This document shows positions 1 to 64,000 of a DNA stretch of 64,000 bases, one piece after another (the stretch's first letter is position 1; the number at the start of each line of letters is the position of its first letter). A program made the translations under genes and the position numbers. The stretch covers positions 1-64,000 of the forward strand of contig JAFQHV010000031.1 in the NCBI GenBank assembly GCA_017397835.1, read 5' to 3'. The notes under the pieces are model-generated. The model was not told the DNA's origin. It was given only the letters and a program-made list of their open reading frames with translations, and ran no database searches. Source of the DNA: Oscillospiraceae bacterium. GTDB lineage: Bacteria > Bacillota > Clostridia > Oscillospirales > Oscillospiraceae.

Positions 1-2744
1 AGGAGCAGGACTGGCTGCTCATGTTCAAGAACGAGACTCACAACCACCCCACGGAGATTGAGCCCTTCGGCGGCGCCGCCACCTGTATCGGCGGCTGCAT
101 CCGCGATCCCCTGTCCGGCCGTGTCTATGTCCATCAGGCCATGCGTGTCACCGGCGGCGGTGATCCCCGTGTCCCCTTTGACCAGACCACTCCCGGCAAG
201 CTGCCCCAGCGTAAGCTGGCCACCACCGCAGCCGCCGGCTACTCCTCCTACGGCAACCAGATCGGTCTTGCCACCGGTCACGTGGCCGAGGTCTATCACG
301 AGGGCTTTATCGCCAAGCGTCTGGAGTGCGGCGCCGTCATCGGTGCCGCCCCCGCCGAGAACGTCCGCCGCGAGCGGCCCGCGCCCGGTGACGTGGTCGT
401 TCTGCTGGGTGGCCGCACCGGCCGCGACGGCATCGGCGGTGCCACCGGTTCCTCCAAGAGCCACAACATGAAGTCCCTGACCACCATGGCTTCCGAGGTG
501 CAGAAGGGCAACGCTCCCGAGGAGCGCAAGATCCAGCGCCTGTTCCGCAACGGCGAGGTCACCCGGCTCATCAAGCGCTGCAACGACTTCGGCGCCGGCG
601 GCGTGTCCGTTGCCATCGGCGAGCTGGCCGACGGTCTGACCATCGACCTGGACGCCGTGCGCAAGAAGTACGACGGCCTGGACGGCACCGAGCTTGCCAT
701 CTCCGAGTCTCAGGAGCGTATGGCCGTTGTGGTCGCCCCCGAGGATGCCGACAAATTCATTGCCGCCGCCGAGGCCGAGAATCTGGAAGCCTACCGCGTG
801 GCCGTGGTCACCGAGTCCCCCCGCATGGTCATGCACTGGAAGGGCAACAAGATCGCCGACCTGTCCCGTGCGTTCCTGAACACCAACGGCGCCGTCAAGC
901 ATGCCGCCGTGTCCGTGGCCGCCAAGGACCGCGCCCTCATGAGCGCCCCCCGCTTTGCCAACCTGCGTGAGATGGCCTCCAGCCTGAAGTGCGCCAGCCG
1001 CCGCGGTTTGACCGAGCGATTCGATGGCTCCATCGGTGCCGGCTCTGTGCTGATGCCCTTCGGCGGTGCGACCCAGACCTCTCCCGCTCAGGCCATGGCC
1101 GCCCTGTTCCCCGTCCTGCCCGGTCAGGAGACCGATCAGGCCAGCATCATGTCCTGGGGTTTTGATCCCGAACTGACCTGCGTGGACCCCTATGCCGGTG
1201 CCCGCGCCAGTGTTTATACCTCCATGGCCAAGCTGGTGGCCGCCGGCGGCGACTACCGCAAGGCTTACCTGACCTTCCAGGAGTTCTTTGAGAAGCTGCG
1301 CACCGAGCCCGAGCGTTGGGGCAAGCCCTTCTCCGCCCTGCTGGGCGCTCTGGACGCTCAGCTGGAGCTGGGTGCCGCCGCCATCGGCGGTAAGGACTCC
1401 ATGTCCGGCTCCTTCCTTGACATGGACGTGCCTCCCACCCTCATCTCCTTCGCCATCGCCCCCGTCAAGGCTGGCAAGGTCCTGTCCACCGAGTTCAAGA
1501 AGGCGGGCAATCCCGTCTACCTCTTCCACACCGCCGACAGCAAGACCGCCTGGGAGTGCTTCCACGCGCTGCACACCGCCGGTAAGATCAAGGCCGCCTG
1601 GGCCGTGGAGAACGGTGTGGCCGAGGCCGTGATGAATATGTCCTTCGGCAACCGCATCGGCTTCCAGGCCGGTATGGAGGATGCCCCCTGGTATGCCTCC
1701 TGCCCCGGTGCCATCGTGGCCGAGGTCACCGAGGAGGTCAACTGCACCTGCGCCAAGCGCATCGGTGAGACCACCGAGGCTCCCTTCATTGCCCTGCCCG
1801 GCGAGGCGGTTTCCATCGAGGAACTGCTCAAGCTGAATGAGGACGTGCTGGAAGGCGTGTATGCCACCCGTGCCGGCGAGGCCGAGGCCGTGGCCGCCCC
1901 CTCCTGCGACAAGCGCGCCCCCGTGGTGGCCAAGAGCAAGATCGCCCGCCCCAAGGCGGTCATCCCCGTCTTCCCCGGCACCAACTGCGAGTACGACACC
2001 GCCCGCGCCTGCGAGCGCGCCGGCATCGCCCCCGAGATCGTGGTGGTGCGTAACCTGACTACCGAGTTCCTGGCCGAGTCTGCCAAGGCGCTGGAATCCG
2101 CCATCCGTTCCGCGCAGATGGTGGTCCTGCCCGGCGGCTTCTCCGGCGGCGACGAGCCCGAGGGTTCCGGCAAGTTCATTGCCTCCTTCCTGCGCTCCCC
2201 CGCCTTGAGCGATGCCATCATGGACCTGCTCAAGAACCGCGACGGTCTGATGCTGGGTATCTGCAACGGCTTCCAGGCACTGGTCAAGCTGGGCCTTGTC
2301 CCCTTCGGCGAGATCTGCCCCATGGACGACACCTGCCCCACCCTGACCTACAACCTCATCGGCCGCCACCAGAGCCGCTACGTCACCACCCGCGTGGCCA
2401 GCGTTCAGTCCCCCTGGATGCTCAAGTCCAACGTGGACGACCTGCACACCATCCCCATCTCCCACGGCGAGGGCCGCTTCGTCGGTCCCAAGGAGGTCAT
2501 CGACCGCCTGATCGCCAACGGTCAGGTGGCCACCCAGTACGTGGACGAGCAGGGCAAGCCCTCCATGGACATCGCCCATAACCCCAACGGCTCCATGCAG
2601 GCCATCGAGGGCATCTTCTCCCCCGACGGCCGCGTGTTCGGCAAGATGGGCCATCTGGAGCGCCGCGGCGAGTTTGTCGGCGTGAACATCCCCGGCAACA
2701 AGCACCAGCCTCTGTTCGAGTCCGGCGCCGAGTACTTCAAGTAA
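1..2744 (+). CDS. purL: Phosphoribosylformylglycinamidine synthase, 3' part (5' end outside window)
   Basis: The product converts FGAR, glutamine and ATP to FGAM in de novo purine synthesis in the cytoplasm. The reading frame is open from base 3, upstream of the first ATG at 21, so the gene is cut by the window edge rather than starting here. The synthetase signature KNETHNHPTEIEPFGG lies at the very start. A C-terminal class I glutaminase domain follows from about base 1960, with PGTNCEYD, the nucleophile Cys in GICNGF (near 2262) and the HGEGR motif near 2464. This is the long fused PurL in which synthetase and glutaminase share one chain; about 913 codons are visible. A terminator follows immediately, so it ends its transcript. 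No purine neighbour is seen downstream. Confidence 0.97.
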   Translation, partial: EQDWLLMFKNETHNHPTEIEPFGGAATCIGGCIRDPLSGRVYVHQAMRVTGGGDPRVPFDQTTPGKLPQRKLATTAAAGYSSYGNQIGLATGHVAEVYHEGFIAKRLECGAVIGAAPAENVRRERPAPGDVVVLLGGRTGRDGIGGATGSSKSHNMKSLTTMASEVQKGNAPEERKIQRLFRNGEVTRLIKRCNDFGAGGVSVAIGELADGLTIDLDAVRKKYDGLDGTELAISESQERMAVVVAPEDADKFIAAAEAENLEAYRVAVVTESPRMVMHWKGNKIADLSRAFLNTNGAVKHAAVSVAAKDRALMSAPRFANLREMASSLKCASRRGLTERFDGSIGAGSVLMPFGGATQTSPAQAMAALFPVLPGQETDQASIMSWGFDPELTCVDPYAGARASVYTSMAKLVAAGGDYRKAYLTFQEFFEKLRTEPERWGKPFSALLGALDAQLELGAAAIGGKDSMSGSFLDMDVPPTLISFAIAPVKAGKVLSTEFKKAGNPVYLFHTADSKTAWECFHALHTAGKIKAAWAVENGVAEAVMNMSFGNRIGFQAGMEDAPWYASCPGAIVAEVTEEVNCTCAKRIGETTEAPFIALPGEAVSIEELLKLNEDVLEGVYATRAGEAEAVAAPSCDKRAPVVAKSKIARPKAVIPVFPGTNCEYDTARACERAGIAPEIVVVRNLTTEFLAESAKALESAIRSAQMVVLPGGFSGGDEPEGSGKFIASFLRSPALSDAIMDLLKNRDGLMLGICNGFQALVKLGLVPFGEICPMDDTCPTLTYNLIGRHQSRYVTTRVASVQSPWMLKSNVDDLHTIPISHGEGRFVGPKEVIDRLIANGQVATQYVDEQGKPSMDIAHNPNGSMQAIEGIFSPDGRVFGKMGHLERRGEFVGVNIPGNKHQPLFESGAEYFK

Positions 2745-2758
2745 TTCCCCAAAAACAA

Positions 2759-2796
2759 ATCCCGGTCCCTCAACGAGGGGCCGGGATTTTTCTTCT
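2759..2796 (+). terminator. Intrinsic terminator of purL
   Basis: A GC-rich hairpin whose arms include atcccgg and ccgggat is followed by a T run, 15 bases after the purL stop. Confidence 0.85.
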
Positions 2797-2807
2797 TTAT
2801 ACAGGAT

Positions 2808-3340
2808 TTGCCCTGCGGGGCGGGATAGGACGAGGGTTGTTCCGCCCCCGGGCGGGTGTCTTTTGTCCCGCCACAAAAGACACGAAAAAGGCGCATAGAA
2901 ACCCATGGTTTCTATGTACTTCCTTTGGGCAACCTCTGTGGGGGCACACCCACACGGTCGGCGGACATATCTGACCCTGCCTACTCCGATTAGGCTGCCG
3001 CACTCTGTGCCATCTGTGAATTGTTGTGTCTAACGAACTCCCGCCGACTTGTACCGCGGAAACGAAACACCCACCGCAGTAGGCGCCTTTGTGTGATAGG
3101 AGTACAACTTGGTTGATGCTTGGCAGGGCGACAGCCTAAAGCCGCAACGTGGTGTCGTCGTCGGTGCGCCGAACGCAAGGAACATCTACCGCTTACGAGC
3201 CGTTATCCTTGGGGTCCGGGGCGCGGCGTGTTTGAGATGCAGGCGCGAAGTGCCGAATCTCATCCACTCAAACCCCGGTGGCGTTTTGGGTACTTTGCCG
3301 CCACGGGCAAAGTACCTCGCCCCACAGGGCGAAATAAAAA
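2808..3340 (+). repeat. Dispersed ~0.53 kb structured non-coding repeat, copy A
   Basis: This stretch has no credible gene. Its reverse complement occurs at 49453-49975 (copy B), alignable from end to end with many substitutions and small indels. It holds several perfect hairpins: ccgccc/gggcgg at 2842-2855, an 11-bp stem at 2856-2883, a 10-bp stem with a 3-base loop at 2894-2916, an 11-bp stem at 3289-3316, and tcgccc/gggcga near 3317-3332. In the 2894 and 3289 stems the two copies differ by paired changes on both arms. Short open frames here have no ribosome-binding sites or recognisable domains. The strand label is arbitrary. It could be a non-autonomous mobile element or a structured RNA; that choice is unresolved. 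Confidence 0.85.
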
Positions 3341-3363
3341 CGCTCCCGAAACAATCGGGAGCG
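3338..3363 (-). terminator. Terminator of the small XRE regulator gene
   Basis: Read on the minus strand, a 9-bp stem (cgctcccga/tcgggagcg) with a short loop is followed by a T run, directly after the stop codon at 3365. It abuts the end of repeat copy A. Confidence 0.85.
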
Positions 3364-3364
3364 T

Positions 3365-3571
3365 TTACTCATTATCAGGGATATAAGTTGCCACATCCTC
3401 TAATCTGCAATCCAATAGCTGGCACAGTTTGTTTAAGGTGTGGGTAGAAACAGGCATATCGTTTTGCAACCGCTGCACGGTAGCATGACTGATGCCGTAT
3501 TTGATGCGCAAGGTATAGGTGGTGGCCTTTTTTGCGGCCATGGTTTTCCACAAGGGTGCATAGGTAATCAT
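3365..3571 (-). CDS. Small Cro/C1-type helix-turn-helix regulator (68 aa)
   Basis: This is a single-domain XRE-like DNA-binding protein. The HTH spans about residues 15-60, with the recognition-helix region around SHATVQRLQND and the following helix STHTLNKLCQLLDC. The length is typical of stand-alone Cro/C1-like (HTH_26-type) regulators. The start is supported by a ribosome-binding site aggggag six bases upstream. It is divergent from a 54-aa ribbon-helix-helix gene; the shared ~115-base intergenic region carries tandem dyads, so one or both proteins may bind there. No target or phenotype can be read from the sequence. Confidence 0.8.
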   Translation of the reverse strand: MITYAPLWKTMAAKKATTYTLRIKYGISHATVQRLQNDMPVSTHTLNKLCQLLDCRLEDVATYIPDNE

Positions 3572-3597
3572 GGCAATCTCCCCTTTACACCCATTAT

Positions 3598-3643
3598 TAT
3601 GGCTGATATAATGGCCATATAATATGGCTATTATTTAGCCATA
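3598..3643. promoter_or_regulatory. Tandem operator-like dyads with two -10 boxes
   Basis: Four half-sites of the hexamer tatggc form two consecutive inverted repeats: tatggc at 3598 with gccata at 3614, and tatggcta at 3623 with tagccata at 3636 (perfect 8-bp arms, 5-base spacer). TATAAT boxes lie at 3607-3612 and 3618-3623. The arrangement sits between two divergent DNA-binding protein genes and looks like an autoregulated promoter; the binding protein is inferred. Confidence 0.6.
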
Positions 3644-3690
3644 CAAAGAGGCGGCGTGCCTGGATTGCGGGAGAGAGGTGAATATCGGTG

Positions 3691-3855
3691 ATGAGAGGAG
3701 CAAAGAAAACAGTTAGTCTGATTTTACCGCAGGAAACGTACGATAAGCTGAAACGTTTGGCAAATGAGGACTACCGCAGTGTTCCGAGTTACCTGCGGGT
3801 GATGATAAATAACAATTTGCGACGATTGGAGTCTGCACCTAAGGAAAACGACTGA
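3691..3855 (+). CDS. Small ribbon-helix-helix (CopG/Arc-type) DNA-binding protein (54 aa)
   Basis: The frame runs from ATG 3691 to TGA 3853-3855, with a possible GTG start one codon earlier. A purine-rich ribosome-binding site (gagagaggtg) lies upstream. The protein shows the RHH pattern: a basic N-terminus, a beta strand TVSLILPQ, helix A ETYDKLKRLANEDY and helix B SVPSYLRVMINNNL, then a short tail. Such proteins dimerise and bind DNA through the strand pair, often as antitoxins or copy-number and partition regulators. No toxin gene is adjacent; the only partner is the divergent 68-aa XRE protein. It is below the usual length cut-off of gene finders. Confidence 0.75.
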   Translation: MRGAKKTVSLILPQETYDKLKRLANEDYRSVPSYLRVMINNNLRRLESAPKEND

Positions 3856-3894
3856 AAAACACCCCCGACCATTCGGTCGGGGGTGTTTGGTTTT
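3855..3894. terminator. Bidirectional terminator between RHH gene and groEL
   Basis: A 12-bp perfect stem (acacccccgacc/ggtcgggggtgt, 4-base loop) is flanked by A and T runs on both sides, so it can serve both converging genes. Confidence 0.9.
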
Positions 3895-3908
3895 ATGGGT
3901 TGTACGGT

Positions 3909-5564
<1,656 letters not shown>

Positions 5565-5591
5565 TCAGATGATTGAGTGTAGTTGTGTGGA

Positions 5592-5894
<303 letters not shown>

Positions 5895-5924
5895 TCATAG
5901 TCAAATGAGTTTTATTTTGTAGTT

Positions 5925-5951
5925 TTAGCACTCGGCCTGTTTAAGTGCTAA
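5925..5951. promoter_or_regulatory. CIRCE operator (HrcA binding site)
   Basis: The sequence is TTAGCACTC, a 9-base spacer, then AAGTGCTAA. It matches the CIRCE consensus (TTAGCACTC-N9-GAGTGCTAA) except for one base in the second arm. It lies between the groES promoter and its ribosome-binding site, the usual place for HrcA repression. Confidence 0.93.
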
Positions 5952-5954
5952 TTC

Positions 5955-5983
5955 ATAATAACCGCTCTTGCCGGAAAAATCAA
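5955..5983 (-). promoter_or_regulatory. groESL promoter
   Basis: On the minus strand TTGATT and TATTAT are separated by 17 bases, with the CIRCE element immediately downstream of the -10 box, covering the likely start point. Confidence 0.75.
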
Positions 5984-6022
5984 GTCCTATTTTGAAAAAA
6001 GCGGAAATTATTTACTGCTTGT

Positions 6023-6943
6023 TCACAAAGCAGCGGCGTGGGCAGTTTTTTCGACGGAATAATCGGCAGTGGCGGGATAGAAGAAGTTAACTTTCTTGTC
6101 GGAAAGTCCGATGGTAAACCGGGTGGCCTCCACCACTTCGCCGTCCACCACGGCGGTCAGCGGCTGGGAGGAGGAGAAGGTGACGGACTGGCCGTGATAG
6201 TCGCGGACCAGATGGGGCAGCTCCTTATACCGTCCGGCGGCGTACCTGCCGATGACCCGGGCCAGCGTGGGCAGGTTGATTTTGGGGATCAGCAGCATAT
6301 CCAGCACGCCATCGTCGGGCATGGCCTCGGGTACGGGGTTGAAGCCGCCGCCGTAGTGGCGGCCGTTGCACACGCACAAAAGGGCGGTATCCCCATCCCA
6401 GCAGTGATCGCCCATTTGACCTTTCATGGGGCGGTTGATACCCCGGAACAGCACGTGCTCGATCAGGGACAGTACGTAGGCCGCCGGGCCGAACTTCTTG
6501 TAGCGGTGGACCCCGGCGCCGATGCGGGCATCCACACCGCAGCACACCACGTCGATACCCAGCTTGCCGTTACAGTCTATGAGGTCAAAAGGTGTTTGGG
6601 GCCCCTGTGCCAGCGCTTCCAGATCGTAGAACTGTTCCCGGTAGCGGGAACCGAAGATCTTGAGAAAGTCGTTGCCCGTACCCTTGGGCACGCAGGTGAC
6701 GGCGGCGTTGTCGTAACCCGCCGCGCCGTTGACCACCTCGTTCAGGGTGCCGTCACCGCCGCAGGCGTAGATACGCACTTCCTCTCCGGTTTGGGCGGCC
6801 TGACGGGCAAAGGCCTCGGCATCGCCGGCCTTTTGGGTGTACAGCACCTCGTAGGGGAAGGACAGCCGGGTCAGCAGCTCCTCCAGTACGGCGGTGCTTT
6901 TCTTGCTTCCGGCAGCGGGGTTGATGATAAACAGATGCCGCAT
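6023..6943 (-). CDS. Diacylglycerol kinase-family lipid kinase (DgkB/YegS type)
   Basis: This is a soluble lipid kinase that phosphorylates a membrane lipid such as diacylglycerol using ATP. The 306-residue length is typical. The N-terminal catalytic domain has IINPAAGSKKS, the nucleotide motif GGDGTLNEVVNG near residues 62-73 and PKGTGNDFLK. The C-terminal beta-sandwich domain is also present. The exact lipid substrate cannot be assigned. It starts with aaggagctgataccATG and lies 33 bases downstream of the methyltransferase gene on the same strand, so the two are probably co-transcribed. Confidence 0.9.
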   Translation of the reverse strand: MRHLFIINPAAGSKKSTAVLEELLTRLSFPYEVLYTQKAGDAEAFARQAAQTGEEVRIYACGGDGTLNEVVNGAAGYDNAAVTCVPKGTGNDFLKIFGSRYREQFYDLEALAQGPQTPFDLIDCNGKLGIDVVCCGVDARIGAGVHRYKKFGPAAYVLSLIEHVLFRGINRPMKGQMGDHCWDGDTALLCVCNGRHYGGGFNPVPEAMPDDGVLDMLLIPKINLPTLARVIGRYAAGRYKELPHLVRDYHGQSVTFSSSQPLTAVVDGEVVEATRFTIGLSDKKVNFFYPATADYSVEKTAHAAAL

Positions 6944-6976
6944 GGTATCAGCTCCTTAAAAAATAGGAGTTATGCC

Positions 6977-8092
6977 TTACAGATACATAAATAAATCGCA
7001 TTTCAGCATACCGTTATACAGCTTGCGTTTCTTGTCAGCCGGCTTGCCAAAGGTACGCTCGAACTCCGTGTGGGAGGACAGCAGGTACAGGTTCCAGCCC
7101 TGGGGGAATTTCTGGTACGCCTTGCCGAAGGCGCGGTACAGCTCCTCCGCCTCCCGCCGCTCCATAATACGCTCGCCGTAGGGCGGGTTGGTAACGATGC
7201 GGCCCCGGAGCCCCCCGAAGTGGAAGCGGGTGGCATCGGCCACCTCGAAGGAGATGAGGTCGTCCACCTCCGCCAGACGGGCGTTGTGCCGGGCCAGCTC
7301 GATGGCGGCGGGGTCCAGATCGCCGCCCCAAATTTCGTAATGGCCGTCAAATTCCTTATCCATAGCCTCGTCACCGGCATCCAGCCACAGCTTCTTGTCC
7401 AGCCAGCTCCACCGCTGGGCGGCGAAGCTGCGATTCAGACCGGGGGCGCGGTTTTTGGCGATGAGGGCGGCCTCGATGGGGATGGTGCCGCTGCCGCAAA
7501 AGGGGTCGCAGATGGGGTCCCGGCCCCGGTAGCGGGACAGCATCACCATAGCGGCGGCCAGGGTCTCCCGCAGGGGTGCCACCACGCCCTGGGCCCGGTA
7601 GCCCCGCTTGTGCAGGCCCGCCCCGCTGGTGTCCAGCATAAGAGTGGCGGTGTCCTTCATGATGGAGAACTGGATTTGGTAGAGGGGGCCGGTTTCCGGC
7701 AGTGTCTCCATACCGTACTTCTGCCCCAGCCGGGCGGCCACCGCCTTTTTCACGATGGACTGGCAGGCAGGGATGGCGTGCAGAGCACTGTTCAGGCTGT
7801 GTCCCTTCACGGGAAACTGACCGTTTTGGGGAATGAACCGCTCCCAAGGCAGGCTGCGCACCCCCTGAAACAGCGCCTCAAACGTGGGGGCGGGGAAGCT
7901 GCCCAGCAACAGCAGCAGCCGTTCCCCGGTGCGCAGATTTAAGTTGATGCGGGGGATATCCGCCGCGGTGCCCCGACACAGAACGCGGCCGTTCTCCGCC
8001 TTTACCTCGGCAAGGTCAAGGCGGCGCAGCTCGTCGGCAACCAAAGACTCCAACCCGAACAGGGTGGGGACAGCAAATTGAAGATCAGACAT
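6977..8092 (-). CDS. THUMP-domain class I SAM-dependent RNA methyltransferase (RlmL/YpsC type)
   Basis: The product is predicted to methylate a guanine in 23S rRNA. I chose ATG 8092 (protein MSDLQF...) because gggagg lies eight bases upstream; an in-frame extension to 8161 has no such site. The 371-residue product has an N-terminal ferredoxin-like/THUMP region (about 50-150), SAM motif I DPFCGSGTIPIEAAL and catalytic motif NPPYGER. It resembles the stand-alone Gram-positive YpsC form rather than the larger two-domain enterobacterial RlmKL. The exact nucleotide target is inferred from family membership. Confidence 0.92.
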   Translation of the reverse strand: MSDLQFAVPTLFGLESLVADELRRLDLAEVKAENGRVLCRGTAADIPRINLNLRTGERLLLLLGSFPAPTFEALFQGVRSLPWERFIPQNGQFPVKGHSLNSALHAIPACQSIVKKAVAARLGQKYGMETLPETGPLYQIQFSIMKDTATLMLDTSGAGLHKRGYRAQGVVAPLRETLAAAMVMLSRYRGRDPICDPFCGSGTIPIEAALIAKNRAPGLNRSFAAQRWSWLDKKLWLDAGDEAMDKEFDGHYEIWGGDLDPAAIELARHNARLAEVDDLISFEVADATRFHFGGLRGRIVTNPPYGERIMERREAEELYRAFGKAYQKFPQGWNLYLLSSHTEFERTFGKPADKKRKLYNGMLKCDLFMYL

Positions 8093-8132
8093 ATGGAAAA
8101 CCTCCCGGTGGAGAAAATGCTCATACACAGAT

Positions 8133-8161
8133 AGTATATCTGTTTTTTCGACAAGTTGCAA
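8133..8161 (-). promoter_or_regulatory. Promoter of the methyltransferase-lipid kinase operon
   Basis: TTGCAA and TATACT on the minus strand with 17-base spacing, about 40 bases upstream of the ATG at 8092. Confidence 0.6.
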
Positions 8162-8186
8162 TCATTATAAACAGGAGTTTACCAAA

Positions 8187-8312
8187 TGGCCCTCCCCACG
8201 CAGGGGGGAGGGTGCCCCGAAGGGGCGGGTGAGGGGGATGTGTTGAAAAAATGCACCCTCATCCGTGACGGCTGTGGCGCCGTGCCACCTTCCCCCTGGG
8301 AGGGGGAAGGCT
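8187..8312. repeat. GC-rich intergenic palindromic repeat
   Basis: About 125 bases contain nested inverted repeats: ccctcccc/gggggaggg, tgcccc/ggggc, cggc/gccg, and ccttccccct/agggggaagg at the right end, with gggtgaggg able to pair with ccctcatcc. No gene fits here. The layout resembles the short palindromic intergenic repeats common in cluster IV clostridial genomes; that link is from memory and is untested. Confidence 0.6.
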
Positions 8313-8445
8313 TAACAGGTGCGGAAACTTCAAGTTGCGGCAAAAAATCCCCATTGGCAAATTGAAGTTGGTAGACAATTGTTGAAAAATGCGGTATGCT
8401 ACTGTCAGAGAGCAGATCCGCTTTGGATGAGAAAGGAGTGTCCCT
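8313..8445 (+). other. Leader region with long imperfect hairpin upstream of the zinc-ribbon gene
   Basis: An imperfect 13-bp inverted repeat (8326-8338 with 8357-8369; arms aacttcaagttgc and gcaaattgaagtt) is the only clear structure between the palindromic repeat and the gene at 8446. I could not place a convincing promoter with good spacing. Confidence 0.4.
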
Positions 8446-8763
8446 ATGCTGATCGTTGGTATTATGGTTGTTGTGTTTGCCCTTGCCTTTGCAGTCGGAT
8501 ACTTTGTCCGCCGGCGCGCGCAGGGGAGCCGGTGTCCCCATTGCGGAAAAGCCTTCGCCATGCGTGAGGTCAGCCGTAACTCTGTGTCCTCGTATGAAAC
8601 GACGACTCACGTGGGGCTGATCACGCGGGATCTGAAAGGATACGTCACCGGGAACGACACCCGGATCGTCCCGGCAAGGGCGCACATTTACAACTGCGTG
8701 GACGCATGCAGGTTCTGCGGGTTTCAAAAAGAAGAACAGCGAACGCAGGTGCATCGGCAATAA
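8446..8763 (+). CDS. Membrane-anchored zinc-ribbon protein of unknown function (105 aa)
   Basis: I do not recognise a named family. Residues 2-21 form one hydrophobic N-terminal segment followed by RRR, so the rest is probably cytoplasmic. The pairs CPHC (30-33) and CRFC (88-91), plus Cys84, form a likely zinc ribbon. The start has aaaggag seven bases upstream. It lies 29 bases before the HTH-NfeD gene on the same strand and probably shares its transcript, which suggests a membrane-related role. Function cannot be assigned. Confidence 0.75.
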   Translation: MLIVGIMVVVFALAFAVGYFVRRRAQGSRCPHCGKAFAMREVSRNSVSSYETTTHVGLITRDLKGYVTGNDTRIVPARAHIYNCVDACRFCGFQKEEQRTQVHRQ

Positions 8764-8792
8764 GCGTTACGAAAGGAAAAGGAGGGAATCGA

Positions 8793-9632
8793 ATGTCCTT
8801 TGGAACACGGCTGCAGGAACTGCGCCGCCGGCACGGCATCACGCAGGAGGCCTTTGCCCAGCAGCTGAACGTGTCCCGACAGGCGGTGAGCAAATGGGAG
8901 TCCTCCCGGGGCTATCCCGAGATGGAAAAGCTCCTCTATATATGTACGCACTACGGTGTGACCATGGACGAACTGTTTGCCGATGAAATTCCCTCCGCTC
9001 AAAAGGGAACTGCGCAAACGGAGCCGGACGCACTGCGTGAGGGGCCGACCTTGAAGCGGTCCTTAGGCAACTTTTTCACCAATCTGTCCCCCAGAGATCA
9101 GTGGACGTTCGGCACGGTGGCGACCTCCATCCTGCTGGTGCTGGTGTCCCTGTTTTTCCTGCTGTGTACAACTATGGCGAAAGGAGCGACGGACAATATG
9201 ACCATGAAAATCGCGTGGTTGGCTCTGCTGATCCTGTTCAGCGTAGGCGAAGCGGTCACGGTGGGGCTGACCAGCATATGGTTCGCGGTGGGCGCTTTGG
9301 GCGCGCTGCTGTGCGCGCTGACGGGCGGCAGCCTGTGGCTGCAGTTGGGTGTGTTTCTGGCACTTTCCGGACTATCGTTGGCGCTGGCACGGCCTATGGC
9401 GAAAAAGTTCCTCACACCCGGATACTCCGCCACCAACGCCGACCGGGTCATCGGGCAGGAGGCCGTGGTGACCCAGACCATTGATAACCTGCACGGGCAG
9501 GGACAGGTGAACATCGCTGGGCAGGCGTGGACCGCCCGCAGTCAGGATGACGCCGTCATCCCGGAGGGGTCGTTGGTGCGGGTACTGCGCATCGAGGGCG
9601 TAAAGGTATTCGTTTCCCCGGCCGAAGAGTAA
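8793..9632 (+). CDS. Fusion of XRE helix-turn-helix domain to NfeD-type membrane protein
   Basis: The start is ATG 8793 with aggagg upstream, giving 279 residues. Residues 1-60 are a canonical XRE HTH (FGTRLQELRRRHGITQEAFA, then SRQAVSKWESSRGYPEMEKL). A linker is followed by a hydrophobic segment around 105-128 and a cluster of membrane helices around 137-205. The final ~70 residues form the NfeD-like OB-fold region (RVIGQEAVVTQ ... GSLVRVLRIEGVKVFV). NfeD proteins are normally encoded without a DNA-binding domain and partner with SPFH proteins, as the next gene does here. A membrane-tethered regulator sensing envelope or lipid state is a reasonable inference, not shown. Confidence 0.85.
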   Translation: MSFGTRLQELRRRHGITQEAFAQQLNVSRQAVSKWESSRGYPEMEKLLYICTHYGVTMDELFADEIPSAQKGTAQTEPDALREGPTLKRSLGNFFTNLSPRDQWTFGTVATSILLVLVSLFFLLCTTMAKGATDNMTMKIAWLALLILFSVGEAVTVGLTSIWFAVGALGALLCALTGGSLWLQLGVFLALSGLSLALARPMAKKFLTPGYSATNADRVIGQEAVVTQTIDNLHGQGQVNIAGQAWTARSQDDAVIPEGSLVRVLRIEGVKVFVSPAEE

Positions 9633-9672
9633 GAAGAAACCATTTGGACACACTACATACAGGAGGTAAATT

Positions 9673-10599
9673 ATGGAGTATATGATCCCTATCGTTTTGG
9701 TCATTCTGGTTTTGGTGGTTCTGGCCGCCAACATCCGCGTGGTGCAGCAGTCCCGTGCCTACGTGGTGGAGCGCCTTGGTGCGTTTCAGGCGGTGTGGGG
9801 GGTTGGCCTGCACTTTAAGATCCCCCTCATCGAGCGCATCGTGAAGAACGTGTCCCTGAAGGAGCAGGTGGTGGACTTCGCCCCCCAGCCCGTCATTACC
9901 AAGGACAACGTTACCATGCAGATCGATACCGTGGTATACTTCCAGATCACCGACCCCAAGCTGTACGCCTACGGCGTGGAGTACCCCATGTCCGCCATTG
10001 AGAACCTGACCGCCACCACCCTGCGTAACATCATCGGCGATTTGGAGCTGGATCAGGCCCTGACCAGCCGTGACCACATCAACACCAAGATGCGGGCCAT
10101 CTTGGACGAGGCCACCGACCCCTGGGGCATCAAGGTCAACCGCGTGGAGCTTAAGAGCATCATTCCGCCCCGTGAGATTCAGGATGCCATGTAAAAGCAG
10201 ATGAAGGCCGAGCGTGAGCGCCGTGAGGCCATCCTGCAGGCCGAGGGTCAGAAGCAGTCCCAGATCCTGGTGGCCGAGGGTGAAAAGCAGTCCGCCATCC
10301 TTCGTGCCGATGCCGACAAGCAGGCCAAGATCATGCAGGCGGAGGCCGAAAAAGCCGCCCGCATCATGGCCGCCGAAGCGGAAGCCGAGGCCATTATGAA
10401 GGTGCAGCAGGCCACCGCCGATGCCATAAAACTCATCAACGAGGCCAACCCCGGCGAGGGAGTCATCAAGATTCGCGCGCTGGAGGCCTTTGCCGCCGCT
10501 GCCGACGGAAAGGCCACCAAGCTCATCATCCCCAGCGAGATCCAGGGCCTTGCCGGCCTGGCCGCCGCGGGCAAAGAGATTTTCGACAGCAAGAACTGA
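9673..10599 (+). pseudogene. SPFH/stomatin-like protein gene interrupted by an in-frame TAA
   Basis: Two open segments, 9673-10191 and 10195-10599, lie in the same frame and are separated only by TAA at 10192-10194 (codon 174). The first encodes a membrane helix (residues 3-20) and the SPFH domain (VVQQSRAYVVERLGAF ... PPREIQDAM). The second resumes at once with KQMKAERERREAILQAEGQ and an Ala/Glu-rich coiled coil, exactly as in intact family members, where a Glu codon commonly occupies the stop position. A single GAA-to-TAA change explains it. No frameshift is needed and neither half is otherwise eroded, so it is a very recent mutation, a sequencing error, or readthrough. The gene is 40 bases after the NfeD fusion, the classical NfeD-stomatin pairing. 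Confidence 0.85.
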
Positions 10600-10610
10600 A
10601 CCAACAAAAG

Positions 10611-10651
10611 AAAAAGAACCCGCTGTCCGTTGGACAGCGGGTTCTTTTTCT
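10611..10651. terminator. Bidirectional terminator after the SPFH gene
   Basis: A 14-bp stem (agaacccgctgtcc/ggacagcgggttct) has A and T runs on both flanks and serves converging genes. Confidence 0.9.
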
Positions 10652-11968
10652 CTATTTGATCACGCAGATCGTTTCCATGCCGTAGTGGGTCAGCCATTGG
10701 AGTGCGGCTTCGTCCACCACCTCGCCGGACACCACCACGGGGACGGCGGGGGGACAGCTCACCGTGGGAGCGGCACAGACGCGGCCCACGGCTTGTTCTA
10801 CAGGGATTTGCTCTTGAGGGGCGAAGATGGCCTGTCGGGGGAACATGGCCTGTTTGGGGCACAGCATGGGAAGCTGTGCGCGTGCGGGGACCCCCCAACG
10901 GTTTTCGCCCAGTGCGGAAATCAGCCGCGCCAAATCGCCGGGATCAGTGGCAGGGGAAAGCATGAGCACCAAATGCTCACCGTCGGCATACTCGCAAAAA
11001 ACATTCTGTTTCGCCAGCGCATCAGCGACCTGTGTGCCGGGACAGCGGAGGATCAGCTTCAGGGGTTCGTCCCCCACAAGCTGCCAGCCGTTGGCAATGA
11101 GGTCGGCTTTGGCCCGCTCCACAGCGGGCAGGAGATTGGCCAAATCGGCGGAAATTTTGGTTTCCAAATAGTCGTTGCACAAATCAAGGCTTGCGAGGGT
11201 CAGGTAGGAGGGGCTGGTGGAGCCGTACAGGGCCATGACCTCCTTGACCGAAGGGGCAAACAGGTTGGCGCAGGAAGCGCTCATGTGCAGATAGGCACCG
11301 CCGGTGAGGACGGGCAGGGTCTTGTGGGCGGAGTCACAGCACAGATCGGCCCCCATGTCCATGGGATGCAGGGACCGGGGCAAAAAACGCAGGTAGGCCC
11401 CGTGGGCGTTGTCCACCAGCAGCAGGGTGTTGTGCCGGCGGCATACGTCTGCCAGCTCTTTGATAGGCAGGAGATGGCCCAAATAGTCGGGACTGGTCAC
11501 GTAGACCGCCGCCGGGGTGCGCTTCGCTTGGGTCAGCACCTGCTCCAACTGCGCCGGGGTGATGGGGCAGGAACACAAATCGGCGGGTCCCTCCGGCCAC
11601 AGCCACTCGATCTCCGCATCCACCAATGCGGCGGCGTACAGAAAGGCCTTGTGGGCGTTGCGGGCGGCGAAAAACAGGGGGTTCCCGTCCCGGACACGGC
11701 TTGCCGCCAGATGGATCATGGCGCGGATACACTGGCTGGCCCCTTCGGTGCTGTAGAGGGTGCAGGCGGCGCCGAACAATTGGGCGGCGCTGCCCTCGCT
11801 CTCGGCGATGATGCCGTTGGGATGGTACAGGTCGTCCGCACCCGGAATTTCGGTGATGTCAAACCGCTCCGCACCCAGCGGCCCCCGACCCTTGTGCCCG
11901 GGCATATGCAGGCGGGCGGGGTCGCCGTCGGCGTAGCGGCTTACAAAGTCAAAAATGGGGGTGTTCAT
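10652..11968 (-). CDS. Orn/Lys/Arg decarboxylase-family PLP enzyme
   Basis: This is a fold-type I PLP enzyme related to SpeA/YaaO-type arginine or lysine decarboxylases. The family signature HMPGHKG is at the N-terminus, and the PLP-lysine motif DSAHKTLP and LVDNAHGAYL are present. The 438-residue length fits the short Gram-positive form. I chose ATG 11968, one base after the TAA of the upstream maturase gene and with aaagga upstream, so translation is probably coupled to it. The substrate cannot be told from sequence. It could make a polyamine precursor or, given its neighbours, act on something linked to the SCIFF system. Confidence 0.88.
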   Translation of the reverse strand: MNTPIFDFVSRYADGDPARLHMPGHKGRGPLGAERFDITEIPGADDLYHPNGIIAESEGSAAQLFGAACTLYSTEGASQCIRAMIHLAASRVRDGNPLFFAARNAHKAFLYAAALVDAEIEWLWPEGPADLCSCPITPAQLEQVLTQAKRTPAAVYVTSPDYLGHLLPIKELADVCRRHNTLLLVDNAHGAYLRFLPRSLHPMDMGADLCCDSAHKTLPVLTGGAYLHMSASCANLFAPSVKEVMALYGSTSPSYLTLASLDLCNDYLETKISADLANLLPAVERAKADLIANGWQLVGDEPLKLILRCPGTQVADALAKQNVFCEYADGEHLVLMLSPATDPGDLARLISALGENRWGVPARAQLPMLCPKQAMFPRQAIFAPQEQIPVEQAVGRVCAAPTVSCPPAVPVVVSGEVVDEAALQWLTHYGMETICVIK

Positions 11969-11969
11969 C

Positions 11970-13358
11970 TTAACCCCGGTCCTTTCGGGCATCCTGAGCC
12001 GCCTTCATCATAATGGCGCACTCGATGCGCTTGCGGAACAGCTCACAGCCCGGCTCGTAGATGCCCCGGATGGAACCGGATGCATGGTAGGCGTTGGCGG
12101 CGCAGCCGCCGGAGCAGTACAGCTTGGCCCAGCAGTCCTTGCACTCGGGGCGGGCGTAAGCGTTGCAGGCGCGGAACTCCTCCCGCAGGGTGTCGTTGGT
12201 CACGCCGTTCCACACGTCGCCCAGCTTGTATGCCTCCTCCCCCACGAACTGGTGGCAGGGGTACAGGTCGCCCCAGGGGGTGACCGCCATGTACTCGGTG
12301 CCGGAGCCGCAGCCGGAGATGCGCTTGTAGACACAGGGACCCTCGGTCAGGTCGATCATATAGTGGTAGAAGGTGATGGGATGTCCCTCTTCCTCCCGGC
12401 GGAGCATTTCCTTTGCGAGAATTTCGTACTGCTCCTTGACCACCTCGATATCCTCCGCCGTCAGAGCCATGGGGTCGTCGGGGGCGGCCACCACCGGCTC
12501 CATACTCAGCTCGGTGAAGCCGAGGTCGGCCATGTGGAAAACGTCTTTGGTAAAATCGGGGTTGCGGTGGGTGAAGGTGCCGCGCATATAGTAACCCTTG
12601 CCGCCGCGGGAGTTGACCAGCTTTTGGAACTTGGGTACGATGCGCTCGTAGCTGCCGTTGCCCGCGAAGTCCACACGGGTGGCATCGTGAATTTCGGGGC
12701 GGCCGTCCAAACTGAGGACCACGTTGCTCATTTCCCGGTTGGCAAAGTCGATGACGTCATCGTCGATGAGCACGCCGTTGGTGGTCAGGGTGAAGCGGAA
12801 GTTTTTGCCCCGCTCCTTCTCCACGCTGCGGGCGTAGGCTACCAGCTGCTTGACCACGTCCCAGTTCATCAGCGGCTCGCCGCCGAAGAAGTCCACTTCC
12901 AAATTGTGGCGGGTGCCGGAGTGGTCCATCAGGAAGTCCAGCGCCTGCTTACCCACCTCAAAGCTCATCAGCGCCCGTTCCCCGTGGTACTTGCCCTGGC
13001 TGGCGAAGCAGTAGGAACAGTTGAGGTTGCAGGTGTGGGCCACGTGCAGGCACAGTGCCTTGACCACGTTGCCGGAGCGGGCCTTGAAGGTACCGGCCAT
13101 ATTCTCAAAGGTGTCGGGAGTGAAGAGTTTACCCATGTCCTTCAGGGCCTGAATGTCGCCAAGGCACGCCCGCAGCTCCTCCTCGGTCACGTCGGGGCGG
13201 TGGCCGTACTTTTCCAGCATTTGGGCCACGATGGTGTCGCCGTCCTGCTGTTCAAACAGGGCGATCATGTCATAGGCCACCTCGTCCACCACGTGGACGG
13301 AGCCGGAGCAGGTGTCCAGCACGATGTTGTAGCCGTTGAGCTGATACTGATGTACCAT
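11970..13358 (-). CDS. SCIFF peptide radical SAM maturase (SPASM domain)
   Basis: This radical SAM enzyme forms Cys-derived thioether cross-links in the adjacent SCIFF precursor. The 462 residues start with a RiPP-recognition-like domain (about 1-95). The radical SAM cluster follows as Cys110, Cys114 and Cys117 (CNLNCSYC), then the FFGGEPL motif. A C-terminal SPASM domain has GCGSGTEY, YPCHQF and the C-terminal cysteines ECKDCWAKLYCSGGC that hold auxiliary Fe-S clusters. The architecture and the upstream 47-aa peptide match CteB/Tte1186-type maturases. It lies 87 bases after the peptide gene with a hairpin between them. Confidence 0.95.
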   Translation of the reverse strand: MVHQYQLNGYNIVLDTCSGSVHVVDEVAYDMIALFEQQDGDTIVAQMLEKYGHRPDVTEEELRACLGDIQALKDMGKLFTPDTFENMAGTFKARSGNVVKALCLHVAHTCNLNCSYCFASQGKYHGERALMSFEVGKQALDFLMDHSGTRHNLEVDFFGGEPLMNWDVVKQLVAYARSVEKERGKNFRFTLTTNGVLIDDDVIDFANREMSNVVLSLDGRPEIHDATRVDFAGNGSYERIVPKFQKLVNSRGGKGYYMRGTFTHRNPDFTKDVFHMADLGFTELSMEPVVAAPDDPMALTAEDIEVVKEQYEILAKEMLRREEEGHPITFYHYMIDLTEGPCVYKRISGCGSGTEYMAVTPWGDLYPCHQFVGEEAYKLGDVWNGVTNDTLREEFRACNAYARPECKDCWAKLYCSGGCAANAYHASGSIRGIYEPGCELFRKRIECAIMMKAAQDARKDRG

Positions 13359-13398
13359 GATAGGTCACTCCTTCGGGAGAAAATAGCAAATAACAAGG

Positions 13399-13432
13399 AA
13401 AAAGGCCGCCAGCAAGTGACGGCCTTTTTAGG
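13399..13432 (-). terminator. Hairpin terminator between SCIFF and its maturase
   Basis: A 10-bp stem with flanking A and T runs (aaaaaggccg/cggccttttt) lies between the two genes. Partial readthrough would give more peptide mRNA than enzyme mRNA, a common arrangement for precursor peptides. Confidence 0.75.
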
Positions 13433-13445
13433 TACAGATTTGCGA

Positions 13446-13589
13446 TTAGGCGTCCTTCTCGCAGGACTGGTTGGCCACGCCGCAGCTGGTCTTGCAGGCG
13501 GACTGGCAGGAGGTCTGGCACTCGCCGCAGCCGCCGTTGACGGCGCTCTGGCACAGGTCACGGGTCTCCAGGGTCTTGATACGCTCCAT
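13446..13589 (-). CDS. SCIFF ranthipeptide precursor (47 aa)
   Basis: The frame runs from ATG 13589 to TAA 13448-13446 and encodes a peptide with a leader MERIKTLETRDLCQSA and a Cys-rich core. Cysteines fall at 13, 21, 24, 28, 32, 36 and 43. The last six match the 'six cysteines in forty-five residues' pattern, including the hallmark GGCGECQTSCQSACKTSCG. Cys13 is an extra cysteine in the leader. An aggag site lies nine bases upstream. The mature role of SCIFF peptides in clostridia is not firmly known; roles in quorum sensing have been proposed for ranthipeptides. Confidence 0.95.
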   Translation of the reverse strand: MERIKTLETRDLCQSAVNGGCGECQTSCQSACKTSCGVANQSCEKDA

Positions 13590-13636
13590 AAAATTGCACT
13601 CCTATCTATTGAGGTTTAAGAGATTTCCTACTCGGA

Positions 13637-13665
13637 ATAATATCACAAACAAACCGCCCTGTCAA
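13637..13665 (-). promoter_or_regulatory. Strong promoter of the SCIFF operon
   Basis: A perfect TTGACA (-35) and TATTAT (-10) with 17-base spacing lie about 50 bases upstream of the peptide ATG. Confidence 0.8.
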
Positions 13666-13726
13666 CGCATTTGCACGGCGGGGGAGCGATTTTTGCTTCA
13701 AGGTGTCCCCCTCCCGGGTCAAAACG

Positions 13727-13760
13727 GAGAAAGACCGCCGATTGGCGGTCTTTCTCGTTT
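13727..13760 (-). terminator. Terminator of galM
   Basis: A 13-bp perfect stem gagaaagaccgcc/ggcggtctttctc with a 4-base loop lies just after the galM stop on the minus strand. Confidence 0.8.
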
Positions 13761-13766
13761 CAGCGA

Positions 13767-14744
13767 TCATACATTGTGAAAGCGATACTCGGTACTGGTT
13801 CGGTAGTGTTCTCCGGCCCGCAGCAGAGGACTGGGATATTCCGGGCAATTGACCGCGTTGGGGAAGTTCTGGGTCTCCAGCGCGATGGCGTTGGGGTTTC
13901 CGGTGTAGATCTGCATACCCGGCTGGTCAGAGAAAACCTCCAGTGCGATGCCGCGGTTGCCGCCCTCCAAAGTCGCGATGCGGCGCATACCGCTGCCGTT
14001 CAGCACGAAGTTCTCGTCATAGCAGCCGCGCTTGCCCAGCACCGGGTCGGCGGACAGGTCGCCTACGAACAGCTTGGGAGTGCGGAAGTCAAACAGATTG
14101 CCCGTAACGTCCCGAAATTCACCGTGGGGGATCAGTTCCTCGTCGGCAGGAGTAATGCGGTCGGCATCAATGTGCAGCAGCAGGCCCTCGGTGGTGGTCT
14201 CCACACCGCCCACATTGTAATAGGAGTGGTTGGTCAGGCTGATGACGGTGTCCCTGTCGCTGACGGCGTCATACTCGATGACCAGGCCCCTGTCCGCAGT
14301 CAGGCGGTAGGTCACGGTCACGTCCAGATTTCCGGGGAACCCCTCTTCCCCGTCGGGGCTGAGGTAATTCAGCCGCAGCAGGTCCTCCCGGGCCTGCACC
14401 ACGGTCCAAACTCGCTTGTCCAGGCCCTTGTTGCCGCCGTGGAGACAGTTGGCCCCCTCGTTGGCGGACACGTGGTAGGTCACGCCGTTGATCTCGAAGC
14501 AACTCTTGCCGATGCGGTTGGCAAAGCGGCCCACGGTGGCGCCGTGGTAGCCGGGTTTGGTCAGATACTCCTCAAAGGTTTCGTGACCGAAGACCACGTT
14601 GACCGGCTTGCCCTCCCGGTCGGGCACCCGCAGAGCGGTCAGGGTGGCACCGTAGGTCATAATGTCGGCCTCCACTCCCGCGCAGGTCAGGGTGTATTGG
14701 ATGATTTCCACGCCATCCAGCGTTCCGAACGTTACCTGTTTCAT
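13767..14744 (-). CDS. galM: Aldose 1-epimerase (mutarotase)
   Basis: The enzyme interconverts alpha and beta anomers of galactose or glucose in the cytoplasm. Family motifs include MTYGATLTAL, GRFANRIGK, CLHGGNKGLDK (with the substrate-binding His), LTNHSYYN (catalytic-region His) and ETQNFPNA near the C-terminus. I chose ATG 14744 (325 aa) over an in-frame GTG nine bases upstream because caggag is correctly spaced only for the ATG. It is monocistronic, with its own promoter and terminator. It would support the LacZ pathway encoded 22 kb away. Confidence 0.93.
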   Translation of the reverse strand: MKQVTFGTLDGVEIIQYTLTCAGVEADIMTYGATLTALRVPDREGKPVNVVFGHETFEEYLTKPGYHGATVGRFANRIGKSCFEINGVTYHVSANEGANCLHGGNKGLDKRVWTVVQAREDLLRLNYLSPDGEEGFPGNLDVTVTYRLTADRGLVIEYDAVSDRDTVISLTNHSYYNVGGVETTTEGLLLHIDADRITPADEELIPHGEFRDVTGNLFDFRTPKLFVGDLSADPVLGKRGCYDENFVLNGSGMRRIATLEGGNRGIALEVFSDQPGMQIYTGNPNAIALETQNFPNAVNCPEYPSPLLRAGEHYRTSTEYRFHNV

Positions 14745-14773
14745 GGCTGTCACGCTCCTGTTTTATTTTCTTT

Positions 14774-14802
14774 ATCATATACTTTTCCTGTGTCCGGTTC
14801 AA
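14774..14802 (-). promoter_or_regulatory. galM promoter
   Basis: TTGAAC and TATGAT on the minus strand, 17-base spacing, 30 bases upstream of the ATG. Confidence 0.65.
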
Positions 14803-14824
14803 GCAATGTTCCCACTTTTTTGAC

Positions 14825-14853
14825 TTGACAATGGCCATTTTTTGCTGTATTCT
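14825..14853 (+). promoter_or_regulatory. Promoter of the MgtC-like gene
   Basis: Perfect TTGACA and TATTCT with 17-base spacing lie about 30 bases upstream of the TTG start. Confidence 0.7.
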
Positions 14854-14881
14854 ATGTGAAATATTTTCGGAGGGGATTATT

Positions 14882-15580
14882 TTGAATCAGATTTTATCCA
14901 ACCTTGCCCTCACATTGACCCAGTTCAACCTTGTTTCCGCCCTGTTCCGCATCCTGCTGGCCGTGTTTATCGGCGGCTGCATCGGCTCCGAGCGGGGCCG
15001 CCACGGCCGCGCTGCCGGTCTGCGCACCCATATTTTGGTCTGCCTCGGTGCCGCCATGACGGTCATGGTGGGGCTGTACTCCACCCAAGTGCTGCACTTG
15101 GACGGCGACCCCATGCGCATCAGCGCACAGGTCATCACCGGAGTCGGCTTTTTAGGCGCCGGCACCATCATCACCCGCAACCACACCCGGGTCACCGGTC
15201 TGACCACCGCCGCCGGCCTTTGGGCTACCGCTTGTCTGGGTCTTGCCATCGGCGCGGGGTTTTATGCCGGAGCGATTGCCGCGTGGCTTTTTATGACTGT
15301 CACCATCACCATCTTCACCAAGCTGGAGCACGGCATCAAGCAGATGCACTCGGACACCTACTATCTGGAGCTGTCCCATATCTCCCACGTCAACGAGTTT
15401 GTCCGCGAGATCACGAATAAGGTGTCCTCCATTCAGGTCCTGCCCGCCAAAAGCGGCACCCCGGAGCACATCGGTCTGGAAATCGTCACTCCGGCGGCGG
15501 AAAGCTCCGCCGACCTGCTGGCAACCCTGCAAAACTACGACTACGTTCTCATTGCTGTCCCCGTGGCACAGGAATACTGA
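14882..15580 (+). CDS. MgtC/SapB-family membrane protein
   Basis: This is an integral membrane protein of the MgtC family, linked elsewhere to Mg2+ limitation and membrane potential control. I chose TTG 14882 (232 aa) because ggaggggattatt precedes it; the ATG at 14825 falls inside the promoter -35 box. Four to five membrane helices cover about residues 10-150, with the family motifs GGCIGSERGRHGRAAGLRTH, GVGFLGAGTI and TGLTTAAGLWATACLG. A C-terminal ACT-like cytoplasmic domain of about 80 residues follows. It is a single-gene transcript ending in a terminator. The precise physiological role is uncertain. Confidence 0.92.
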   Translation: MNQILSNLALTLTQFNLVSALFRILLAVFIGGCIGSERGRHGRAAGLRTHILVCLGAAMTVMVGLYSTQVLHLDGDPMRISAQVITGVGFLGAGTIITRNHTRVTGLTTAAGLWATACLGLAIGAGFYAGAIAAWLFMTVTITIFTKLEHGIKQMHSDTYYLELSHISHVNEFVREITNKVSSIQVLPAKSGTPEHIGLEIVTPAAESSADLLATLQNYDYVLIAVPVAQEY

Positions 15581-15582
15581 TG

Positions 15583-15626
15583 CAAAAAGCACCCAACCGC
15601 CAAGCGGTTGGGTGCTTTTTATTTCT
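15583..15626. terminator. Bidirectional terminator between MgtC-like gene and the amino-sugar operon
   Basis: A 14-bp stem (aagcacccaaccgc/gcggttgggtgctt, loop caa) has A and T runs on both sides. Confidence 0.9.
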
Positions 15627-17686
15627 TATCTGCGGCGGTAGGCGGGAACGGAGTACTTCAGCATCATGTCCAAGTGCTTCAGCTTCCAGCGGATGGCATC
15701 GGCACCGCCGATGTACTCCATAGACGGCTCAAAGCCCAGAGCGGAGTCCCGCTCCACCATGGGAATGGCCGCCTCGGCATTCTTGCGTTCCCGCTCCAGC
15801 AGTTTTTCCACCTGTACCGTCAGGCGGTACAGCCGGTCGGGGTTGCTCTCAACGCGCATCTTGTCCAGCAGGACGGTCAGCTCTTTGAAGTGGATGGCCG
15901 TCTGATGGTAGCAGCACATATACTCCAGCATATTGATGAGCTTTTTCAGCTCCCTGCCCTTGACGGAAACGGTCCGGATGATGCGCAGGCCATCCTTCAC
16001 AAGGGACAGCGCCTTTCTGCACCGGGCGATCTCGTCCGGGCGGCGCAGGCAGTAGGGGGCCGCCTGACTGCCGTCGTCGTGGTAATTGTGGACAAAGCAG
16101 ATGTCGTAGCCGAAGTGCACCCCCGCGGGGTCGGGACGGTGACTGGCGCCGTTGATGTTGAAGGGGAAGGCCGGCCCAATGCGGTAAGGGCCGTATTGGT
16201 TCTCGTTGCTGGGGGTGTAGTAGTGGATGGACTCGTCCACCCGCTTCATTCCCGCCAGCAGCTTGTCCTTATCCTCCCCGGCCAGGCGTTCCGCCCAGCC
16301 GTCCAAATAGTCCTCAAAGCTCAGGCCGCCCACGGTGTAGGCCTGCTTTACCTGCGCGGAGATAAAAGACGGGGTGAAGCCGAAGTGGTGGGACTCCATC
16401 AAACCGCACAGACCATACTCCTCCCGGGCCTTGAGAATGTTCTGATGCAAGTCGTTCCACTGCCAGGGGAAGGGTTCATAGGGCAGCACGCCGAAGTCCC
16501 ACGTCCGTCCGGCGGTGTTGACCATGGAGTACAGACGGATCCCACGGCGTTTGGCCACCTCCGCCTCCGCCCGGAAGGGGATGCTGGGCGCGGTTTGGGA
16601 CACGGTGTAGTCCCGGATCTTGCTGGGGGCATTCTCAAACCGGAACACATGGGGCGTGTTGAAGTTGACCTGCAGGGACACGTCGCTCGGCATAGCCTCC
16701 ACGAACTTCACCCGCTCCTCCACCGGCGCGTTGGAAAAGTTATAGGTCCAGAAGATGATGTCCGCGTCGGGTTTCACCGCGCGAATCACGTCCCGGCTCA
16801 GCCGCAGCCAGTCCGGGTAATCGCTGCAGGGGAACCAGCCGGGGCTGGGCTTACCCGTGGGCAGGCCGTCCTCGGTGGTGGAGCGGTCGGGCTTGGCGGT
16901 GACCCGGGGGTCCCGGCTGGGGAAGTTGGCGCTCTCGCCCACAAAGACGATGCCCTTGAACTCGGGCACATCGCGGAACACCTGACCGAACACCGCGTCG
17001 AACTTCTCCCGGGCACCCTCCTCGTCGGGGTGGACGTAGTTGGTGAGATAGCTGTAGGCGTACACGTCGATGCCGTACTTGGCGGCCCGGCGGCACAGGT
17101 CACGGAAATCGTAGTCCGCGCCGTTGGCGCCCTTGCAGCCGTTCTCCACGAAGGCCAGAATGGCATCGTAGCCGTAGTGGGCACAGGTGGACAGATAGTC
17201 GTCTGGGTAGTAGTCGAGGCCCACGCCGGAGTGGATCATCCGGGGAGAGAACGCCGCCATCTGCTCCGTGGTGCCGTGGGTCAGATAGGGGGCCCGGCGG
17301 AGGTTCATCTTGTCCTCCAGGGCGTAGAACGCCTGCGCCACACCGCGCTCGTCAAAGGCGGCAATGGTCACGCCCTGCGCCGTCACGCTCGTCTTCCGGC
17401 CCATATAGCCCTTACACTGGGTCAACTCCTCCGGGGCGACCCGGGCGGTGATGTGGGCGTTGCCCTCCACCACCTTGGCGGTCAGGCCAAAGGCGGTCTT
17501 GAGATAGGCGGCAAAGTCCTTCGCCGCCACCTTGGCCACCTGACCCAAGTTGCCCACGGAGATGGTCAGGCCGTCCCGAAGCACCAGTTCGTTGGGCTCC
17601 GCCTTGCGCGCCCCGGCCCCAAAGATGCGCTTGTGGGGCTGGCCGTACTCCTTGCGGAAGTCGTAACTCTGTTCCATACGAGGCAT
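15626..17686 (-). CDS. GH20-like glycoside hydrolase-fold protein, substrate unknown
   Basis: The 686-residue protein has an N-terminal alpha/beta domain (about 30-140) like the non-catalytic domain that precedes GH20 and GH67 barrels. A (beta/alpha)8-like region follows with SPRMIHSG, DYYPDDYL, DIIFWTYNFSN and LMESHHFGF, then a helical C-terminus. I do not see the canonical GH20 His-Gly-Gly-Asp-Glu motif, so the catalytic residues are unclear. No signal peptide is visible, hence probably cytoplasmic. It is the last gene of the operon, 14 bases after a ceramidase-fold gene, which suggests a role in degrading an imported amino-sugar-containing compound. Confidence 0.7.
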   Translation of the reverse strand: MPRMEQSYDFRKEYGQPHKRIFGAGARKAEPNELVLRDGLTISVGNLGQVAKVAAKDFAAYLKTAFGLTAKVVEGNAHITARVAPEELTQCKGYMGRKTSVTAQGVTIAAFDERGVAQAFYALEDKMNLRRAPYLTHGTTEQMAAFSPRMIHSGVGLDYYPDDYLSTCAHYGYDAILAFVENGCKGANGADYDFRDLCRRAAKYGIDVYAYSYLTNYVHPDEEGAREKFDAVFGQVFRDVPEFKGIVFVGESANFPSRDPRVTAKPDRSTTEDGLPTGKPSPGWFPCSDYPDWLRLSRDVIRAVKPDADIIFWTYNFSNAPVEERVKFVEAMPSDVSLQVNFNTPHVFRFENAPSKIRDYTVSQTAPSIPFRAEAEVAKRRGIRLYSMVNTAGRTWDFGVLPYEPFPWQWNDLHQNILKAREEYGLCGLMESHHFGFTPSFISAQVKQAYTVGGLSFEDYLDGWAERLAGEDKDKLLAGMKRVDESIHYYTPSNENQYGPYRIGPAFPFNINGASHRPDPAGVHFGYDICFVHNYHDDGSQAAPYCLRRPDEIARCRKALSLVKDGLRIIRTVSVKGRELKKLINMLEYMCCYHQTAIHFKELTVLLDKMRVESNPDRLYRLTVQVEKLLERERKNAEAAIPMVERDSALGFEPSMEYIGGADAIRWKLKHLDMMLKYSVPAYRRR

Positions 17687-17700
17687 GTTAACTCCTCCTA

Positions 17701-19017
17701 TTACTTGGCATCGTGCATCCGCTTGAGCAGCTTGTCGCTGCCCTCCACCAGCTTACTGCCACAGCCACGGACAAACCGCGTACAACCCGGCTCATAGCCG
17801 CCCTGGTCATAGGCAACGTCGGTGGGATAGTAGTCACCATAGCCGTTGGTCATGCAGCAGGTAAAGGTCATGGCATAGGGGGAGTTGTTGCGAATCTGAC
17901 GGCCCAGGTCACAGAAGGGCTCACCAGAGGCACCCATCAGGGCCAAACCGCCAAAGGACACGCCGCTGACGTGGATATCTACATACTCATCCTTGGTTTC
18001 GGACAGGTCCCGGATGCGGTAGGCATCGGCCACGATGGGGGTCGCAACCCAGTCGGGGCCAATCTCGTTCAGCTCATCACCATTCTCGTGGATGTCGATA
18101 ATTCGCTCCGCCTCGGGCAGCAGCTTGGGGTCCCACTTGGTGCGGCAGGTCACTTCCTCCCGACCGAAGGAAATACCGCCATTCAAGTCCACGGGCTTAG
18201 CCTCGTCCAGATGGGTCAGCACGAAGTCGGCCAGCTTGTGGCCAACCAGTCGGGCAATGGTATACTTCTCACGGGTGACGGTGCCGAAGCGGTAGTCACG
18301 GCAGATGAGGTCGCCCTCGGCGCCGTTGAAGTAGATGCACTTACAGCCGGGGTTCTTCGTCTCCACCTTGTTGCGCAGGAAGCCGGGGTAGTCGGCGGAC
18401 ACCTTGCTGCCGCTGACGTTGTCGGGATGGGACTGGAAGTTGACCAGCACAATTTCCTCGGCATTGGTGCGGATTAGGCGCACAAACCGCACACTGTCAT
18501 CCACCTGCTCGGCCCAATCCAGCATATTGGGATCATTGTCAAAGCCCCAGGTCTGGTAGTAGCCGCCACGCATCTTGAACCGGCGGACAAAGGTGGTGTT
18601 GGGGCAGTTGCCCTCAAAGCCCAGCATCTGCTCCACATCGGTGCAGTCGTTCAGAGCCATGACGGCGGCATCAGCCACCCGACGCTTGAGCCACATCAGG
18701 TACTGCTCGTCGCTTTTTTCTCTGCCCACGGCCACGGAAGTGTGGGTGTGAGTGCCGCACAGCAGAATGGCGTTGGGGTCCAGGCCGGCGGCCTCCGCCG
18801 CGGCATAGCGCAGCATGTCGCTGGGCTTGTCAAAAATCGCCATCACATCCAGGGTCATGGCCACCACGGCCTTGTCGCCCTCCCGGACGGCCACGGCGTT
18901 GATGTACAGGGGATCTTTCACACCCTCCACCCAGCGGTCAAAATAATATCCGTCCATATAGGCACCCAAAGGGGGGGTCATATCCAACCGGGCAAAGCCC
19001 ACTTGCAATTTATTCAT
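17701..19017 (-). CDS. Neutral/alkaline ceramidase-fold hydrolase, paralogue 1
   Basis: The 438-residue product belongs to the neutral/alkaline non-lysosomal ceramidase N-terminal domain family. The zinc-site motif LLCGTHTHTSVAVG is at about residues 86-99 and the second His region is FQSHPDNVSG. The motif YDQGGYEPG is near the C-terminus. The C-terminal domain of secreted ceramidases and a signal peptide are both missing. Bacterial short forms like this are of unproven substrate, so ceramidase activity should not be assumed; an amidase or deacylase on a glycan or glycolipid is possible. Its 438-aa paralogue lies 18 bases upstream, a tandem duplication. Confidence 0.8.
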   Translation of the reverse strand: MNKLQVGFARLDMTPPLGAYMDGYYFDRWVEGVKDPLYINAVAVREGDKAVVAMTLDVMAIFDKPSDMLRYAAAEAAGLDPNAILLCGTHTHTSVAVGREKSDEQYLMWLKRRVADAAVMALNDCTDVEQMLGFEGNCPNTTFVRRFKMRGGYYQTWGFDNDPNMLDWAEQVDDSVRFVRLIRTNAEEIVLVNFQSHPDNVSGSKVSADYPGFLRNKVETKNPGCKCIYFNGAEGDLICRDYRFGTVTREKYTIARLVGHKLADFVLTHLDEAKPVDLNGGISFGREEVTCRTKWDPKLLPEAERIIDIHENGDELNEIGPDWVATPIVADAYRIRDLSETKDEYVDIHVSGVSFGGLALMGASGEPFCDLGRQIRNNSPYAMTFTCCMTNGYGDYYPTDVAYDQGGYEPGCTRFVRGCGSKLVEGSDKLLKRMHDAK

Positions 19018-19035
19018 GTTCAGTTCCTCCCTGTA

Positions 19036-20352
19036 TTAACCGTGAATTTTGTTCAGCAGTTCCAGACAGGCCTCGGCCACGATCTCGCCGGTACCCTTGA
19101 TGAAGCGGGTGTTGGCCGGCTCGTAGCCGCCCTGATCGTAAGCGATGGCGTTGGGGAAGTAATCGCCGCTGCCGTTGACCACCGAACACGCAAAGGTAAA
19201 GGGATAGGTGGATTTCTCCCGGATGTACTGGCCCAACTCGCAGAAGGGCTCGCCGGTGATGCCCACCATGGCAAAGCCGCCGAAGGACACCGCACTGACA
19301 CGCAAATCCACCGTATCCAAATTCGCTTCCTCAAGCTCCACAATACGGTAGGCCTCGGCCACCATGGGGGTAGCCACCCAGTCGGGGCCGATCTCCTTCT
19401 CCTCGTCGCCGTGCTCGTGGATGTCCACGATGCGCTTGGCCTCCGGCACACGGGAGGTGTCCCGCTTGGTGCGGCAATTCACCCACCGCTGGCCGTAGCG
19501 CACGCCGCCACCGGCGGCAGGAACTGCCTCATCCAAGTGGGCCATCACGAAGTCGGCCAGCTTGTGGCCGGTAAAACGGGCGCAGGTGTATTTCTCCGTG
19601 GGCACGGACTTTTTCCAGTAGTCGCGCATGATGAGGTTACCCTGTGCGCCCAAGACGAACATCAGCTTGGTGCCGGGGCAGTTTGCCTCCACCTTGGCAC
19701 GCAGGAAGCCGGGATAGTCGGCGGAAATCAGGTTGCCGCTGACGTTGTCGGCATGACCTTGGAAGTTGACCAGCACAATCTCCTCGGCATTGGTGCGGAG
19801 GATGCGGACAAAGCGCAGGCTCTCGTCCGCCTGCCCGGCCCACCCCTCGATTTCCGGGTCACACTCGGTGGCCCAGGTCTGATAGCGGCCGTCCTTCATC
19901 TTCAAGCGCCGGGTAAAGGTGACTCCGGGGCATTCGCCCTCATAGGTCAGTATCTGCTCCACCGGCTTGCAGTCGGCAACGGCCATGGCCGCCGCATCGC
20001 ACAGGCGGCGCTCCACCCACTCGTCGTACTGTGGGTCGCTTTCAAACTGAGCATCGCCCAAGTTGACCGGGCCGGTGTGGGTGTGGGTGCAGGTCAGGAA
20101 CACGGCCTCCTCCTCCACCCCGGCGGCAGCGGCGATTTTGGGAAGCCACACGGCTATGGCAGGGTTGCGAAATCCAAGATGGTCGCAGCTCATCACAATG
20201 CAGGTCTTTTCGCCGTCCTGAACCGCCATAGCGCTGATGTACAGGGGGTCACGGACGCCCTCAACCTTGCGCTCGAAGAAGTAGCCGCCCATACGCACGC
20301 CAAGAGGCGGCGTCATATCCAAGCGTGCAAAACCGGCTTTCAGATTCGTCAT
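19036..20352 (-). CDS. Neutral/alkaline ceramidase-fold hydrolase, paralogue 2
   Basis: I chose ATG 20352 (protein MTNLKAGFARLDMTPPLG) with gaggaaac upstream; this gives 438 residues, exactly the length of the neighbouring paralogue. The motif TCTHTHTGPVNLG matches the ceramidase-family zinc site better than the paralogue does, and FQGHADNVSG and YDQGGYEPA are kept. No signal peptide is seen. The two copies have diverged clearly in the middle section, so they may act on different substrates or form a heteromer. It is 19 bases downstream of the GH20 gene in the same operon. Confidence 0.8.
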   Translation of the reverse strand: MTNLKAGFARLDMTPPLGVRMGGYFFERKVEGVRDPLYISAMAVQDGEKTCIVMSCDHLGFRNPAIAVWLPKIAAAAGVEEEAVFLTCTHTHTGPVNLGDAQFESDPQYDEWVERRLCDAAAMAVADCKPVEQILTYEGECPGVTFTRRLKMKDGRYQTWATECDPEIEGWAGQADESLRFVRILRTNAEEIVLVNFQGHADNVSGNLISADYPGFLRAKVEANCPGTKLMFVLGAQGNLIMRDYWKKSVPTEKYTCARFTGHKLADFVMAHLDEAVPAAGGGVRYGQRWVNCRTKRDTSRVPEAKRIVDIHEHGDEEKEIGPDWVATPMVAEAYRIVELEEANLDTVDLRVSAVSFGGFAMVGITGEPFCELGQYIREKSTYPFTFACSVVNGSGDYFPNAIAYDQGGYEPANTRFIKGTGEIVAEACLELLNKIHG

Positions 20353-20371
20353 GCTTGTTTCCTCCTCACAA

Positions 20372-22537
20372 TCAGCGCAGCCACATAAACCGCTCGGAGG
20401 CCAGGTGGCGCATATCAAAGAAGTTCAGCTCCAGCTTGTCGGCGGGGGTGTTCTCAATGTAGGCACGCAGATCCTCAAAGAACTGCATGAAGATGCTGTG
20501 GTTGCGCAGGTTCCAGGGCTGCTGATAGCCGTCCTTCACCTGCTCGTGGCGGCGCATCAGGGCGATACGGGTGTCACGGCGCGCTTCGGCCATAGCCTTG
20601 ACCGCCTCGTACTCACCCTCCGCAGCCAGCTCCATCATGCGCAGCATGGCCAGGTAGTCGTCCACTAGCACCATGTAGTTGTCGGCCTCGTAAGCGTAAC
20701 GGCGGGCCATTTCCTGATTACAGGCGGGGTCGGCGGCAATCTGCTCCCAGATGGCCATCGCCTCCTTGGCCATACCGGAGATGGACAGCATGGCACGCAG
20801 GTGGTCCTCCTTCCGGGCGCAGACCTTCTCCAGAGCCTCACCGGGGAACACACGGGGATAGGGCTTACCGGCCTCTACGTAAGAGTAGAAGTAGTAGCTC
20901 AACCGGTCACGGAGCATGAAGTAGTTGGCCAAGCAGGAGGAGTTGCCCTCGGGCTGGTCGATGCGCTCCTCGGTGATGAAGTCAAACATTTGGAAGGCAC
21001 GGCGAGCCGCCTCGTAATGGGTGGGGAAGTTCTGCTGCAAATATCGGTCGGTCACGTCCTGAATCCCGCCGGCCTGGTCATAGCTCCAGCTCAGCTCGGC
21101 CAGCAGATGGTGGCTGCGGTCGAAGCAGGGGTCGTAGGCGGAGTAAGAGTGCATACCGTCACAGCCCTCGTCGTGGGCGATTTTGGCCAGCATATAGATG
21201 TCCCGGGTGGAGTTGGTCTGCACGCACCAGTGGTAGTAACCGTTCCAGGGGGAGGTGACCCGCTTCAGTCCGGTCTCCGGCTGGGTGGTGTGGAACATCA
21301 GCTTCTCCCACAGGTCGGCGTAGGTCCACCAGGTGATGGTGACGATGTCGAACACGTCCTCCCGCTTCAGAGCGGCCAGCAGCGGTTCGGTCAGCACGCC
21401 CACGCCGTTGGGGCCGTGGTCGATGAGCATATCGCAGCAGATGAACACCCGCTTCATGCCCTTCTCCTTCAGGTGCTTGACCAGCCGCACGGTGTGCTCC
21501 ACAAACAGCAGTCCCTCGTTCAGGTCCCTGCACTTGGGGCACTTGCACCAGGGGGAGCGCTTGCTGAAGATGTCCCCGGCGTACTGGCCGATCTCCGCCC
21601 ACACCTCGTCCAGCTGCAGAGCGATGCAGTCCGAGCCGTAGGGCTTCAGGTACTTGTCGATGAGCTGGTCGTAGGCGGCAAACAGCAGCTTATACACGTC
21701 GGGGTTGGAGGTGCAGAAGCCGGAGTAGCTGGGGTTACCCGCCTCGTCCTTGGCGGACAGCTCGGGGTAGGTATGGGGAATCAGGGTGTTGTGGCCGTAG
21801 GAGTTGAAGCCGGGGAACACCTTCATGCCCCGCTCGTAGCCGTAGGCCACCAGCTCGCCAAAGAAGTTCTTCTCGAACATGGGGGGCAGCTTGTCGCCCT
21901 CCACCCACTCACCCTTGGCGGGAGAGTAATACTTCACGTGGAAGGGAGTCTTCAATTCGGGGTAGCCCGCAATGGGGACATAGAGATACTCGCTGACCCG
22001 GCCGTCGTACTGCACCAGCCAGCAGCCGTACACGTTCACCTGCAGGTGGTTGATCTTCTGGCCGGCCAGATCGTCGATCATGGCAAACCAGTCTTCCTTC
22101 TCCATCAGGTCGCTGCCCAGGCGGCTCTCGATGACGTGGCCGCGGAAGTCCATATCGGGCCAGTCCAAAATGTCACAGCAGGGAATTTCCTTGCCCAAAA
22201 TCTGCACAAAGCTGACGGCGGCGTAGTACACACCCTGCGCGCCGAAGCCGGTCAGCTCCACGCCCTTGTCGGTCACGCGGATGCGGTAGCCCTGCTCGGC
22301 AAACTGCACTTGGGCCGGTGCCTCACCCAGCGCCAAGGTAACGGTTGTCTTGGCGCAATCGCACACGCCGATGCCAAGGGCGGCCAGCTTTTTCTCCAGC
22401 ACGGCGGCGGCCTGCTTGGCAGTGTGGACATCGGCGGTAATCTTCAAAGCCACCTTGTCCAGCTTTAGGGAGCCTTCCTTCACTTCTACCTGCTTAGGCA
22501 GGGGAAAAATCTTCTTCTGCAGCTTCTTCGCATTCAT
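20372..22537 (-). CDS. GH20-family beta-N-acetylhexosaminidase
   Basis: The product is predicted to release terminal GlcNAc or GalNAc by substrate-assisted catalysis. I chose ATG 22537 (721 aa), nine bases after aggagg; an ATG two codons earlier is too close. An N-terminal GH20b-like domain (about 10-140) is followed by the barrel (LDWPDMDFRGHVIESR onwards). The Asp-Glu pair of LQLDEVWAEI (Asp310, Glu311) fits the GH20 catalytic pair in position. A helical C-terminal extension follows. No signal peptide is visible, so it should act on imported oligosaccharides. Its product would feed NagA, encoded next to it. Confidence 0.85.
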   Translation of the reverse strand: MNAKKLQKKIFPLPKQVEVKEGSLKLDKVALKITADVHTAKQAAAVLEKKLAALGIGVCDCAKTTVTLALGEAPAQVQFAEQGYRIRVTDKGVELTGFGAQGVYYAAVSFVQILGKEIPCCDILDWPDMDFRGHVIESRLGSDLMEKEDWFAMIDDLAGQKINHLQVNVYGCWLVQYDGRVSEYLYVPIAGYPELKTPFHVKYYSPAKGEWVEGDKLPPMFEKNFFGELVAYGYERGMKVFPGFNSYGHNTLIPHTYPELSAKDEAGNPSYSGFCTSNPDVYKLLFAAYDQLIDKYLKPYGSDCIALQLDEVWAEIGQYAGDIFSKRSPWCKCPKCRDLNEGLLFVEHTVRLVKHLKEKGMKRVFICCDMLIDHGPNGVGVLTEPLLAALKREDVFDIVTITWWTYADLWEKLMFHTTQPETGLKRVTSPWNGYYHWCVQTNSTRDIYMLAKIAHDEGCDGMHSYSAYDPCFDRSHHLLAELSWSYDQAGGIQDVTDRYLQQNFPTHYEAARRAFQMFDFITEERIDQPEGNSSCLANYFMLRDRLSYYFYSYVEAGKPYPRVFPGEALEKVCARKEDHLRAMLSISGMAKEAMAIWEQIAADPACNQEMARRYAYEADNYMVLVDDYLAMLRMMELAAEGEYEAVKAMAEARRDTRIALMRRHEQVKDGYQQPWNLRNHSIFMQFFEDLRAYIENTPADKLELNFFDMRHLASERFMWLR

Positions 22538-22553
22538 TTTCATTTGCCTCCTA

Positions 22554-23696
22554 TCAGTTCATTTCCTTGCCGGCAAGGAACACCGTTTTCACATTCATCT
22601 TGTAGTCACACACAAGCAGGTCCGCGCGCTTGCCCACGGCAATCTCACCGCGGTCGTAAAGTCCCACAGCCCGGGCCGGGTTGTAGCTTGCAAAGCGGAA
22701 CACGTCCACGATGGACGCGCCGGTGTGTTTCATCATGTTGCGGCAGGCCACGTTCAGGGTCAGGCGGGAGCCGTAGATCTCACCGTCAAAGTCAAAGTTT
22801 ATGTCGTGAACGTGCTCGTAGCCTGCGGGGGCGGGGGCCACACCGGCGCACTGGTCGGAAATCAGGATGACCCGGTCGTCCCCCTTGATCTTCCGAACCA
22901 GACGGAGCATATAGGGGTCCACGTGGATGCCCACGCTGTCGCAGATGAGCTCCGCATAAATGTCGTGGTTGTAGCTGACTGTTTCATCCACGCAGACGCC
23001 CCGGCACTCGGGATACTTGACGATGGTTCCGGTGGCGTTGGTGTGGTGGGTACCAATGCACAGGCCGTAGGGCATCAGGGCCTCGATCTGATGGGGTTCC
23101 GCCTCGGAGTGGCCCACGGCGAAGCGGACGGAGGGGTTAGCCGCCTTGGCGTCACGGACGAAATCCACGATGTTTTCCCGCTCCGGGGCCACCGCCCACA
23201 CGAAGACCTTGTCCCCCACCGCGTCGATGATGGGCTGGTAATCCTCCTTGCACACCGGGCCCTTCCAGGGGTTGTTGGCCCGGTCGGCGCCGAACTTGGG
23301 GTTCATATAGGGGGCCTCCATGTAAAAGCCGGTCAGATTTTCCGCCCCCGGCCGACCGATGGCAGCACGCACACGGGCGGCCTGCTCCAACAACTGCTCC
23401 TTGGTGGAGTTGAAGTACAGCGCCGCCAGCAGAGTGGTGGTGCCCGCCTTCAGGTGCGCCTGACAGGGGGCGTAGGGCTCGTCGCTGATGGTCACATCCT
23501 CCCCGGCGTGGGTGTGGATGTCCACCAGACCGGGACCCACATAGGCACCCTGCGCATCGATGATCTCGCACCCCTCCGGGACGGACAGGCTTCGTCTGTC
23601 GCCCACGGCGGCGATGATCCCATTCTCTATCAGAACAACGCCATCCTCAACAAGATGGTCGCGCATGACCAGTTCCCCATTGACAATCGCTTTCAT
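22554..23696 (-). CDS. nagA: N-acetylglucosamine-6-phosphate deacetylase
   Basis: NagA removes acetate from GlcNAc-6-P (or GalNAc-6-P) to give the amino-sugar phosphate used by NagB. ATG 23696 overlaps the stop of the upstream AraC gene (ATGA) and has aggaggaa in front; the 380-residue length is standard. The metal site motif is GLVDIHTHAGED, followed by GTTTLLAALY, GFYMEAPYMNPKFGA (with the metal-binding Glu), AVGHSEA, GTHHTNA and the catalytic Asp in LISDQCAG. A GlcNAc kinase or PTS is not seen nearby, so how the 6-phosphate is made is open. Confidence 0.93.
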   Translation of the reverse strand: MKAIVNGELVMRDHLVEDGVVLIENGIIAAVGDRRSLSVPEGCEIIDAQGAYVGPGLVDIHTHAGEDVTISDEPYAPCQAHLKAGTTTLLAALYFNSTKEQLLEQAARVRAAIGRPGAENLTGFYMEAPYMNPKFGADRANNPWKGPVCKEDYQPIIDAVGDKVFVWAVAPERENIVDFVRDAKAANPSVRFAVGHSEAEPHQIEALMPYGLCIGTHHTNATGTIVKYPECRGVCVDETVSYNHDIYAELICDSVGIHVDPYMLRLVRKIKGDDRVILISDQCAGVAPAPAGYEHVHDINFDFDGEIYGSRLTLNVACRNMMKHTGASIVDVFRFASYNPARAVGLYDRGEIAVGKRADLLVCDYKMNVKTVFLAGKEMN

Positions 23697-24556
23697 TTGT
23701 CCGCTTCCTCCTGTGTTTGTTTCTCTCTGTGGTTCAGCCGATAGGCTTGGGGCGTCATGCCGACCTGACGGCAAAAAGCCTCACGAAAGGCGGAGTCGTA
23801 GGTGTACCCCACCTCACCGGCAATCACGCTGACCGACTTTTCCGTATGCCGCAGCAGCCACTTGGCCCGTTCCAGCCGCGCCTGCAGCAGCTTCTCCCGA
23901 AACCCCATGCCGTAGTTCGCCTGCAGAATACGATTCAAGTGCCGCCGGGACAGGTGCAGCTGCCGGGCCAAGTCCTCTGCGCCGGGGTTCTGGGCCAGAT
24001 TGCGTTCAAAATACATATCGATGGCGGAGGGCATACGCCGCCCCTCCTTGTCCAAACCATTCCCGTCGCCCTGCAGATTCATGGCGCGCAGAATGGCCAG
24101 CACCAGTGTGGATACCTTTGCCTGCATCATTTCCCGACGGAAGGGGTCACGCCGGCGGCTCTCGGTCAAAACGCCCCGGCACAGCAGCATGATCTCGTCG
24201 GTCACGGCATAGATACCGGTCTGCTCCACCGTCGCCTGCATGGCACGGCGCATGGGTCCCTCGGGCACCGTCAGTCCCATGGACAACCGCTCAACCTCCC
24301 CCACGCCCAGTTCCAAACGATGGTACTGGCCCGGAGCAACCATCACAAACTGCTGTTCGCGCAGGGTGCGGCTCGTGCCCTCCATGTCGATGCTGCAGCT
24401 GCCGCTGAGCAGGATGTGCACCTCAAATTTAGGGTGATTGTGTGTATCACTGCCCCACATACCCGCAATGGTGTGGGGGCTTGCGTCAATATCTACCTGT
24501 ATTCTCTCCCTGCCGATCTGCAGGTCAAATTCCATGATTGGATCGATCAGCTCCAC
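23693..24556 (-). CDS. AraC-family regulator of the amino-sugar operon
   Basis: The 287-residue protein has an N-terminal cupin-like sensor domain (about 15-150, HNHPKFEVHILLSG, PGQYHRLELG) and a C-terminal AraC HTH (about 185-280, AEDLARQLHLSRRHLNRILQ and VSVIAGEVGYTYDSAFREAF). GTG 24556 is preferred since gaggtgg lies just upstream; ATG 24535 lacks a site. It is the first gene of the operon and is translationally coupled to nagA, so it probably activates its own operon in response to an amino sugar. A TATAAT box lies at 24577-24582, but no good -35 is seen, as expected for an activator-dependent promoter. Confidence 0.9.
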   Translation of the reverse strand: MELIDPIMEFDLQIGRERIQVDIDASPHTIAGMWGSDTHNHPKFEVHILLSGSCSIDMEGTSRTLREQQFVMVAPGQYHRLELGVGEVERLSMGLTVPEGPMRRAMQATVEQTGIYAVTDEIMLLCRGVLTESRRRDPFRREMMQAKVSTLVLAILRAMNLQGDGNGLDKEGRRMPSAIDMYFERNLAQNPGAEDLARQLHLSRRHLNRILQANYGMGFREKLLQARLERAKWLLRHTEKSVSVIAGEVGYTYDSAFREAFCRQVGMTPQAYRLNHREKQTQEEADK

Positions 24557-24675
24557 CGCGTTTCCACCTCTGTTTCATTATAAAACGCCTTCCCCGCCGC
24601 TTCCACAGTTCGGTGGGTCAGCTTTTCCCGATTTATGTCCCAAAATCGTGCCTGTTTCTTGCCTGCATCGCTCAA

Positions 24676-24714
24676 AAAAAGACTCCGTACGCAGTTGGTG
24701 CGAAGTCTTTTTTC
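24676..24714 (-). terminator. Terminator of the radical SAM gene
   Basis: An imperfect stem with arms aagact/agtctt and an inner cgca/tgcg is followed by a T run on the minus strand, 10-50 bases after the gene's stop. Confidence 0.65.
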
Positions 24715-24724
24715 TCCGTTGTTT

Positions 24725-25564
24725 TCAGCCAAATCGCTGCCGGGCAAAGCCACATTTGCGGCACAGTTCCTCCACTGCCTTGCCTTGCCCAAATCCGGCG
24801 CAGACGGCCCGGGTCCGGGGAGATGCCATGATCTCGTCCATGGTTTGTTTCAGCAGGTTGCCAAGGGAGATATCCCCCTCATGATCCAGGCAGCAGGGCA
24901 CCACCGTGCCGTCGCACAGCACGCCGATCTGATCCCGCAGGCCGTAGCAGAATACCTGTCCGCCACCGTCCTCCGCCTCCAGATCGGGCCAGTCGAACTT
25001 CTCTCCGTGTTCCAAGAACACGCCTTCCGCCAGCTTCACACCCCGGCGCTGCGGCTTCCACTCCCCGGGAAACGCACGGTGGAGCGCATCCAGCACCTGC
25101 CCGTTCAGCCGGTCCGCGCCCCCCTCGTTCCACAGGCGGTAAACCACCAGCTTCTTCCCCCGGGCCGCCTGTCCAAAGGCCACGCAGCCGGACAGGTAGT
25201 CCGCAAAGGACATGGGCAGGTCGTTGGCTTCAAAGGCGTGGAGCGATACGTTCACCTTATGCAAAGCAGGCGACCCCAGCAGCCGTTCCTGCTGCTGGAG
25301 CAGCAGGGTGCCGTTGGTGGTCAGAACGACCCTGAACCCCCGCTCCCCCGCCAGAGCCAAAAACTCTCCCAGCAGCGGGTGACACAGCGGCTCCCCCATC
25401 AGGTGAAAGTAGAGGTAGTCCGTCCACCCCACCAGCCGGTCCAACAACCGGCAGAACCGCTCCCGGTCCATGGCTTCCGCCTTTCGCCGGGTTCCGGGGC
25501 AAAAGCTGCAGTGCAGATTGCAGAGATTGGATATCTCTAAATAAACCTTTTGAAATCGCTTCAT
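24725..25564 (-). CDS. Radical SAM/SPASM-type protein of unknown substrate
   Basis: The 279-residue protein has the radical SAM cluster motif CNLHCSFC near the N-terminus (ISNLCNLHCSFCPG), the glycine-rich FHLMGEPLCHP segment and VLTTNGTLL. A short SPASM-like C-terminus contains DGTVVPCCLDHEGDISLGN and ends with CRKCGFAR, suggesting one auxiliary Fe-S cluster. No peptide precursor gene is found next to it. It is shorter than peptide maturases and lacks a recognition domain, so the substrate may be a metabolite. It is transcribed alone. Confidence 0.85.
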   Translation of the reverse strand: MKRFQKVYLEISNLCNLHCSFCPGTRRKAEAMDRERFCRLLDRLVGWTDYLYFHLMGEPLCHPLLGEFLALAGERGFRVVLTTNGTLLLQQQERLLGSPALHKVNVSLHAFEANDLPMSFADYLSGCVAFGQAARGKKLVVYRLWNEGGADRLNGQVLDALHRAFPGEWKPQRRGVKLAEGVFLEHGEKFDWPDLEAEDGGGQVFCYGLRDQIGVLCDGTVVPCCLDHEGDISLGNLLKQTMDEIMASPRTRAVCAGFGQGKAVEELCRKCGFARQRFG

Positions 25565-25577
25565 ATACTCTCTACAA

Positions 25578-25612
25578 CAAACGGCAGCCGACCGGGGTCA
25601 GCTGCCGTTTTC
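25578..25612 (-). terminator. Terminator of the Na/Pi cotransporter gene
   Basis: The hairpin aacggcagc/gctgccgtt is extended by an inner gacc/ggtc pairing; it follows the gene's stop at 25619. Confidence 0.65.
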
Positions 25613-25618
25613 GGCTTG

Positions 25619-27415
25619 TTATTGAATGCTCTCCAGAGGACTCAGGAACTCAGCCTTGCGGCCTTCCAGCTCGTCCACGTAGGAGCGGTCGCCGGACTCG
25701 TGCAGCTCCTGCAGGTAGAGATGGTGGTTCTTCATGATCTCCTCGTTGTGGCGGCCCAGCATCAGCATGGCGATGCTGGAACACTGGTCGGCAGCACGCT
25801 CCAGCAGGGTCAGCACCTCCATGAACACCAGGCTGGTGTCCACGGTGCAGATGCCCTGACGCAGGCGGGCGGCGTGGCGGTCACGCAGCAGCAGGACCAT
25901 ATCGTCAATGACCTCTTCCAGCGGCTCGATGCGGCGGGCGATGTTTTCATCGTCCTGCTGCAGGGCGGCGGCAGTCAGACCGATGATTTCCTCCACAGCA
26001 CCGCCCAGAATGTCCAACTCCCTCTGGGCGCTTTCGGAAAAGCTCTGTCCCGCCTCGTGCAGCTTCTTGGCCATCTCGTCGTAGTTGGTGGCGTAGTCAC
26101 CGATACGCTCCACAGCAGGCACACACTGCATGACCATGTTCAGCTGGCGGTTGTCCCGCTCGTTCTCCACATACTGGAACAGCTCAATGAGGAAGTTGTC
26201 GGACGCATCGGCAAAGTTGTCCAGCTTCTCCTCGCACTCGGCGATTTCCGTCGCGCGCTCCTCGCTGTACGCCTTAAACTGGGCAAGGGCCAGCTTGGTG
26301 TTGTCCAGGGCGGCACGGGCCATCACGCCCAGAGAGCGGCCGGCCTGACCCAAAGCCACGGTGGGGGAGATCATCAGCTTTTTGTCCAAAGCAGACAGCT
26401 CGGGATACTTGTCCTCCTTGGGCGGCTCCTCCTTGACCCAAGTGCAGGCGATCTTCATCAGCCAGCCGGTGAACGGCAGCAGCACGATGGCGGTGATCAG
26501 GTTAAACAGCGTCTGGAAATTGGCGATGGTACCGCTGTCGGCAATGCTGCCCCACAGCGCACCGAACAAACCAAAGCGGCGCAGCACCAGCATGGCGATC
26601 ATGAAGATCACCGTGCCAAGCGTATTGAACACAATGTGGACAACGCCGGTACGCTTGGCATCCTTGCCGGTGCCGATAGCGCACACCATGGCAGTGGTAA
26701 CACAGGTACCCAAATTGATGCCCATGATCATAGGGTAGATGATGTCAAAGGTCAGCGCATCGGTGGAAGACAGCGCCTGCAGAATACCCACCATGGCGGA
26801 AGAACTCTGCACAATGACGGTCAGCACCAGACCCGTAAAGATGCCCAGCACGGGCATATCCTGGAAATAAGTCAGCACACCCACAAAGGCAGGCGAGTCC
26901 GCCAGCGGCTCCACCGCATCGGTCATATACATCAGACCGGAGAACAGAATACCAAAGCCAAGGCAGATCATACCCACGTTCTTGGAGGTGTTCTTTCCAA
27001 CAAACATGAACAGAACGATACCCAAAATCAGCGCAATGGGGGCCAGAGTGTCGGGCTTAAAGAAGTTCAGCAGAGAGGTTTCCCCGGCTTCCAGATCCAT
27101 CAGACGAATGATCTGAGCGGTGATCGTGGTGCCGATGTTGGCACCCATGACGATACCAACCGCCTGCCGCAGGTTCAGGATGCCCGCGCCGATCAAACCC
27201 ACCGTCAGCACGATGGTGGCGGTGGAGCTTTGAATGATGGCGGTGACCAGTGCGCCGGTCAGCACGCCCATAACCACGTTTTGGGTCATCTTGCCCAGCA
27301 CGTTTTTCAGTGCCGCGCCGGAGCCCTGCTTCAATCCGTCGCCCATGATCTCCATGCCATAGAGGAACATGGCCAAACCGCCCAGCAGCTTGATAATGGT
27401 AAGAATCGTACTCAT
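25619..27415 (-). CDS. Na+/phosphate cotransporter family protein with PhoU-like domain
   Basis: This membrane transporter is predicted to import inorganic phosphate with Na+. The likely start is the ATG at 27415 (598 aa, MSTILTIIKLLGGLAMFLYGMEIMGDGL), with aaggag upstream. The two Na/Pi repeat cores are visible, each with the QSS motif (AIIQSSTATIVLTVGL and VIVQSSSAMVGILQAL). Roughly ten membrane helices cover residues 1-310. The C-terminal ~230 residues are charged helices typical of a PhoU domain. It is a single-gene transcript. Confidence 0.93.
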   Translation of the reverse strand: MSTILTIIKLLGGLAMFLYGMEIMGDGLKQGSGAALKNVLGKMTQNVVMGVLTGALVTAIIQSSTATIVLTVGLIGAGILNLRQAVGIVMGANIGTTITAQIIRLMDLEAGETSLLNFFKPDTLAPIALILGIVLFMFVGKNTSKNVGMICLGFGILFSGLMYMTDAVEPLADSPAFVGVLTYFQDMPVLGIFTGLVLTVIVQSSSAMVGILQALSSTDALTFDIIYPMIMGINLGTCVTTAMVCAIGTGKDAKRTGVVHIVFNTLGTVIFMIAMLVLRRFGLFGALWGSIADSGTIANFQTLFNLITAIVLLPFTGWLMKIACTWVKEEPPKEDKYPELSALDKKLMISPTVALGQAGRSLGVMARAALDNTKLALAQFKAYSEERATEIAECEEKLDNFADASDNFLIELFQYVENERDNRQLNMVMQCVPAVERIGDYATNYDEMAKKLHEAGQSFSESAQRELDILGGAVEEIIGLTAAALQQDDENIARRIEPLEEVIDDMVLLLRDRHAARLRQGICTVDTSLVFMEVLTLLERAADQCSSIAMLMLGRHNEEIMKNHHLYLQELHESGDRSYVDELEGRKAEFLSPLESIQ

Positions 27416-27539
27416 GTCATAAAACAACTCCTTCGTTTGTTTCTGTCGCCACACAGGACGACCTTCTTTCCCATTCTAATAACACCAACATTATACCTTA
27501 TTCCCCTTTTCTTGGCAAGAAATTTTCTGCGGGCAAAAA

Positions 27540-27577
27540 ACAAAGCGCGCAGCCTTCGCTGCGCGCTTGTTTGTAGC
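27540..27577. terminator. Terminator of the aldo/keto reductase gene
   Basis: An 11-bp stem (aagcgcgcagc/gctgcgcgctt, loop cttc) with flanking A and T runs lies next to the aldo/keto reductase stop. Confidence 0.85.
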
Positions 27578-27583
27578 TTTTGT

Positions 27584-28519
27584 TTACTTTGTTTTGCCGG
27601 TCTTGGGGTCCCACTTGGCGCTGCGGATGATCTCCATGGTCTTCTCGATGGGGGCCTTGCGGCCGATCTCGGCGATGGCGTCCATCTCGGCGGCGGTCAG
27701 GGGGCGGGTGTTGATCAGGTTGGCGTTGTCAACGACCTGCTCCGCCTTCTCGCAGCCCAGCACCAGGCTGGTCACGCCGGGCAGATCACGGATGTAGGCC
27801 ACAGCCAGCTGAGGCATGGTCAGGCCGCCGGCCTTGGCCACCTCGTTGACGGCATCCAGACTGGGCTGCATGAGGCTGTGCTGCTCGGGCGCTTTCTCCA
27901 TGCACAGCATACCCTGCAGGAACACGCTGCGGACGAAGACGATGATGTTGCGCTTACGCAGTTCCTCCAGCAGACCGCGCTCGGCAATGCGGGTATCCAG
28001 CACGCTCATGGGCAGCTGGACCGCCTCGATCCAGGGGGTCTTCTCCAGCATATACTCCACGTCGTCCGCGGTGTAGACGGAGGCGCCCATAAAGGCCACC
28101 TTTCCCTCTTCCTTGGCGCGGTGGAACTCATCGCAAATCGCGTCGCCGTGGCCGCGCAGGTCGGCCTCGCTGTGGAACATATAGCCCGTTACGCTGCCCA
28201 GCCGCTCCTGGGACAGGGCCAGCTGCGCCTTGAACTGACCGACGGGGTCGGCGGGGTCACGGACCTTGAACTTGCTGACGATGTTCATGCCGCCGCCGGT
28301 AGCCTTGTGCCAGTCGCCCACCACCTGCTCGCTGGTGCCGTAGGCATTGGCGGTGTCCAGGCAGTTGACGCCCACCTTCCGGGCGGTATCCAGCAAGTTA
28401 AAGGCCTGCTCTTCACTGGGAACGCCGATGGTGTTGGCCAGGCCGTAGTTGACACCCAGCTGGACGGTACCCAGGCTGAAGCGGGAAATGTCAAGGCCGC
28501 GAATGTTGATGGTTTCCAT
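27584..28519 (-). CDS. Aldo/keto reductase
   Basis: This NAD(P)H-dependent oxidoreductase has a TIM-barrel fold. The 311-residue protein shows GTVQLGVNYG, the catalytic-Asp region NCLDTANAYGTSEQVVG and a SLVLGCEKAEQV cofactor-binding segment. The catalytic Tyr is in NAYG. It is the last gene downstream of two ABC permeases on the same strand, with a strong hairpin between them, so it may act on a carbonyl sugar imported by that system. The substrate is not predictable. Confidence 0.88.
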   Translation of the reverse strand: METINIRGLDISRFSLGTVQLGVNYGLANTIGVPSEEQAFNLLDTARKVGVNCLDTANAYGTSEQVVGDWHKATGGGMNIVSKFKVRDPADPVGQFKAQLALSQERLGSVTGYMFHSEADLRGHGDAICDEFHRAKEEGKVAFMGASVYTADDVEYMLEKTPWIEAVQLPMSVLDTRIAERGLLEELRKRNIIVFVRSVFLQGMLCMEKAPEQHSLMQPSLDAVNEVAKAGGLTMPQLAVAYIRDLPGVTSLVLGCEKAEQVVDNANLINTRPLTAAEMDAIAEIGRKAPIEKTMEIIRSAKWDPKTGKTK

Positions 28520-28550
28520 ATTCTTTCCTCCTCTATTGTTCCAAAGGCAG

Positions 28551-28580
28551 GTTTACCCCGGGCAAAAGCCCGGGGTAAAC
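28551..28580 (-). other. Strong intercistronic hairpin without a T tract
   Basis: A perfect 13-bp stem (gtttaccccgggc/gcccggggtaaac) with a 4-base loop lies between the permease gene and the aldo/keto reductase gene. No T run follows it on the transcribed strand, so RNA stabilisation or processing is more likely than termination. Confidence 0.6.
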
Positions 28581-28596
28581 AAGATCCACAATTGAA

Positions 28597-29505
28597 TTAA
28601 CCCTTAACGCTGCCGATCATAACGCCCTTCTCAAAGAACTTCTGAACAAAGGGGTACATGGCAATGATGGGGGCAGAGGTGACCACGATCAAGCAGTACT
28701 TGATCAGGTCGGCCATACCGGCCATCTGGCGGCGCAGCTCGGGGTCGGTGACCATTTGGTCCACCTGCTGGGCATCCAGGATGTTACGCAGGACGATCTG
28801 CAGGGGCTGCTTATCGGCATCGCGCAGATACAGCATGCAGGTGAAGTAGTTGTTCCAGTGGCCCACGGCGTAGTACAGAGTGACCACACTCAGCACGGCC
28901 TTGGACAGGGGCAGCACCACGCTGAACAGGGTGCGCAGCTCGGAGCAGCCGTCGATGCGGGCCGCCTCGATCAGCTCACCGGGGATGCTGCTCTTGAAGT
29001 AGGTGCGGATAATGATCATGTTGTAAGCGCTGATGGCACCGGACAGCAGAATACCCAGACGGCTGTTGGTCAGGTGCAGCTTGCTCATCAGCAGGTAGGT
29101 GGGGATCATGCCGGCGGAGAAGATCATGGTCATAGTGAACATGACGGTGACCACGCCGCGGCCCTGGTAGTGGTGGCGGGACAGAGGATAGGCCGCCAGC
29201 ACGGACAGGAGCATATTGATGGTAGTACCCACCACCGTGTAGAAGATACTGTTGGCAAAGCCGATCCACACGCTGTCATAGCTGAAGATGATCTCATAGC
29301 CCTTCAGGGACGGGTCCACGGGCCACAGCAGCACGCGGCCGCTGGAAACGGCGATGCCGGAGGAGAAGGAGTTGGACAGAACGTAGATGATGGGGTAGGC
29401 AACGACCAGCAGCAGCAGAACCAGAACGATATCGGTCAGACCGTACAGAAGCTTGTCGTCCCAAGTGCGGTGACGCTTGATCTTAATGTCATGTGTTTTA
29501 GCCAT
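28597..29505 (-). CDS. Carbohydrate ABC transporter permease (YtcP/LplC type)
   Basis: This is one of two inner-membrane subunits of a sugar importer. I chose ATG 29505 (302 aa, MAKTHDIKIKR) ten bases after gggagg. Six membrane helices are evident, and the EAA loop reads ELIEAARIDGCSELRTLFSVVLPLSK. The C-terminus ends in FFEKGVMIGSVKG, typical of the LplC/YtcP class that imports oligosaccharides. The partner permease lies immediately upstream. No binding protein or ATPase is found in the window; such systems often use a shared MsmX-like ATPase. Confidence 0.92.
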   Translation of the reverse strand: MAKTHDIKIKRHRTWDDKLLYGLTDIVLVLLLLVVAYPIIYVLSNSFSSGIAVSSGRVLLWPVDPSLKGYEIIFSYDSVWIGFANSIFYTVVGTTINMLLSVLAAYPLSRHHYQGRGVVTVMFTMTMIFSAGMIPTYLLMSKLHLTNSRLGILLSGAISAYNMIIIRTYFKSSIPGELIEAARIDGCSELRTLFSVVLPLSKAVLSVVTLYYAVGHWNNYFTCMLYLRDADKQPLQIVLRNILDAQQVDQMVTDPELRRQMAGMADLIKYCLIVVTSAPIIAMYPFVQKFFEKGVMIGSVKG

Positions 29506-29525
29506 TATGTTCAAACCTCCCTTTC

Positions 29526-30491
29526 TCAGAACAGGCCCTGCTCGCCGTTGGTCAGCTTGCTGGTGACAGCATTGATGGTAACCAGCATAGTGGTGTTGAT
29601 AACGGCGTTGAACAGGTCGATGGCGGTACCGTAAGACTGCTGATTGGCCTTGGTAAAGCCAACCTTATAAACGTAAGTAGAGATGACCTCGGAGGTGGAC
29701 AGGTTCAGGTCGTTCTGCATCAGGTAGACCTTCTCATAGCCCACGCTCATAACAGAGCCGAATCGCAGGATCAGCAAAATGCAGATGGTGGGCATGATGG
29801 CGGGCAGGTCCACGTTCAGCACGCGCTTCCAGCGGCTGGCACCGTCCAGCTCGGCCGCCTCGTGCAGCTCGTGGGACACGCCGGCCAACGCGGCCACGTA
29901 GATAATGGTGGACCAACCCATCTGCTGCCACACACCGGACCAGACGAACAGGTGGCGGAAGGCGGCGGCGCTGCCGCGGATATCGGGGCAGGTGCCGACA
30001 CCACCGAAGAAGTTGTACACCGTAGTGGCCACACCGATGGGGCTGAGGATCTGGTTGACGATACCGACCAGAACCACGACGGAGATAAAGTGGGGCATGT
30101 AGGACACGTTCTGAGTCAGCTTCTTCAGAACCTTACGCTCGCTGACGTGCAGCATCAGGGCCAGAACGATGGGAATGGGGAAGCTGGCCGCGATGGTGTA
30201 CAGAGAAAGCACCAGCGTGTTTCGAATCAGCTGCCAGAAGTTATACGCCTTGAAGAAGGCGATAAAGTGCTTGAGGCCGACCCACTCACTGCCCCAGATA
30301 CCGGCACGGGTGCGGAAATCCTTAAAGGCGATCTGCAGACCGTACATGGGGGAGTAGTAAAAGACGATCAGGTACAGAACAGGCAGAGCGATCAGCAGGT
30401 GCAGCTGCCAGTTCTTGCGGACGCGAAGCCAGAAACCCTGCTTGCGAAGCGGAGTCTGTACGTCCAAAGTGTTTTGGGCAGTAGTGTTCAT
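29526..30491 (-). CDS. Carbohydrate ABC transporter permease (YteP/LplB type)
   Basis: This is the first permease of the importer, 321 residues with six membrane helices and the family segment YYSPMYGLQIAFKDF near the N-terminus. The EAA loop is ELHEAAELDGASRWKRVLNVDLPAIMPT. It starts at 30491 with aaggaag upstream and is separated from its partner by 20 bases. It is preceded by a clear promoter at 30681-30709. The substrate-binding lipoprotein that normally accompanies this pair is missing from the locus, which is unusual. Confidence 0.92.
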   Translation of the reverse strand: MNTTAQNTLDVQTPLRKQGFWLRVRKNWQLHLLIALPVLYLIVFYYSPMYGLQIAFKDFRTRAGIWGSEWVGLKHFIAFFKAYNFWQLIRNTLVLSLYTIAASFPIPIVLALMLHVSERKVLKKLTQNVSYMPHFISVVVLVGIVNQILSPIGVATTVYNFFGGVGTCPDIRGSAAAFRHLFVWSGVWQQMGWSTIIYVAALAGVSHELHEAAELDGASRWKRVLNVDLPAIMPTICILLILRFGSVMSVGYEKVYLMQNDLNLSTSEVISTYVYKVGFTKANQQSYGTAIDLFNAVINTTMLVTINAVTSKLTNGEQGLF

Positions 30492-30680
30492 GCGCTAACT
30501 TCCTTTCTTGATTGTGGGAGGACCCACGTTCTCGGCCTCGCCGGAGTAGGAAAACTGTCCGGCGACACCATCAGAAGGTCCGGCCGAAACGCTCCGCGCC
30601 GACCTTTACGGACGATGTGTCTGCCCTGACAGGCAGGGATGCTGCCGCTCACACGGGAGCGGGCGCTATTGTTACGCTAT

Positions 30681-30709
30681 ATTATATATGTACTTGTCCG
30701 TTTGCGCAA
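30681..30709 (-). promoter_or_regulatory. Promoter of the ABC permease operon
   Basis: TTGCGC and a perfect TATAAT on the minus strand with 17-base spacing. The predicted 5' leader is about 180 bases long. Confidence 0.75.
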
Positions 30710-31193
30710 GCACAGATTTTTTCGCCTATGGTCAAATGTAACAATAACGGCCCCCATCAAGGGGGCATGTCCAGTGTATATTTTAATTCCTCCCCCTTCC
30801 TTTCGCAATATCCAATCCCCTTTCCCCTTTCTCATTTTTCGCACATCGCCCCTAAAACCCCCTTTGTTTCTCCTTGTTTTTTCCTGTATTTCCTTTTGCT
30901 TCCATTTTTTATTCGCCCGACTCAATTCTGTCAAAACGCACAACATTCTCAATTGTTCACAACGCATTTCTCACGAACCCATTTGTTTTCAACGGTTTCG
31001 CGTTTGGTGGTTTTGTCAACATTCTCATTTTCGTCGTTCCGACGAAAATCCCCCCGGCTTTTTCTCATTTTTCGCTCCGTTCCGGGCCATTCTACGCCCG
31101 TTGATTTTTTCTTTGCCGCTATTTTCAATTTTACTATGGTCATTTTTGCTTTTATGCTTTATAATGTATGTCGATTTGAAAGGGAGTGAGAAA
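30710..31193. other. Pyrimidine-rich, AT-richer intergenic region with repeats and a perfect palindrome
   Basis: No gene fits between the divergent permease and AraC-TM genes. The plus strand is strongly pyrimidine-rich from about 30780 to 31140, unlike the rest of the window. The 15-mer tttctcatttttcgc occurs at 30828 and 31061, with a variant near 31020. A perfect 10-bp inverted repeat attttcgtcg/cgacgaaaat (3-base spacer) lies at 31027-31049. A TATAAT at 31160-31165 with a weak -35 (tggtca, 17 bases upstream) may drive the regulator gene. An in-frame open extension upstream of 31194 lacks protein-like composition. Confidence 0.6.
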
Positions 31194-33314
31194 ATGCGTC
31201 GGCTGTTTGACCGCCTTGTGGCACGACTGTCTCTGTTTTGGCGGTACTTTATCCTGCTCAGTGCCGTGATGGTCCTGTTCCTGGCCGCATTTTCCGTCTC
31301 CACCCGTCTGTTCACCCAGTCGCTGCAGGACTCCTACCTGACCCAGGCACAGGAGAGCTTTAATCAGAACTGCCAGTCTTTCTCTCAGGCCCTGTTTCTG
31401 ACCCACACCCTGCCCGCCGCACTGGAAAACAACAGTGAATATACCACTATCACGTCCTCGGGCTACCCTTTGGAGCGCCGTGTCATCCCCTCCCTGCTGA
31501 CCTTGCGGGACTCCTTTACCATCCAGTGCACCATGCTGGACCTGCCCACGGAGTGCTTTTTGCTGTTTGGCCGGCCCCAGGCCTGCCTGACCCGCAGCAG
31601 CATCTTCACCACAGGAGAAGACTGCTTTTCCTCCTACTTGGTGTATGAAGACGGCGGGGCCGCCCTGCGCACCGCGCTGGACCAACCCCGAGGGCACAGC
31701 AGCCTGCAGCTGCTGCCCGCCCAAAACGTGTCCGTAGCCGGCGCCGCTCCCGCCCCCTATCTGACCCTGCTGGTTTCCTCCTCCTACGGCACCGACACCT
31801 ACGGTTTTCTCTACTCCGACAACGCCATCAGTGAGTACTTCCGACTCAGCGCCCTGCCCGCCGACACATATCTGCAGCTGGTCCGCTTCGACGGGACCGT
31901 GCTGTTTTCCCACGGCCAGGCCGCTGACGACGGATTTATCCGGCTTTCCTGCCCCATCCCCAGCCTGTCCTGTGATGCCGTGATCGGCGTCCCCCGTTCT
32001 TTCTTCCTGCAGACCACGCAAAGTATGCGGACCATCCCCCTGCTGATCTTCCTGCTGTGCATGATCGTCGGCACGGCCATGTGTCTGGCTTTTTCACACA
32101 TCAGCGTACGACCCTTCCGCCGCCTCATCGAGACCCACGCCATGGGGGAAGCCTCCTCCGCCGTGGAAAACGAGCTGGCCACCATCGACAGCTTCCTGCG
32201 CACCACCCAGCAGCGGACCGCCGCCCTGCACAGTATGCTCACGTCCAGCCTGCTGGTGCGCTCCTTCTCCGGTCAACCCATCCGGCAGGACGAGTATCAA
32301 TCCCTGTCCGTGGCCTTCCCCCAGTTCCAGCAGCCCCAGCGCGCCGCCATCATCCGGGACCGCAACAGCGACAGCAGCATTCACCACAGCGAATCCATGT
32401 TCAACCTGCTGCACGACGCCCTGCCGGAACAGTTTTTGTGCGAATACATCAGCCTGCAGGAGGTGCTGGTCCTCTTCCCCGCCGAGCCGGCTGACCTGGA
32501 CCTGCTTCAAACCGCCCTGACCGACCTGAGCATCGACGGCTCTCTGCCCCGCTTTTTCTGCGGTGTCAGCGCCCCCTTCGTGGGGCTGAGCGAGCTGTCC
32601 AACGCCATCCGCCAAGCCCAGTTCTGCATCAGTGCAGACAGCCGCCGTCCCATTATCCAATTCTCCGAGGAGGCCGTGGGCGGTAACCTGTCCTCTCCCG
32701 GCACCGCCTTTGACCTCAAACGGTTCCAGCAGGCCCTGTCCACCTGGAATCAGCACGAGCTGCTCTCCCTGCTGGACCAGGCCGGTTCCAATCCCGGCTC
32801 GCACCCGGAGGAGCTGTTCTACAGCATTCTCTTCCTGCTGCGGGACACCGCTGCCTCCGGCAACATGGATTTCCCCGACCACGAAAGCTGCACCTATCTT
32901 CCCACCGGCACCCCCGCCGCCAATCTGCAGCGCCTGCGGGAGATCGTCAACGACCTGTTCCGTCAGAAATCCGCCCTGCAGCTGTCCGACAAGCAGCAGT
33001 TGTGTGAGGATCTGGTGGAGTTCATCCGTCAAAACTTCTCCGACCCGACCCTGTGCCTGTTTTCCCTGTCCCGGCAGTTTGGCGTGTCGGAGCGGTACAC
33101 CCACAACGCCATCCAGTCCACCACCGGCATGAATTTCAGCAGCTTCCTCTTCCAGTGCCGTATGCAGGAGGCGGCCCGCCTGCTGCAGCAGACGGACATC
33201 TCCATCAATCAGGTGGCCGAGCAGTGCGGTTACCCCGCCATCAGCACGTTCTACCGCAACTTCAAGAAGTTCTATCAAATGACCCCCGCCGACTATAAGG
33301 ACAGCGTCCATTGA
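31194..33314 (+). CDS. Membrane-bound AraC-family regulator (YesN/YtdP-like)
   Basis: The start ATG 31194 follows agggag, giving 706 residues. One membrane helix lies near residues 16-38, then an extracytoplasmic sensor region to about 280. A second helix follows (IPLLIFLLCMIVGTAMCLAF, about 283-302). A cytoplasmic linker leads to an AraC HTH at about 600-700 (LCLFSLSRQFGVSERYTHNA and ISINQVAEQCGYPAISTFYRNF). Such proteins are typically encoded next to LplB/LplC-type permeases and YesL, as here, and are thought to sense extracellular sugars. It probably regulates the divergent permease operon and its own downstream catabolic genes. Confidence 0.92.
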   Translation: MRRLFDRLVARLSLFWRYFILLSAVMVLFLAAFSVSTRLFTQSLQDSYLTQAQESFNQNCQSFSQALFLTHTLPAALENNSEYTTITSSGYPLERRVIPSLLTLRDSFTIQCTMLDLPTECFLLFGRPQACLTRSSIFTTGEDCFSSYLVYEDGGAALRTALDQPRGHSSLQLLPAQNVSVAGAAPAPYLTLLVSSSYGTDTYGFLYSDNAISEYFRLSALPADTYLQLVRFDGTVLFSHGQAADDGFIRLSCPIPSLSCDAVIGVPRSFFLQTTQSMRTIPLLIFLLCMIVGTAMCLAFSHISVRPFRRLIETHAMGEASSAVENELATIDSFLRTTQQRTAALHSMLTSSLLVRSFSGQPIRQDEYQSLSVAFPQFQQPQRAAIIRDRNSDSSIHHSESMFNLLHDALPEQFLCEYISLQEVLVLFPAEPADLDLLQTALTDLSIDGSLPRFFCGVSAPFVGLSELSNAIRQAQFCISADSRRPIIQFSEEAVGGNLSSPGTAFDLKRFQQALSTWNQHELLSLLDQAGSNPGSHPEELFYSILFLLRDTAASGNMDFPDHESCTYLPTGTPAANLQRLREIVNDLFRQKSALQLSDKQQLCEDLVEFIRQNFSDPTLCLFSLSRQFGVSERYTHNAIQSTTGMNFSSFLFQCRMQEAARLLQQTDISINQVAEQCGYPAISTFYRNFKKFYQMTPADYKDSVH

Positions 33315-33336
33315 CCGGGGCCGAAAGGAGAAACCC

Positions 33337-34002
33337 ATGAAACAGTTTTCTTCCTGGGCGTTTGCCCTGTTGGATTGGATCATGCACACCGCCGTACTGA
33401 ACGTGCTGTTCCTGCTGTGCAGTCTGCCGGTGGTCACCATCGGCACATCCCTGACCGCCCTGTGCGCCGGTCAGCGGGCCTTAATTAAAAAGGAGCCCTG
33501 CTTCCGCGCCTTTTTCCTTGCATTCCGCGTCAGCTTTTGGCGCTCTGCCGCCGCGTGGCTGATCCTGCTGCCCATCAACGGTCTGCTGATCTTCCACACC
33601 GTTTCCCTGCTCCCCTACTGGAACGAAGGCGCCCTGCCCCAGCTGTTTTTTGCCGGACTGCTGACCCTGCTGGCTCTGTCCGTCACCATCACCGTTTTCG
33701 TCTTTTACTCCCGGTTCGAGGGCAAGCTGTTCCGGCTGCTGCGCTGCGGTGCGGAGCTGGCCCTGTCCAATCTGCCCCGAGCCGTCCTGACCGCGCTCCT
33801 GTTCGCCCTGCCCTTCGCTCTGCTCTTCTTCGCCACCTCCATATTCTTCGCTTTGAGCGTGCTGTGGGCGTTCTTCTACTTCTCCGTGGCCGCCTGGGCC
33901 GCCGTATGGCTTATGAACAAACCCTTCATCCGCTTTGCACAGCAGACGTTGGGATTGGATACAACAAAACATAACAAGGAGGATGCACGCAATGATTATT
34001 GA
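33337..34002 (+). CDS. YesL-family (DUF624) membrane protein
   Basis: The 221-residue protein has about five membrane helices and the family start LLDWIMHTAVLNVLFLLCSLPVVTIG. It starts at ATG 33337 with aaaggag upstream. YesL proteins are small membrane proteins of unknown activity that accompany oligosaccharide ABC transporter loci such as the B. subtilis rhamnogalacturonan cluster. It is 22 bases after the regulator and overlaps the next gene's start by 11 bases, so the genes form one operon. Confidence 0.9.
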   Translation: MKQFSSWAFALLDWIMHTAVLNVLFLLCSLPVVTIGTSLTALCAGQRALIKKEPCFRAFFLAFRVSFWRSAAAWLILLPINGLLIFHTVSLLPYWNEGALPQLFFAGLLTLLALSVTITVFVFYSRFEGKLFRLLRCGAELALSNLPRAVLTALLFALPFALLFFATSIFFALSVLWAFFYFSVAAWAAVWLMNKPFIRFAQQTLGLDTTKHNKEDARNDY

Positions 34003-34459
34003 CCGCATCGAAAACGCCCCCCACTACTTTGGTCTCGGCCCCCAGTGGAAGACCGCTCTGACCGCCATCATGGAGTATGACCCTGCCAAGTTCGAAAAGG
34101 GCAAGAAGACCGAGCTGGAAAACGGTGTCCGTTTCCTGCAGTTCGAGCCCACCACCAAGGACCGCAGCGAGGTCATTTTCGAGGCTCACCGCAAGTACGC
34201 CGACATCATGATCTTTGCTGCCGGCGAGGAGAAGCTGGCCTGGAAGTCCACCCCCGACCTGAAGAACATCACCGAGGAATACAAGGAAGAGGGCGACTGC
34301 CTGCTGGCCGACCTGGATGACGATGCGCTGGAAGTACCCATGAAGCCCGGTTACTTCATCGTCTTCATGCCTCAGGATGCCCACGGCCCCGACATCGCCA
34401 TCGGCGCCCCCGCCGCTGCCCGCCGCATCGTGGTCAAGGTCCCCATGTCTTTGGACTAA
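33992..34459 (+). CDS. YhcH/YjgK/YiaL-family (DUF386) protein
   Basis: This is a cupin-like protein of 155 residues. ATG 33992 is chosen because aaggagg ends nine bases earlier; upstream in-frame ATGs are too close or have no site. Family motifs include HRKYADIMIFAAGEE and the C-terminal FIVFMPQDAHGPDIAIG, carrying the likely metal-binding His/Asp residues. Family members occur in sialic acid and other sugar operons and are suspected sugar anomerases or isomerases. In this operon it may act on the same sugar as the MocA and SDR enzymes. Confidence 0.9.
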   Translation: MIIDRIENAPHYFGLGPQWKTALTAIMEYDPAKFEKGKKTELENGVRFLQFEPTTKDRSEVIFEAHRKYADIMIFAAGEEKLAWKSTPDLKNITEEYKEEGDCLLADLDDDALEVPMKPGYFIVFMPQDAHGPDIAIGAPAAARRIVVKVPMSLD

Positions 34460-34492
34460 ACCTCCCCAACAGCGTAAAGCGAGGTAATCATC

Positions 34493-35467
34493 ATGGAAAA
34501 GCCTGTGTTCCCTTTGGGAAACAAGGAAATTCGCATCGGTATGCTGGGCATGACCGAGGGTAACGCCCACCCCTTCTCCTGGAGTGCTATGATCAACGGC
34601 TACGACCATGAGGAGATGGTCAAGTGGACCGCCAAGGACTACCCCACCATTCCCGCCTACCTGTCCAAGCAGCCTGCGGACACCTTCGGCATCCCCGGTG
34701 TCAGAGTTACCCACGTCTGCTTCACCGGCTACGCCGAGCGGGAGATGGCCGAAAGCTGCGCCCGGGCCACCTTTATCCCCAACGTGGTGGATAAGCCCGA
34801 GGATATGATCGGTCAGGTGGACGCCATCATCTGCGCCACCGACATCGGCGCCGAGCACGTCCAGCGCTGCCGTCCCTTTATCGAGGCCGGCCTGCCTATC
34901 TTCATCGACAAGCCTTTGGCCGACAACGAGGAGGACCTGCGTACCATGGTCAAGTGGTACGACGAGGGTGCCCACATCATGTCCGGCTCCTCCCTGCGCT
35001 ATAAGAAGGAGATCGAGATCTACTACGACCGCCACTTTGAGTTCGGCAAGTTCCGCTACATCATCTCCCCCATGGCCAAGAAGTGGGAGACTTACGGTAT
35101 GCACGCCATCGAGGCGTTCTTCCATCTGGTGGGCTGCGGCTTTGAGTGGGTGGAGAACCTGGGCACCTACGAGCAGCCTTTCGTCAACCTGTACCACAAG
35201 GACGGTTGCCACGTGACCATCCCCATGAACACCCCCGCCCCCGGCCTGTGGCTGTGCGGCGAGTATATGTCCAAGAACGTGGCCAGCGGCGACTCCTTCT
35301 ACTCCTTTAAGAAACAGCTGGAGGTCTTTGTGGACTACCTGCGCACCGGTGTGCACCCCTTCCCCTTTGAGGAGACCATCGAGTGCACCAAGATCCTCGT
35401 GGCCGGTATCCGCAGCCGGGAAGAGGGCGGCCGCCGGGTCTTCCTGTCCGAGATCCGCGAGCGGTAA
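34493..35467 (+). CDS. Gfo/Idh/MocA-family oxidoreductase
   Basis: The 324-residue product is a predicted NAD(P)-dependent sugar dehydrogenase. It has an N-terminal Rossmann-like region (GNKEIRIGMLGM ... VDAIICATDIGAEHVQRCRPFIEAGLPIFIDKPLADN). The conserved family segment FIDKPLA is at about residues 137-143. The C-terminal domain includes YGMHAIEAFFHLVG with a His in the expected catalytic area. The usual GxGxxG loop is altered to GMLGMTEGN, so cofactor binding may be atypical. It lies 33 bases after the YhcH-family gene in the same operon. Confidence 0.85.
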   Translation: MEKPVFPLGNKEIRIGMLGMTEGNAHPFSWSAMINGYDHEEMVKWTAKDYPTIPAYLSKQPADTFGIPGVRVTHVCFTGYAEREMAESCARATFIPNVVDKPEDMIGQVDAIICATDIGAEHVQRCRPFIEAGLPIFIDKPLADNEEDLRTMVKWYDEGAHIMSGSSLRYKKEIEIYYDRHFEFGKFRYIISPMAKKWETYGMHAIEAFFHLVGCGFEWVENLGTYEQPFVNLYHKDGCHVTIPMNTPAPGLWLCGEYMSKNVASGDSFYSFKKQLEVFVDYLRTGVHPFPFEETIECTKILVAGIRSREEGGRRVFLSEIRER

Positions 35468-35481
35468 GGAGGTCGTCCCCC

Positions 35482-36246
35482 ATGCAGAATCTTTTGACCG
35501 CCTTCTCCCTGTCCGGCAAGAACGCGCTGGTGGTGGGCGGTGAGCACCCCTACGGCATGGAGCTGATCGCCGGTCTGCAGGCAGCCGGCGCCCGGGTCTG
35601 GACGGCGGGTTCCGCCCCCGTGGACGGCGCATCCGGTGAGGGGTTCTTCCCCTACCGCCACGCCAACGCCGACGAGGCCGAGGCCCTTGCCGCGTGGGCT
35701 AAGAACGCTATGGGCACTGTGGACGTGCTGGTGGAAAACGTGCTCAACATGGACACCGCCCCCGGCTGGAGTCACGACTTCGATACCATCAACGCCCAGG
35801 CCCAGACCGCCATGGGCGGCATGATCCTCACGGTGCAGGCCGTGGGCCGCGTCATGGCGGCTCAGGGGCACGGCAGCGTGATCCTGTCCACCGACTACGG
35901 CGCGCTGGTGGGTTACGATCCCCACAACTACGGCGGCTGCCCGGAGCTCTACGAGCGGGACTTCTCCCTGCTGCGGGGCTACGTCCGGGGCAGCTGCGTC
36001 AACTACGCGCGCCAGGCCGCAGGCTTTTTGGGCGAACACGGCTGCCGCTGCAACGCTCTGGCCTTCGCCCCCATGGCGGGCAAGCAGCCCAAATCCTTTG
36101 AGGAAGCCTTTGCCGCCCACAGCCAGATCAAGCGCCTTGCCACGGCGGAGGACATCGCCGCCGCGGTGACCTTCCTCGCTTCCGACGCCTCCGCCTACGT
36201 CACCGGCATCACCCTGCCCGTGGATGGCGGCTACACCGCAAAGTAA
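35482..36246 (+). CDS. SDR-family protein lacking the YxxxK catalytic motif
   Basis: I chose ATG 35482 (254 aa) with aaggagg upstream. The Rossmann fold (NALVVGGEHPYGMELIAGLQAAGARVW) and the C-terminal LASDASAYVTGITLPVDGGYTAK are typical of short-chain dehydrogenases. In the active-site region, however, the segment aligned to the YxxxK motif of the next gene reads RGYVRG, with no lysine. The Ser-region STDYGALVGYD is present. It may be inactive or a regulatory partner of the intact SDR 13 bases downstream. Both end in GGYTA, suggesting a common origin. Confidence 0.82.
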   Translation: MQNLLTAFSLSGKNALVVGGEHPYGMELIAGLQAAGARVWTAGSAPVDGASGEGFFPYRHANADEAEALAAWAKNAMGTVDVLVENVLNMDTAPGWSHDFDTINAQAQTAMGGMILTVQAVGRVMAAQGHGSVILSTDYGALVGYDPHNYGGCPELYERDFSLLRGYVRGSCVNYARQAAGFLGEHGCRCNALAFAPMAGKQPKSFEEAFAAHSQIKRLATAEDIAAAVTFLASDASAYVTGITLPVDGGYTAK

Positions 36247-36259
36247 GGGAGGGTCCGCT

Positions 36260-37084
36260 ATGTTCAATACCTACGATTTGTTTTCCATGAAGGGCAGGAA
36301 CGTCCTGATCACCGGTGGCCGTGTCATGTACGGCCTGGGCGCCACCATGGCTTTGGCCGACGCGGGCGCCAACCTGTACCTGGCCAGCCACTCGGTGGAG
36401 AGCGCCCGGGAATTTGTGGAGCAGCTCAGTTCCGAAAAGGGCATCAAAGTCACCGCCGTCCCCTTCGATCAGGGCGACCCGGCCAGCATTGACGCCATGT
36501 TCCAAACCGTTATCGCCGACGGCGGCAGTCTGGACGCGTTCATCCACTGCAGCCGCACCATCCCCACCTCCGCCAAAAACGGGCCCACTCCGTGGGACAC
36601 CGGCGACGATGCCGTTGAAGCCAACGTGCGCACCAATTCCGCCGCCACCATCCGTATGGTGCAGCTGGCCGGGGAACAGATGATAAAGCAGCGCAGCGGC
36701 TCCATCGTGGTCTTTGGCTCCATGATGGGCTTGATCGGTGTGGAAAAGCACAATTACGACGTACCCGAGCAAAATACCTTCGGCGCCGTGGGCGCCGGCG
36801 GTCACACCTATGCCGTGGACAAGTCCGGCCTGACCGCCTGGGTGCGCCACGCCGCCAGCTACTACGGTCAGTACGGTGTGCGCATCAACGCCGTGTGCCC
36901 CGGCGGTCTGAACTCCCATCGTACCAGCGAGGAGTTCGCCCGTCAGTATTCCAAGCACACCCAGCTGGGCCGGCTGGCCAATCAGGAGGACGTGTCCGGT
37001 CTGATTTTGACCCTGGCCTCCGACGCCGGTGCCTACCTCACCGGTTTGAGCATCCCCATTGACGGCGGCTACACCGCCCTGTAA
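36260..37084 (+). CDS. SDR-family oxidoreductase
   Basis: The 274-residue classical short-chain dehydrogenase starts at ATG 36260 after gggaggg. The cofactor region is VLITGGRVMYGLGATMALADAG, the catalytic Ser region is VVFGSMMGLIG and the YxxxK motif is intact as YAVDK. The C-terminus LASDAGAYLTGLSIPIDGGYTAL is typical of the gluconate/ribitol-dehydrogenase-like SDR group. It ends the operon before a terminator. The substrate is probably a sugar or sugar acid imported by the divergent permeases; this is inference. Confidence 0.9.
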   Translation: MFNTYDLFSMKGRNVLITGGRVMYGLGATMALADAGANLYLASHSVESAREFVEQLSSEKGIKVTAVPFDQGDPASIDAMFQTVIADGGSLDAFIHCSRTIPTSAKNGPTPWDTGDDAVEANVRTNSAATIRMVQLAGEQMIKQRSGSIVVFGSMMGLIGVEKHNYDVPEQNTFGAVGAGGHTYAVDKSGLTAWVRHAASYYGQYGVRINAVCPGGLNSHRTSEEFARQYSKHTQLGRLANQEDVSGLILTLASDAGAYLTGLSIPIDGGYTAL

Positions 37085-37089
37085 CGAAC

Positions 37090-37130
37090 AGAAAACGCCC
37101 CCGATGCGCTGCATCGGGGGCGTTTTTTCT
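37090..37130. terminator. Bidirectional terminator between the SDR operon and lacZ
   Basis: A 16-bp stem (aaaacgcccccgatgc/gcatcgggggcgtttt, loop gct) with a T run on both strands. Confidence 0.92.
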
Positions 37131-37131
37131 C

Positions 37132-41178
<4,047 letters not shown>

Positions 41179-41243
41179 CAGGTATTTCCCGCCCACCTCG
41201 GCGCATATACTCCCACAAAGAGTTTGTGGGAGGTCAAATCAGT

Positions 41244-42014
41244 ATGAAAAAGCCCGTGTTCAGCGTGATATACCTGCGCCGAAAATCCCTGTCCGTTTTC
41301 GCCTGTCTGGCTGCGGCGTGCGCCATCTTTTGGGCGGTCAGCTATCCCGCCGCCGTGGGCGCTTCCGCCAGTCCCCGTCAACTACCCATCTACTGCGTGC
41401 AGCGGGACCAGAAAATGCTGTCGATCAGCTTTGATGCCGCCTGGGGCAACGAGGACACCCAGCAGCTTATCGACACGCTGGCTCATTACGGCGTCAAAGC
41501 CACCTTTTTTGTGGTGGGCGACTGGGTGGACCGTTACCCGGAATCGGTCAGGGCACTCCACGACGCCGGGCACGAAGTCATGAACCACTCCAACACCCAC
41601 GCCCACCTGCCTCAGCTGTCCACCCAGCAAATCGTGGATGATCTGACTACCTGCAACGAAAAAATAAAGGCCATCACCGGGGTCTGTCCCACTTTGATCC
41701 GCCCACCCTACGGCGATTATGACGACAACTCCATCCGGGCCATCCGCTCCATGGGCATGGAACCCATCCAGTGGGACGTGGACAGTCTGGACTGGAAGGA
41801 TCTGTCCGCCGCCGACATCACAAAGCGGGTGACAAACAAGGTCTGTCCCGGCTCCATCGTACTGTTTCACAACGCCGCCAAGCACACGCCCGAGGCCCTG
41901 CCCACCATTATCGAGCAGCTTTTGGCCGACGGCTACTCCTTCGTCCCCATCTCCCAGCTGATTTTGAACGGAGCCTACACCATCGACCACACCGGCCGTC
42001 AGTGTCCGGCTTGA
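41244..42014 (+). CDS. Polysaccharide deacetylase, PdaB-like
   Basis: The 256-residue NodB-fold protein starts at ATG 41244 after gggagg. An N-terminal hydrophobic segment (about 20-41, after RRK) is a signal or anchor, so the enzyme acts outside the membrane. NodB motifs are SFDAAWGNEDT (the usual second metal-binding Asp is Ala), NHSNTHAHLP (metal-binding His pair), RPPYGDYDD and the C-terminal ILFH-type VLFHNAA. The SFDAAWG form is characteristic of PdaB/YlxY-type sporulation-associated deacetylases, so this hints that the organism forms spores. It is transcribed alone, followed by a terminator. Confidence 0.87.
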   Translation: MKKPVFSVIYLRRKSLSVFACLAAACAIFWAVSYPAAVGASASPRQLPIYCVQRDQKMLSISFDAAWGNEDTQQLIDTLAHYGVKATFFVVGDWVDRYPESVRALHDAGHEVMNHSNTHAHLPQLSTQQIVDDLTTCNEKIKAITGVCPTLIRPPYGDYDDNSIRAIRSMGMEPIQWDVDSLDWKDLSAADITKRVTNKVCPGSIVLFHNAAKHTPEALPTIIEQLLADGYSFVPISQLILNGAYTIDHTGRQCPA

Positions 42015-42019
42015 CCGCA

Positions 42020-42066
42020 TCAAAAAACGCGCGCCCTGTCGCTGGACAGGACGCGCGTTTTTTGTG
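42020..42066. terminator. Bidirectional terminator between deacetylase and exopolysaccharide operon
   Basis: A long stem (aaaaaacgcgcg/cgcgcgtttttt with inner cctgtc/gacagg) serves the converging genes. Confidence 0.92.
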
Positions 42067-42069
42067 TAT

Positions 42070-43194
42070 TCAGAAATTGACCGCCGGCTCCTTTACGCAG
42101 CTTTGATATTGCGCAAACACGATATCACCCACACGGTCCAAGTTGTAGTCTGCCACACTTCCGGCAGCCTGCTCACCCAAGCGGCAGGCAAGTTCCGGGT
42201 CATTGATCAGCCGCTCAACGGCTCGCGCACAGGCCACGTGGTCCCCGTAGGGGTACAGCAGCCCGTTTTCTTCGTGCCGCACCAGATCCACGTGTCCTTT
42301 TACCGCGCTGGCCACCACGGGCAGTCCGCAGTACATAGCCTCCATCACGTTGAACGGCAACCCCTCACTGCGGCTGGACGGCACCACGACGTCCGCAGCG
42401 GCATACCACCGGCCCACGTCCCGCACGTAGCCCGGAAAGTGCACCCGATCGTTCACGCCCAGCTCCCGGGCCAGACTGCGGCAGCGTTCCAGCCGGGTCC
42501 CTTCCCCCGCCAGCACCAGCACCACGCGCTCCGGCAGCAGCTGCATGGCCCGGATCAACACGTTCTGGCTCTTGTTCTTGGAAAACTCCCCGGCAAAAAA
42601 CAGCACCGTCGCATCCGCCGCAATTCCCAGTTCCCGGCGCAGGTCCTCCCCCATATCGGCCGCAGTATCAAGCTGTGCAAAGTCCACGCCCATCCCCGGG
42701 ATAAACGTCACGCGCTTTCCCAGCCCGTGGCGACGAGCCATGTCATAGTCCGATCGGTCCATGGTCAGCATCAGATCCGTCACCGGGGCAACCATTCGCT
42801 CCGCCGTCAGCAGGATCCGCCGTTTCCATGCCGGACTGTTTTCATCAAACAAAAAGCCGTGGACCACACCAACGACTTTGGGTCGCCGGCCCGGTCCCAG
42901 CACCGCCAGACGAGTGAAAAAAGACGCCAGGGACGTGTGGGCCGTGACAAGGTCGTATCCCTCCCGCCGGATCAACCCGCGCAGCTGAGCCGCCGCCCAA
43001 AAGTTGCCCGGCGCGATCATGGACTTTTTAAGTGGGAGATGGAACACCTTATCCGCACCAGGGATGTCCATTTTCTTTCCGCCGCAGGCCACGTGCACCT
43101 GCCACCCCGCCGCCCGGAACCGTTCCAGATAAGGCAGATGAAAGCTGCGGATGTGGGAATATGTAGAGGCGGTAAACAGCACCTTTCGTTCCAT
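42070..43194 (-). CDS. Glycosyltransferase family 4-type (exopolysaccharide synthesis)
   Basis: The 374-residue GT-B fold protein transfers a sugar from a nucleotide donor onto the growing lipid-linked repeat unit. The N-terminal acceptor domain has TASTYSHIRSFHLPYLERFRAAGW. The C-terminal donor domain has FAGEFSKNKSQNVLIRAM and the donor-binding segment VVPSSRSEGLPFNVMEAMYCGLPVVAS with the EX7E-like Glu pair. It is the last gene of a three-gene operon, 30 bases after the priming transferase, and starts with gggaggagccgtcgATG. Confidence 0.92.
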   Translation of the reverse strand: MERKVLFTASTYSHIRSFHLPYLERFRAAGWQVHVACGGKKMDIPGADKVFHLPLKKSMIAPGNFWAAAQLRGLIRREGYDLVTAHTSLASFFTRLAVLGPGRRPKVVGVVHGFLFDENSPAWKRRILLTAERMVAPVTDLMLTMDRSDYDMARRHGLGKRVTFIPGMGVDFAQLDTAADMGEDLRRELGIAADATVLFFAGEFSKNKSQNVLIRAMQLLPERVVLVLAGEGTRLERCRSLARELGVNDRVHFPGYVRDVGRWYAAADVVVPSSRSEGLPFNVMEAMYCGLPVVASAVKGHVDLVRHEENGLLYPYGDHVACARAVERLINDPELACRLGEQAAGSVADYNLDRVGDIVFAQYQSCVKEPAVNF

Positions 43195-43224
43195 CGACGG
43201 CTCCTCCCTCCGCGGTCACGCGGC

Positions 43225-44616
43225 TTATTTCAGCTGTTCACTGTTAATGAACTTTCCGCCAAACACGGTCATAAGCAGGATCTTGATGTCCAGCAGCACG
43301 TCCCAATGCTCGATGTAGTAAAGGTCGTGCTCAATGCGTTCCTTGATGGAGGTGTCGCCCCGCAGTCCGTTCACCTGCGCCCAGCCGGTAATACCCGGGC
43401 GCACCTGATGCTTGACCATGTAGAGGGGCACTTCTTCCTTGAACCGATCCACGTGAAACGGCAGCTCCGGTCTGGGCCCCACAAGGCTCATATCCCCCTT
43501 AAACACGTTGAACAACTGGGGCAGTTCGTCCAACGAGAACTTGCGGATAAAGGCGCCAAACTCCGTTTTACGGTTATCCCGGTCACTGCTCCAGCCCGTA
43601 TCCTGACTGTCGTTGACCCGCATGGAGCGGAATTTGTACATATAAAATTTCTTCTTATTGCGTCCCACCCGTTCCTGACGGAAGATGATGGGTCCGGGCG
43701 AGGACAGCTTCACCCCAATGGCGCAGGCCAGCAAAACGGGACTGGTCAACACCAAAAGCAGACCCGAGCAGAGTATATCGGCCAGTCGCTTGGCAAACGC
43801 ATTCCCCCAGTTGTCCAGCGGTATGCGGCGGATGTTCAGAAGAGGGATGCCGCCGATGTCATCGAACTGCGGATTCGCCGTGATGTAGTCGGAATAAAAC
43901 GGAATGATGGACATCTTAGTCCCCGTTTTCTCGCAGGCCGCGATCAGGGTCGGCGTGTACTTATAGTCCTCCATCTCAATGGCGGACACCACCTCGTCCG
44001 GGCGGTACCTGTCCAAAATTTCTTCCAGCCGGTCGTAAGTACCCAGATGCTCCGGGACATCTTCCCCCTCCATGGGCGTCAAGGCAACATAGCCCGCCAC
44101 ATGGTAGCCCAAATACCGTTGCCTGTCAATGACGCTGATATAGTTTTTTGCAATTGGACCGTTTCCCAACAGCACAACATACTTTTGATTATAGCCTTTG
44201 GCCCGCATCTGCCTCATAATGCCACGGCCGATCACACGTTTCGCACTCAGCGCGCCCACGCTCAGCACGAGGAAAATCGCCATGACCCAGCGCGAAAAGT
44301 CAATGCCGCGAAACAAGAACAAAGCACTCAGGCCCAGAGCCATATCCATCAAACTGGCCACCCAAAGGCGAGCCAGTTCCTTCAAGATCGTCACCCGCCG
44401 GAACGACTGATACATACCGAAGGCCGCATAGGTAAACAGGCACAGCACCGCCATTCCCAGCGCTAGAAGCATATAACCCCCGAACGACACCGAGATGCGC
44501 CCGCCCGGCATAACGAAAAAGCGCAGCCAGAACGCAAGCGGCATCATCAGCAGGATGATGGCACCGTCACTGAGCACATTCAGCTGGTTGATCAATCTCT
44601 GATTCTCTTTGATCAT
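43225..44616 (-). CDS. Undecaprenyl-phosphate sugar phosphotransferase (WcaJ/CpsE type)
   Basis: This priming transferase attaches the first sugar-1-phosphate to undecaprenyl phosphate at the membrane. The 463 residues contain about four N-terminal membrane helices, a central nucleotide-sugar-dehydratase-like domain (YVVLLGNGPIAKNYI) and another helix near 275-300. The C-terminal bacterial sugar transferase domain has RQERVGRNKKKFYMYKFRSMR and DELPQLFNVFKGDMSLVGPRPELP. It starts after aggaggaact. It defines the operon as exopolysaccharide or capsule synthesis. Confidence 0.95.
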   Translation of the reverse strand: MIKENQRLINQLNVLSDGAIILLMMPLAFWLRFFVMPGGRISVSFGGYMLLALGMAVLCLFTYAAFGMYQSFRRVTILKELARLWVASLMDMALGLSALFLFRGIDFSRWVMAIFLVLSVGALSAKRVIGRGIMRQMRAKGYNQKYVVLLGNGPIAKNYISVIDRQRYLGYHVAGYVALTPMEGEDVPEHLGTYDRLEEILDRYRPDEVVSAIEMEDYKYTPTLIAACEKTGTKMSIIPFYSDYITANPQFDDIGGIPLLNIRRIPLDNWGNAFAKRLADILCSGLLLVLTSPVLLACAIGVKLSSPGPIIFRQERVGRNKKKFYMYKFRSMRVNDSQDTGWSSDRDNRKTEFGAFIRKFSLDELPQLFNVFKGDMSLVGPRPELPFHVDRFKEEVPLYMVKHQVRPGITGWAQVNGLRGDTSIKERIEHDLYYIEHWDVLLDIKILLMTVFGGKFINSEQLK

Positions 44617-44646
44617 AGTTCCTCCTCAAATGCACCGGGAGCCGTG

Positions 44647-46989
44647 TTACAGCCCCATTCTGTCAAGAAACACACGGTTCCGTTCCTGCAGCACGATTTC
44701 TCCCATGTTCTGCCGGTTCCAGTCGTCCATCAGTCCGGCAATGTGGGCCACGCCGCTGCGGAACTCCAACGAGTCTTCCTCGTAGCGCTCCAGCAGGTCG
44801 AACGCCCACTGCCACGCCTCCGCCTTGGAGGAAACGTAAGTCACGTACTTTTCTGTCATCGCGACGCCGCGCTCCACATTCCCGTTGGCGAAATAGTATT
44901 CGGCAAGGTAGGCCGGGATGGTGTTGGAGTCCACCTGCTCCAGCCGGGCGGCGTACACCTGTGCCTGCTCCTGCACCTGCGGAACATCAGACGCGCTGGG
45001 GGCGTTGGTGACGTAAGAAAGCATATAGTCCGCCCATTCGTACCGATCCAGCTTGATCGCCTTGTCCAGTGTGCCGAAGGTGGGCGTGGTGACCACAAGG
45101 TGCTTGGCCCGGACGTTGCCGCCCAGCAGGCCGAGGAACACCGCCAAAACCACGGCTCCGCCCGCCAGAACGCCGACTTTCACCCCCGTTGTTTTCACGG
45201 GAGAAGCACAGCACAAATTGATCAGCGCAAATACGCCGAACGCGAAGGGCAAGTAGGCAAAGTGGGAAAATACCACCTCCACTCCACCATGGCCGATCAT
45301 AAATACCAGCGCCGCACCCAGCGCCGCAGTCAGTCCAACCCCCGGTTTTTTTCGCCGGGCGCGCAGCACAGCCGCCGCCGAAACGGCCAGCAGCCCAATG
45401 AACAGAAACAGTCCGATGATGCCGGTTTCCGCCATGACCTGAATATAGTGGTTATGGGCGTACTTGGTTTCATAGAAGAATTGCTGCACGCTCATAATTC
45501 CGTTTTCGTAATATCCGATCCCGCCGCCAAAAACGGGACTGCGCAGAAACAGCTTGACTCCGTCTTCAAAGAACACCATGCGCTGAATGGCGTTCTGGTT
45601 GGCAAACAAACCTTGAACACGGTTTGCAATAAAGCTGGGCAGCAGCTTGTACCCCAAAGGGACCTCCCCCTGCCCGTCCGGTCCGGACCAGGTCACCCGG
45701 TCCAGCCGGACATCCTCCACGGCAGCAAAGGTGAAATAAACCACCAGGCAATCATCCGCAACGGAAAACTCTGCCTGCTCCAGCGCGCCCTGATACAGCA
45801 GGGTTCTGGTGTGCATCATGGTCTGTTCTTTGTTTTGGCTTTCGATCGTAACGGTGACCGGACCGGAGACCTGCGCGCTGACCACATATTCCCCGGCTTT
45901 CGGGTAGATGCTGCGGCGGAGGGTTTCCCCCGCGGCAAGTTCCGTGCCGCCGGTCAGATTGTACGCCAGCACGATGACTGCCAGCAGTGCGGCGATCAGG
46001 CCGCCCATAGCAGCCAGCAGCACCTTACCGTGTCCGGCCAGCTTTTTCGCCAGGGGCCAGCCCACAAAGCGATCCAGCACGCACAGCGCCGCGCTGCCGA
46101 CTACCACACACAGCAGGGGGACGATTTGGACGCCGTCCCACACCCCAAACGAGGTAACAGAAATCGGAACCACCGCCGCCACAACAACGACCAGCGTTTC
46201 CACCATCAGTACAAGGGCCCCGGCACGTTTCCGCGCCCCTTCCAGCAGCAGATAGGCCACAAAGGCCACGGCGATGGTGGCGGTAGCGCCCATGCTGAAC
46301 GCCAGCACGAAGGCCAGCGCGTTGATGTACAGACACACCAAATGCCCTCTGCCGGCCTTCTCCCCCTCACCGGAGAGGACCAGTCCCAGGGACAGCAGCA
46401 CGCCAATGCCCGCAACGCCGGCAAAGACGTTGGGATTCTGGACCAGGGAGGTCATGCGGATCCCCTCTTCCACGCCGCCAAGCACGGCGTAGTCCTTTCC
46501 GAACAGACCCAGCAGACGGACCACCGCTCCGCTGATCCATCGGGTAGACAGCAAATCAATACTGACCACCCCCATCAGCGCAGCGGCCCGGGCAAGAACC
46601 GCGGCGATCTTCAAACCGGGGGCAGCCTCCCCTTTGGGAGCCAAAGCCAGGAAAATCAGCACGACGGCAAACGAAACCGCGATCTTCAAAAATTCACTCA
46701 GAGCAAACTTGCCCGACACGGCGTAAAATGTGGAAATAAAGTCCATTGCGACCACCGCAAACAGCGCGATGAGCGGCCAGCGAACCTGCTCCAAAAGTGT
46801 TTTGGCCCGCAGCGCACCCACCGCAAGGGCACCGGCCAGCAAAATCAGCGCCGTCCACTTGACCGTGCCGGCGGAACACAGACACACCACAAAGAAAAAG
46901 AGGACCGCCACCAAATGCGGCGCACTCCCCCGGATAAAGGCAGGCCGCGCCGGAGCAGGATCCGTTTTTTTCCTCTGCTGCTTGCTCAT
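44647..46989 (-). CDS. O-antigen ligase/polymerase-family membrane protein with TPR-like tail
   Basis: The 780-residue protein has about a dozen membrane helices up to roughly residue 560, interrupted by a large extracytoplasmic loop (about 335-470). The Wzy/WaaL-type segment FGGGIGYYENGIMSVQQFFYETKYAHNHYIQVMAETGIIGLFLF follows, including the conserved AHNHY. The C-terminal ~180 residues are helical repeats resembling TPRs. It is the first gene of the operon and likely polymerises or ligates the lipid-linked glycan. The start ATG 46989 follows aaggag. No flippase gene is in the operon. Confidence 0.88.
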   Translation of the reverse strand: MSKQQRKKTDPAPARPAFIRGSAPHLVAVLFFFVVCLCSAGTVKWTALILLAGALAVGALRAKTLLEQVRWPLIALFAVVAMDFISTFYAVSGKFALSEFLKIAVSFAVVLIFLALAPKGEAAPGLKIAAVLARAAALMGVVSIDLLSTRWISGAVVRLLGLFGKDYAVLGGVEEGIRMTSLVQNPNVFAGVAGIGVLLSLGLVLSGEGEKAGRGHLVCLYINALAFVLAFSMGATATIAVAFVAYLLLEGARKRAGALVLMVETLVVVVAAVVPISVTSFGVWDGVQIVPLLCVVVGSAALCVLDRFVGWPLAKKLAGHGKVLLAAMGGLIAALLAVIVLAYNLTGGTELAAGETLRRSIYPKAGEYVVSAQVSGPVTVTIESQNKEQTMMHTRTLLYQGALEQAEFSVADDCLVVYFTFAAVEDVRLDRVTWSGPDGQGEVPLGYKLLPSFIANRVQGLFANQNAIQRMVFFEDGVKLFLRSPVFGGGIGYYENGIMSVQQFFYETKYAHNHYIQVMAETGIIGLFLFIGLLAVSAAAVLRARRKKPGVGLTAALGAALVFMIGHGGVEVVFSHFAYLPFAFGVFALINLCCASPVKTTGVKVGVLAGGAVVLAVFLGLLGGNVRAKHLVVTTPTFGTLDKAIKLDRYEWADYMLSYVTNAPSASDVPQVQEQAQVYAARLEQVDSNTIPAYLAEYYFANGNVERGVAMTEKYVTYVSSKAEAWQWAFDLLERYEEDSLEFRSGVAHIAGLMDDWNRQNMGEIVLQERNRVFLDRMGL

Positions 46990-47075
46990 ATTAAAACAGC
47001 TCCTTCTACGCTGTGATTTACACGTTTTGTACTCCCCCGTCGAAAACCTACCGGCGACAAGGGTCTGCTTGTCGT

Positions 47076-47104
47076 ATTATAACATACACAGGTCGAAATA
47101 TCAA
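47076..47104 (-). promoter_or_regulatory. Promoter of the exopolysaccharide operon
   Basis: TTGATA and a perfect TATAAT on the minus strand with 17-base spacing; the leader to the first ATG is about 80 bases. Confidence 0.78.
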
Positions 47105-47212
47105 CGCATTTCAAGGCTTCTCCGATGTTCGTAATGTCAACTGTCATTTGAATTGCAGCACGTCTCCCGGCGGGCAGCCGGCAGTCGAAATACATCGAAC
47201 CCGCGCCCCAAA

Positions 47213-47254
47213 TATCAAACCGCACCCCCCGTGCCGGGAGGTGCGGTTTTGCTT
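47213..47254 (-). terminator. Terminator of the DUF554 gene
   Basis: The stem aaaccgcacc/ggtgcggttt lies directly after the DUF554 stop codon. Confidence 0.75.
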
Positions 47255-47986
47255 TCATCCGTTCAATGCACAGCGGGCCAGCGCGCGGAGCAGTTCGTAC
47301 CCCACGGGCACCAATACCGCCGGCAGCATATTGACCGTTTTGATCTGGTTGTCCTTATTGGACAGAAAGTTGATACCGATGCACAGCACCAGCACGTAAC
47401 CCACCATACAAATGTTATCCAACAACTGACCTTTCAGCACCGTTTCCAGCGTGCCGGCAAGCAGGGTCATGGCTCCCTGATAGATCAATACCGGAATGAC
47501 GGAAAGCAGCACACCGTAACCCAAGGTAGCTGCCAGTACCACGGAGGTGATGCCGTCGATGATGCCCTTGGTGATCAGGGTGCTGCTGTCGCCCAACAGC
47601 CCATCCTGAATGGATCCCACGATGGCCATGGCACCGATGCAGTAGATCAGACTGGCGGTGATAAACCCGGCAGAAAAGTTACTGGCCTTGAAGCGGTTCT
47701 CAATGGCCTTGCAGCCGTCGTCAATCCGGCGGTCCAGCTTCAGCGCCTCGCCAACAAAGGTACCAAGGGCAAGGCTGACCACCAGCAGCAGCTCGCCGGA
47801 GCTTTTCAGACGTCCATCCTCAATGTGGAGCATCACGTTCAGCGCGCCGCACAGGCCCACCATGACCACCGCCACGCCCACCGCTTTTTGGACGGACCGC
47901 TCCATCCCCTCGCTGACCGCCCGCTTGAACAGCAGACCAATGACACCGCCCAGCAGAATTAAACCACAGTTAATCAGCGTTCCCAT
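47255..47986 (-). CDS. DUF554-family membrane protein
   Basis: The 243-residue protein has about seven membrane helices and the family start GTLINCGLILLGGVIGLLF. Conserved segments SLALGTFVGEALKLD, YCIGAMAIVGSIQDGL and GIIDGITSVVLAATLG are present. The family (YqgA/YdfK-like) is widespread but its transport substrate is unknown. It begins at 47986, abutting the stop of the MATE gene with no gap, so the two are co-transcribed. Confidence 0.9.
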   Translation of the reverse strand: MGTLINCGLILLGGVIGLLFKRAVSEGMERSVQKAVGVAVVMVGLCGALNVMLHIEDGRLKSSGELLLVVSLALGTFVGEALKLDRRIDDGCKAIENRFKASNFSAGFITASLIYCIGAMAIVGSIQDGLLGDSSTLITKGIIDGITSVVLAATLGYGVLLSVIPVLIYQGAMTLLAGTLETVLKGQLLDNICMVGYVLVLCIGINFLSNKDNQIKTVNMLPAVLVPVGYELLRALARCALNG

Positions 47987-49375
47987 TTAACTCTCTCCTT
48001 GTGCGGAATAGATTTTCTTCATCCACTTTTCGCTGCGCAGGCGGAAGTAACACCACACGCATTTGATGATCTGATCGATCTTCAAAAAGGTGTACGTCCA
48101 GAATGCGGGCCACTCAAACACCAGTCCCGACAGATAACCAAGGGGCACGGAGGCCACCCACAAAAACAGGATGTCACCCGCCATGAGGAACTTGGTGTCC
48201 CCGCCGGCCCGCAGCACGCCCTTGGTCAGGATGGAGCTCATAGACTGGAAAATAACGATGATCAAAATGGCGTCCATCATCTCCCGGGCGATGAATTTCG
48301 CCTCGTCGGACACCTTGTAGAACCCAATGACCGGCTCCCGCAGCAGCAAAATGACCAGCGCCGCCGCACAGCCGATGACAAAGCTCATAAACAGGAATGC
48401 GTATCCCTGCTTCTGCGCCTTTTCCATCTCGCCCCGGCCCATGGTGTGCCCGGTGATGATGCCGCTGGCGTTGGACACACCCTGGGTCAGCACACTGCTG
48501 AGCTGCTGCACCACCATGGTCACGGAATTTGCCGCCACGAACGCTTTCCCGATGTGACCCATGACCATGGCCACGGCATTGTTGCCAAGGGCCAGCAGGC
48601 TGTCGCTGATGAGGACAGGGATGCTGATGCGGATATATTCCCCCAGCAGGTCGCCGCACTTCATGGCGGTATCTTTGATTCGGTACCGGATGCGGTCGTC
48701 CTTGAAGAAGAACCAGCCGCAGATGCTGACAAGTTCAAAGACGCGGGCGATCAGCGTACCCAGCGCCGCACCGGCGATCTCCATCCGGGGCGCACCCAGC
48801 TTGCCAAAAATAAATACCCAGTTGCAAAAGACGTTGATAAAAAACGCCACAATGCTGGTCAGCATAGGCAGGCGCACCTGCCCCACCGTGCGCAGCACGA
48901 TGGTACAGGTCAGGCTCAGTCCCATGCAGATGTAGGTGGGGATCATCCACCGCAGATAGACCACGCCGTACCCGATCAGTTCCGCATCCTTGGTGTACAG
49001 ACGCATGATCCATTGGGGTGCCGCAATGGTGGTCAGCGTAAACACCCCGGAGAAGATCACCGCGAAGCGAAGCATGATGGTAACAGCTTTTTTCAGGCTG
49101 TCCGGCTCCCGCATACCCCAGTAGCGGCTGGTCAGCACCGACGCACCCATACCGATGCCCATGCAGCAGATCATAAACAGATTGATGAACTGCGTGGCCA
49201 GAGAGGAGGCCGACAGCTGCGCATCCCCCATGCCGCTGAGCATAATGGTGTCCACCAAATTGATGCCAACGGTGATCAGGCCCTGCAGGGATACGGGGAC
49301 GGCAATGCGCGCCATCTGCCGGTACAGTTCCCGGTCGCCCAGCACGTCGCGCAGTCCTACTTTGATCGCCGCCAC
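47987..49375 (-). CDS. MATE-family efflux transporter
   Basis: This cation-coupled multidrug or toxin exporter has 12 predicted membrane helices in two MatE halves (ARIAVPVSLQGLITVGINLVDTIML and ISIPVLISDSLLALGNNAVAMVM). I chose the GTG at 49375 (462 aa) because aaaggaggg lies six bases upstream; the ATG at 49399 sits ahead of that site. The substrate cannot be told. A role as a polysaccharide flippase for the nearby operon is conceivable because both belong to the same superfamily, but the sequence looks like drug-type MATE. Confidence 0.9.
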   Translation of the reverse strand: MAAIKVGLRDVLGDRELYRQMARIAVPVSLQGLITVGINLVDTIMLSGMGDAQLSASSLATQFINLFMICCMGIGMGASVLTSRYWGMREPDSLKKAVTIMLRFAVIFSGVFTLTTIAAPQWIMRLYTKDAELIGYGVVYLRWMIPTYICMGLSLTCTIVLRTVGQVRLPMLTSIVAFFINVFCNWVFIFGKLGAPRMEIAGAALGTLIARVFELVSICGWFFFKDDRIRYRIKDTAMKCGDLLGEYIRISIPVLISDSLLALGNNAVAMVMGHIGKAFVAANSVTMVVQQLSSVLTQGVSNASGIITGHTMGRGEMEKAQKQGYAFLFMSFVIGCAAALVILLLREPVIGFYKVSDEAKFIAREMMDAILIIVIFQSMSSILTKGVLRAGGDTKFLMAGDILFLWVASVPLGYLSGLVFEWPAFWTYTFLKIDQIIKCVWCYFRLRSEKWMKKIYSAQGES

Positions 49376-49408
49376 AGGTATCCCTCCTTTCAAAACCATC
49401 TGCCGATC

Positions 49409-49437
49409 ATTATAGCACCCTCAACGCGCAACTTCAA
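49409..49437 (-). promoter_or_regulatory. Promoter of the MATE-DUF554 operon
   Basis: TTGAAG and TATAAT on the minus strand, 17-base spacing, about 30 bases upstream of the GTG start and 16 bases from repeat copy B. Confidence 0.7.
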
Positions 49438-49452
49438 TTTTTCTGCAAAATT

Positions 49453-49975
49453 TTTTGTTTCGCCCGGCAGGGCGACCTACTTTGCCCGTGGCGGCAAAGT
49501 AGGCAAAACGCCACCGGGGTTTGCGTGGATGAGATTGGACACTGCGTGTCTGCATCTCAAACACGCCGCACCCCGGACCCCAAGGAGAACGGCTCGTAAT
49601 CCCAAGTCATTCCGCACGTCCGGCGCACCGATGACGACACCACGTTGCAACTTTAGGCTACCGCCCCTCGGTAATACAATCGGGTTTCCCTCCTACCGCA
49701 CAAAGGCGCCTGCTGCGGTGGGTGTTTCGTTCCTGCGGTGTAAGTCGGCGGCTTTCGTTAGACGAGCAAAATTACAGAGGGTACAGAGTGCGACAGCCTA
49801 ATCGGCGCTGAACGGGTCAGAAGTGTCCGCCGACCGTGTGGGTGTGACCCCACGGAGTTGCCCAAAGGAAGTTTTAAGAAACCATGGGTTTCTTAATGCC
49901 TTTTTCGCGTCTTTTGTGGCAAGACAAAAGACACCCGCCCAAGGGCGGAACAACCCCGTCCGCTTCGCAGGGCAA
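49453..49975 (-). repeat. Dispersed ~0.53 kb structured non-coding repeat, copy B (inverted)
   Basis: This stretch is the reverse-complement homologue of 2808-3340. Conserved blocks include a segment around 49500-49600 and another around 49700-49760. Stems seen in copy A recur: 11 bp at 49476-49503 (cctactttgcc/ggcaaagtagg) and 10 bp at 49874-49896 (ttaagaaacc/ggtttcttaa). Stem bases differ from copy A in pairs, keeping the pairing. No credible gene is encoded; short open frames here lack ribosome-binding sites. It sits just upstream of the MATE promoter. Confidence 0.85.
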
Positions 49976-49983
49976 TGTTTTGT

Positions 49984-50054
49984 GCAAAAAGAGAGGCATT
50001 CCATCCAGTGAACGCCCCGCACTAATCGCGGGGGGTTATAGAAAGAATGCCTCT
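49984..50054 (-). other. Nested hairpin with T run, terminator-like
   Basis: A 10-bp stem agaggcattc (49992-50001) / gaatgcctct (50045-50054) encloses a second hairpin ccccgc/gcgggg. On the minus strand the outer stem is followed by a T run (ctttttg). It could be a back-up terminator after the one at 50090. Confidence 0.5.
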
Positions 50055-50089
50055 GTGTCATTTAGATAGCACACATAAACAACCCCGTC

Positions 50090-50126
50090 AACAAAAACCC
50101 GCCCCGCACATTGTGCGGGGCGGGTA
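50090..50126 (-). terminator. Terminator of the NagB-like gene
   Basis: A 12-bp perfect stem (cccgccccgcac/gtgcggggcggg, loop att) is followed by five T on the minus strand, 30 bases after the stop. Confidence 0.9.
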
Positions 50127-50154
50127 ATGTCGGTATGTTGCGGTTGGGTGCGGC

Positions 50155-51120
50155 TTAGTAGCCGACCTTCTCCCAGCACTCGAAGGGGGCAGCCAGCTCC
50201 TCGCTGATGTAGACCTGAGTCTTCTTGGTCTGCAGCATGGTGGAGGGGATGTAGGGAGTGATGGGGCCGTGGGTGACCAGACGGGAGGTCATACGCTGCC
50301 AGCTGGAGAAGGTGCCGCAGGTAGCCAGAGCATGAACCTCGATACGCTCCTTGGCGCGCATCACGTCCAGAGGACCGATGGTAGCAGCCTTGGGAGGCAC
50401 GTTGGCGATGTCGCCGGACTGGCCAAAGGTGCCGTTCAGGGAGTTCTGCATGATGGTCATGGGATGCAGAGTGACCAGCTGAGCGGGCTGATTCAGCCAC
50501 TCCTCGATGTCACCGCTGCCGATGAACTCGGGGATGGGATCCACGAAAGCCATGTGGCCGGTCCAGCCGGGAGAGGTGGAGGCGATGTCGGCGCCGCCGC
50601 CGGAAACCTCGTGGATGATCTTGGAGTAGTCCTTGATGTTGGCGTTGGTGGGATAGTAGACGTTCTCCAGAGGCATACGCAGCTTCTCGTCGATCTGATA
50701 GTACAGGTACTTCAGCATGGAGTGAGCGAAGCCGGCCTCGTAGGTGACAGGGGCGATGTTGCCGTCCTGGTCGGCCCACTCGTCTTCAGCAAACAGAGAC
50801 ACCTTGGAGCAGTCGATCTGGAAGTAGTTGATCAGCTGGGCCAGGGGGATGTAGGTGTCAGGCTCGGGGTTGCCCAGGATCATAGAGAAGGGGCGGCCGG
50901 CCTCGGCAGCTTCCTTCAGGCGGGAGAACAGGGTGGCGATCAGCACGGGGTGGGGGTTCATCATGACCTTGACGTTGAATTCGGGATGCCACCAGGCCTC
51001 GCGCTTCTCCAGGTCCTTGCCGCTGATCTTGCGAACACGCTCGCAAACCTCTTTGTCCTTGAAGGGCACAAAGTCAGCGGGCTGGAAGTCAAACTTGGTT
51101 GCGGGATCGACTTTAATCAT
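50155..51120 (-). CDS. Glucosamine-6-phosphate deaminase-like sugar-phosphate isomerase
   Basis: The protein has the NagB/RpiA-like fold. I chose ATG 51120 (321 aa, MIKVDPATKF) with aaagga upstream; the length is about 60 residues more than typical NagB. The central region SLFAEDEWADQDGN corresponds to the NagB 'LDEY' area, and STSPGWTGHMAFVDP corresponds to the GxxGHxAFNEP motif with the ring-opening His kept. Differences around both motifs mean the substrate may not be GlcN-6-P. It is a candidate partner of NagA encoded 27 kb away. Confidence 0.72.
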   Translation of the reverse strand: MIKVDPATKFDFQPADFVPFKDKEVCERVRKISGKDLEKREAWWHPEFNVKVMMNPHPVLIATLFSRLKEAAEAGRPFSMILGNPEPDTYIPLAQLINYFQIDCSKVSLFAEDEWADQDGNIAPVTYEAGFAHSMLKYLYYQIDEKLRMPLENVYYPTNANIKDYSKIIHEVSGGGADIASTSPGWTGHMAFVDPIPEFIGSGDIEEWLNQPAQLVTLHPMTIMQNSLNGTFGQSGDIANVPPKAATIGPLDVMRAKERIEVHALATCGTFSSWQRMTSRLVTHGPITPYIPSTMLQTKKTQVYISEELAAPFECWEKVGY

Positions 51121-51253
51121 GGGGATCATTCCTTTCCAAAAATTTTCCAAAACGGTTCCAAATTAATTGGTGTCTTGATTTTACCACACATTTCCACCCT
51201 TTGCAAGGGTGAGAACGGGCCTTTTTCGACCCGTTTGCAGGGAAAACCCGTTG

Positions 51254-52225
51254 TCAGATGTCCAATTCTGCCAGCATGGCGCACAGATCGGCAGCGTACC
51301 GCCCCATTTGTTCCTCCACACGGGCGCACAGCGCGGCCCGGGAAAAGGCACTTCCGGTCAGTGTCCGCTCCAGAGCGGAGGCAAATTCTGCATCCATGGC
51401 ATCGGAATAGACCTTTGCCGCCGCCACCGACCCCGACTCCACCTGCAGCTGCAGCTGCACCTCGCCCCAGTCAAAGCGCCGTTCGCACTCCAAACTCAGG
51501 GGCAGCCGGGGGCCGTAGAGCCACTCGTCGCCTGCGTACTTTTCCCGCAGCGCGGCGGCTCCCGCCACGTCCGGTTCCATACGCTCCACGTCAAGACCGT
51601 AGGTCACGCCGAAGGCAGCCTCCAGTCGCAGCGCCAGTTCCTCACAGGTCAGGCCAGGGCAGAACTCGGTCAGGTTGACCACCCGGGAACGGACGGACGC
51701 CACCCCCTTGGCCTGCAGCTTCGCTTTGGAGGGGCTGAGATACCGACCCAGCTTGTCCCCGTCCACCGCCACCATCAGGGTGCCGTGGTGGTAGGCCCGG
51801 CCCTTGTTGTGGTAGAAGGCGTTGCCGGAGAACTTGCGCCCGTCGGCCAAAATATCGTTGCGGCCGGAGCGCTCCACCGGGATGCCCAGACTGCGGCAGG
51901 CAGTCTCGATGACGGTGAGCTGGCGGTCCAGGTCGTAGTCCTCCTCCGCCATCAGAAAGGTGAAGTTCAGGTTGCCCAGATCGTGGAATACCGCGCCGCC
52001 GCCGGACAGACGGCGGGCCAGCCGCCCGCCCTCCGCGTTCAAAAGCTCCGTGCGGCACTCCTTCCACGCATTTTGGTTGCGGCCGATGACCACCGTATTC
52101 TGATTTTGCCACAGGTACAGGATGCACTGCCCCGGCTGCAGGGTGTGGAGCATATGCTCCTCCAGCGCCAGATTGGTGTACGGATCGCTTCCTGCGCCCC
52201 GGACACAGGTTAGCCTTGTGATCAT
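51254..52225 (-). CDS. lplA: Lipoate-protein ligase A
   Basis: The enzyme activates lipoate with ATP and attaches it to E2 or GcvH lipoyl domains. The 323-residue length is typical. Motifs are NLALEEHML, the WQNQNTVVIGRNQN segment, RRLSGGGAVFHDLGNLNFTF (lipoyl-AMP site), DGRKFSGNAF and YHHGTLMV. A C-terminal accessory domain is present. The ATG at 52225 with gaggtg six bases upstream is chosen over a GTG three codons earlier. No lipoylated complex is encoded nearby, so its place here is not explained by context. Confidence 0.93.
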   Translation of the reverse strand: MITRLTCVRGAGSDPYTNLALEEHMLHTLQPGQCILYLWQNQNTVVIGRNQNAWKECRTELLNAEGGRLARRLSGGGAVFHDLGNLNFTFLMAEEDYDLDRQLTVIETACRSLGIPVERSGRNDILADGRKFSGNAFYHNKGRAYHHGTLMVAVDGDKLGRYLSPSKAKLQAKGVASVRSRVVNLTEFCPGLTCEELALRLEAAFGVTYGLDVERMEPDVAGAAALREKYAGDEWLYGPRLPLSLECERRFDWGEVQLQLQVESGSVAAAKVYSDAMDAEFASALERTLTGSAFSRAALCARVEEQMGRYAADLCAMLAELDI

Positions 52226-52242
52226 TCGCTTCACCTCGTTGG

Positions 52243-52282
52243 AAAAAACGGGCCTGTCCGTTGGGACAGACCCGTTTTCAAT
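52243..52282 (-). terminator. Terminator of the TIM-like/YjbQ operon
   Basis: A 15-bp stem with one mismatch (aaaacgggcctgtcc/ggacagacccgtttt) is followed by T on the minus strand. Confidence 0.85.
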
Positions 52283-52300
52283 TTGCGTTATGAAATCAGC

Positions 52301-52921
52301 TCAGCGCTTCTTCCACTCGTCGTACTGCTCCAGATAAGCCTTTTCCTCGGCGGGATACTTGCGCAGGGTGTTGACGACCTCGCCGTTGTTGTACTTGCGG
52401 TCGTTGACGTCCTCGGTGGTGCCCATGATGGTCACGTTCACCTGACGGTGACGGGCGCGGACGTGGTCCCAGTCGATGAAGTAGACGTGAGCGAACTCGC
52501 CGCCGTCCAGAACGCCGTCCTTGATGGTCATGGCCTCGCTGCGGCCGAAGAAGCAGGAGCGCAGGTGACCGTCGGTGTTCATGGAGGTGTAGTTGCCGGG
52601 CTCGTCAACGTAGCGGCCGAACTGGGCGTGGACGGGGCCGGGATGACGGTAGTCACCCTCGTTGACGTAGTCGGGGATCATCTTGCGCATGATGTCCAGC
52701 AGGTCGTGCTGCAGGAACTCCAGATCGAAGGTGTCGAAGTCGTGGGAGCACTCCTGGATCATGACGGAGCAGGTGGTGTGGTGAGAGGCGATGGTGCAGG
52801 TGCCGTTCTTGATGCCGGACTCCTTGACGATGTTCAGCACGTCGGTGGTGATGTCGTGGAAGGTGGGCACCCAACCGCGGGACTGCAGCTCGATCTCTTT
52901 CTGGAAAACCTTGAATTCCAT
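52301..52921 (-). CDS. YjbQ-family (UPF0047) protein, long form
   Basis: The family motif TIASHHTTCSVMIQE is at about residues 43-57, and the conserved QFGRY...SCFFGRSEAMTIKDG...VYFIDWDHVRARHRQVNVTIMG block follows. Family members have weak thiamine-phosphate synthase activity in vitro; the real role is unknown. At 206 residues it is longer than the common ~140-residue form, with extensions at both ends. It is 45 bases after the TIM-like gene and probably belongs to the same sugar-related operon. Confidence 0.88.
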   Translation of the reverse strand: MEFKVFQKEIELQSRGWVPTFHDITTDVLNIVKESGIKNGTCTIASHHTTCSVMIQECSHDFDTFDLEFLQHDLLDIMRKMIPDYVNEGDYRHPGPVHAQFGRYVDEPGNYTSMNTDGHLRSCFFGRSEAMTIKDGVLDGGEFAHVYFIDWDHVRARHRQVNVTIMGTTEDVNDRKYNNGEVVNTLRKYPAEEKAYLEQYDEWKKR

Positions 52922-52966
52922 AGTAATTTCCTCCTATTTTCTTGTTGTATGTAAATGGTTATTTGC

Positions 52967-53674
52967 TTACTTCTGACGGGCGTCGTACGCCTCGCGCACG
53001 GCGCGGATCATATCGTCCACCATCTGGGCCCGGGCCTCGCGGGTGGGCAGGGCGACGATGCCGCTGGAAGATCCGGTGGCGTCAGCGCCGGCGAAGATGT
53101 TGCGGTACACGTCATCATAGCACTTGATGCCGGCACCCTGCAGCACGTTGATCTCGGGGTTGACGTCCTTGACGCAGCGGGTGGACGCCTCCACATACTC
53201 CACGTCGGAAGCCTTGCCGGTGCCGATCAGCTCGGTGGGCTCGGCCACGATGATGTCAGGGTTCAGGTGGGCGATGGCGGAGGCCTCGGCAATGGAGTCG
53301 GCGCACACGATGGTGGTCAGACCCACTTCCTCGGCGCGCTTGATGGTAGCCTTCAGAGTGGCGATGGAGACGGGCTTTTCACAGTGGTTGAGCATAACGC
53401 CCTCGGCACCGGCAGCCACCAGAGACTCGGGCAGCACATCGGCAAGGCCGCGGCCGGGAGTCAGGGGGTCCATGTGGGGGGCAAAGACGTGAATAAACTT
53501 GGTGTTCTCAGCCACGCGGCGCAGCTCCACCAGAGGGCAGGTGAAGATAATGTCCACCTTGTACTTCTCGCTGGCGGCATCGGCGGCCTTGGCCAGTTCC
53601 AGAATGTCGTCACCGTACAGGTAGGACTTAGGTCCGATCTCAAAAAACGGAGCCTTGATAGCACACTTTTTCAT
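52967..53674 (-). CDS. Triose-phosphate isomerase-like protein (paralogue in a sugar operon)
   Basis: The start is ATG 53674 (235 aa) after aaggagag. The TIM barrel shows NHCEKP in place of the usual GHSERR (catalytic His kept), IVAEPTELIGTG (catalytic Glu in the loop-6 region) and a phosphate-loop-like LQGAGIKCYDDV. The N-terminal catalytic Lys region is altered (KAPFFEIGPKSYLYG instead of NWK). It is therefore likely a specialised isomerase, as TIM paralogues in erythritol and other polyol operons are, rather than the glycolytic enzyme. It leads the operon with YjbQ and is divergent from the SIS-kinase operon. Confidence 0.82.
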   Translation of the reverse strand: MKKCAIKAPFFEIGPKSYLYGDDILELAKAADAASEKYKVDIIFTCPLVELRRVAENTKFIHVFAPHMDPLTPGRGLADVLPESLVAAGAEGVMLNHCEKPVSIATLKATIKRAEEVGLTTIVCADSIAEASAIAHLNPDIIVAEPTELIGTGKASDVEYVEASTRCVKDVNPEINVLQGAGIKCYDDVYRNIFAGADATGSSSGIVALPTREARAQMVDDMIRAVREAYDARQK

Positions 53675-53702
53675 AGGGGGCACTCTCCTTTCTCTCCCAA
53701 AT

Positions 53703-53731
53703 ATTATAGGTTGTTGTGAAATAATAGTCAA
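53703..53731 (-). promoter_or_regulatory. Promoter of the TIM-like/YjbQ operon
   Basis: TTGACT and TATAAT on the minus strand with 17-base spacing, about 30 bases upstream of the ATG. Confidence 0.78.
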
Positions 53732-53814
53732 TCGGTTTTGAGGCTGTTTTCAAAATTTTTCCGTCCCATTCGCCGTTCCCAAAAAACCATCTACCCAAAT
53801 CTTCCAATATCGTG

Positions 53815-53836
53815 TATAATACAATTAGTGTATTAT
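53815..53836 (+). promoter_or_regulatory. -10 box overlapped by an operator-like dyad
   Basis: A perfect TATAAT (53815-53820) overlaps the inverted repeat ataatac/gtattat (7-bp arms, 7-base spacer, 53816-53836). No good -35 is found. The dyad covers the likely start point, as expected for a repressor site controlling the SIS-FGGY-GH123 operon. Confidence 0.55.
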
Positions 53837-53876
53837 GCAGCCAGGCTGCAAATTTTTGGAAACAGGAGTGTTTGTT

Positions 53877-54488
53877 ATGGTAAAGAAAGAAGCCATTCAG
53901 GCCGCCCGCGCCGCCTATGACATCGAGGCGGAGTGCATCAACGAAATGAAAGCCTTCATCGATGACGAGCAGTTTGGCAAGGCGGTGGAGTTGCTCAGCC
54001 GCGCCGAGCGCATCGGCACCTGCGGCTGCGGCCATTCCGGCATCATCTGCCAGCATATGGCCCACCTGATGTGCTGCATCGAGCGGCCCGCCCGCTTTAT
54101 CTCCCCCGCCGAGGCCGTCCACGGCGCCACCGGCTACCTGCAAAAAGGCGACGTGATGATCTTCGCCTCCCGGGGCGGCAAGACCAAGGAGCTGCTGCCC
54201 ATCGTGGACATCTGCAAGGCAAAGGGCGTGTCCATCATCTCCGTCACCGAGAATCTGGAGTCCCCTCTGGCGCAGGCCGCCGACGTGGTGCTCAAACAGC
54301 ACGTCAACCGCGAGACCGACAAGTGGAACGCCCAGGGGACCACCTCCACCACCGCCCTGTGCATGATCTTCCACGCCCTGCAGGCCGCCGTCATCGAGGA
54401 AACCGGCTATCAGGCCGAGCAGTTTGCTCTCATCCATCCGGGCGGAGCCGTGGGCGAGCGCCTGAACAACAAGGCCCTGAACATCTAA
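53877..54488 (+). CDS. SIS-domain sugar-phosphate isomerase (KpsF/GutQ-like)
   Basis: The start is ATG 53877 (203 aa) after caggag. The single SIS domain has GTCGCGHSGIICQHMAH for phosphate binding, IFASRGGKTKELLPIVD and the C-terminal FALIHPGGAVGERL segment shared with KdsD/GutQ/KpsF-type arabinose-5-phosphate isomerases. The CBS domains of KdsD are absent, as in stand-alone sugar-operon forms. It is followed 24 bases later by an FGGY kinase, so it likely isomerises that kinase's product or precursor. Confidence 0.88.
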   Translation: MVKKEAIQAARAAYDIEAECINEMKAFIDDEQFGKAVELLSRAERIGTCGCGHSGIICQHMAHLMCCIERPARFISPAEAVHGATGYLQKGDVMIFASRGGKTKELLPIVDICKAKGVSIISVTENLESPLAQAADVVLKQHVNRETDKWNAQGTTSTTALCMIFHALQAAVIEETGYQAEQFALIHPGGAVGERLNNKALNI

Positions 54489-54512
54489 GGTAACGAACGG
54501 AGTTTTTGCTCT

Positions 54513-55970
54513 ATGTACATTGGCATTGATTTAGGCAGCACCAATATGAAAGCTGCGGTCTATGACCGGGACCTGAAGTGTATCGACATGCGCAGCCGCC
54601 CGGTGGAGTACATCCGGGACAACGGCTTTGTGGAGTTTGACGCAGAGCTGTATTTCACCCGGCTGACCGATCTGATCGCCGAGTTGGTGTCCGCCAATAA
54701 CATCAAGTCCGTGGCTCACATCGCCTTCACCGGTCAGGCGGAGTCCCTTGTGGCCGTGGACAAGCAGGGCCGCGCCCTGACGAATGTCATCAGCTGGATG
54801 GACGAGCGGTCTCAGGACGAGTGCGCCCAACTGGCCGAGCGGTTCCCTGCCGATTTGTGTGAGCGCATCACCGGCCAGCAGGCCGTTCTGCCCACCTGGC
54901 CCGCCACCAAGATTTTGTGGCTGAAGGAACACTGCCCCGACGTGTTCGCCGCTACCGACAAGTTCATGCTGCTGAAGGACTACATCGTCTATAAACTCAC
55001 CGGCGTGTGCCAGTCGGATATGTCCATCGCCACCTTCACCTTCTACTTCAACATCTTTGAAAAGTGCTGGTGGCAGGAGATGCTGGACGCCATTGGCATC
55101 ACCGCTGACCGCCTGCCCCCTCTGGCAGAACCCTGCTCCGTGGCCGGCGGTCTGACCGCCGAAGCCGCCAACGCCACCGGTCTGGACTGCTCCACCCTGG
55201 TCAATCATGGCACTTTGGATCACTTCGCCGGCATGATCGGCACAGGCAACACCGAGGTGGGCGGCATCACTCTGTCCACCGGCACGGTGATGGCTCTGGC
55301 CGCCATGTCCGCCGAACCCGCCCCCCGGGACAGCGGTATCGCCATGCACTACGGCTTTGTCCCCGACACCCACGTCATGCTCCCCGTAGCAGAGAGCGGC
55401 GGCGTAAGTCTGGAGTGGTTTCATCGCACCTGCATGGGCGACATCGACTACGGTAAGATGAACGAAGTCCTGCTCCAGCGGGGCGGCAACGACCTGTTGT
55501 TCCTGCCCTATCTAGTGGGCACCAACGCCCCCGAGTTTGACAGCGAGGCCTGCGGCGTGTTCTGGGGCCTGCGGCAGGAACACGATGTGTACGACATGGC
55601 CCACGCGGTCATGGAGGGCGTGGCCTTCGTCCTGCGCAAGAACACCGACAACATCCGCCAAAAGGGCACCGAGTTAAAGGCCATCATCGCCACCGGCGGC
55701 GGTGCCAAAAGCCCCGTGTGGTGCCAGCTTCAGGCGGACATCACCGGTCTGGACGTGCTCATTCCCAAGGAGAAGGAGGCCGCCTGTCTGGGCGCGGCCA
55801 TCATCGCCGCCGTGGCCGACGGCCGCTACGCCGACTTCAAGCAGGCCGCCGGGGAGGTCGTATCTTTCGTCCGCCGATTCACCCCCAACCCCACCCCCGC
55901 TACCGAAACCAAATTCCGCCGCTTCTGTGCCCTGTACGAGGCCGCATTGAAGCTGTCCGACATCCAATAA
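54513..55970 (+). CDS. FGGY-family carbohydrate kinase (xylulokinase-like)
   Basis: The 485-residue kinase phosphorylates a sugar or sugar alcohol with ATP. The N-terminal phosphate loop is GIDLGSTNMKAAVYD. The segment IAFTGQAESLVAVDKQGRALTNVISWMDER carries the substrate-binding Asp. The C-terminal FGGY domain has LPYLVGTNAPEFD, AVMEGVAF and ATGGGAKSPVWCQLQADITG. The best family fit is xylulokinase or a related ketose kinase, but the neighbours (SIS isomerase, GH123-like hydrolase) do not match a xylose pathway. Confidence 0.9.
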   Translation: MYIGIDLGSTNMKAAVYDRDLKCIDMRSRPVEYIRDNGFVEFDAELYFTRLTDLIAELVSANNIKSVAHIAFTGQAESLVAVDKQGRALTNVISWMDERSQDECAQLAERFPADLCERITGQQAVLPTWPATKILWLKEHCPDVFAATDKFMLLKDYIVYKLTGVCQSDMSIATFTFYFNIFEKCWWQEMLDAIGITADRLPPLAEPCSVAGGLTAEAANATGLDCSTLVNHGTLDHFAGMIGTGNTEVGGITLSTGTVMALAAMSAEPAPRDSGIAMHYGFVPDTHVMLPVAESGGVSLEWFHRTCMGDIDYGKMNEVLLQRGGNDLLFLPYLVGTNAPEFDSEACGVFWGLRQEHDVYDMAHAVMEGVAFVLRKNTDNIRQKGTELKAIIATGGGAKSPVWCQLQADITGLDVLIPKEKEAACLGAAIIAAVADGRYADFKQAAGEVVSFVRRFTPNPTPATETKFRRFCALYEAALKLSDIQ

Positions 55971-56067
55971 CCAAAATTGTAAAACAACGGCCCGTTTTTA
56001 TAACAAAGCGCGGGCTGGCTATGCTATTCTTCCACTATAACCAACACAGAAAGGCGGCTGTTTGACT

Positions 56068-57750
56068 ATGGATCTGTCTATTGTCCAGCTCACTAACCTG
56101 ACCAAGGTTCTGCCCGACACCCAGTTCCCCATCTGGAACGAGAACACCATGACCGCCATGCCCGGTCAGCGCATCAGCTATCAGATCGCCATGCGCTCTT
56201 CCTACACCATGCTGGTGGAAACCGCCGTCAGCGGTGACTTTGCCGACAAGGTGGAGCTGTTCCGCGCCCAGCTTGTCCCCGTGGATGCCCCCTGCGTGCA
56301 GATGGGTCACGCGCCCATGAATCTGGACCCGCAGGACTACGTCACGCTGGAGCCCTGCCGCATCCCGGACGCCCTGATCCCCATGGAAGAACTGGGCAAC
56401 AAGACCCTGCTCAGCCCCAACAACGCCGTGCTGTGGGTCAGCCTGGATATCCCCAAGGATACCGCCGCCGGTACCTATAAGTACACCGTGGATTTGACCT
56501 TCACCGACGTGCGCCGCTCCGACGCGGTGTTCACCGTCCCCTGCGACATGACTCTGACCGTCATTCCCGTGGTTATGCCCGAGCAGCAGACCATCTACTC
56601 CCGCTGGTTCCACGCCGACTGCGTGGCCACCGCCCACCATGTGGAGATTTTCTCCGAGGCCCATTGGGAGCTGATGGAAAAGTATGTGGCCGCCGCCGCC
56701 CGGGTGGGTATGAACATGATTCTGACCCCCATCCACACCCCGCCCCTGGACACCGCCGAGGGTACCGCCCGCCCCTGTGTCCAGCTGGTGGATATCGAGA
56801 AGAACGGCGACGCTTACACCTTTAACTTCGACAAGCTCACCCGCTTCGTCACGATGTGCCTGCGCCACGGCATCACCCGCTTCGAGATGGCGCACCTGTT
56901 CAGCCAGTGGGGTGCCAAGTGTCCCCCCAACATCATGGTCACCCACGACGGGGTCACCGACTATCTGTTCGGCTGGCACGTGTCCGCCACCGGCCCGGAG
57001 TACACCAACTTCCTGCCCCAGTATATCACCGCCGTATGCAACCACTTGAAGGGGCTGGGCGTGCTGGACAACTGCTTCTTCCACATCTCGGACGAGCCTA
57101 ACCTGCACAACATCGACCAGTACCGTGCCGCCGCCGACCTGCTGCGCCCCCTGCTGGGTGACGGCCACACCATCGACGCCCTGTCCAAGACCGAGTTTTG
57201 CGAGCAGGGTCTGGTGGGTCGCCCCTGCTGCGTGGTGCAGTCCGTGAAGAAGTTCCTGGATGCCGGCATTACCGACCTGTGGACCTACTACTGCTGTGGC
57301 CCTCAGACCGGCTACCCCAACAGCTTCCTTGCTATGCAGGCTCGGAACAACCGGGTGCTGGGCTTCCTGCTGTACCGCTGGAATATCGGCGGCTTCATGC
57401 AGTGGGGACTGAACTTCTACCACAGCCAGCTGTCCTACCACCCCGTAGATCCGTGGGTGACCACCTCGTCCGAGGGTTCCTTCCCCTCCGGCGACGCGTT
57501 CATCCTCTACCCCGGCCACAACACCGTCTACGGTTCCACCCGCGCCGAGGTGATGTACGATGCCCTGCAGGATGTGCGCATCTGCCAGGCACTGGAGCAG
57601 TACATCGGCCGCGATGCCGTGTGCGAGATTCTGGACAAGGCCAACGGCGACACACTGGAGTTCGGCAACTTCCCCAAGCGGGACGGTTTCCTCATCGGCC
57701 TGCGCAATACCCTGCTGAACCGACTGGCCGCCGAAGCTGCCAAGAAGTAA
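56068..57750 (+). CDS. GH123/DUF4091-family protein (possible beta-N-acetylgalactosaminidase)
   Basis: The start ATG 56068 gives 560 residues. An N-terminal beta-sandwich domain (about 1-170, ending TVIPVVMP) is followed by a (beta/alpha)8 catalytic domain typical of DUF4091/GH123. The catalytic-type Asp-Glu pair is in FFHISDEPN (Asp342, Glu343), fitting the substrate-assisted mechanism of GH123 beta-GalNAcases known from glycosphingolipid degradation. No signal peptide is present, unlike most characterised members, so it should act on imported glycans. It ends the SIS-FGGY operon, 97 bases after the kinase gene. Activity on GalNAc is inference from the family. Confidence 0.78.
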   Translation: MDLSIVQLTNLTKVLPDTQFPIWNENTMTAMPGQRISYQIAMRSSYTMLVETAVSGDFADKVELFRAQLVPVDAPCVQMGHAPMNLDPQDYVTLEPCRIPDALIPMEELGNKTLLSPNNAVLWVSLDIPKDTAAGTYKYTVDLTFTDVRRSDAVFTVPCDMTLTVIPVVMPEQQTIYSRWFHADCVATAHHVEIFSEAHWELMEKYVAAAARVGMNMILTPIHTPPLDTAEGTARPCVQLVDIEKNGDAYTFNFDKLTRFVTMCLRHGITRFEMAHLFSQWGAKCPPNIMVTHDGVTDYLFGWHVSATGPEYTNFLPQYITAVCNHLKGLGVLDNCFFHISDEPNLHNIDQYRAAADLLRPLLGDGHTIDALSKTEFCEQGLVGRPCCVVQSVKKFLDAGITDLWTYYCCGPQTGYPNSFLAMQARNNRVLGFLLYRWNIGGFMQWGLNFYHSQLSYHPVDPWVTTSSEGSFPSGDAFILYPGHNTVYGSTRAEVMYDALQDVRICQALEQYIGRDAVCEILDKANGDTLEFGNFPKRDGFLIGLRNTLLNRLAAEAAKK

Positions 57751-57759
57751 TTTTTCAAA

Positions 57760-57800
57760 GCAAAGACGGACATCTCCGATCGGAGATGTCCGTCTTTTTG
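57760..57800. terminator. Terminator of the GH123-like operon
   Basis: A near-perfect 18-bp inverted repeat (aaagacggacatctccg paired with cggagatgtccgtcttt) with a T run. Confidence 0.9.
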
Positions 57801-57852
57801 TGTACATGGGGATATTCCGCCCGCGGGCGCGCACAGTGCGCCCCTATGCAAG

Positions 57853-60006
57853 TCAAGGTTTCTTCATGGTCAGGCTGATGCGCTTTTTCTTCTCGTCCAC
57901 TTCCAGCACCCACACGGTGACGATGTCGCCCACAGAAAGCACCTGGGAGGGGTGCTTGATGAACCGGTCACAGATACGGCTAATGTGGACAAGGCCGTCC
58001 TGATGCACGCCGATATCCACAAAGGCACCGAAGTCGATGACGTTGCGGACGGTGCCTTTCAATTCCATACCCGGCTTCAGGTCCTTCATTTCCAGCACGT
58101 CGGTACGCAGAACGGGGGGCGGCAGTTCGTCACGGGGGTCACGGCCCGGCTTCATCAGCTCCTTGATGATGTCGTTCAGGGTGGGCACGCCCACGCCGCA
58201 GTCGGCAGACAGCTTATCAAGACCAATTTCCCTGGCCTTGGCCTCCAGCTCGGCAAGGCCGCCCTCCTTCACATCGTTCAGCGTGTAATCGCACAGCTCC
58301 AGCAGCTTTTCCGCCGCGGGGTAGCTCTCCGGGTGGACACCGGTGTTGTCCAGCACGCCCTTGCTCTCCGGCACACGCAGGAAGCCGGCGCACTGCTCAA
58401 AGGCCTTGGGACCCAGCTTGGGCACCTTCAACAGCTGCTTGCGGGTGGTGAACACGCCGTTCTCCTCCCGGTAGGTGACGATATTTTTCGCCGTGGTGCC
58501 GTTCAGGCCGGACACCCGGGCCAGCAGAGGCGCAGAGGCGGTATTCAGGTCCACGCCCACGGCGTTGACGCAGTCCTCCACCACGCCGTCCAGCGTCTGG
58601 CTCAGCCGGGCCTGAGGCATATCGTGCTGGTACTGACCCACGCCGATGGCCTTGGGGTCAATTTTCACCAGCTCCGCAAGGGGGTCCTGCAGCCGCCGGG
58701 CAATGGACACAGCGGAGCGCAGGTTTACATCATATTCCGGGAACTCCTCTGCCGCCAGCTTGCTGGCGGAGTAGACGGAGGCACCCGCCTCGTTGACGAT
58801 GGCATAGCTGACTCCAACCCCCACGCGGGAAATGAGCTCCACCGTCATCTGCTCGGTCTCCCGGCTGGCGGTACCGTTGCCGATGGCGATGTGCACCACG
58901 CCGTGTTTCTTAATCATGCGGGACAGGATGGCGATAGCCTCCTCCTTCTGCCGCGGGCCATGGGTGGGATAGACCACGGCGGTATCCAGCACCTTGCCGG
59001 TGCCGTCCACCACCGCCACCTTGCAGCCCATGCGGTAGCCGGGGTCCAGGCCCATGGTCACCTTTCCCTTGACGGGGGGCTGCATCAGCAGGGGGCGCAG
59101 GTTCAGGGCAAAGTTGTGGATGGCGCCCTCCGCCGCCGCATCGGTCAGTTCGGTGCGCATCTCCCGCTCCAGAGAGGGGTGCAGCAGACGGGTGCAGGCA
59201 TCGTCCGCCGCGGCGCGGACGATGGGCATGGCGGCGCGGCCGGGGACCACCTCGCGGCGCACGCACATACAAAGGGCTTCCGGGTCGATCTCCACGGATG
59301 CCTTGAGAATTTCCTCTTTCTCTCCCCGGTTGATGGCCAGCACCTGATGGCCCATGGCCTTGGAAATGGGGGTGTTGAAGTCGTAGTACAGGCGATAGAC
59401 CGTGTCCTCCGGCTCCTTGTCCGCGGCCTTGGACACCAGCTTGGCACTCCTGTGGTAGAAGTCCTTCAGCACCCGGCGCACGGCGGCATCGTCGGAGATC
59501 ATCTCGGCGATGATGTCCATAGCGCCCTGAATGGCATCCTGCACCGTTTCCACGCCCTTGTCCGGGTCCACGTAGGCCGCTGCCTCCCCCTCCGGGTCGG
59601 CACAGACCCCGCCCTTTTCAAAGTAGAGCAGGGCCAGCGGCTCCAGCCCCTTCTCCTTGGCCATGGTGGCGCGAGTACGGCGCTTTTGCTTGTAGGGGCG
59701 GTACAGGTCCTCCACCTCCGCCAGCGTGGCGGCCCCATCGATGGCGGCGGCCAGCTCCTCGGTCAGCTTGCCCTGCCCCTCGATGGAGTTTTTGACCTCG
59801 TCCTTGCGCTGCTGCAGATTACGCAGGTACTGCAGGCGGTCCTCCAGCGTGCGCAGCAGCTGGTCGTCCATAGAGCCGTGCAGCTCCTTGCGGTAGCGGG
59901 CGATAAAGGGGATGGTAGCCCCCTCGTCAATGAGGTTGACCACGTTCTCTACATAGGCGGCGGGCTGGGAAAGCTCCGCGGCCAGTTTTTCGATCAGTTT
60001 ATCCAT
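57853..60006 (-). CDS. tex: Tex-family RNA-binding transcription accessory protein
   Basis: The 717-residue protein has the full Tex architecture: an N-terminal helical region with ATIPFIARYRKE, a YqgF-like domain (TMGLDPGYRMGCKVAVVD), HhH motifs (LNTASAPLLARVSGLNGTTAKNIV) and a C-terminal S1 RNA-binding domain (GMELKGTVRNVIDFGAFVDIGVHQDGLVHIS). Tex/YhgF proteins bind nucleic acid and affect transcription and translation fidelity. The start follows aaaggag. It is single and convergent with the GH123-like gene. Confidence 0.96.
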   Translation of the reverse strand: MDKLIEKLAAELSQPAAYVENVVNLIDEGATIPFIARYRKELHGSMDDQLLRTLEDRLQYLRNLQQRKDEVKNSIEGQGKLTEELAAAIDGAATLAEVEDLYRPYKQKRRTRATMAKEKGLEPLALLYFEKGGVCADPEGEAAAYVDPDKGVETVQDAIQGAMDIIAEMISDDAAVRRVLKDFYHRSAKLVSKAADKEPEDTVYRLYYDFNTPISKAMGHQVLAINRGEKEEILKASVEIDPEALCMCVRREVVPGRAAMPIVRAAADDACTRLLHPSLEREMRTELTDAAAEGAIHNFALNLRPLLMQPPVKGKVTMGLDPGYRMGCKVAVVDGTGKVLDTAVVYPTHGPRQKEEAIAILSRMIKKHGVVHIAIGNGTASRETEQMTVELISRVGVGVSYAIVNEAGASVYSASKLAAEEFPEYDVNLRSAVSIARRLQDPLAELVKIDPKAIGVGQYQHDMPQARLSQTLDGVVEDCVNAVGVDLNTASAPLLARVSGLNGTTAKNIVTYREENGVFTTRKQLLKVPKLGPKAFEQCAGFLRVPESKGVLDNTGVHPESYPAAEKLLELCDYTLNDVKEGGLAELEAKAREIGLDKLSADCGVGVPTLNDIIKELMKPGRDPRDELPPPVLRTDVLEMKDLKPGMELKGTVRNVIDFGAFVDIGVHQDGLVHISRICDRFIKHPSQVLSVGDIVTVWVLEVDEKKKRISLTMKKP

Positions 60007-60099
60007 GGGGTACGCTCCTTTGCTTCAAGTCCCTTCCAGTTTACCCCAAACCCGGGCAAAAGTCCAATGAAATCGAACCATTTTCCTCGAAAATACCCC

Positions 60100-60127
60100 T
60101 TGACAAGTTCCGTTTTTTCGGTATAAT
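60100..60127 (+). promoter_or_regulatory. Promoter of rpsF-ssb-rpsR
   Basis: Perfect TTGACA and TATAAT with a 16-base spacer. Confidence 0.88.
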
Positions 60128-60215
60128 AGTAAAGCCTGTCCTTGTCGGGACGGGTGAATCATCCTTGCCTTTGCAAATGCAAAGGCCATATGTCCATAAG
60201 GAGGTGCAAAGAAAC
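60128..60215 (+). promoter_or_regulatory. rpsF leader with two hairpins (candidate autoregulatory leader)
   Basis: The ~80-base leader has a hairpin cctgtcc/ggacggg and a 9-bp hairpin gcctttgca/tgcaaaggc. Bacterial rpsF leaders often bind the S6:S18 complex; whether this one carries that motif could not be confirmed by eye. Confidence 0.4.
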
Positions 60216-60515
60216 ATGGCAAAGATCAACGCAAACTACGAGGTCGTCTACATCCTGGACCCCTCCCTGAGCGAGGAGGCTACCGCCGCTCTGGTGGCCA
60301 AGTTCAAGGGCATTGTGGAGACCAACGGCACCGTGACCGAGGTTGACGAGTGGGGCAAGCGCCGTCTGGCCTATCCCATCAACGACCTGATGGAGGGTTA
60401 CTACGTGCTGATGACCTTCACCGCTGCCGCCGCTATCCCCGCCGAGCTGGACCGCGTGTTCCGCATTACCGACGGCGTGATGCGCTCCATGATCGTCTGC
60501 AAGGACGAGGTGTAA
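60216..60515 (+). CDS. rpsF: 30S ribosomal protein S6
   Basis: S6 binds 16S rRNA together with S18 on the small-subunit platform. The product from ATG 60216 (99 aa) follows aaggaggtgcaaagaaac. Typical features are YEVVYILDPSLSEE at the start and VDEWGKRRLAYPINDLMEGYYVLMTF in the middle. It is first in the conserved rpsF-ssb-rpsR operon, 12 bases before ssb. Confidence 0.98.
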   Translation: MAKINANYEVVYILDPSLSEEATAALVAKFKGIVETNGTVTEVDEWGKRRLAYPINDLMEGYYVLMTFTAAAAIPAELDRVFRITDGVMRSMIVCKDEV

Positions 60516-60527
60516 GGAGAACTCACC

Positions 60528-60974
60528 ATGCTCAACAAAATCTTCATCATGGGTCGCCTGACCCGGGATCCCGAGCTGCGCCGCACTCAGACCGGCACGC
60601 CCGTGGCTTCCTTCACTTTGGCCGTGGACCGGGACTTCAAGGATAAGACCACCGGCGAGCGCGCCACCGACTTCATTGACGTCGTTGCCTGGCGTCAGAC
60701 CGGCGAGTTTGTCAGCCGCTTCTTCACCAAGGGCCGCATGGCCGTGGTGGAGGGCCGTCTGCAGATCCGCGAATGGACTGACAAGGACGGCAACAAGCGC
60801 CGCTCTGCCGAGGTGCAGGCCGACAACGTCTACTTTGGCGACTCCCGTCGCGAGGGTGACAACGGCGGCTTCTCTGCTCCCGCTTACGGCTCCGCCCCTT
60901 CCGGCTATTCCGCCCCCGCCGAGGGCGACCAGTTCGCCGAGCTGTCCGGTGACGACGGCGAGCTTCCGTTCTAA
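60528..60974 (+). CDS. ssb: Single-stranded DNA-binding protein
   Basis: The 148-residue SSB protects single-stranded DNA in replication and repair. The OB fold occupies about residues 1-105 (MLNKIFIMGRLTRDPELR, DFIDVVAWRQTGEFVSRFFTKG). A Gly/Ser/Pro-rich linker follows, ending in the acidic tip SGDDGELPF that recruits partner proteins. It lies between rpsF and rpsR as in most Firmicutes. Confidence 0.98.
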   Translation: MLNKIFIMGRLTRDPELRRTQTGTPVASFTLAVDRDFKDKTTGERATDFIDVVAWRQTGEFVSRFFTKGRMAVVEGRLQIREWTDKDGNKRRSAEVQADNVYFGDSRREGDNGGFSAPAYGSAPSGYSAPAEGDQFAELSGDDGELPF

Positions 60975-61031
60975 ACCAAGCGATTTATCGCTTCAACTTT
61001 GACCAAACGGTCGTAAAAAGGAGGGTTCCCC

Positions 61032-61277
61032 ATGTCCATGGAACGTGATAACCGCGCTCCCCGCGGCCGCAAGCGCCGCAAGGTGTGCACTTTCTGTGCG
61101 GATAAGGTCGAGTGCATCGATTACAAGGATGCCGCCAAGCTCAAGCGCTTTGTTTCCGAGCGCTCCAAGATCCTGCCCCGCCGCACCACCGGTACCTGCG
61201 CCATGCATCAGCGTCAGCTGACCGAGGCCATCAAGCGTGCCCGTCAGATCGCCCTGCTGGCCTACGTGACCGACTGA
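61032..61277 (+). CDS. rpsR: 30S ribosomal protein S18
   Basis: The 81-residue S18 pairs with S6 on the 30S subunit. The core [49 protein letters not shown] is standard. The cysteines in CTFC, ECIDY and GTCAMH make it a zinc-binding (C+) variant. It starts after aaggagg and is followed by a terminator. Confidence 0.98.
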
Positions 61278-61287
61278 TTTTACCCCT

Positions 61288-61326
61288 TAAAACGTCCCTC
61301 CCCGTCGGGAGGGACGTTTTTTATTT
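61288..61326 (+). terminator. Terminator of rpsF-ssb-rpsR
   Basis: A 14-bp stem (aaaacgtccctccc/gggagggacgtttt, loop cgtc) followed by a T run. Confidence 0.92.
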
Positions 61327-61399
61327 CCCCGCGAGAATAACCTCCGTCCATCCCGGGCAGAATGGTACTGCATATATGTTCCGAAAGGATGTGCTGTAC

Positions 61400-61672
61400 A
61401 TGGTAAAAGGCATCAACCGACAGGTGGTCGTGGTCAAGTCCCCCGACCCCAAGCTCTTCGAACAGGCTATCTTCCTGCTGCGGGAGGACGCCGCCGGCGA
61501 CGGCATCAGCCCCGAACAGATCATCCGTCAGGCCCAGCAGGCCGCCGATGATTATCTGCGCAGCCATTCCGTCCGGGGCCGCCGGGGCCTGCATCTGCCC
61601 CGGGCCGCGTGGGGCATTGCAGGGGCCGTCCTCGCCTCTGCCGCGTGGGCGGTTTTCCTGTTTCTGCTGTGA
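61400..61672 (+). CDS. Small C-terminally membrane-anchored protein of unknown function (90 aa)
   Basis: I chose ATG 61400 (MVKGINRQVVVVKSPDPKLFEQ) with aaagga ten bases upstream; an ATG at 61376 has no site. Residues 1-58 are a soluble alpha/beta stretch with a helix QAIFLLREDA and a second helix PEQIIRQAQQAADDYLRS. A basic patch VRGRRG precedes a hydrophobic tail (about 70-90) that would anchor it in the membrane with the N-terminus inside. I do not recognise a named domain. It lies between two terminated units and seems to be expressed alone. Confidence 0.75.
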   Translation: MVKGINRQVVVVKSPDPKLFEQAIFLLREDAAGDGISPEQIIRQAQQAADDYLRSHSVRGRRGLHLPRAAWGIAGAVLASAAWAVFLFLL

Positions 61673-61697
61673 CCCGGTCACAAAACAACATCCCCGC

Positions 61698-61726
61698 TTG
61701 ACTTTTCCAACGCCTTGTTGTATAGT
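61698..61726 (+). promoter_or_regulatory. glpP promoter
   Basis: TTGACT and TATAGT with 17-base spacing, directly upstream of the conserved leader motif. Confidence 0.78.
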
Positions 61727-61732
61727 GTCCCT

Positions 61733-61797
61733 AGAGAGTTAGAGAAACGGATTGCCTGCCGGGTTTTGCGCCCGCAGCTGCCGTTTCTCTTTTTTTG
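61733..61797 (+). promoter_or_regulatory. GlpP-type antitermination leader of glpP
   Basis: The motif agagagttagagaaacgg (61733-61750) overlaps the left arm of a terminator hairpin agagaaacgg/ccgtttctct followed by a seven-T run. The same motif precedes the next gene at 62388. GlpP-family proteins bind such leaders with glycerol-3-phosphate and permit readthrough, so glpP is probably autoregulated. Confidence 0.75.
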
Positions 61798-61813
61798 CAA
61801 AAGGGGGAGGCTT

Positions 61814-62368
61814 ATGTCCGACATTCTCACCTGTCTGGAGTGCAATCCCGTCATCGCCGCCGTCGGCGATGACAAGTGGCAGCAGGCCGTCGCCAGCCCG
61901 GCTCAGGTCATCTTTTATATGTCCGCCAACCTGCTGACCATCGCAGACCGGGTGCAACAGGCTCATGATGCTGGCAAGTACATTCTGGTTCACCTGGATT
62001 TGGCCGAGGGAATCGGCAAGGACCGCACCGGCATCCGCTTTTTGGCTCAATGCGGCGTGGACGGTATCCTCTCCACCAAAGGATTGCTGATTCGCCACGC
62101 CCGGGAGCAGGGGTTGTTCGCGGTACAGCGGTTTTTCGCCGTGGACTCCGCCGGTGCCGAGGGGGCCGGAGACATCTTCCGCAGCACCAACCCCAACCTG
62201 ATGGAAATTATGCCGGGGGTGGTGACCAAGGTCATCAAAACCTGCGCCGACAGCGGCATTCCGGTCATCGCCGGCGGCCTGCTCCAAACCAAAGCCGAGG
62301 TAACCGAGGCCCTGAGCGCCGGGGCAACCGCCATCTCCACCGGCAGCCCCGAGCTGTGGTATATGTAA
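61814..62368 (+). CDS. glpP: Glycerol-3-phosphate-responsive antiterminator GlpP
   Basis: The 184-residue TIM-barrel RNA-binding protein senses glycerol-3-phosphate and prevents termination in glp leaders. ATG 61814 follows gggggagg. Family features are NPVIAAVGDDKW, VLVHLDLAEGIGKDRTGIRFLA (seen as ILVHLDLAEGIGKD), GILSTKGLLIRHAR, QRFFAVDS and the C-terminal VIAGGLLQTKAEVTEAL...ISTGSPELW. It lies directly upstream of its presumed target, the FAD-dependent dehydrogenase gene. Confidence 0.93.
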   Translation: MSDILTCLECNPVIAAVGDDKWQQAVASPAQVIFYMSANLLTIADRVQQAHDAGKYILVHLDLAEGIGKDRTGIRFLAQCGVDGILSTKGLLIRHAREQGLFAVQRFFAVDSAGAEGAGDIFRSTNPNLMEIMPGVVTKVIKTCADSGIPVIAGGLLQTKAEVTEALSAGATAISTGSPELWYM

Positions 62369-62387
62369 CATAACAACCAAATACCCA

Positions 62388-62451
62388 AGAGAGTTTGAGA
62401 AACGGGAAAAACGGATGCGGATACTGCATCTGTTTTTCCCGTTCTTTTTTG
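62388..62451 (+). promoter_or_regulatory. GlpP-type antitermination leader of the GlpA-like gene
   Basis: The motif agagagtttgagaaacgg (62388-62405) runs into a strong terminator: stem arms at 62401-62418 and 62426-62443 (18 bp with one wobble) then a T run. It matches the glpP leader motif at 17 of 18 positions, while the rest of the two hairpins differs. Confidence 0.78.
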
Positions 62452-62466
62452 AAAGGAGAGGTTTCC

Positions 62467-63909
62467 ATGACATACGATGTAGTAATCATAGGTGCAGGTG
62501 TTATCGGCGGCATGTTGGCCAGAGAGCTGAGCCGGTACGAGCTGTCTGTGTGCCTTTTGGAGCGGGAAAACGATGTCTCCACGGGCGCCAGCCGGGCCAA
62601 TTCCGGCATCATCCACGGCGGCTATGACCCCGTTCCCGGTACCTTAAAGGCTCAACTGAACACCCAGGGCGTGGAGCTGCTGTTCGAGGCGGCAAAGCAG
62701 CTGAATGTCCCCCACAAGCGGAACGGCTCTATGGTCTGCGCTTTTTCCCCGGAGGATGAGACTCTGCTGCAGACCCTGTTTGAACGCGGGCAGGCCAACC
62801 ACGTCCCGAATTTGAGTCTGCTGTCCGGCGAAGAGGCCCGCTTGCTGGAGCCGGAGCTATCCCCAGCCGTAACCCGGGTCCTGCACGTACCCAACGCCGG
62901 CATCATCAGCCCCTACGAGCTGACCATCGCCGCCGTGGGCAACGCCATGGACAACGGCGTTGCCTTACTGCGCAATTTCGATGTCACCTCCATTCTTTGG
63001 GGCAGGGAGCAGTTCCGCGTTACCGCCGCCGACGGACAGGTTGTGTCTGGCCGGTTTTTGGTCAACTGCGCCGGCGGCTATTCCGACCGCATTGCCGCCA
63101 TGGTCGGCGACACCTTCTTCACCATTCTGCCCCGAGCGGGTGAGTATCTGCTGCTGGACAAGGCAGAGGGTCATCGCGCCCACCACACCCTGTTCCAGTG
63201 CCCCACCAAGGAGGGCAAGGGCATTTTGGTTTCCCCCACCGTCCACGGCAACCTACTGGTGGGCCCCACCGCTGTCCGGGTCCCCACTCCTGATTGCACC
63301 GCCACCACCCCGGAGGGGTTGGCGCAGTCGGAGCGTCTGGCCGCCAAAAGTGTCCCCTCCATTGACTTCCGGCAGGTCATCACCTCTTTCACCGGAGTGC
63401 GCGCCTCCACCGCCGGGGAGGATTTCATCTTACAGCCCTCCCCCTCCGTCCCCGGCCTGATTCACGCCGGGGCCGTCGACTCCCCGGGCCTGACCTGCTG
63501 TGTGTCCATCGCCCGCTACCTGACAAACCTACTGAGTCAGCAGGGTCTTGTTCTGCAGGAAAAGGCGGATTGGGACGGCACCCGCCCCGACCCCTGTGCC
63601 TTCCGCGACCTGTCTGACGACGAAAAGGATGCGTACATCAAAGCTAATCCCGACTTCGGCAAAATCGTGTGCCGCTGTGAAACGGTCAGCGAGGGCGAAA
63701 TTTTGCAGGCCATCCGCACCAATCCCGGCGCCCGGGATGTAGACGGGGTCAAGCGCCGCACCCGCAGCGGCATGGGCCGCTGTCAGGGAGGGTTCTGCGC
63801 ACCCTACGTCATGGAACTAATCTGCGCGGAAACCGGAATTTCTATGGAGCAGGTCACCAAATGCGGCGGAGCTTCCCGCATGGTACTGGGGAGGATTGGA
63901 ACGATATGA
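62467..63909 (+). CDS. FAD-dependent glycerol-3-phosphate dehydrogenase-like protein with BFD-type Fe-S domain
   Basis: The product is predicted to oxidise glycerol-3-phosphate to dihydroxyacetone phosphate. The 480-residue protein starts at ATG 62467 with aaaggagag upstream. The N-terminal FAD motif is DVVIIGAGVIGGMLARELS, followed by the DAO-family TGASRANSGIIHGGYDP. The C-terminal ~90 residues carry CRCE and CQGGFC, a BFD-like [2Fe-2S] domain as in GlpA. It is preceded by a GlpP-type leader and overlaps the next flavoprotein gene (ATGA), matching the two-flavoprotein anaerobic GlpA-like operons of clostridia. Confidence 0.9.
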   Translation: MTYDVVIIGAGVIGGMLARELSRYELSVCLLERENDVSTGASRANSGIIHGGYDPVPGTLKAQLNTQGVELLFEAAKQLNVPHKRNGSMVCAFSPEDETLLQTLFERGQANHVPNLSLLSGEEARLLEPELSPAVTRVLHVPNAGIISPYELTIAAVGNAMDNGVALLRNFDVTSILWGREQFRVTAADGQVVSGRFLVNCAGGYSDRIAAMVGDTFFTILPRAGEYLLLDKAEGHRAHHTLFQCPTKEGKGILVSPTVHGNLLVGPTAVRVPTPDCTATTPEGLAQSERLAAKSVPSIDFRQVITSFTGVRASTAGEDFILQPSPSVPGLIHAGAVDSPGLTCCVSIARYLTNLLSQQGLVLQEKADWDGTRPDPCAFRDLSDDEKDAYIKANPDFGKIVCRCETVSEGEILQAIRTNPGARDVDGVKRRTRSGMGRCQGGFCAPYVMELICAETGISMEQVTKCGGASRMVLGRIGTI

Positions 63910-64000
63910 TGCACTATGACATTGTTGTTGTAGGTGGCGGACCGGCCGGCATGGCCGCGGCGGTGGCTGCCTACGATGCCGGCTGCACCCGGGTGGTCAT
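63906..64000 (+). CDS. FAD/NAD(P)-binding oxidoreductase, 5' part (cut by window edge)
   Basis: The frame starts at ATG 63906 (or the adjacent ATG 63909) overlapping the upstream stop codon. The first residues, MHYDIVVVGGGPAGMAAAVAAYDAG, are a dinucleotide-binding fold (GGGPAG). Only about 31 codons are visible. In this context it is likely the second flavoprotein subunit of a glycerol-3-phosphate dehydrogenase system. Confidence 0.85.
   Translation, partial: MMHYDIVVVGGGPAGMAAAVAAYDAGCTRVV

What the first reader, a model, noticed from the sequence alone, without database searches (positions are those of the whole stretch)
2808..3340. Half-kilobase repeat whose hairpins covary between two copies
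Copy A (2808-3340) and the inverted copy B (49453-49975) align over their full length. In the stem at 2894-2916 the outer three pairs (cat...atg) are replaced in copy B by tta...taa, changed on both arms. In the stem at 3289-3316 the outer gg...cc becomes cc...gg. That is five compensated base pairs in two separate hairpins, while a third stem (2856-2883) shows a pairing-preserving wobble and two others vary only in the loops. Selection on folded structure, not on protein, is the simplest reading. It may be a structured RNA or a hairpin-dependent mobile element with no coding capacity, and it may be widely mis-annotated as small hypothetical proteins.
Basis: seen in the sequence. Interest (0 to 1): 0.85.

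Follow-up and report, generated by a model that had tools for sequence, protein, structure and literature searches.

The report
Mobile DNA repeat with folded ends
The half-kilobase repeat is one of many copies of a non-coding, probably mobile DNA element of gut bacteria whose two outward-facing ends keep their folded hairpins while their sequence changes; the pattern fits folded DNA better than an RNA gene.

Summary
Copies A (2808-3334, +) and B (49458-49975, -) are two of 15 loci in this genome (Pseudoflavonifractor lineage); a model of the right arm matches 35 of 64 same-genus genomes, 40 or more times in seven. Each element is a pair of outward-facing arms. H2 covaries strongly against a tree-based null; PK does so when all arms are pooled, not in right arms alone. 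Stems are almost purely Watson-Crick, G-U is no commoner than A-C, and both strands fold equally well, as in DNA palindromes rather than an RNA strand. No conserved frame, Rfam match or target duplication was found; three loci are empty in relatives. Genes resembling REP-associated tyrosine transposases (RAYT), the enzymes of REPINs, occur in 17 of the 64 genomes and are associated with the repeat, but none was detected in this genome. In two complete genomes the repeat clusters at the replication origin. Best reading: an unusually large REPIN-like non-autonomous element moved through its folded ends, perhaps by RAYT.

The parts
2808..3334 (+). Copy A, whole element (left S arm + centre + right R arm)
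2810..2821 (.). outer hairpin of the left end (GCCC-TGCG-GGGC), present in only some copies
2842..2855 (.). H1 of the left (S) arm, CCGCC-CCCG-GGCGG
2856..2883 (.). H2 of the left arm: 11-bp stem 2856-2866/2873-2883, loop 2867-2872
2869..2893 (.). Left pseudoknot: loop CGCC 2869-2872 with GGCG 2890-2893; covaries across copies (CGCC/GGCG, TGCC/GGCA, CTGA/TCAG, CCAA/TTGG and others)
2894..2916 (.).
3211..3278 (.). Right (R) arm helix GGGGTCCGGGG 3211-3221 with CCCCGG 3273-3278, closing a variable hairpin
3278..3304 (.). Right pseudoknot: GTGGC 3278-3282 with loop GCCAC 3300-3304
3289..3316 (.).
3317..3334 (.). H1 of the right arm TCGCCC-CACA-GGGCGA followed by AA
49458..49975 (-). Copy B, whole element, inverted; absent from the same place in relative G046
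49476..49503 (.). H2 of copy B's R arm; linker to 49508
49907..49934 (.). H2 of copy B's S arm; linker 49902-49906

Best explanation
Copies A and B belong to a family of non-autonomous, non-coding mobile DNA elements, mostly about 0.45-0.7 kb. Shown: complete elements are two outward-facing arms in inverted orientation; an arm ends in two hairpins and an interleaved loop-flank complementarity; stem sequences differ widely between arms but stay complementary; copies often lie beside transcription terminators, and some loci are empty in close relatives. Inferred: when the ends become single-stranded (for example at replication forks) each outward strand folds, and a structure-reading enzyme supplied in trans recognises the fold at both ends and moves the element, as proposed for REPINs and their RAYT enzymes. 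RAYT-like genes exist in the genus and go with the repeat, so RAYT is the leading candidate; no direct link is shown and none was detected in this genome.
For: 15 loci in the genome (18 matches). Adjacent end pairs within 1.1 kb: 49 outward, 1 inward, 2 same orientation. 50 end pairs: 20 R-R, 25 S-R/R-S, 5 S-S, one left end used twice. Covariation of H2 and PK; PK register control 19 of 40 distinct combinations fully paired, shuffled mean 3.5, maximum 11. Nearly pure Watson-Crick stems: H2 GU 5, AC 6 of 1760 cells; H1 GU 8, AC 5 of 957; variable hairpin GU 5, AC 4 of 368; 14 tRNAs as RNA control GU 10, AC 1 of 168. Empty sites: copy B in G046; the contig-37 copy in G046, G047 and G048; the contig-14 copy in G046. 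One end type is paired with several different partner ends in G012. RAYT-like proteins in 17 of 64 genomes; five of them tested give 57-82 bits to NF047646, cut-off 80; 14 of the 17 genomes carry R1 matches against 21 of the other 47 (Fisher P=0.010), and 12 of 12 against 23 of 52 when one RAYT subtype is left out after the fact.
Against: No autonomous copy was found; none of the 17 RAYT-like genes has an end module within the 0.2-1.5 kb of flank fetched, and no RAYT-like match at E<=0.001 appeared in G000, G010, G012 or G075 beyond IS200-like or partial ones, although three of these are among the richest in copies. Genes between distant arms in G012 are host genes or unmatched. No target-site duplication. 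Copy B's empty site is not clean: the extra stretch in G000 is about 635 bp, 117 bp more than the element. PK pairs were not significant in right arms alone. Counted per locus in right arms PK shows more G-U than A-C (20 against 6 at four positions; a fifth position reads G-T in 67 of 147), as an RNA would give. Interior motifs shared by different arm types (AGGCGC, GGCAGC, CCCGTAA; read) are unexplained.
Confidence: 0.6

Rival explanations
1. A structured non-coding RNA gene family (large RNA such as OLE, ROOL or HEARO, or one RNA per arm read outwards) that has spread through the genome; covariation reflects RNA folding.
For: Compensatory changes in hairpins and a pseudoknot; conserved short motifs in the R-arm interior; per-locus G-U excess in the right-arm pseudoknot.
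Against: G-U is not above A-C in stems while tRNAs of the same fetched DNA show 10 to 1; nearly equal consensus energy on both strands; R-R elements are inverted pairs, so no single strand carries both arms in the same sense; in one subfamily's R-arm interior only 1 of 32 predicted pairs was significant; no Rfam match at gathering.
Confidence: 0.17
2. Passive palindrome upkeep: imperfect hairpins in DNA are corrected by template switching or arm-to-arm conversion, giving perfect covarying stems without selection for a fold; copies spread by homologous recombination or an extinct mobiliser.
For: Stems are almost perfectly Watson-Crick with A-C as rare as G-U; arms are shuffled between elements; no target duplication.
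Against: The pseudoknot partners lie across a stem and still covary in register; end modules keep spacing, CTTT/AAAG core, linker and orientation in several genera.
Confidence: 0.14
3. A host-used chromosomal site: binding platform for a nucleoid, replication or segregation protein, concentrated near oriC.
For: In complete genome G012 38 of 43 end-pattern matches lie within 150 kb of dnaA (25 of 29 loci), one element between dnaA and dnaN; in G011 6 of 10 lie within 100 kb; none in six 20-kb control stretches of G012.
Against: 29 of 64 genus genomes have no R1 match; in complete genome G007 one of its two R1 matches lies near 1.50 of 3.67 Mb; of 14 queries from the own genome (13 loci and the window) only 3, on two contigs and one of them weak, had a gene matching the G012 origin region, the window none.
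Confidence: 0.08

Closest known systems
REPINs (inverted REP doublets mobilised by RAYT tyrosine transposases)
   Same: Non-coding, extragenic, high copy, two palindromic units in inverted orientation around a spacer, structure in single-stranded DNA proposed to matter (outline and abstract of PMC3116915 seen); RAYT-like genes present in 17 of 64 genus genomes.
   Different: Several times longer (REPIN size recalled), two or three hairpins plus a pseudoknot per end, no constant tag seen, stems free to vary, RAYT-like genes not beside the repeats in the short flanks fetched and none detected in this genome.
MITEs
   Same: Short non-autonomous intergenic elements with inverted ends and many copies; PMC10969869 seen as a listing only.
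   Different: The two ends share architecture but often not sequence; no target-site duplication; no parent transposon found.
ERIC/IRU, BOX, RUP and similar palindromic repeats (recalled)
   Same: Intergenic imperfect palindromes predicted to fold, mobility unclear.
   Different: Larger, modular arms with covarying pseudoknotted ends, in another bacterial group.
Large bacterial structured RNAs (OLE, GOLLD, ROOL, HEARO)
   Same: About 0.5 kb or more, intricate predicted structure, no coding (search listing only).
   Different: No Rfam match, no strand-specific folding signature in stems, inverted mirrored ends.

Membership tests
REPIN / REP-RAYT system | two palindromic units in inverted orientation forming one unit | tested here: met
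   49 outward against 1 inward and 2 same-orientation adjacent end pairs
REPIN / REP-RAYT system | associated RAYT in the genome | tested here: inconclusive
   RAYT-like genes in 17 of 64 genomes and associated with the repeat; none at E<=0.001 in G000 or G010, but PF01797 scores this family at only about 20-40 bits, so misses are likely; not beside the repeats in the flanks fetched
REPIN / REP-RAYT system | short REP palindrome with conserved tag such as GTAG (recalled) | tested here: not met
   end modules show no constant tag beyond a TTT linker and CTTT/AAAG core
MITE of a DDE transposon | terminal inverted repeats of shared sequence matching a parent transposon | tested here: inconclusive
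   H1 is often similar at both ends but H2 and PK often differ; parents not searched
MITE of a DDE transposon | target-site duplication | tested here: not met
   longest shared flank word mean 5.96 in 52 elements against 5.82 in 300 mixed pairs
Structured RNA family (Rfam-like) | covarying pairs beyond phylogeny | tested here: met
   H2 7 of 7 variable pairs and PK 2 of 4 core pairs at E=0 in 100 nulls; PK none at E<=0.05 in right arms alone
Structured RNA family (Rfam-like) | strand-specific fold (G-U wobble, better energy on one strand) | tested here: not met
   per-locus PK counts in right arms point the other way
Structured RNA family (Rfam-like) | transcription | not testable with these tools
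   no expression data available
Known Rfam families incl. HEARO and group II introns | score above gathering | tested here: not met
   0 matches in 64 kb; best sub-threshold hit near copy A 21.2 bits against 80

The most novel reading that the evidence does not exclude
A giant relative of REPINs whose ends are recognised by folded single-strand shape (hairpin plus pseudoknot) rather than sequence, so that left and right ends can drift and be swapped freely, with insertion tied to newly replicated DNA near the chromosome origin.
Probability: 0.2. Interest if true: 0.8.

Novelty: new variant of a known kind. Interest (0 to 1): 0.6.

Why it matters
If right, shape rather than sequence defines the ends of an abundant mobile element, so its sequence can drift while it stays mobile, which would explain why sequence searches see mainly fragments in relatives. 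It supplies many natural variants of one DNA fold for testing structure-directed transposition, a candidate enzyme family in the same genus, and an origin-centred distribution in two genomes that could link mobility to replication. It also warns that compensatory base changes in a bacterial repeat do not by themselves show a structured RNA.

Tried and rejected
Rfam: nothing at gathering; 14 sub-threshold hits around copy A taken as chance. Search of viral contigs with the R-arm pattern: 0 matches. Plasmid and phage records, blastn with copy A: no match. Long intervals between facing arms as possible autonomous copies: ORF lists of L200 and L098 showed no transposase that I recognised by reading; of ten ORFs tested in G012 six are host metabolism, sulfatase-domain or replication genes and four had no Pfam family. 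Interior of one R-arm subfamily: only 2 column pairs significant, 1 of them predicted. Target duplications: none. An early reading as a large RNA (about) was dropped after the strand tests. A first conclusion that Y1 enzymes are not involved was withdrawn on re-checking: the 17 weak PF01797 matches are one RAYT-like family; for this I raised the main confidence from 0.58 to 0.60, lowered the passive rival from 0.15 to 0.14, and reworded the novel case and lowered it from 0.25 to 0.20. Seven literature searches listed no paper that I recognised as describing this repeat; only PMC3116915 (outline and abstract) and passages of PMC2267715 were opened. Supplements and preprints were not searchable, so absence from print is not established. 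Two pattern searches were mis-spaced and discarded.

Full report
What is there. Copy A and copy B are real and align over their whole length at 82% identity with two 1-nt indels. The own genome (G000, 1.84 Mb in 43 contigs) gives 18 matches that fall into 15 loci: complete copies, half copies broken near query position 250, and copies with nested insertions. A sequence search of 40 relatives saw mainly the last 64 bases, in 9 genomes. It also matched 36 of 300 genomes of the family, in 19 of 106 genera, many of these matches being end modules only. A pattern scan of named genomes gave 54 stretches, titled Pseudoflavonifractor (capillosus An827, phocaeensis An858 and An901, sp. An184), Clostridiales bacterium CCNA10, Oscillospiraceae assemblies and uncultured bacteria; records of or very near the window's genome may have been left out there.

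Anatomy. Reading upstream of the right end in relatives and scanning loci for the end module shows that the unit is a pair of outward-facing ends. Adjacent end pairs within 1.1 kb were outward 49 times, inward once and same-orientation twice. 50 end pairs were found (one left end of L090 used twice) with a pattern that needs a CTTT/AAAG core, a 6-7 nt loop and at least 3 of 4 PK pairs, so variants are missed: 20 R-R, 25 S-R or R-S, 5 S-S, 349-972 nt. Copies A and B are S-R. From outside in, an end has H1 (147 distinct H1 hairpins were recognised from 242 ends: closing pair T-A in 97, C-G in 43; followed by AAC or AAT in 134), then H2 (11 bp), then a TTT/AAA linker and a segment that pairs with the H2 loop. 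Left and right ends are mirror images. In complete genome G012 the same end type occurs with different partners, so arms are exchanged.

Covariation. The tests used a home-made G-test with average-product correction and null alignments evolved on the FastTree tree. For 160 arms chosen on stem pairing only, all 7 variable H2 pairs had E=0 in 100 nulls; PK pairs had E=0, 0, 0.5 and 0.06; two couplings between neighbouring stem positions were also significant. For 123 right arms chosen with no pairing requirement, 6 H2 pairs were significant plus the same 2 couplings; no PK pair was. The PK register control gave 19 of 40 distinct combinations fully paired in register, shuffled mean 3.5, maximum 11. 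Left ends of one stem type found without a PK filter: 33 of 36 fully paired, 3 at three of four positions, 12 distinct combinations. The tool's own counts agree: 98.6% paired cells on A1, whose 20 rows were picked by a sequence pattern that fixes much of H2 and PK, and 99.0% against 71.3% shuffled on A2, whose rows came from ends filtered for pairing, with all 3 PK pairs changed on both sides somewhere. For 15 full-length own-type copies only two pairs reached E<=0.05. For the R-arm interior of one subfamily (106 candidates, 81 distinct sequences passing the core pattern, 77 after near-duplicates were removed) only 2 column pairs were significant, 1 of them among 32 predicted.

RNA or DNA. In a working RNA, G-U wobble should exceed A-C, its mirror on the other strand. 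In stems it does not: H2 5 and 6 of 1760 cells, PK 7 and 6 of 160 in distinct combinations; H1 8 and 5 of 957; the variable hairpin 5 and 4 of 368. Fourteen tRNA genes from the fetched DNA show 10 and 1 of 168. G-U is rarer in H1+H2 than in tRNA stems (Fisher P=2e-7), and the G-U to A-C ratio of 25 to 21 differs from 10 to 1 at P=0.04. RNAalifold gives -301.8 on one strand and -298.1 on the other. Against this, right-arm PK counted per locus shows 20 G-U against 6 A-C, and at a fifth position G-T in 67 of 147. I weigh the whole as pointing to DNA palindromes folded in single-stranded or cruciform form, not as proof.

Coding. The longest stop-free runs differ between 15 copies and strands (51-165 codons), two single-base indels separate A and B, and two ORFs within or overlapping copy A match no Pfam family. 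No conserved frame is seen.

Mobility. Copy B's place is empty in G046, while G045 has a half copy in the opposite orientation there; the extra stretch in G000 is about 635 bp, more than the element, so that site is not clean. The contig-37 copy is missing between matching flanks in G046, G047 and G048, and the contig-14 copy in G046. Other copies share flanks between species (L002/L121; L005/L116/L119). Of 52 complete elements 25 have an inward-pointing terminator-like site within 150 nt and 13 an outward one, against 70 and 59 of 600 random placements. No target-site duplication was found.

Enzyme. A Y1 transposase model (PF01797) matches 30 of 64 genus genomes, none in G000 or G010 at E<=0.001. 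Seventeen genomes have weak matches that prove to be one protein family: all 17 find each other by blastp and carry MPNHVH-like and YI..NP motifs (motif meaning recalled), and five of them, tested, give 57-82 bits to NF047646, REP-associated tyrosine transposase, cut-off 80. 14 of the 17 genomes have R1 matches against 21 of the other 47 (P=0.010); leaving out five of one subtype, a split made after seeing the data, 12 of 12 against 23 of 52 (P=0.0003); phylogeny is not controlled. Four of the seven richest genomes carry a detected RAYT-like gene. None of the 17 genes has an end module in the short flank fetched; in the held DNA one lies about 4 kb from an R arm in a P. phocaeensis contig (L204) and another RAYT-like match about 1.6 kb from an end-pattern match in G011. 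The window and the rest of its contig held here gave no RAYT-like match.

Origin clustering. Contig C1 of G012 starts with dnaA, followed by dnaN, recF and gyrB (named by reading). 38 of 43 end-pattern matches lie within 150 kb of it (25 of 29 loci), and one element sits between dnaA and dnaN; six 20-kb control stretches have none. G011 also starts with homologues of that dnaA and dnaN; 6 of its 10 matches lie within 100 kb (binomial P=5e-6). Complete genome G007 has no end-pattern match and two R1 matches, one near 1.50 of 3.67 Mb; G017 has 5 scattered pattern matches with its origin not located. Of 14 queries from G000 (13 loci and the window, which holds A and B) three had a gene matching the G012 origin region, one weakly, and the window none. 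So the clustering is strong in two genomes and not general.

Judgement. The finding is a real and unusually elaborate repeat family. It works like a REPIN in anatomy and spread, and RAYT-like genes occur in its genus, but the REP tag is not met and the RAYT link is unproved, so I call it REPIN-like and do not file it as a member. The mechanism (structure-read ends, enzyme in trans) is inferred.

Noticed in passing
G012:C1 (L311-L324), around dnaA: The elements crowd around the replication origin of a complete genome (38 of 43 end-pattern matches within 150 kb); one lies between dnaA and dnaN. A second complete genome, G011, shows a weaker version.
   Followed up: partly
L334, L335, L337-L351: A family of RAYT-like proteins in 17 of 64 genus genomes, in two subtypes by reading; one subtype was seen only in genomes with the repeat.
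   Followed up: partly
L007, L033, L046, L047, L055, L056: A second small repeat (GACTCCCCCTgTCAGGGGGAG...GAGGGGGTAGGG) is nested at the same point of the R-arm hairpin in several genomes.
   Followed up: no
L113, L118, L120; L007, L114, L118: Two further nested insertion points in own-type copies, holding GTAGGGGCGG...CCGCCCCTAC hairpin repeats and a 57-nt insert; the first lies where half copies break off.
   Followed up: partly
L006 flanks compared with L307: At the contig-37 site the element lies between two similar terminator hairpins, while the empty site in a relative has one; it looks like a duplicated terminator.
   Followed up: no
window 1800-4400 against G046:C1: The two flanks of copy A lie about 29 kb apart and in opposite orientation in G046, so this locus is also a rearrangement breakpoint; element remnants sit near G046:C1:70155-70286.
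   Followed up: no
window 3365-3571 (-): A 68-aa Cro/C1-type HTH gene (PF13443) lies directly downstream of copy A, convergent with the PurL-like gene 21-2744.
   Followed up: no
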